A stretch of 18,325 nucleotides of DNA, taken from the NCBI GenBank assembly GCA_028818995.1, contig JAPPMR010000407.1:1-18325 (forward strand), read 5' to 3'. Below, piece after piece: positions 1-18,325 of the stretch. Every line of letters begins with the position of its first letter. Positions within the stretch are counted from its first letter, which is position 1. The notes beneath the pieces are model-generated. The model made no database searches. It saw only the letters and a list, made by a program, of their open reading frames with translations, and was not told where the DNA came from. The position numbers were made by a program, and so were the translations under genes. The DNA is from Candidatus Poribacteria bacterium (lineage in GTDB: Bacteria; Poribacteria; WGA-4E; WGA-3G).

Positions 1-75
1 GTAACACACGACTCTCGGTTATCCGAGCGCGCAAACCGGACTGTTCACCTTGTTGATGGGAAAATCGCAGACTAA
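1..75 (+). CDS. ABC transporter ATP-binding protein, C-terminal fragment (LolD/MacB-like)
   Basis: Partial gene cut by the window edge. Reading from base 1 gives 24 codons ending in TAA at 73-75: VTHDSRLSERANRTVHLVDG followed by KIAD. The VTHD, a basic/acidic middle with ER-AN/DR, and the final hydrophobic-DGKI tail are the H-loop (switch histidine) and C-terminus usual in LolD/MacB-type ABC ATPases, which power lipoprotein release or macrolide/peptide export at the inner membrane. The neighbourhood of bamA, ompH and lpxD fits a Lol-type envelope role. Only the last residues are visible, so subfamily assignment is an inference. A second stop (TAA, 76-78) follows directly. Confidence 0.7.
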   Translation, partial: VTHDSRLSERANRTVHLVDGKIAD

Positions 76-110
76 TAATAAGACCATTTGTACATAGGAA
101 GGTATAGGTA

Positions 111-1088
111 ATGTTGATTTATCTTGACGGAGAATTTTTACCGCGTGAGGAGGCAAAGATTTCCGTGTTTGACCATGGATTACTCTATGGTGATGGTGTT
201 TTTGAAGGCATTCGTTGCTATAACGGATTGGTCTTTAAGCTGGATGAACACTTAGAAAGACTCTACGATTCTGCAAAGTCGCTTATGCTACAAATCCCGA
301 TTCCAATTGATGAGATGAAGCAAACAGTGCTTGAAACGCTCCGTCGAAATCAACTTCACGAGGGATATATTCGATTAGTTGTAACACGCGGTATAGGTGA
401 CTTAGGACTTGACCCAGATAAATGCCCGAATCCATCAGTTATAATTATTGCAGACAAAATCACGTTGTACCCACAAAATTTCTATGAAAACGGATTAGAA
501 ATTGTTACAGTTTCAGTTCGCAGGAATTACCCTGAAGCAATTAACCCGCGTATTAAATCATTAAATTACCTCAACAATATCCTTGCTAAAATTGAGGCAA
601 AACAATCAGGCGCTGTGGAAGCACTTATGTTGAATAACGACGGTTATGTTGTGGAGTGTAGCGGAGATAATATATTTTGGATAAAAAATGAGGTAATCGT
701 TACCCCACCTCCCTATATCGGTATTCTGGAAGGTGTTACTCGGAATAGCGTGATTGCACTTGCACACGAAGCAGGATTTCAAGTAGAAGAACGTGTATTT
801 ACGCGACATGACCTTTATATCGCAGATGAATGCTTCCTTACAGGAACAGCAGCAGAAGTAATTCCAGTTGTTAAACTTGACCAACGTGTTATTGGAGATG
901 GAAAACCGGGAAAAGTTACGCAAAAACTCATTGCAGCATTTCGACATCTAACAAACAATTTTGGCACCCAATTTAACGCAGATGATGCTTTAATTCAAAA
1001 AACACGACTCCACTCATCTATAAAGGAGGAACTCAACCATGAGCGGCTTAAAAAATTTCACTTCTATTTTTATCTTTCGTTTAGTTAG
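111..1088 (+). CDS. ilvE: Branched-chain amino acid aminotransferase (PLP fold type IV)
   Basis: Class IV PLP-dependent aminotransferase, the last step of Leu/Ile/Val synthesis: transfer of an amino group from glutamate to branched 2-oxo acids. Visible family marks are DHGLLYGDGVFEGIRCYNG (about 21-39), the PLP lysine in RIKSLNYLNN (K149), the conserved glutamate in VVECSGDNIFW (about 180-190) and TGTAAEVIPV (about residue 250). The start is supported by AGGAAGG at 96-102, 8 bases before ATG. The ORF is 325 residues; relatives are usually near 290-305. The last roughly 35 residues look unlike the family, and the final 50 bases lie inside bamA, so the C-terminal tail is odd. A D-amino acid transaminase or aminodeoxychorismate lyase of the same fold is less likely, given the KSLNYLNN motif typical of IlvE. 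Confidence 0.9.
   Translation: MLIYLDGEFLPREEAKISVFDHGLLYGDGVFEGIRCYNGLVFKLDEHLERLYDSAKSLMLQIPIPIDEMKQTVLETLRRNQLHEGYIRLVVTRGIGDLGLDPDKCPNPSVIIIADKITLYPQNFYENGLEIVTVSVRRNYPEAINPRIKSLNYLNNILAKIEAKQSGAVEALMLNNDGYVVECSGDNIFWIKNEVIVTPPPYIGILEGVTRNSVIALAHEAGFQVEERVFTRHDLYIADECFLTGTAAEVIPVVKLDQRVIGDGKPGKVTQKLIAAFRHLTNNFGTQFNADDALIQKTRLHSSIKEELNHERLKKFHFYFYLSFS
1022..1029 (+). promoter_or_regulatory. Strong ribosome binding site of bamA
   Basis: AAAGGAGG lies 9 bases before the ATG at 1039. It is inside the end of the ilvE reading frame and shows that the bamA start overlapping ilvE is real rather than an over-extended ORF. Confidence 0.8.
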
Positions 1089-3663
1089 TATTTCTATCTT
1101 TTCCTTTATTCTGAGTTTCGCTGTCTGGGCTGGTCAATCTACAGATACAACCTTTGGTCCCAAACCGGCTGATGAAACGCAACCCGTTGAATCCGCAGCA
1201 GTAGAACAAGAATCTTCATCGGTTGATGAAACGTTTATGGTTAGAAAAATCGAGTTTAAAGGGGTACAATCACTCCGAAAGGAAATGCTGCAAACCCTCA
1301 TTCAAACGCAAGTAGGGCAGGAAATATCAGATGAACTGTTAACGAAAGATATTGAAAGTCTTTACAAGGATACAGGTTTTTTCTTCGATATAGCCGTAGA
1401 TGTACAAAATGCCGAAGATGGTGGATTTGAGGTTACCTTTCTGCTTGATGAAAGTCCTAAAGTAGAAGGGATTACCATTATTGGAAATGAAGAGTTGGAC
1501 ATTGGAAAACTAATGGATAGGATCACTTTACGGCGTTCAGAAATTTACAGTGACCGTCTTCGCTGGGAAAGCGAACGTGCAATCCGCAGTTTATATCACG
1601 AAAAAGGTTATTACCTTGTAAGCATACAGGTCCACGATGATAGAAATGAAGAAAATAACACTACTCAAATAACATTTGAAATAGATGAGGGACCACGCGT
1701 TAGAATTACAGAAATTAACTTTATCGGAAATGATAAGGTTGACGCAAAAAAACTGCGTAAAAAGATGAAGACGCGTGTGGGCAAACATTTTGATGAAATA
1801 TTGTTTGAAGAAGAAGATTTAAGTCTAAATCTACGTAATTACTACCAGGACCTTGGGTTCGCGCAAGTAAAGATTGAAGGACACACCAAGCGTTTTTCTG
1901 AGGATAAAACAGGTCTGATGCTTGATATAACGGTTGATGAGGGAGCCCAATATGTTGTGGGAACATATAACGTTCAGCTTGAGGCTGGAGAAAAAATCGT
2001 CTTTTCCGAACAAAAAATCCGAGACATGTTAGACCCTGCTGAAGGCGAAAATTTTAACCGTGCTACTTTTGAAGAATCAATTCAGGAGCTGCAGCAAATA
2101 TATTACGACAAAGGTTATCTACTTGCCGATGTAAATCCAATTCCGTTTTTTGATGAAGCAAACGCACTCGTCAACATCACCTTGCAAGTTAACCAGGGTG
2201 ATGTTATAATTATTGACGATGTACCAATCAGAGGATTAGCAAAAACGAAGGACTTTGTGATTAGGCGTGAACTGGATTGGTTGAATATCAAATCGGATGA
2301 ATTGCTTGATGTTAAAGTTCTCCGCAAAGCGCGGCAGCGACTTTTCCAGATGGGACCATTTATTCGTGCCGTTGATTTCGTTCCCAGTGATACCGATAAC
2401 GATAGCCGAAAGAATCTTGTTGTAAATATTGCTGAATCACCTACAACAGGAACACTTAGTGTCGGTGGTGGGTACGGTAGCGAAGGCGGTATTTTTGGCA
2501 CTGCGGAAGTCGGACAGCACAATCTATTTGGACGAGCTTACCGTGTACACCTAAAAGGTGAGTTAGGTACCCGCGACCACCATACAGCAGAATTCCGTTT
2601 TGGTACACCGTGGATATTCGGCACACCAACACGGCTTAATGCTCGTATATACAACAATCGACGGTTTCGTCGTTACTATACGGTGGGGACAGTTCAAAAT
2701 CAAAGCTATCAAGACTATTTGCGTGACCGGTATGTTTGGGATACTCGTGGTGGATCTGTGTCGGTCGGACGACCAATTGCTTTTGATGTTGACGCATCTG
2801 TCAGGTTTCGAAACGACAGCATCAATAACGTAACTCAACAAGACTGGCTTATCTCGTTAGTAGATAAGCCGTTAAATGATGTTGTACGTGTAGTAAATGA
2901 GGTTGAAGTAATTGAAGAAAAAGGTGCGTTAACGCTGGTAGATGAGTCAAGATTCACAGGTAGAGATAAGGAGGCCATTAAGGAACAACTTCGGATCAAG
3001 ACCCTTGATAAAAATTCAGCAAAAGAATATTCCAATCGTTCAACAAGAAGTATTCTTTTTGCTGTGGGACGCGATACGCGGGATTACCGCACATCCCTTT
3101 ACGATCCGATGGGTGGAAGTTCAAACACTATTTCCTATGAATATTCTGGTGGATTTTTGGGTGCTGACAACGAGTTCCAGAAGTATAATGCAGACACCAG
3201 TTGGTTTTTTAACCCTTGGTGGAATCATGTCTTTGCTGTCCATGCCCGGGCAAGTTATATGCGAAATAAAAGTGAGGATAACAGAGATCTTTTCTATGAG
3301 CGGTTTTATTTGGGTGGTGTTGATACAATCCGTGGTTATGAGGACTGGGAAATTTATCCTGATCCTGATGAAACAAACATACCCAATCCTTTTGGCGGGA
3401 ATAAAATGTTTTTTACCAACTTAGAGTATCGTATTCCTGTTTCACCACAACTCACAACTGCTGTTTTCTTTGATTTTGGGCAGGTGTGGGATGAAAGCAT
3501 GCCGAATGTTTTTAACCAAATTAACATAAAACGCGGGGCAGGTGTAGAAGCTCGTCTGCAAATGTTAGGCATGTTAGCACGTTTTGGTTGGGGATACGGC
3601 TTTGATCGACAAAATCGACCACCACAAGGTAGGTTTTACTTTACAATCGGTCCTGGTTTTTAA
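1039..3663 (+). CDS. bamA: Outer membrane protein assembly factor BamA (Omp85)
   Basis: Central subunit of the machine that folds beta-barrel proteins into the outer membrane. The 874 residues show an N-terminal hydrophobic signal segment (about 10-32) and an acidic linker. Five POTRA domains follow, at about 67-138, 140-217, 219-302, 303-386 and 388-466, each with the typical early V-x-I-x-G-N/V strand and a YYxDxGY/F helix end (for example LYHEKGYYL, YYQDLGFAQ, YYDKGYLLA). A C-terminal barrel runs from about 470 to 874 with the loop-6 motif TIRGYEDWE and a terminal phenylalanine (GRFYFTIGPGF), the usual outer-membrane targeting end. Length is near the family norm (about 800-900). Its start overlaps ilvE by 50 bases, so the two are probably co-transcribed; ompH and lpxD follow, as in many diderms. 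Confidence 0.96.
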   Translation: MSGLKNFTSIFIFRLVSISIFSFILSFAVWAGQSTDTTFGPKPADETQPVESAAVEQESSSVDETFMVRKIEFKGVQSLRKEMLQTLIQTQVGQEISDELLTKDIESLYKDTGFFFDIAVDVQNAEDGGFEVTFLLDESPKVEGITIIGNEELDIGKLMDRITLRRSEIYSDRLRWESERAIRSLYHEKGYYLVSIQVHDDRNEENNTTQITFEIDEGPRVRITEINFIGNDKVDAKKLRKKMKTRVGKHFDEILFEEEDLSLNLRNYYQDLGFAQVKIEGHTKRFSEDKTGLMLDITVDEGAQYVVGTYNVQLEAGEKIVFSEQKIRDMLDPAEGENFNRATFEESIQELQQIYYDKGYLLADVNPIPFFDEANALVNITLQVNQGDVIIIDDVPIRGLAKTKDFVIRRELDWLNIKSDELLDVKVLRKARQRLFQMGPFIRAVDFVPSDTDNDSRKNLVVNIAESPTTGTLSVGGGYGSEGGIFGTAEVGQHNLFGRAYRVHLKGELGTRDHHTAEFRFGTPWIFGTPTRLNARIYNNRRFRRYYTVGTVQNQSYQDYLRDRYVWDTRGGSVSVGRPIAFDVDASVRFRNDSINNVTQQDWLISLVDKPLNDVVRVVNEVEVIEEKGALTLVDESRFTGRDKEAIKEQLRIKTLDKNSAKEYSNRSTRSILFAVGRDTRDYRTSLYDPMGGSSNTISYEYSGGFLGADNEFQKYNADTSWFFNPWWNHVFAVHARASYMRNKSEDNRDLFYERFYLGGVDTIRGYEDWEIYPDPDETNIPNPFGGNKMFFTNLEYRIPVSPQLTTAVFFDFGQVWDESMPNVFNQINIKRGAGVEARLQMLGMLARFGWGYGFDRQNRPPQGRFYFTIGPGF

Positions 3664-3708
3664 TAGTATTAACTAATACCATTTCTAAATGATTATGTGG
3701 CATATTTC

Positions 3709-3854
3709 GTAGGTCGGGTAGAGCGAAGCGAAACCCGACAAATCATGCGGAATGCCAAAATTGCATTCCGCCAAGCGCTTTTAGCGTTGATTTGGACACG
3801 TAAGATTAGATAGGGTTTCCATGTCGGGTTTCGCTGACGCTTTACCCGACCTAC
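3709..3854. repeat. Family B palindromic element, long copy (146 bp)
   Basis: Left arm GTAGGTCGGGTAGAGCGAAG (from 3709, continuing to CCCGAC at 3739) is answered by an inverted right arm from GTCGGGTTTCGCTG (3823) to CCCGACCTAC (3854). Each arm can itself fold (GTCGGGT with ACCCGAC). Inside is a second, perfect 9-bp stem: GCGGAATGC (3747-3755) and GCATTCCGC (3763-3771), with a 7-base loop. It lies between bamA and ompH and carries no ORF. It resembles a mobile palindromic unit. A shorter relative lies at 12161-12233. Confidence 0.8.
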
Positions 3855-3864
3855 AGTTTATTTA

Positions 3865-3877
3865 TGACAATTTGTCA
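3865..3877. promoter_or_regulatory. Small perfect palindrome upstream of ompH
   Basis: TGACAA-T-TTGTCA is a perfect inverted repeat with 6-base arms, 63 bases before the ompH start. It could be an operator for a dimeric regulator, or chance in AT-rich sequence. I see no convincing -35/-10 pair around it. Confidence 0.25.
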
Positions 3878-3940
3878 ATTAGAACAAGTTCATAGGAACA
3901 CGAATTAGATGCAATTTCGTTTTATTAAAAAGGAAAAATT

Positions 3941-4519
3941 ATGAAAAAACTTGTGTTTATAACATTTTCAATGGTGCTCTTAGTCGGCTTAATGGCAAGG
4001 AGTATCGGTACGGAAACGTTCAAATTGGGTGTAGTTGATAGCAATCGCGTTTTACTAAATTATCAAAAAGCAATTGAAACTGACAAAATTCTCAAAGATG
4101 CCGAGAGGCGCTTAAAAGAAAAACTTGATGTTAAAGGTGAAGAAATTAGAACCCTAAGAGAGAAAAAAACAAAATCAGAACTTTTTCTTGAACAACCAAA
4201 AATTGCTGAATTACAGAAACAAATTGAACAAAAAACGATAGAACACCAGCAAGAGTTTGAACGAGGTAGACAAGCTCTCTTGGAAAAGAACCAAGAACTG
4301 ATGACACCTATTTTTAAGGAACTTGAAGAACTTATCATTAAAGTTGGCAAAGAAGAAAAATATGATCTCATTATTGATAAACAAGTTACTCTCTATTTTA
4401 ATGAGAAATACGATATAACTGACGAACTCATTAAATTAATTAACGCCAATGCCGAGAAGGCAGAACCGAAAAAAGAAAATGCCGAAAAACCACAGACTTC
4501 AACTGAGAAAGCGAAATAA
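3941..4519 (+). CDS. OmpH/Skp-family periplasmic chaperone
   Basis: Periplasmic holdase that keeps unfolded outer-membrane proteins soluble on the way to BamA. The 192-residue product starts with a signal peptide (MKKL followed by a hydrophobic stretch to about residue 24). The family's first strand follows, FKLGVVDSNRVLLNYQKA (about 27-44), then a long charged coiled coil (about 45-130, rich in K, E and Q, forming the tentacle of Skp). The final DLIIDKQVTLYFNEKYDIT strand and a D-E-L-I-K-L-I helix close the body. A low-complexity Lys/Glu/Pro tail ends it. Length fits the family (about 160-200). An AAAGGAAAA stretch just before the ATG serves as ribosome binding site. Position between bamA and lpxD is the classical arrangement. 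Assignment to the family is firm; the name skp versus ompH is convention. Confidence 0.9.
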   Translation: MKKLVFITFSMVLLVGLMARSIGTETFKLGVVDSNRVLLNYQKAIETDKILKDAERRLKEKLDVKGEEIRTLREKKTKSELFLEQPKIAELQKQIEQKTIEHQQEFERGRQALLEKNQELMTPIFKELEELIIKVGKEEKYDLIIDKQVTLYFNEKYDITDELIKLINANAEKAEPKKENAEKPQTSTEKAK

Positions 4520-4550
4520 ATTCTATTTATATCAACAAGGTATTTAGGTT

Positions 4551-4689
4551 TATGGTAGAGATTAGAATTAACGCTACATTCCTGAACTGTAGGAGGGAAC
4601 TCCGATTCCCGACTGCTCCTAAGTTTCTGTCGCGATTCGGAGATCGCTCCTACAGAGGAAATGTAGAATTATTTCTATAGTCCACTATA
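4551..4689. repeat. Family A MITE-like element, copy 1 (139 bp)
   Basis: Outer ends TATGGTAGAGATTAGAATTA (4551) and CTATAGTCCACTATA (to 4689) form imperfect inverted repeats. The inner arms are CTGTAGGAGGGAACTCCGAT (from 4587, running on to TCCCGAC) and GTCGCGATTCGGAGATCGCT (from 4629, running on to CCTACAG at 4655). The two inner arms differ in a fixed way: GGGAACTCCGATTCCC on one side, GCGATCTCCGAATCGC on the other, and each folds on itself. It separates ompH from lpxD, and the element end is 11 bases from the upstream in-frame ATG of lpxD. No coding potential was seen. Confidence 0.8.
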
Positions 4690-4733
4690 GTTTAAAACCT
4701 ATGCCCGAATGTTACACTGTAACTCACCCGAAT

Positions 4734-4739
4734 GAGGAG
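4734..4739 (+). promoter_or_regulatory. Ribosome binding site that decides the lpxD start
   Basis: GAGGAG lies 9 bases before the ATG at 4749. The earlier in-frame ATG at 4701 has no comparable site and follows the repeat element directly; the ATG at 4743 is only 3 bases away from GAGGAG, which is too close. Confidence 0.65.
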
Positions 4740-4748
4740 TATATGCGT

Positions 4749-5795
4749 ATGAAACTAAAGGATATTTGTGATCACTTAGGCGGTGAACTCTCTGGTGATG
4801 GTGAGATAGAAATTACAGGTGTTTCTGGCATTAAAGAGGCGGTACCAAGTCAGATAACTTTTGTAGCTAATTCAAAATATCTGGGTGCTATTGCGACAAC
4901 ACAAGCCTCTGCGATCATAATCGGGCGTGGAGTTTCTGGAAACGGAAAACCGACTATCTGTGTTGATAATCCATATTGGGCATTCGTCAAAGTTTTGGAA
5001 TTATTCGCTTGGGATACAGCACAACAACCTCAATCGGGGATTCATGCAACTGCCATTATAGGTGAGAACGTCAAATTAGGAGAAGGTGTCACGATTCAAG
5101 CTCACAGCGTTATAGGTGACAATGTTGAGATAGGTAATGACACTGTTATTATGCCGCTTGTATATATCGGATCTGACAGTAAAATTGGATGCGACGGCTT
5201 AATCTATTCGCATGTAAGTATTCGTGAAAACGTGACCATTGGAGATCGTGTAATTATTCACTGTGGTGCAGTGGTAGGCAGCGATGGCTTTGGCTTCACG
5301 CCCGATCCTACCAACCATAGCCCGTATAAAATCCCACAAATCGGCACAGTCGTTGTTGAAGACGATGTTGAAATTGGTGCTAATACCACAATTGATAGGG
5401 CAACGCTCTCTGAAACACTTATCAAAAGCGGAACGAAACTTGATAATCTCGTTCAAATTGCACACAACGTTGTTGTTGGTAAAGATTGTTGCTTAGCGGC
5501 ACAATCTGGAATTGCTGGAAGTGCCATTCTGGGTGATCGGGTAAACATTGCTGGACAATCTGGCGTGGTTGGACACCTAACCCTTGGCGAAAATAGTGTG
5601 CTTTACGCTAAATCCGCAGTGACAAAAGATATGCCACCCGGTAGTCAACTTTCTGGATTTCCTGCCAGACCACATAAACAAGAGTTGCGACTTCAAGCCT
5701 CCATCCGAAAATTGCCAGAACTGCTACAAGATTACACCCAACTCCAGAAACGGGTTGAGGAATTAGAAGCGAAACTACAAAAACTTGCAGACTAA
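4749..5795 (+). CDS. lpxD: UDP-3-O-(3-hydroxyacyl)glucosamine N-acyltransferase LpxD
   Basis: Third step of lipid A synthesis: transfer of a 3-hydroxyacyl chain from acyl carrier protein to the 2-amino group of UDP-3-O-acylglucosamine, in the cytoplasm. From the ATG at 4749 the protein has 348 residues. The N-terminal uridine-binding domain (about 1-95) includes GVSGIKEA and ITFVANSKY. A left-handed parallel beta-helix of hexapeptide repeats follows (about 98-300, many I-G-D/E-N units). The catalytic histidine sits in LDNLVQIAHNVVVG and counts as residue 239 from this start, the number of the E. coli catalytic His, which supports the choice. A C-terminal helical tail (ELLQDYTQLQKRVEELEAKL) ends it. 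An in-frame ATG at 4701 would add 16 residues but lacks a ribosome binding site. The gene marks the organism as an LPS/lipid A producer. Confidence 0.95.
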   Translation: MKLKDICDHLGGELSGDGEIEITGVSGIKEAVPSQITFVANSKYLGAIATTQASAIIIGRGVSGNGKPTICVDNPYWAFVKVLELFAWDTAQQPQSGIHATAIIGENVKLGEGVTIQAHSVIGDNVEIGNDTVIMPLVYIGSDSKIGCDGLIYSHVSIRENVTIGDRVIIHCGAVVGSDGFGFTPDPTNHSPYKIPQIGTVVVEDDVEIGANTTIDRATLSETLIKSGTKLDNLVQIAHNVVVGKDCCLAAQSGIAGSAILGDRVNIAGQSGVVGHLTLGENSVLYAKSAVTKDMPPGSQLSGFPARPHKQELRLQASIRKLPELLQDYTQLQKRVEELEAKLQKLAD

Positions 5796-5839
5796 TAATT
5801 GCATATTTGTGAAACATAGGATTGATCAGGCATCAATAA

Positions 5840-6451
5840 ATGGTATTTGATAATAAACCTATATCTGAAATTACGGACGCAGATTTGACCGATCTAATTG
5901 GTAATCAAGAAGAAAATTTATGGATTGAATTCAAGAGGGAGCACTACGAAGGATACAAAAATAACCGCGAGAAGTATAGACGTGAGATATGCAAAGATGT
6001 TACGGCAATGGCTAATGCTGACTCTGAAGTTGGATACATCCTTATTGGTGTAGATGCAGATAACAATAATATTGCACAAAATTTTTTTGACATTCCTGAT
6101 GCGAAAAATAAAGCTAAAAGCATCTATGATACTTGCCTCCAACATATAAAACCACGTATTGCAAAATTAGAGGTGGAATCTCGTTCCTTGGAATGGCAAA
6201 ACCAAGAGTACAACCTAATAATCATTCATATTCCTTTTAGTGAAAATCGTCCCCACGGTTTTGATTCAAATGGGACACTTAACTTTGTAAAGCGCTATGG
6301 AGAGGTTACAAAAGAATTTGAAATGTTAGAGTTCATCCCCGAACTATTAGCACGACATCCTTTGCCAGTCATGGACGACATTAATGTAAAGTTGGATAGA
6401 ATTGAGCATCAAACAACAGATATTTTAAAGGCAATCGGAGAGAGCGAATGA
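5840..6451 (+). CDS. Schlafen AlbA_2 (divergent AAA-4 type) domain protein
   Basis: A 203-residue protein with the AlbA_2 domain (Pfam PF04326 by memory of its motifs), a nucleic-acid-binding fold found in bacterial regulators and Schlafen relatives. Visible marks are the early EFKREH (about 30-35), CKDVTAMANADSEVGYILIG (about 51-70) with the GYILIGVD strand, a central NLIIIHIPFSENRPHG strand and turn, and the closing FVKRYGEVTKEFEM (about 149-162). The last 25 residues look helical (INVKLDRIEHQTTDILKAIG). No winged-helix or ATPase domain follows, unlike many longer AlbA_2 proteins. Its stop overlaps the next start (ATGA at 6448-6451), so the two products are probably made together. I see no strong ribosome binding site before the ATG. 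Function is unknown; regulation, RNA cleavage and defence are all possible. Confidence 0.75.
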   Translation: MVFDNKPISEITDADLTDLIGNQEENLWIEFKREHYEGYKNNREKYRREICKDVTAMANADSEVGYILIGVDADNNNIAQNFFDIPDAKNKAKSIYDTCLQHIKPRIAKLEVESRSLEWQNQEYNLIIIHIPFSENRPHGFDSNGTLNFVKRYGEVTKEFEMLEFIPELLARHPLPVMDDINVKLDRIEHQTTDILKAIGESE

Positions 6452-7155
6452 ATTCACTTACGAAGAGATTTAGTTCTTTTGTCAAGGCTATATCCGACCA
6501 ACCCTATTATCGCATCTTCGCGTTACCAAACGAATCTAATGGGAAAGTTGTATCTACCGAAGAGCAATGTATACGCGATATTTTGCATAACCCACCGAAC
6601 AAACGTTGGGCAGGTTTTGGTGTTACAGGACTGTTGGAACGGGACGAGCATCAATGGGAAGAGGGTATAGAAGGGAGCAATGTAACTGGTGGTAAAATCA
6701 CCTTACTAAGAGATGGATATTTTGAAGTCCTATGTCCAATTAATATCCAGTTTCAAAGAGGGTGGTGTTCCCCTCAATTTGCAATTCCTAATTCTGTAAA
6801 ATGGTTGTACCCGTATGTAGTCATTGAGTTTCCTGTCTCATTTATGCGATTAGTTAAGGATATATACGATAAGTCTGGTATTGATTCTGGTGTAACTATA
6901 GAACAGTACTACCATAATATCACAGAGTATGCTTTGCCAGAGGGACCACCTACCTATCCTACTTTCGGTGCCTTCATTGATGAGAGAGGTGTGTACGAAG
7001 GTGCGTCCCCTATTCATTCTGTTCAACAAATTCGCAACGATTTTATCCCTGACCATGTAGCTTACGATTTAGTGGCAGATGTGTATTCCAAATTTGGATT
7101 AGGTGCTAAAGCAATTCCTGCATTTGATGAAAACAAAAGATTTATCTTAGTATAG
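6448..7155 (+). CDS. Hypothetical protein coupled to the AlbA_2 gene
   Basis: I do not recognise this 235-residue protein. It overlaps the AlbA_2 gene by 4 bases (ATGA), a sign of translational coupling, so a joint complex or pathway is likely. It has no signal peptide or membrane segment. It is rich in aromatic residues and looks like a compact alpha/beta protein: YYRIFALPNESNGK (about 20-33), a glycine-rich RWAGFGVTGLLER (about 53-65), DGYFEVLCPI, QRGWCSPQF and a PYVVIEFPVSFMRLVKDIYD strand-helix (about 121-140). The YRIFALP and KITLLRDGYFEV strands vaguely recall the region that follows AlbA_2 in single-chain proteins, so the pair could be a split version; that is speculation. Confidence 0.7.
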   Translation: MNSLTKRFSSFVKAISDQPYYRIFALPNESNGKVVSTEEQCIRDILHNPPNKRWAGFGVTGLLERDEHQWEEGIEGSNVTGGKITLLRDGYFEVLCPINIQFQRGWCSPQFAIPNSVKWLYPYVVIEFPVSFMRLVKDIYDKSGIDSGVTIEQYYHNITEYALPEGPPTYPTFGAFIDERGVYEGASPIHSVQQIRNDFIPDHVAYDLVADVYSKFGLGAKAIPAFDENKRFILV

Positions 7156-7206
7156 CCATCTGGTCCTCGCAAATTAAACTTTAAGTATTATTTGTCATGT
7201 GCGATT

Positions 7207-7343
7207 TATAGTGCACTTTGAAAATAAAGAGACACATTTTCTGTAGGAGCGATCTCCGAATCGCGACGGAACTCACTGATAGTCGGGAATCGGAGTTCCC
7301 TCCTACATCTCAAAATGTCCCGTTAATTCTAAAGTTCACTATA
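7207..7343. repeat. Family A MITE-like element, copy 2 (137 bp)
   Basis: Ends TATAGTGCACTTTGAAAATA and AAAGTTCACTATA. Inner arms are CTGTAGGAGCGATCTCCGAA (from 7241) and GTCGGGAATCGGAGTTCCCT, running on to CCTACA. Orientation is opposite to copy 1: the GCGATC-type arm comes first. It fills much of the 358-base gap between the hypothetical gene and the methyltransferase; in the rest of that gap I see only AT-rich sequence and one short hairpin. The TATAAT created at the right border (7340-7345) looks like a -10 box but has no -35 partner. Confidence 0.85.
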
Positions 7344-7484
7344 ATAGTGTTTAGCACAGGGAATCAGTTATTAATATAACTCTAAAAATTACCACTCATA
7401 ATAGATTCTATTCCAACTCTCCCAATTTTACCACACAAAAAACGCACCAATTTATCTACCCACTTTAATACGACAAACGGAGGG

Positions 7485-7500
7485 ACAGGTGAAAGCCTGT
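7485..7500 (+). other. Short hairpin just before the methyltransferase start
   Basis: ACAGG-TGAAAG-CCTGT (5-bp stem, 6-base loop) is followed by TTTTAATAAGG and the TTG start at 7514. In RNA it would sit at the edge of the ribosome entry site and could modulate translation. It is too weak for a confident terminator. Confidence 0.25.
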
Positions 7501-7513
7501 TTTAATAAGGTTA

Positions 7514-8749
7514 TTGATAAACTACGATAAGTTGATTACATTCTTGGAAAAAATAGATCCGAATGCTGAAGAGGTGCTTCATTTTAAACAAGCATACCGT
7601 TCCTATTCCGAGACAGGTGTATGGCAACAGACTTATCAGGTCTTTACCTCTGGGTGGGAAAATATAGATGGTGCTATGCTGATAAAACCAGAGGATACAT
7701 TAGATGCCGATTATCGCGTTTACCTAACTGCTACAACTGAACGAAGTTTAAGGGAACTACTGCTTGCCTTTCCAAGGCAATGTGCGGGAATGTTCCACAT
7801 TGCCGAAGAATGGATAGAAGAAAGAATTGGAGACATATTGGAAGGGGACTTTGTTCATACGGATTCGAGGAAATATTTTCGCGGTATCAAACGGGGAAGT
7901 CGGACTAAAGCGGAACAACGAGTTGTTTCTAAAAGAAAAGACGAAATCGCAGCCCATATTCGTAAATTAGCATCCTTAAAAGGCAAATTTGAACATTCGC
8001 AATTCGTTATTGAAGGGGAAATGATGGTAGAACGTGCTGTCGCAGACGGACTACCAATTGAAACAATTCTCTATACTACAGACTTTGTTGCAACATCTGA
8101 TGGGAAAAAATTCATCAAACAAGTATTTGATGAGAATTTGTCTTGCTATTCGGTTAATGACGGTGTAATGGGTTCAGTCACAACAACGCGTCCCGTGCCT
8201 TCAATAGTTGCTTCAATACATCTTAACTATCCTCCCTTTTTGTCTGAATTTGGTCAACTTAATTTTCACTTTAGCCGAAACTGCATTTTGCTTATCGCTG
8301 AAAATGTTAGGAATCCTGATAATCTGGGTATGACATTACGGACTGCTGATGCAGCAGGTGTATCGGCAGTTTTACTCAGTGGTAATGGAGCAAGTCCATT
8401 TCATAAGAACTGCATACGCGCCTCGCGCGGTGCTGTTGGACGTCTGCCTATGTTCCAGACACCAAAAACAAATTTGGCGATTGAGCAACTAAAATTATCA
8501 GGATGGAGAGTAATCGGTGCTACAGCCAAAACCGAAAATGACCTCTATACTATGGAATATACCTACCCGACTGCAATTGTTGTCGGTAACGAAAATACAG
8601 GATTATCGGATGAAACGCGCGAGTGCTGCACGGACTTAGTTCGTATTCCTATGGCAGCTGGACAATCCTCCTTAAATGTTGGCGTAGCAGCGGGTGTTTT
8701 ACTTTTTGAATTAAGTAGGCAAAAACGAAGCATCATGACTTCAATTTGA
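7514..8749 (+). CDS. SpoU/TrmH-family RNA 2'-O-methyltransferase with N-terminal extension
   Basis: SAM-dependent SPOUT enzyme that methylates ribose 2'-O in rRNA or tRNA. Of 411 residues, about 155-240 is the substrate-binding domain (KFEHSQFVIEGEMMVERAVA). The SPOUT knot is at about 258-402 with motif 1 ENVRNPDNLGMTLRTADAAG (263-282), motif 2 IVVGNENTGLSDE (355-367) and motif 3 RIPMAAGQSSLNVGVAAG (377-394), including N388. Usual RlmB/TrmH members have about 230-270 residues, so about 150 extra N-terminal residues are present. That part (GWENIDGAMLIKPE, LLLAFPRQCAGMFHIAEEW) is not a known RNA-binding domain to me; it faintly resembles the first half of some GNAT acetyltransferases. The start is TTG; the reading frame is closed by TGA at 7490-7492 and no ATG or GTG lies between. 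AAGG at 7507-7510 is a poor, close ribosome binding site. Confidence 0.85.
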   Translation: MINYDKLITFLEKIDPNAEEVLHFKQAYRSYSETGVWQQTYQVFTSGWENIDGAMLIKPEDTLDADYRVYLTATTERSLRELLLAFPRQCAGMFHIAEEWIEERIGDILEGDFVHTDSRKYFRGIKRGSRTKAEQRVVSKRKDEIAAHIRKLASLKGKFEHSQFVIEGEMMVERAVADGLPIETILYTTDFVATSDGKKFIKQVFDENLSCYSVNDGVMGSVTTTRPVPSIVASIHLNYPPFLSEFGQLNFHFSRNCILLIAENVRNPDNLGMTLRTADAAGVSAVLLSGNGASPFHKNCIRASRGAVGRLPMFQTPKTNLAIEQLKLSGWRVIGATAKTENDLYTMEYTYPTAIVVGNENTGLSDETRECCTDLVRIPMAAGQSSLNVGVAAGVLLFELSRQKRSIMTSI

Positions 8750-8774
8750 CAAATTGCTCAGACGGTGGTAAAAT
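8746..8774 (+). promoter_or_regulatory. Sigma70-type promoter for grpE (and possibly dnaJ-prmA)
   Basis: TTGACA (8746-8751), a 17-base spacer and TAAAAT (8769-8774): a near-consensus housekeeping promoter. The -35 box overlaps the methyltransferase stop TGA (8747-8749). No CIRCE operator (TTAGCACTC with inverted GAGTGCTAA) is present between it and grpE, so classical HrcA control is not visible here. Confidence 0.7.
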
Positions 8775-8833
8775 TGTTTAGTTTTGGAGACACGTAAAAG
8801 AATTCACTGAGAAAGAAAAAGAGGTAATTCGTA

Positions 8834-9565
8834 ATGTCTGAAAATAATGAGGTAGTAATAGAAGTAGAAACAGAAAATATCAAAAAACCAGATTTTCTTA
8901 TTGACGAGGCTGAAGAAGAAACGGATGCGTCTGATGAAGTGGACGCGGAGGCAGAGGGACGCACAATAGAAACTGTTGAAGCAGAACTTGAGGCACTCAA
9001 AGAAGACTTAAAAAAACAACTTGAAGCAGTTGCCGAAACTGAACGTGAGCAATATGAGGAAGAACGAGAACGTTTGCTACGAACTGCTGCTGAAGCCGAA
9101 AATTCAAAAAGACGGACTGAAACCGAAGCACAGAAACAGCTTAAATTCGCTAACAAAAACATTATAGAAAGTCTGATTCCGGTGTTAGATAGTTTTGAAG
9201 CAGCGATTAAAAGTGTTGATGGAAAAATTGAATCGAGTGAGACTTCATCAGATTTCTCAAACTTCAGTGAAGGGGTGCAATTAGTTCATAAACAACTCTT
9301 GGATGTGCTAAAGATACATGGCCTCATAGCAATTGAAGCAGCGGTTGGTGCCCCGTTTGACCCAAACCAGCACGAAGCAGTTTTTGCTACTGAATCCGAA
9401 GAAGTCCCAGAAGGAAATGTAATAGAAGAATTCAGATGTGGTTACCAATTGCATGACCAAGTTCTTCGTGCCGCACAAGTTGTGGTTTCAAAGGGAAAAC
9501 CTGAGCAGCAACCTCCTACTGAAGAAAACGAAGAACAAGAAACTGAAGACATAGATAAAGATTAA
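8834..9565 (+). CDS. grpE: Nucleotide exchange factor GrpE
   Basis: Cytoplasmic co-chaperone that releases ADP from DnaK. The 243 residues have a very acidic disordered N-terminus (about 1-45), a long coiled coil (about 45-105, LRTAAEAENSKRRTETEAQK), the four-helix dimer region (IIESLIPVLDSFEAAIKS, about 110-127) and the C-terminal beta wing with the family signature FDPNQHEAVF (175-184) to VIEEFRCGYQLHDQVLRAAQ (196-215). An acidic tail ends it. GAGGT at 8821-8825 lies 8 bases before ATG. Its length, somewhat above the usual 170-220, comes from the acidic ends. It has its own promoter upstream and is followed not by dnaK but by a repeat element and dnaJ. Confidence 0.95.
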   Translation: MSENNEVVIEVETENIKKPDFLIDEAEEETDASDEVDAEAEGRTIETVEAELEALKEDLKKQLEAVAETEREQYEEERERLLRTAAEAENSKRRTETEAQKQLKFANKNIIESLIPVLDSFEAAIKSVDGKIESSETSSDFSNFSEGVQLVHKQLLDVLKIHGLIAIEAAVGAPFDPNQHEAVFATESEEVPEGNVIEEFRCGYQLHDQVLRAAQVVVSKGKPEQQPPTEENEEQETEDIDKD

Positions 9566-9573
9566 GTAAGATT

Positions 9574-9710
9574 TATAGTGAGTTAAAAAATAAGCTTACA
9601 CTTCTTCTGTAGGAGTGATCTCCGAATCACGACTTAACCTATTAGCTGTCGGGAATCGGAGTTCCCTCCTACAACTCAATAATGTAAAGTTAATTGTAAA
9701 ATTCACTATA
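9574..9710. repeat. Family A MITE-like element, copy 3 (137 bp), between grpE and dnaJ
   Basis: Ends TATAGTGAGTTAAAAAATAA and GTAAAATTCACTATA. Inner arms are CTGTAGGAGTGATCTCCGAA and GTCGGGAATCGGAGTTCCCT, the first carrying a compensated change (GTGATC with GATCAC instead of GCGATC with GATCGC). Same length and orientation as copy 2. It fills almost all of the grpE-dnaJ gap; a transcript running through would form a large cruciform-like hairpin that could lower or punctuate dnaJ expression. Confidence 0.85.
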
Positions 9711-9734
9711 ACTACAGTGTAGGTAGGAAAACAG

Positions 9735-10850
9735 ATGGTTCAAAAACGGGATTATTATGATATTCTTGATGTAGGCAGAGATGCTGATGAAGATGAAATT
9801 AAGAAGGCTTACCGAAAGTTAGCGATTAAATATCATCCAGATAAAAATCCAGATAATAAAGAAGCTGAGGAAAAGTTCAAAGAAGCCACCGAAGCTTACG
9901 ATGTGTTGCGGACACCTGAAAAGCGTCAACGTTACGATCAATTTGGGCATGCTGGACTTGAAGGCACTTCAAGCGGCTTCGATTTTGGTGTTAACCTTGA
10001 TGATATTTTCAGCGAAGTCTTCGGAGACGTTTTTGGCGGATTCGGTAGAACACAAAATAGACCTAAGCAAGGACGCAGCCTACAATATCCCCTTGAAATC
10101 TCACTTGAAGATGCGTTCAATGGCAAAGAAGTAACAATTGAAGTGCCTCGTATTGAATCTTGTCCAGAATGTAAGGGAAGCGGTGCAGAAAGAGGGACAA
10201 CTGTTGAAACTTGTCCACAGTGTTATGGAAGGGGACAGATAACTCAATCTCAAGGTTTTTTCACTATGTCCCGACCCTGTCCACGCTGCCGGGGTGAGGG
10301 AGAAATTATCCAAAATCCATGCCGAAATTGTAATGGACAAGGACGAATTAGAGTAAAACGTGAATTAAAACTGAAAATTGATAAGGGTGTTGATAACGGC
10401 ATTGAATACCGATTGCAAGGAGAAGGTGAAGCTGGAACATTGGGTGGTCCGCCTGGTAATTTACACGTTGTTATTCATATCCAACCGCATCAACAATTTA
10501 GTCGTGATGGGAACGATCTGATCACTTCCGCAAAAATATCGTTTGCACAAGCAGCACTCGGTAGCACAATCGAAATTAATAGTCTTGAAGGTCCAGAAAA
10601 ACTAAATATCCCTGCCGGTACGCAGTACGGAGATCAGTTACGTATACACGGCAAAGGCATGCCAAAGTATAGAAGCTCAAGTTTCGGAGACCTCATTGTG
10701 AAGATCGGAATTGTAACACCAAAAAATCTCAATGAACAGCAGCGAAAACTTTTAGAACAATTTGCTGAACTACAAGATGAATCCGTTGAATCTGGACAAA
10801 AAGGATTTTGGGATAAGCTTTTTCACCACGATGATGACGAGAAAAAATAA
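9735..10850 (+). CDS. dnaJ: Chaperone DnaJ (Hsp40, type I)
   Basis: Cytoplasmic co-chaperone that delivers unfolded proteins to DnaK and stimulates its ATPase. The 371-residue product has all type I parts: J domain (about 5-70) with HPD at 34-36, Gly/Phe-rich linker (about 71-108), four zinc-binding CXXCXGXG repeats (C143-C146, C160-C163, C182-C185, C196-C199), two C-terminal substrate-binding beta domains and a dimerisation tail. Length matches the family (about 370-380). AGGTAGG at 9721-9727 lies 7 bases before ATG. It is followed by prmA, the order known from many Firmicutes-type heat-shock clusters (grpE-dnaK-dnaJ-prmA), but dnaK is missing from this locus and must be elsewhere. Confidence 0.96.
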   Translation: MVQKRDYYDILDVGRDADEDEIKKAYRKLAIKYHPDKNPDNKEAEEKFKEATEAYDVLRTPEKRQRYDQFGHAGLEGTSSGFDFGVNLDDIFSEVFGDVFGGFGRTQNRPKQGRSLQYPLEISLEDAFNGKEVTIEVPRIESCPECKGSGAERGTTVETCPQCYGRGQITQSQGFFTMSRPCPRCRGEGEIIQNPCRNCNGQGRIRVKRELKLKIDKGVDNGIEYRLQGEGEAGTLGGPPGNLHVVIHIQPHQQFSRDGNDLITSAKISFAQAALGSTIEINSLEGPEKLNIPAGTQYGDQLRIHGKGMPKYRSSSFGDLIVKIGIVTPKNLNEQQRKLLEQFAELQDESVESGQKGFWDKLFHHDDDEKK

Positions 10851-10887
10851 GAATCTGGTATCTGGAAGTTAAAAAAACAGCATATTT

Positions 10888-11772
10888 ATGAATTGGGCGC
10901 GGATTACCGTAACGACTTCTGACGATGCATCTGAAGCCGTTGCAAACTACCTCTTTGAAATGGATGCTTTCGGGGTTGAGTTAAAAGATGCTGCCAATTC
11001 AACAACTTCGCTCATTGCATATTATCCACTGGACGACCGCGTAAACACAAGAGTAGAGAAACTAAAAGATTTTCTTTCTAAACTCCCAACGTGGGGTATC
11101 CAAGCACATCCTGCGAAAATTGACTTAAAACGCGTTGAATCTGAAGAGTGGACAGAAGCGTGGAAGTCATCTTTCCCACCCCAACGAATAGGAAAACGTC
11201 TGCTAATTGCCCCGACATGGCATGATATTTCCCCTGACGAGACAGATATTCTAATTCGCCTTGATCCCGGCATGGCATTTGGAACTGGTTACCATCCGAC
11301 CACACGTTTGTGCTTGGAAATGTTGGAGCAAACGATTAAGCCAGATCAACAAGTCGCTGATATCGGAACAGGTTCGGGTATACTCGCAATTGCCGCAATA
11401 AAGTTAGGTGCAAAACATGTTGATGCGATTGAACTTGACCCGACAGCAATTCCTGTGGCAGAAACAAACTTTGCAATTAATAGTGTTACGGAACAAATAA
11501 GGTTGTATCAGGGTGATGGAATTAAGGTAGTCCAAGACAAGTACCATCTAATTGTTGGGAATATTCTTACAAAGGCAATTCTTCCGATAATACCCTATTG
11601 TCCTTCGCGATTGCCCCCTGAAGGACAGATCATTTTTTCTGGAATTTTGGAATCAGAACTGGAACAGGTCCAAGAGGTATTAGAGGAGTATGGATTGCAA
11701 TGCATCCATGTGACGCGCGAAGCAGAAGAGGAAGTAATGTGGACGGCGGTCTTAGCGAGATTCTTTGGCTAA
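10888..11772 (+). CDS. prmA: Ribosomal protein L11 methyltransferase PrmA
   Basis: SAM-dependent enzyme that trimethylates ribosomal protein L11. The 294 residues contain the small N-terminal substrate-recognition domain (about 1-65, MNWARITVTTSDDASEAVAN), a linker helix, the LDPGMAFGTGYHPTT motif (125-139), the Rossmann SAM loop DIGTGSGILAIAA (158-170), the acidic end of strand two (AIELDP, about 180-185) and the catalytic-site segment VGNILTKAI (about 223-231, N225). Length is typical. It stands 37 bases after dnaJ; the ribosome binding site is weak (TCTGGAAG is far from the ATG). Its last 21 bases overlap the convergent cytochrome gene. Confidence 0.93.
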   Translation: MNWARITVTTSDDASEAVANYLFEMDAFGVELKDAANSTTSLIAYYPLDDRVNTRVEKLKDFLSKLPTWGIQAHPAKIDLKRVESEEWTEAWKSSFPPQRIGKRLLIAPTWHDISPDETDILIRLDPGMAFGTGYHPTTRLCLEMLEQTIKPDQQVADIGTGSGILAIAAIKLGAKHVDAIELDPTAIPVAETNFAINSVTEQIRLYQGDGIKVVQDKYHLIVGNILTKAILPIIPYCPSRLPPEGQIIFSGILESELEQVQEVLEEYGLQCIHVTREAEEEVMWTAVLARFFG

Positions 11773-12009
11773 TCCGTGGCAGAGATTGCATCTACCAAGA
11801 TTGAGGTGAGGCATTGTCGGTGATTTTTCGTCCCCCTTCAGATGGCATTTCAGACATGCAGCATCTTCAGATGATTCCCGATGCACCTCAATGTTTGAAC
11901 GCGCTGGTGCAGCATTAAAAAAAAGAATTACCATTACGATCGCAAAAATAATACCAATAACGAAGACGATATAAAATAGCACCTTTGGATCAGCTTGTTC
12001 GGTTGGCAT
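11752..12009 (-). CDS. Small membrane-anchored protein with two CXXCH haem-binding motifs
   Basis: From the ATG at 12009 the product has 85 residues: a short N-terminus (MPTEQADPK), one strong transmembrane helix (about 10-33, VLFYIVFVIGIIFAIVMVIL), then an outward-facing tail with CLKCH and CNLCH. Both are c-type haem attachment motifs, and additional histidines lie between them (HLNL). The layout resembles very short NapC/NirT- or cytochrome c3-like di-haem electron carriers, or a c-type cytochrome subunit of a respiratory complex; no exact family is claimed. A TTG at 12048 in the same frame would add 13 residues, also without a clear ribosome binding site. It overlaps the prmA end by 21 bases, tail to tail. 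Confidence 0.7.
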   Translation of the reverse strand: MPTEQADPKVLFYIVFVIGIIFAIVMVILFFNAAPARSNIEVHRESSEDAACLKCHLKGDEKSPTMPHLNLGRCNLCHGLAKESR

Positions 12010-12160
12010 ATAAAATAAATAGACTCCGAATCTATGGTAATTACTCAACTAATAGGATACCTTAAAATCAGTTGTACTGCAAATGAAAATAGCAGGGTTA
12101 TTTAGTTTTCGGTTTTTCTGGTGTGTTTTATCACAACCGTTAATTTTTTATAGGGGTATT

Positions 12161-12233
12161 GTAGTCGGGTAGAGCGAAGCGAACTCGACACGTTTCGCCC
12201 ATGTCGGGTTTCGCTGTGCTCTACCCGACCTAC
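12161..12233. repeat. Family B palindromic element, short copy (73 bp)
   Basis: GTAGTCGGGTAGAGCGAAGC (12161) opens the left arm, which ends in CTCGAC. The right arm opens with GTCGGGTTTCGCTGTGCTCT (12203) and ends CCCGACCTAC (12233). The centre is only about 13 bases (ACGTTTCGCCCAT region). Compared with the copy at 3709 the arms agree closely while the centre is replaced and much shorter, as if arms are conserved and centres vary. Confidence 0.8.
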
Positions 12234-12250
12234 GATGTAAACTGGATAAT

Positions 12251-12398
12251 TATACCATTTCTAATTGACAGAGTTTCATTCCGATTTTGAGTTTCTTTGT
12301 AGGAGGGAACTCCGATTCCCGACTATCAGTGAGGTTCGTCGCGATTCAGAGATCGCTCCTACAGAAAATGTGTCTCTTTAATTTCAAAGTTCACGATA
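12251..12398. repeat. Family A MITE-like element, copy 4, chimeric left end
   Basis: Orientation as copy 1. In reverse complement, the first about 95 bases (from TATCGTGAACTTTGAAATTA through both inner arms) nearly equal copy 2, including the spacer between the arms (ACTCACTGATAG against CCTCACTGATAG). The left portion (12251-12290) differs from all other copies. A further outer inverted pair surrounds the element: TACCATTTCTAATT (12253-12266) and ATTTAGAATTGGTA (12412-12425). This copy may therefore have inserted into, or recombined with, another repeat. Confidence 0.7.
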
Positions 12399-12430
12399 AT
12401 GTTATATCATTATTTAGAATTGGTATTAGG

Positions 12431-13255
12431 TCATTCGAAAAAAGGGAAAAGAATTGGCAAATTCTCGGTTGTCAGTGAAGAGCCATATTCACAGGATTCA
12501 AATGCTTCAGCATATTGAATGTTAGCACCTGTTTTTTTGCCATAAAATTCAACTAACAGATCACGGTACTTTTCCGCTACACTACCAAAACGATTTCGTA
12601 AACGTTCCGCAAGCCATTCCCGTCGATCTTCTACACTATCGGGAACGACATTTAAGTTACCGCTGTTGTAAGGTAGCCATTCATAGAACTGCGATTCGTG
12701 GCAATGGAGCATATCAATTTTCTGTTCCACTACGGTGTCAATACCGACAACAACATCTGGCGAAAAAGGGATAGGCTTCATGAAACCATCGCTCAGATAG
12801 ACAATAACCGGATTTTTCTCTAAATGTGGTGTAAGCGCACAAATGTTCGGTACAGTCACCATATAGGCTGCGTCCTGCACGAGTATTGACGTATAGCGAT
12901 GGTCAGGATGGTAATCGTTGGGACGGTGCGTCATAATCAAGTCTGGACGGAATTCGCGAATAGTACGGATAATCTGATACCGATTTTCTAATGTAGGCAT
13001 CAGTTCACCATCGTGGTTGTCAAGTAGTTCGTATTCAATACCGATAATTTCGGCAGCAGCTTGTGCTTCGGCATTACGCCTTTGTGCTAAAGGACCACCG
13101 CCCATCTCATGGTGTCCTGCATCGCCGTTTGTAACGGAAACAAATTTGACATGATGTCCCTGCTGAATATATAGTGCAGCGACTCCACCAGCTTTTATGT
13201 CACAATCGTCGGGGTGCGCTCCGAAGACTAACACACGAATCTGTTTTATATCCAT
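12431..13255 (-). CDS. PIG-L (LmbE-like) family deacetylase
   Basis: Zinc-dependent N-acetyl hydrolase of the PIG-L/LmbE family, which removes acetyl groups from N-acetylglucosamine-type sugars (MshB, BshB and PIG-L are characterised members). The 274 residues show the signature GAHPDDCDIKAGG (12-24) with metal ligands H14 and D17 and catalytic D16, TNGDAGHHE (42-50) and the third ligand region HRPNDYHPDHRYTS (110-123). Length is normal for a single-domain cytosolic member; no signal peptide is seen. The substrate is not deducible: bacillithiol-type synthesis is possible but no partner glycosyltransferase lies nearby, and the family is often expanded in sugar-degrading bacteria. It is divergent from the PurS gene, with family A copy 5 between the two starts. 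Confidence 0.88.
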   Translation of the reverse strand: MDIKQIRVLVFGAHPDDCDIKAGGVAALYIQQGHHVKFVSVTNGDAGHHEMGGGPLAQRRNAEAQAAAEIIGIEYELLDNHDGELMPTLENRYQIIRTIREFRPDLIMTHRPNDYHPDHRYTSILVQDAAYMVTVPNICALTPHLEKNPVIVYLSDGFMKPIPFSPDVVVGIDTVVEQKIDMLHCHESQFYEWLPYNSGNLNVVPDSVEDRREWLAERLRNRFGSVAEKYRDLLVEFYGKKTGANIQYAEAFESCEYGSSLTTENLPILFPFFE

Positions 13256-13283
13256 TTCGGGTTATCCGTAAAATGTTGATTTT

Positions 13284-13384
13284 TTTCGTGGATTAAGAAA
13301 ATAAGTTTACACGTCTCTTGTAGGAGCGATCTCCGAATCGCGACGAACCACTCAGGTGTAAAGTTAATTGTAAAATCCACTGTA
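13284..13384. repeat. Family A MITE-like element, copy 5, internally deleted (101 bp)
   Basis: Left end GTGGATTAAGAAAATAAG with TTTACAC (13288-13312) pairs imperfectly with the right end GTGTAAAGTTAATTGTAAAA through CACTGTA (13356-13384). Only one inner arm remains (TGTAGGAGCGATCTCCGAAT, from 13320, running on to CGCGAC); the GTCGGGAATCGG arm is gone, which accounts for the 36 bases missing compared with copies 2 and 3. The right end is 2 bases from the PurS ATG, so promoter and leader of that gene lie in or behind the element. Confidence 0.75.
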
Positions 13385-13386
13385 AT

Positions 13387-13869
13387 ATGGAACTAAAATC
13401 TATGAATAATTGGAAAGTCGAAGTTTTCTATAAACCTGAAGTGCCTGACACTATTGGACAAGGCATACTTGAAGATCTTGCTGACCTCGGCATTAGTGGA
13501 GTGGACTCTGTAAAGACAGCCACAGTTTATTGGATTGAAGGCAGTCTTGACTCACAAACTATTGAGCGGATTGGATCAGAACTGCTCGCTGATCCGATTA
13601 CACAACTCTTCATCTCTAACGCTAACAACGAAAAAATTAAAGATTGGACGGTTGAAGTACAGTTCAAACCCGGTGTTACTGACGCAGTTAGCGATAGTAC
13701 GGTCAAAGGCATCAAAGACCTTGGTATTGAAGGTGTAGAGACTGTTCGCACAGGACAAAAGTTCTGGCTCAGTGGCACCTTGAGTGCAGAAATCATTGAG
13801 TCTATAGCACAACGGCTTTTGATGAACGATGTCATCCAGACTTTCTCTTACCAAGAACCGCAAGCGTAA
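13387..13869 (+). CDS. purS: Tandem-duplicated PurS protein (FGAM synthase subunit)
   Basis: PurS is the small subunit of formylglycinamide ribonucleotide amidotransferase in purine synthesis; it bridges PurL and PurQ. A normal PurS has about 80 residues. Here 160 residues contain two copies, at about 9-76 and 86-155. They align without gaps: WKVEVFYKPEVPDTIG with WTVEVQFKPGVTDAVS, DLGISGVDSVKTATVYW with DLGIEGVETVRTGQKFW, and LLADPITQLF with LLMNDVIQTF. I count about 26 identical positions of 68. The usual PurS marks V-x-V-x-x-K-P-x-V-x-D, LG-x-x-GV-x-x-V and LL-x-(N/D) are present in both. A PurS dimer in one chain is plausible. Two in-frame ATGs (13387, 13402) exist, neither with a good ribosome binding site. 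purL and purQ are not in the window. Confidence 0.75.
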   Translation: MELKSMNNWKVEVFYKPEVPDTIGQGILEDLADLGISGVDSVKTATVYWIEGSLDSQTIERIGSELLADPITQLFISNANNEKIKDWTVEVQFKPGVTDAVSDSTVKGIKDLGIEGVETVRTGQKFWLSGTLSAEIIESIAQRLLMNDVIQTFSYQEPQA

Positions 13870-13891
13870 TTCACTTCTCTAACTTACTGAT

Positions 13892-14863
13892 TTAGAATAA
13901 CGGTAGTCCTTGTGCTTCCACATACACTGAATAGAGAGATTGGCTACCAGTCATAAAGAGTCTATTCCGTTTCACCCCGCCGAAGCAAAGGTTTGCACAA
14001 ATTTCTGGGAGGTGGATCTTCCCGATTAGCGTGCCATCTGGTGCAAAAACATGGACACCGTCGTATCCATCACCAATCCAACCTGCACTTGCCCATAGGT
14101 TACCATCAATATCACAGCGGATACCGTCAGCGATCCCCGGTGCCATATCACAAAAAACTTGTTTGTTGTCTAAATGTTCACCGTTTACGACATCAAAAAC
14201 AGAGATATGTCTTGGCGTTCCTTCTTTGTGGGTTACCCCTGTGTCTACAACATACAGTTTTTCATAATCAGGTGAAAAGCAGATACCGTTCGGTTTTTCG
14301 AGTTCATCTGTTACAACAGTGGCGTTGCCTGTATCTGGATCAAGACGATATACAGATGTAGGCAATTCAAATTCTGCAATATGCCCTTCATAGTTGAGCA
14401 TAATACCGTATCCTGGATCGGTAAACCAGATAGACCCGTCAGGGTGAACAGCCACGTCGTTTGGCGCGTTGAGTCGTTTTCCCTCAAACTTGTCCATTAG
14501 TACCGTAACTGTTCCATCATATTCAGTTCGTGTTACACGACGCGCACCGTGCTCACAACTGATCAGTCTACCCTGTCTATCTCTGGTATGTCCGTTACTA
14601 TAGTTAGATGGTTTTCGGTATACACTTACCTTGCTCGTTGCTTCTTCCCATTTGAGAATGCGGTTGTTTGGAATATCACTCCAGAGGAGGTATCCACCAT
14701 CTCCAAACCAGACGGGTCCCTCAGACCAGCGCGCGCCCGTCCATAATCTTTCAACAACGGAATTGCCAATTTTGTATTTCGCAAAACGAGAGTCAATCAC
14801 TTCAATTGCAGGGTCAGGGTATCGTGTTATTGTTCCGTCCCACTTTCTCTCAGATTCATTCAT
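13892..14863 (-). CDS. SMP-30/gluconolactonase/LRE-like beta-propeller hydrolase
   Basis: Metal-dependent lactonase/esterase family (SMP-30, gluconolactonase), six-bladed propeller, probably opening a sugar lactone. The 323 residues carry the family's metal-site segments: WSEGPVWFGDGGYLLWSDI (46-64, E48), LNAPNDVAVHPDGSIWFTDP (131-150, N135), KPNGICFSPD (about 190-199, N192) and GIADGIRCDIDGNLWAS (243-259, D246). This matches the Glu/Asn/Asn/Asp ligand set known from SMP-30. No signal peptide is seen, so it is cytosolic. The start has an excellent ribosome binding site and an extended -10 promoter upstream. It is convergent with PurS, 22 bases apart. The exact substrate is unknown. Confidence 0.9.
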   Translation of the reverse strand: MNESERKWDGTITRYPDPAIEVIDSRFAKYKIGNSVVERLWTGARWSEGPVWFGDGGYLLWSDIPNNRILKWEEATSKVSVYRKPSNYSNGHTRDRQGRLISCEHGARRVTRTEYDGTVTVLMDKFEGKRLNAPNDVAVHPDGSIWFTDPGYGIMLNYEGHIAEFELPTSVYRLDPDTGNATVVTDELEKPNGICFSPDYEKLYVVDTGVTHKEGTPRHISVFDVVNGEHLDNKQVFCDMAPGIADGIRCDIDGNLWASAGWIGDGYDGVHVFAPDGTLIGKIHLPEICANLCFGGVKRNRLFMTGSQSLYSVYVEAQGLPLF

Positions 14864-14870
14864 ATTGTTT

Positions 14871-14877
14871 CCTCCTT
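14871..14877 (-). promoter_or_regulatory. Strong ribosome binding site of the SMP-30-like gene
   Basis: On the minus strand AAGGAGG lies 7 bases before the ATG (14863-14861) and fixes the start. Confidence 0.75.
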
Positions 14878-14898
14878 AAATCCATTGAATTCGGTGAT

Positions 14899-14907
14899 AG
14901 TATAGCA
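14899..14907 (-). promoter_or_regulatory. Extended -10 promoter element of the SMP-30-like gene
   Basis: Minus-strand TGCTATACT is a good extended -10 box (TGn plus TATACT) about 36 bases before the ATG; no convincing -35 hexamer is visible. The rest of the gap up to 15094 contains nothing I recognise. Confidence 0.5.
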
Positions 14908-15094
14908 CAAATAATGAATTGGAGGTATAAATATTCGCGTAGGTTCAAAAACAAAAAAGCCTCTATAGATTGCGCGACTACGAACCCGTCAAACACCACA
15001 CATATACTTGGCGTTGAATCACGGGACTAAAGAGCGATACTTTAGAGCTACGTTTTCATAAATTGATGTCTATGATTTGTGCATATAGATATAT

Positions 15095-15700
15095 TCAAGC
15101 TTTTTGCTCCACCATGCTTGAGAGGATGCCGAGGATTTTGTCGCATTGTGCAATTGAGTAGATTGCCATATCAAGCTGCAATCGGTTTTCTTCCAATTTG
15201 AGAAATTTCCATTCTGTTCCTGTTGTGGCAGCTCCATAAACGCAAGGGATGTCATTCTCTTTTTCAGCATTAAAACGTTGGGCAGCGATCATCTCAGCGA
15301 CACATTGACCGAGACCGGGTGCGGTGTCTTCTTTCTTCGCTTCAACAAGAACGATGATAGGTGCTTCTAAAAAAGATTGCATCGGGGACAAACTTACTAA
15401 AAAATCACACATACCGGTTAGACCGCGTTCTGCGTCAACATTGAAGTCAATACCTGAAAATAGACTGATTCGCCTTTCAAATTGTTCCCAAAGTTCAAAT
15501 AGTACATCAGCGACAATCAGTTCCGATCGTGCTTTCTCTGTGTTAATGGTAGTTGCTAACGGCACCTTTTTCATCAATATTGTTGCAAGGAGTTCACTTG
15601 GAGCCACCGGTTCCATTTCTGCAAAGATACCTACACGTTCACTAAATTCAAGTTGAAATTCTTTCCGCACTGTTTCTAATGTAAAATTGCTATAAGCCAT
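15095..15700 (-). CDS. Hypothetical protein with PD-(D/E)XK nuclease-like motif
   Basis: A 201-residue cytosolic protein of unknown function. The spacing E60...D99 (GMCDFLV), E120-A-K122 (IIVLVEAKKED) and Q132 (GLGQCVAEM) matches the active site of the PD-(D/E)XK superfamily, as in the N-terminal nuclease part of type I restriction R subunits. The predicted strand PIIVLVEAKK followed by a helix with Gln agrees. No helicase or specificity domain is present, so this is a stand-alone domain; similar small proteins are common in cyanobacteria and other large genomes, often without a known role. The start is supported by AAGGGAGG, 9 bases before the ATG, and a promoter upstream. Confidence 0.75.
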   Translation of the reverse strand: MAYSNFTLETVRKEFQLEFSERVGIFAEMEPVAPSELLATILMKKVPLATTINTEKARSELIVADVLFELWEQFERRISLFSGIDFNVDAERGLTGMCDFLVSLSPMQSFLEAPIIVLVEAKKEDTAPGLGQCVAEMIAAQRFNAEKENDIPCVYGAATTGTEWKFLKLEENRLQLDMAIYSIAQCDKILGILSSMVEQKA

Positions 15701-15727
15701 GTGGTAAAACCTCCCTTCTGAAGAAAA

Positions 15728-15757
15728 ATTATAACAAATTACACCTCATGTATTCAA
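15728..15757 (-). promoter_or_regulatory. Sigma70-type promoter of the PD-(D/E)XK-like gene
   Basis: On the minus strand TTGAAT (15752-15757), an 18-base spacer and TATAAT (15728-15733). It lies in the 59-base gap after the WD40-protease stop, so the small gene is probably transcribed on its own as well. Confidence 0.65.
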
Positions 15758-15759
15758 CG

Positions 15760-17460
15760 TTATCTCCGTATCCGTGAGTGTTTCACCTTTGATTCAGATA
15801 ACAATTTACTGATGTGCCTTGCAGGAATAGCTGCAGCATTCATGAGTTGATCACTCCGTGCCACAATTCCGAGTAAGATGCCTTGTTTGTTAAGCACTGG
15901 TCCGCCACTGTTGCCACCGAACACATCGGATTGGATATGCAGGAAATCTCCGTGGTTGTTCAGAAATTCACCGAGTGTCCAACGCCACAACTCCTGTTTC
16001 ACAGGGTTGCCGAGTATGTAAACCAATTCGCCTGCTTTTGTTGCGGGTGGTGTGAGTTTCCAGTCAATTTCGCGGGCGGTTTCGGGTAAACCGTCAAGTC
16101 TGATGATGGCTAAATCTGTTTTCTCATTTCTTGCGATGACATGTCCTTTGGTGTAATAGCCGAGTCGTTTTAGCACGCCGCCGTTTGTTAAGTAGAAATT
16201 CCGATCTTTGATGAGTTCGCCTTTTTCGTCTGATGCGGGAAAATATACGTCTATTGTGTTCTGTTTGCCTGTGACGTGTGCGTTGGTGACAGCGAGTTTG
16301 GATTTTTTATCAAGTAGTACACCGCTGCCTTCGCTTATGCCTGGGTTGACTATCCACATGACTGCGCGGATGGCGTTGGTGTAGATTTGGTTTGCGGTGG
16401 GTTTTGGTGGTTTAGGAAGATCTAAATATTTAGAAAGGTTTATCGCTCCCGTGTTTATCGACTGTTCGGAGGAGACTCGCCATAGGCGAATTGTGTTATC
16501 CATACTGCCACTTGCGAGTGTCTTACCATCAGGACTGAAGGCAACAGTTCTTACATCAGACGTATGTCCGGTGAGTGTAATTTTCTGTTTACTGGTTTGT
16601 ACATCCCAGAGGCGCACAGTGAAATCTCCACTACCACTTGCGAGTGTCTTACCATCAGGACTGAAAACTATACTTTGAACCGAACCTGTGTGCCCCTCAA
16701 GAGTGGTTTTGTGTTTACCTGTTGCTACATCCCAGAAACGCACTGTATTATCGCCGAATCCACCACCACTCGCGAGAATCAGACCGTCTGGGATGAAACT
16801 TACACTGGTTACTTCAGCACTGTGCCCTTTCAGGGTTTTCAGAAGTTTCCCTGTGGACACATTCCATAAACGGACTGTGTCATCCCAACCACCACTTGCG
16901 AGTGTCTTACCATCAGGACTAAAACTTACGCTTTCAATACTTTTTACATGTCCATTAAGGGATTTCTTGAATACTCCAGTGGCAGCATCCCAAAGCCAGA
17001 TGGTATTGTCGGCAGTAGGCCAAGGACCACCGCTTGCACTTGCTAACGTTCTACTATCAGGACTGAAACCGACACTATAGACAACATCTGTATGTCCTTT
17101 TAGTATCTTTTTTTGTATGCCGGACTGTAGATCCCAAAGCCGGACGGTTTGATCGTGGCTAGCACTTACGAGTGTTCTACCGTCAGGACTGAAACCGACA
17201 CTCCATACAGTCCAGGTGTGTCCTGTTAGAATTTTTATGGGCATGCCGGATTGTGATTCCCAAAGTCTGATAGTGTTGTCTGCACTCCCACTTGCAAGCA
17301 TTCTGCCATCAGGACTAAAACTGACACTATAGACATGGTAGGTATGCCCTGTGAGAGTTTTATAGTGAACGTAATCTTGCGCGAAACCTTCTATAGAGAA
17401 TAGGATTGCAACAAGCAGTAGCACTAGAACAAAAAAAGAGATTTGTTTCATTGACTTCAT
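15760..17460 (-). CDS. Secreted WD40 beta-propeller fused to trypsin-like serine protease
   Basis: The 566-residue product begins with a signal peptide (about 1-28, MKSMKQISFFVLVLLLVAIL then SIEGFAQ), so it acts in the periplasm or outside. Seven WD40 repeats follow (about 34-331), each with GH, an S-x-x-FSPDG turn and a final W (L-W-D, L-W-N, F-W-D or similar): enough for one closed seven-blade propeller. Blades 3 and 5 carry short insertions (GGPWPTA, GGFG). A proline-containing linker (about 340-355) leads to a trypsin-like domain (about 362-555) with an intact triad: H395 in VTNAHV, D449 in KTDLAIIRL and S518 in GGNSGGPVL. Its closest look is to HtrA-like/S1 proteases without a PDZ domain. 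It starts inside the stop of the upstream gene (ATGA). An alternative start is M4 (17451). Confidence 0.9.
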   Translation of the reverse strand: MKSMKQISFFVLVLLLVAILFSIEGFAQDYVHYKTLTGHTYHVYSVSFSPDGRMLASGSADNTIRLWESQSGMPIKILTGHTWTVWSVGFSPDGRTLVSASHDQTVRLWDLQSGIQKKILKGHTDVVYSVGFSPDSRTLASASGGPWPTADNTIWLWDAATGVFKKSLNGHVKSIESVSFSPDGKTLASGGWDDTVRLWNVSTGKLLKTLKGHSAEVTSVSFIPDGLILASGGGFGDNTVRFWDVATGKHKTTLEGHTGSVQSIVFSPDGKTLASGSGDFTVRLWDVQTSKQKITLTGHTSDVRTVAFSPDGKTLASGSMDNTIRLWRVSSEQSINTGAINLSKYLDLPKPPKPTANQIYTNAIRAVMWIVNPGISEGSGVLLDKKSKLAVTNAHVTGKQNTIDVYFPASDEKGELIKDRNFYLTNGGVLKRLGYYTKGHVIARNEKTDLAIIRLDGLPETAREIDWKLTPPATKAGELVYILGNPVKQELWRWTLGEFLNNHGDFLHIQSDVFGGNSGGPVLNKQGILLGIVARSDQLMNAAAIPARHISKLLSESKVKHSRIRR

Positions 17461-18281
17461 TGTAAAAGATTCTTAAAATCCTCCTCAATTTTTTCAAGAT
17501 TAGGGTAACGAGAATGCTTAATTTCGAAGTACTCCATATATTCCATTAGAATCCAAAGAATACATGGAAATATTACTATTAGAATAGAATAACTGTGTTT
17601 AGGACCTGGACAGAGGTTCCAATTTACCGTAAATTGATCATCAGTGATTTCTTTTATAGCATCAAGCGTTGCACCGATATTAACATGAGATAAGTTTGAA
17701 AGATTTTTATAAAATTGATGGAATTTATTGAAATTATCTATATTAAGCTTTTTTACCTTTTCGCTAAGGTCAATTCCTGCCCAATTGTACGGTCGATAAC
17801 GGGATGTTGCATCTGCTTTTTTTGTGCCAGAATCAACCTCTTGCTTATGCTTATCGTTATACTTCTTTTTTAATTGTTCGTATTTCTGTGCCCGTTCGTT
17901 TTGCACCTCTTGAGACACTTCTTCTCCCAATTGAAGTATTCTTTGCATTTCATGGTAGAAATATTCGGCACCGTGATCGACAAATCTTGAAAAATGTATT
18001 TCCTTAAGTGTCTCGTCTTGATTAATGTACTTTATGTCAAGCAGAATTTCGTATATTGATCGGGCTGCTCCAATAGCCCCATGACCCCACCCGTGATAAC
18101 AACTGTAATAAGCACCGTAGCCAAACTTTAAAGTTTCACTAAGTTGTACGCGGAGAAAAATCTGATATCGGACTTCCTTTAACCCAACACGATCCTGCAA
18201 AACCGCCGCTTTAACAATGGCCGTTGTTTGGTCCAATAGTTTTTTCGTCAAATTAAGTAATTCAGGCACTTTTTCGTCCAT
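17457..18281 (-). CDS. DUF5677-like protein of unknown function
   Basis: A 274-residue mostly helical protein. The segment GAIGAARSIYEILLDIKYIN (about 67-86) and the later KNLSNLSHVNIGATLD (about 192-207) resemble the conserved RS-x-x-E and S-x-x-H parts of the DUF5677 family; this is recognition by eye and uncertain. A charged coiled-coil stretch (about 115-150, QNERAQKYEQLKKKYNDKHK) lies between. Near the C-terminus SYSILIVIFPCILWILMEYM (about 230-249) could be a membrane or buried helix. Its TGA overlaps the ATG of the WD40-protease gene, so the two are translationally coupled. No strong ribosome binding site precedes the ATG at 18281, and the promoter is probably outside the window. Confidence 0.65.
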   Translation of the reverse strand: MDEKVPELLNLTKKLLDQTTAIVKAAVLQDRVGLKEVRYQIFLRVQLSETLKFGYGAYYSCYHGWGHGAIGAARSIYEILLDIKYINQDETLKEIHFSRFVDHGAEYFYHEMQRILQLGEEVSQEVQNERAQKYEQLKKKYNDKHKQEVDSGTKKADATSRYRPYNWAGIDLSEKVKKLNIDNFNKFHQFYKNLSNLSHVNIGATLDAIKEITDDQFTVNWNLCPGPKHSYSILIVIFPCILWILMEYMEYFEIKHSRYPNLEKIEEDFKNLLQ

Positions 18282-18325
18282 ATTAAATCTTATTCAATGA
18301 TTACCTTGCCCTAATACGTTCAACA

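What the first reader, a model, noticed from the sequence alone, without database searches (positions are those of the whole stretch)
4551..13384. Family A: five copies of a nested-palindrome, MITE-like element in under 9 kb
Copies at 4551-4689, 7207-7343, 9574-9710, 12251-12398 and 13284-13384 share outer inverted ends (consensus TATAGTGNACTTTNNAATTAA and its complement), with TGTAGGAG inner arms in all. Copies 2 and 3 have exactly the same length (137 bases). The two inner arms are never identical: one has GCGATCTCCGAATCGC, the other GGGAACTCCGATTCCC, and each can fold alone. This four-part palindrome occurs in both orientations, always between genes. Copy 3 keeps its pairing through a compensated change (GTGATC/GATCAC), which points to selection on the folded form rather than pure decay. 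No transposase is in the window, so a helper enzyme would act in trans (a transposase or a Y1-type REP nuclease).
Basis: partly seen in the sequence, partly recalled or inferred. Interest (0 to 1): 0.7.

Follow-up and report, generated by a model that had tools for sequence, protein, structure and literature searches.

The report
Nested mobile repeats with swappable cores
Five short repeats between genes of a sponge-associated bacterium are two kinds of mobile DNA nested in each other, a small transposon shell around REP hairpins, and relatives show the same hairpin pair inside several different shells.

Summary
The five repeats are real and far above chance. The window is Candidatus Poribacteria; its own assembly is not held. 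Each repeat has two layers. The outer arms (TATAGTG...CACTATA) match the ends of 904-915 bp IS630-family transposons in relatives. Five syntenic relatives lack copies 1 and 3, nearly all keeping TA at the point. The inner arms are two REPs, GTAGGAGCGATCTCCGAATCGCGAC and GTAGGAGGGAACTCCGATTCCCGAC, which flank RAYT (Y1) transposase genes in related genera. In sampled relatives the same REP pair sits in seven shell types (two seen once), hybrid shells occur, and the outer shell can hold other hairpins. Window copy 4 is a hybrid; the same locus in a 97%-similar relative has the same outer shell with a different core. In the window's genus no RAYT with these REPs was found, yet 17 of 18 genomes carry the exact pair (173 copies). 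In five RAYT-bearing genomes 25 of 26 sampled places show single or tandem REPs without such shells. REP dimers inside long palindromes are known from Anabaena variabilis, so this is a new variant of a known kind. I found no report of the core exchange or the missing RAYT.

The parts
4551..4689 (-). Copy 1: shell-A element with REP doublet, inverted orientation
   Evidence: absent in L031-L035, exact TA empty site in L031
4589..4613 (+). REP-b of copy 1
   Evidence: 0 mismatches
4629..4653 (-). REP-a of copy 1
   Evidence: 0 mismatches
7207..7343 (+). Copy 2: shell-A element with REP doublet
   Evidence: no clean empty site could be read
7243..7267 (+). REP-a of copy 2
   Evidence: 0 mismatches
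7282..7306 (-). REP-b of copy 2
   Evidence: 0 mismatches
9574..9710 (+). Copy 3: shell-A element with REP doublet, between grpE and dnaJ
   Evidence: absent in L031-L035; neighbours by Pfam
9609..9633 (+). REP-a of copy 3, with a compensated stem change
   Evidence: 2 mismatches
9648..9672 (-). REP-b of copy 3
   Evidence: 0 mismatches
12251..12427 (.). Copy 4: shell-B element holding the REP-b/REP-a doublet and a shell-A arm (hybrid)
   Evidence: same outer shell with another core in L031; same hybrid at another locus of G001 C129
12299..12323 (+). REP-b of copy 4
   Evidence: 0 mismatches
12338..12362 (-). REP-a of copy 4
   Evidence: 1 mismatch
12363..12398 (-). Shell-A arm inside copy 4
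   Evidence: part of a 102-nt, 94% complementary match to copy 2 (pair I1)
13284..13384 (+). Copy 5: shell-A element with a single REP and a degenerate left end
   Evidence: absent in L031-L033, where 28-33 other bases stand
13320..13344 (+). REP-a of copy 5
   Evidence: 0 mismatches

Best explanation
Each family-A copy is a two-layer mobile element. The outer layer is a MITE shell: about 28 nt of IS630-family (DDE) transposon end on each side, inserted at TA and moved in trans by an IS630 transposase. The inner layer is a REP doublet (REPIN/BIME-like): two inverted, non-identical REPs that belong to a RAYT (Y1, IS200-like) group. The composite amplifies as one unit through its shell. Recombination or gene conversion between REP arms exchanges shells and cores, which gives hybrids such as copy 4 and probably explains one core in several shells. 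Shown by sequence: the anatomy, sites without the element, partner ends, REPs at RAYT genes, the core-by-shell matrix, a core difference in place at the copy-4 locus. Inferred: that an IS630 transposase moves the shell, that a RAYT made the first REPs, and that recombination rather than repeated RAYT insertion caused the sharing.
For: No element at copies 1 and 3 in L031-L035. L032 carries a shell-A element with another core at a TA that is empty in the window at 12050-12051. Shell-A arm profile: 108 hits of at least 10 bits against 1 in a Markov control; both ends 0.75-1.1 kb apart at 6 of 32 IS630-family loci; one IS630 end identical over 28 nt to a G001 shell arm. REP-a and REP-b within 2 mismatches at 7 of 56 RAYT rows, exact at L342 and L338. 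Of 53 inverted doublets 35 have one shell on both sides (seven types), 4 are hybrids. Spacer follows shell: 0 of 5000 permutations as strong, 21 doublets. 33 of 270 GTAG-hairpin clusters in strict TA inverted repeats against 1 of 801 control positions.
Against: 26 of 32 IS630-family loci show no pair of A-type ends at the stated distance; some are truncated by contig ends. No IS630 with exactly the ends of the window copies was found. 13 of 53 doublets have one or both flanks unassigned, and 237 of 270 GTAG-hairpin clusters do not pass the strict inverted-repeat test. Copy 5 shows no clean empty site and copy 2 none could be read. No activity was observed; the order of events at copy 4 is inferred.
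Confidence: 0.8

Rival explanations
1. REP-driven: the mobile unit is the REP doublet. A RAYT inserts it, GTAG outward, into tips of pre-existing palindromes, so the shells are only preferred targets, as one may read the Anabaena variabilis case.
For: The same doublet sits in seven shell types. One of 27 distinct copies of a G010 shell family lacks the hairpin but keeps GTAG. Targets around REPs are described in PMC3733652 section 7.
Against: TA lies at the outer ends, not at the REP ends. Doublet orientation is constant within each shell type and the spacer follows the shell. No RAYT with these REPs was found in the genus. 10 of 13 exact doublets of G003 share one spacer though no Y1 match was found there.
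Confidence: 0.12
2. An ordinary one-layer IS630 MITE whose interior happens to be palindromic; the REP likeness is convergence.
For: TA sites and IS630-type ends alone explain copies 1-3 and 5.
Against: Exact REP-a and REP-b stand on both sides of RAYT genes in other genera, and the same 50 bases occur in other shells.
Confidence: 0.03
3. Host-function element: the copies are kept as terminators or mRNA-stabilising hairpins and mobility is past.
For: 1 of 53 inverted doublets lies in ORFs of 150 aa or more, which cover 83% of bases. REP arms are better kept than shell arms. Copies 1-3 fold strongly.
Against: Sites of copies 1 and 3 are not shared by five relatives. Family-specific amplification in single genomes. 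Loss from genes by selection explains the intergenic bias as well.
Confidence: 0.05

Closest known systems
GTAG-15 dimers inside long TATA palindromes of Anabaena variabilis (PMC3733652, section 7 read in full)
   Same: A GTAG REP dimer sits inside a longer palindrome that begins with TATA.
   Different: There such palindromes without REPs were not found and the outer palindrome was not tied to an IS; here the outer arms match IS630 ends, the same core is in several shells, shells hold several cores, and hybrids occur.
REPIN/BIME with RAYT (PMC2817692, passages; PMC3116915, listing only)
   Same: Two inverted GTAG REPs, head-GA-hairpin form as in Pseudomonas and Xanthomonas REPs, RAYT genes with cognate REPs in relatives.
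   Different: In the window's genus no RAYT with these REPs was found, and the doublets lie in DDE-type shells.
IS630-derived MITEs such as Correia and RUP elements (named in PMC2817692, passages)
   Same: Short, no coding capacity, IS630-type ends, TA.
   Different: The interior is a REP doublet of another transposition system and is exchangeable.
Pneumococcal BOX elements (recalled, no call)
   Same: Modular short repeats with variable inner modules.
   Different: Not recalled to hold RAYT-type REPs; no sequence comparison was made.

Membership tests
IS630-type MITE (outer layer) | Terminal inverted repeats shared with a transposase-coding IS | tested here: met
   6 of 32 IS630-family loci have both A-type ends; one end identical over 28 nt to a G001 arm. 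Not shown for the window's exact arm sequences.
IS630-type MITE (outer layer) | TA target, sites without the element in relatives | tested here: met
   Copies 1 and 3 absent in L031-L035, exact TA in L031 for copy 1; TA at the point in nine of ten comparisons, L035 at copy 3 reads TTAAAAC
IS630-type MITE (outer layer) | Many copies, no coding capacity | tested here: met
   52 match rows in G001, some pieces of one element; 101-148 nt copies in the window
IS630-type MITE (outer layer) | Movement by the IS630 transposase | not testable with these tools
   needs an assay
REPIN/BIME (inner layer) | GTAG head and hairpin, inverted pair | tested here: met
   Copies 1-4 have the pair, copy 5 one REP
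REPIN/BIME (inner layer) | Cognate REPs beside RAYT genes somewhere in the lineage | tested here: met
   7 of 56 RAYT rows, all outside the window's genus
REPIN/BIME (inner layer) | Cognate RAYT in the same genome | tested here: not met
   None among 14 rows (12 distinct) of the genus; own assembly not held, MAGs incomplete
Known Rfam RNA family | Match at gathering score | tested here: not met
   0 matches in the window

The most novel reading that the evidence does not exclude
REP doublets that lost their own RAYT survive and spread as the exchangeable core of many DDE-type MITE shells. REP-to-REP recombination acts as a cassette joint that makes new shell combinations, so two unrelated transposition systems share one modular pool of elements.
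Probability: 0.5. Interest if true: 0.72.

Novelty: new variant of a known kind. Interest (0 to 1): 0.58.

Why it matters
REPs are usually taken to depend on their RAYT. Here a REP doublet seems to persist and multiply without it by riding in shells that another transposase family recognises. That is a natural test of what keeps REPs conserved (RAYT, host function or gene conversion), and a route by which new MITE families arise by recombination at a shared hairpin core.

Tried and rejected
Own-genome search: the assembly is not held, so G001 and other unnamed relatives were used. Rfam: no match. A strict end search gave 6 of 30 IS630 loci with A-like ends on my reading; the profile search gave 6 of 32, not the same six (L134 and L145 dropped out, L131 and L155 came in). 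The first GTAG-hairpin scan near Y1 genes was too strict and missed cognate REPs; looser scans followed. In one search the tolerance of 4 mismatches lets REP-a match REP-b, so its 'a2b2' labels are not copy numbers. The 77-bp shell of G010 was considered as a pre-insertion site; one of 27 distinct copies cannot be told from a deletion.

The RAYT tree does not give the REP-a/b RAYTs as one clade: five (all genus g2) form a starred clade, L123 pairs with G008's L344 inside the next larger starred clade, L122 lies elsewhere, and the bootstrap had not settled. Two duplicate rows were dropped before the tree. Shell motifs for and subfamily labels for the permutation test were set by me from the clusters; the test used 21 convergent doublets labelled A1-A4, E and F and left the rest out, so it is not blind. 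In one search one side of D6 stayed unassigned although one search puts both its flanks with shell G; the count was left as called. One search used doublets found with up to 3 mismatches per REP (62 of 98 copies have none, one has three), and dropped arms my pattern could not place (66 and 55 of 78 pairs used). One search looked at the first listed 30 places of five genomes, not a random sample; five of the six from G081 are one array, leaving 26 distinct places.

Literature: searches listed no report of REP cores shared between MITE shells or of such elements in Poribacteria; one search returned mostly papers on animals called mites. The library holds open-licence PMC papers only. Papers: PMC3733652 opening, passages and section 7; PMC2817692, PMC6006769, PMC8049555 and PMC10969869 passages only; the rest listings. 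Shell names A-H are mine. That IS630 prefers TA and the Correia, RUP and BOX comparisons beyond the cited passage are recalled.
Full report
WHAT IS THERE. Of ten window ORFs given to Pfam, nine match: OmpH, LpxD, Schlafen/AlbA_2, SpoU methylase, GrpE, DnaJ, PrmA, PIG-L and PurS; the ORF at 6448-7152 does not. The window's GrpE is 96% identical to that of a Candidatus Poribacteria MAG (L031). The five copies of family A are at the stated places and outside these ORFs. REP-a (GTAGGAGCGATCTCCGAATCGCGAC) occurs in all five, REP-b (GTAGGAGGGAACTCCGATTCCCGAC) in four. Copies 1-3 fold far better than 200 shuffles, copies 4 and 5 only weakly so.

OUTER LAYER. Five syntenic relatives (L031-L035) have no element at the sites of copies 1 and 3. 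L031 gives an exact empty site for copy 1 (AGGTT-TA-G). The other comparisons keep TA at the point with a base more or less beside it, except L035 at copy 3, which reads TTAAAAC. The reverse also occurs: L032 has a shell-A element with a different interior at a TA that is empty in the window at 12050-12051. Copy 5 is absent in L031-L033, but 28-33 other bases stand there; copy 2 could not be compared cleanly. A profile of 29 shell-A arms gives 108 hits of at least 10 bits against 1 in a Markov control, and 39 paired elements against 0 at the 8-bit cut. The profile marks both ends, 0.75-1.1 kb apart, of 6 of 32 IS630-family (PF13358) loci. One IS630 end in G004 (L133) is identical over 28 nt to a shell-A arm of G001. 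G001 gave 52 match rows to copy 2, some of them pieces of one element, and 42 of 59 genomes gave at least one match.

INNER LAYER. GTAG-headed hairpins flank many Y1 transposase genes in these genomes, each with its own hairpin sequence. REP-a and REP-b flank RAYT genes in other genera: L342 has exact REP-a on both sides, L338 exact REP-b on both sides; L123, L339, L340, L341 and L122 have copies or close variants. The three RAYT proteins tested carry Y1_Tnp. So the two unlike inner arms are most simply the REP types of one RAYT group. Paired, unlike REPs of one RAYT are tabulated in PMC2817692 (passages).

SHELL AND CORE ARE SEPARATE MODULES. In 1.58 Mb of G001 plus 0.4 Mb of G010 there are 153 REP-a/b copies: 53 inverted a-b doublets (36 with GTAG outward, 17 inward), 9 tandem pairs and 29 singles. 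Of the 53, 35 have the same shell on both sides: A 13, C 10, F 4, D 3, E 3, G 1, H 1. One more is D on both sides with a B motif on one. Four are hybrids (A/D, A/F, A-B/B, B/G), 10 have one flank unassigned and 3 both. In these matched doublets orientation is constant within a shell type, and the spacer follows the shell. Of 34 paired A-type shells at the 9-bit cut, 9 hold no REP-a/b; one of those 9 has no hairpin. G010 has a 119-bp family (40 scored matches, 92-100% identity) and a 103-bp family with other GTAG hairpins inside A-type ends. In general 33 of 270 GTAG-hairpin clusters lie in strict TA inverted repeats against 1 of 801 shifted control positions. 1 of 53 inverted doublets and 0 of 29 A-shell pairs fall in ORFs of 150 aa or more, which cover 83% of bases.

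COPY 4 IS A HYBRID. Its left end and 12404-12427 are the two ends of shell B. Between them lie REP-b, REP-a and a shell-A arm ending at 12398. L031 holds shell B at the same locus with the core GTAGGAGCGACCTCCTGGTCGCGAC... and no A arm, with flanks 97-98% identical. The same hybrid occurs in G001 (C129, about 90,100) with other flanks. The simplest reading is an A element inserted into, or recombined with, a B element through their REPs, then movement of the product and conversion in place. This order is inferred.

ORPHAN STATE. The exact doublet (50 fixed bases) occurs in 17 of 18 genomes of the genus, 173 times, against 0 for the reversed pattern; G010 has none. Among 56 RAYT rows, 7 have REP-a/b flanks (2 mismatches or fewer, within 420 bases) and none of the 14 rows of the window's genus does. 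The nearest RAYT there, L344 in G008, has diverged REPs. G003 (94% complete) has 13 exact doublets, 10 with one spacer, but no Y1 or RAYT match. In five RAYT-bearing genomes of genus g2, 25 of 26 distinct places show single or tandem REPs without A arms or a strict TA inverted repeat; one (L399, G035) is a shell-A element. Gaps in MAGs could mimic loss, and the window's own assembly could not be searched.

CONSERVATION. Across 13 A/A elements the REP arms are 98% and 96% identical on average and the 28-nt shell arms 70% and 77%. Possible causes: gene conversion among many copies, recent loss of the RAYT, recognition by another RAYT such as L112, or a host function. The data do not decide.

KNOWN OR NEW. 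PMC3733652 (section 7 read in full; opening and passages) reports GTAG-15 dimers inside long TATA palindromes in Anabaena variabilis and found no such palindromes without REPs. REP dimers nested in MITE-like palindromes are therefore a known kind. In the searches and the passages I saw no report of one core shared by several shells, of hybrids, of IS630 partner ends for such elements, or of REP doublets kept without their RAYT.

VERDICT. Confidence in the anatomy is high, in the exchange mechanism moderate.

Noticed in passing
G001 C118:245164, C129:13552, C34:158993, C49:135536: A third hairpin (around GCATTCAGCG) stands at the GTA/GGAG end of a REP in four doublets: a further level of nesting.
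   Followed up: no
G010 families, L278-L337: Shell ends of close copies differ by two-base swaps such as AA to CC and TT to GG; cause unknown.
   Followed up: no
window 3675-3740 and 12202-12233: A second REP class (GTAGGTCGGGTAGAGCGAAGCGAAACCCGACA), once 20 bases from a shell-B-like end.
   Followed up: partly
window 5796-7390: L031 lacks this stretch (two ORFs, one Schlafen/AlbA_2, and copy 2), while L032, L033 and L035 align to much of it.
   Followed up: partly
window 9574-9710: Copy 3 fills nearly the whole gap between grpE and dnaJ, so it may affect the operon.
   Followed up: no
L375 (G035, genus g2): A shell-A element 91% identical to copy 2 in a genome of another genus that also has a RAYT with these REPs.
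   Followed up: partly
window 15760-17460 (-): 566-aa ORF with about 126-base internal DNA repeats that look like WD40 repeats and a trypsin-like end; named by eye only.
   Followed up: no
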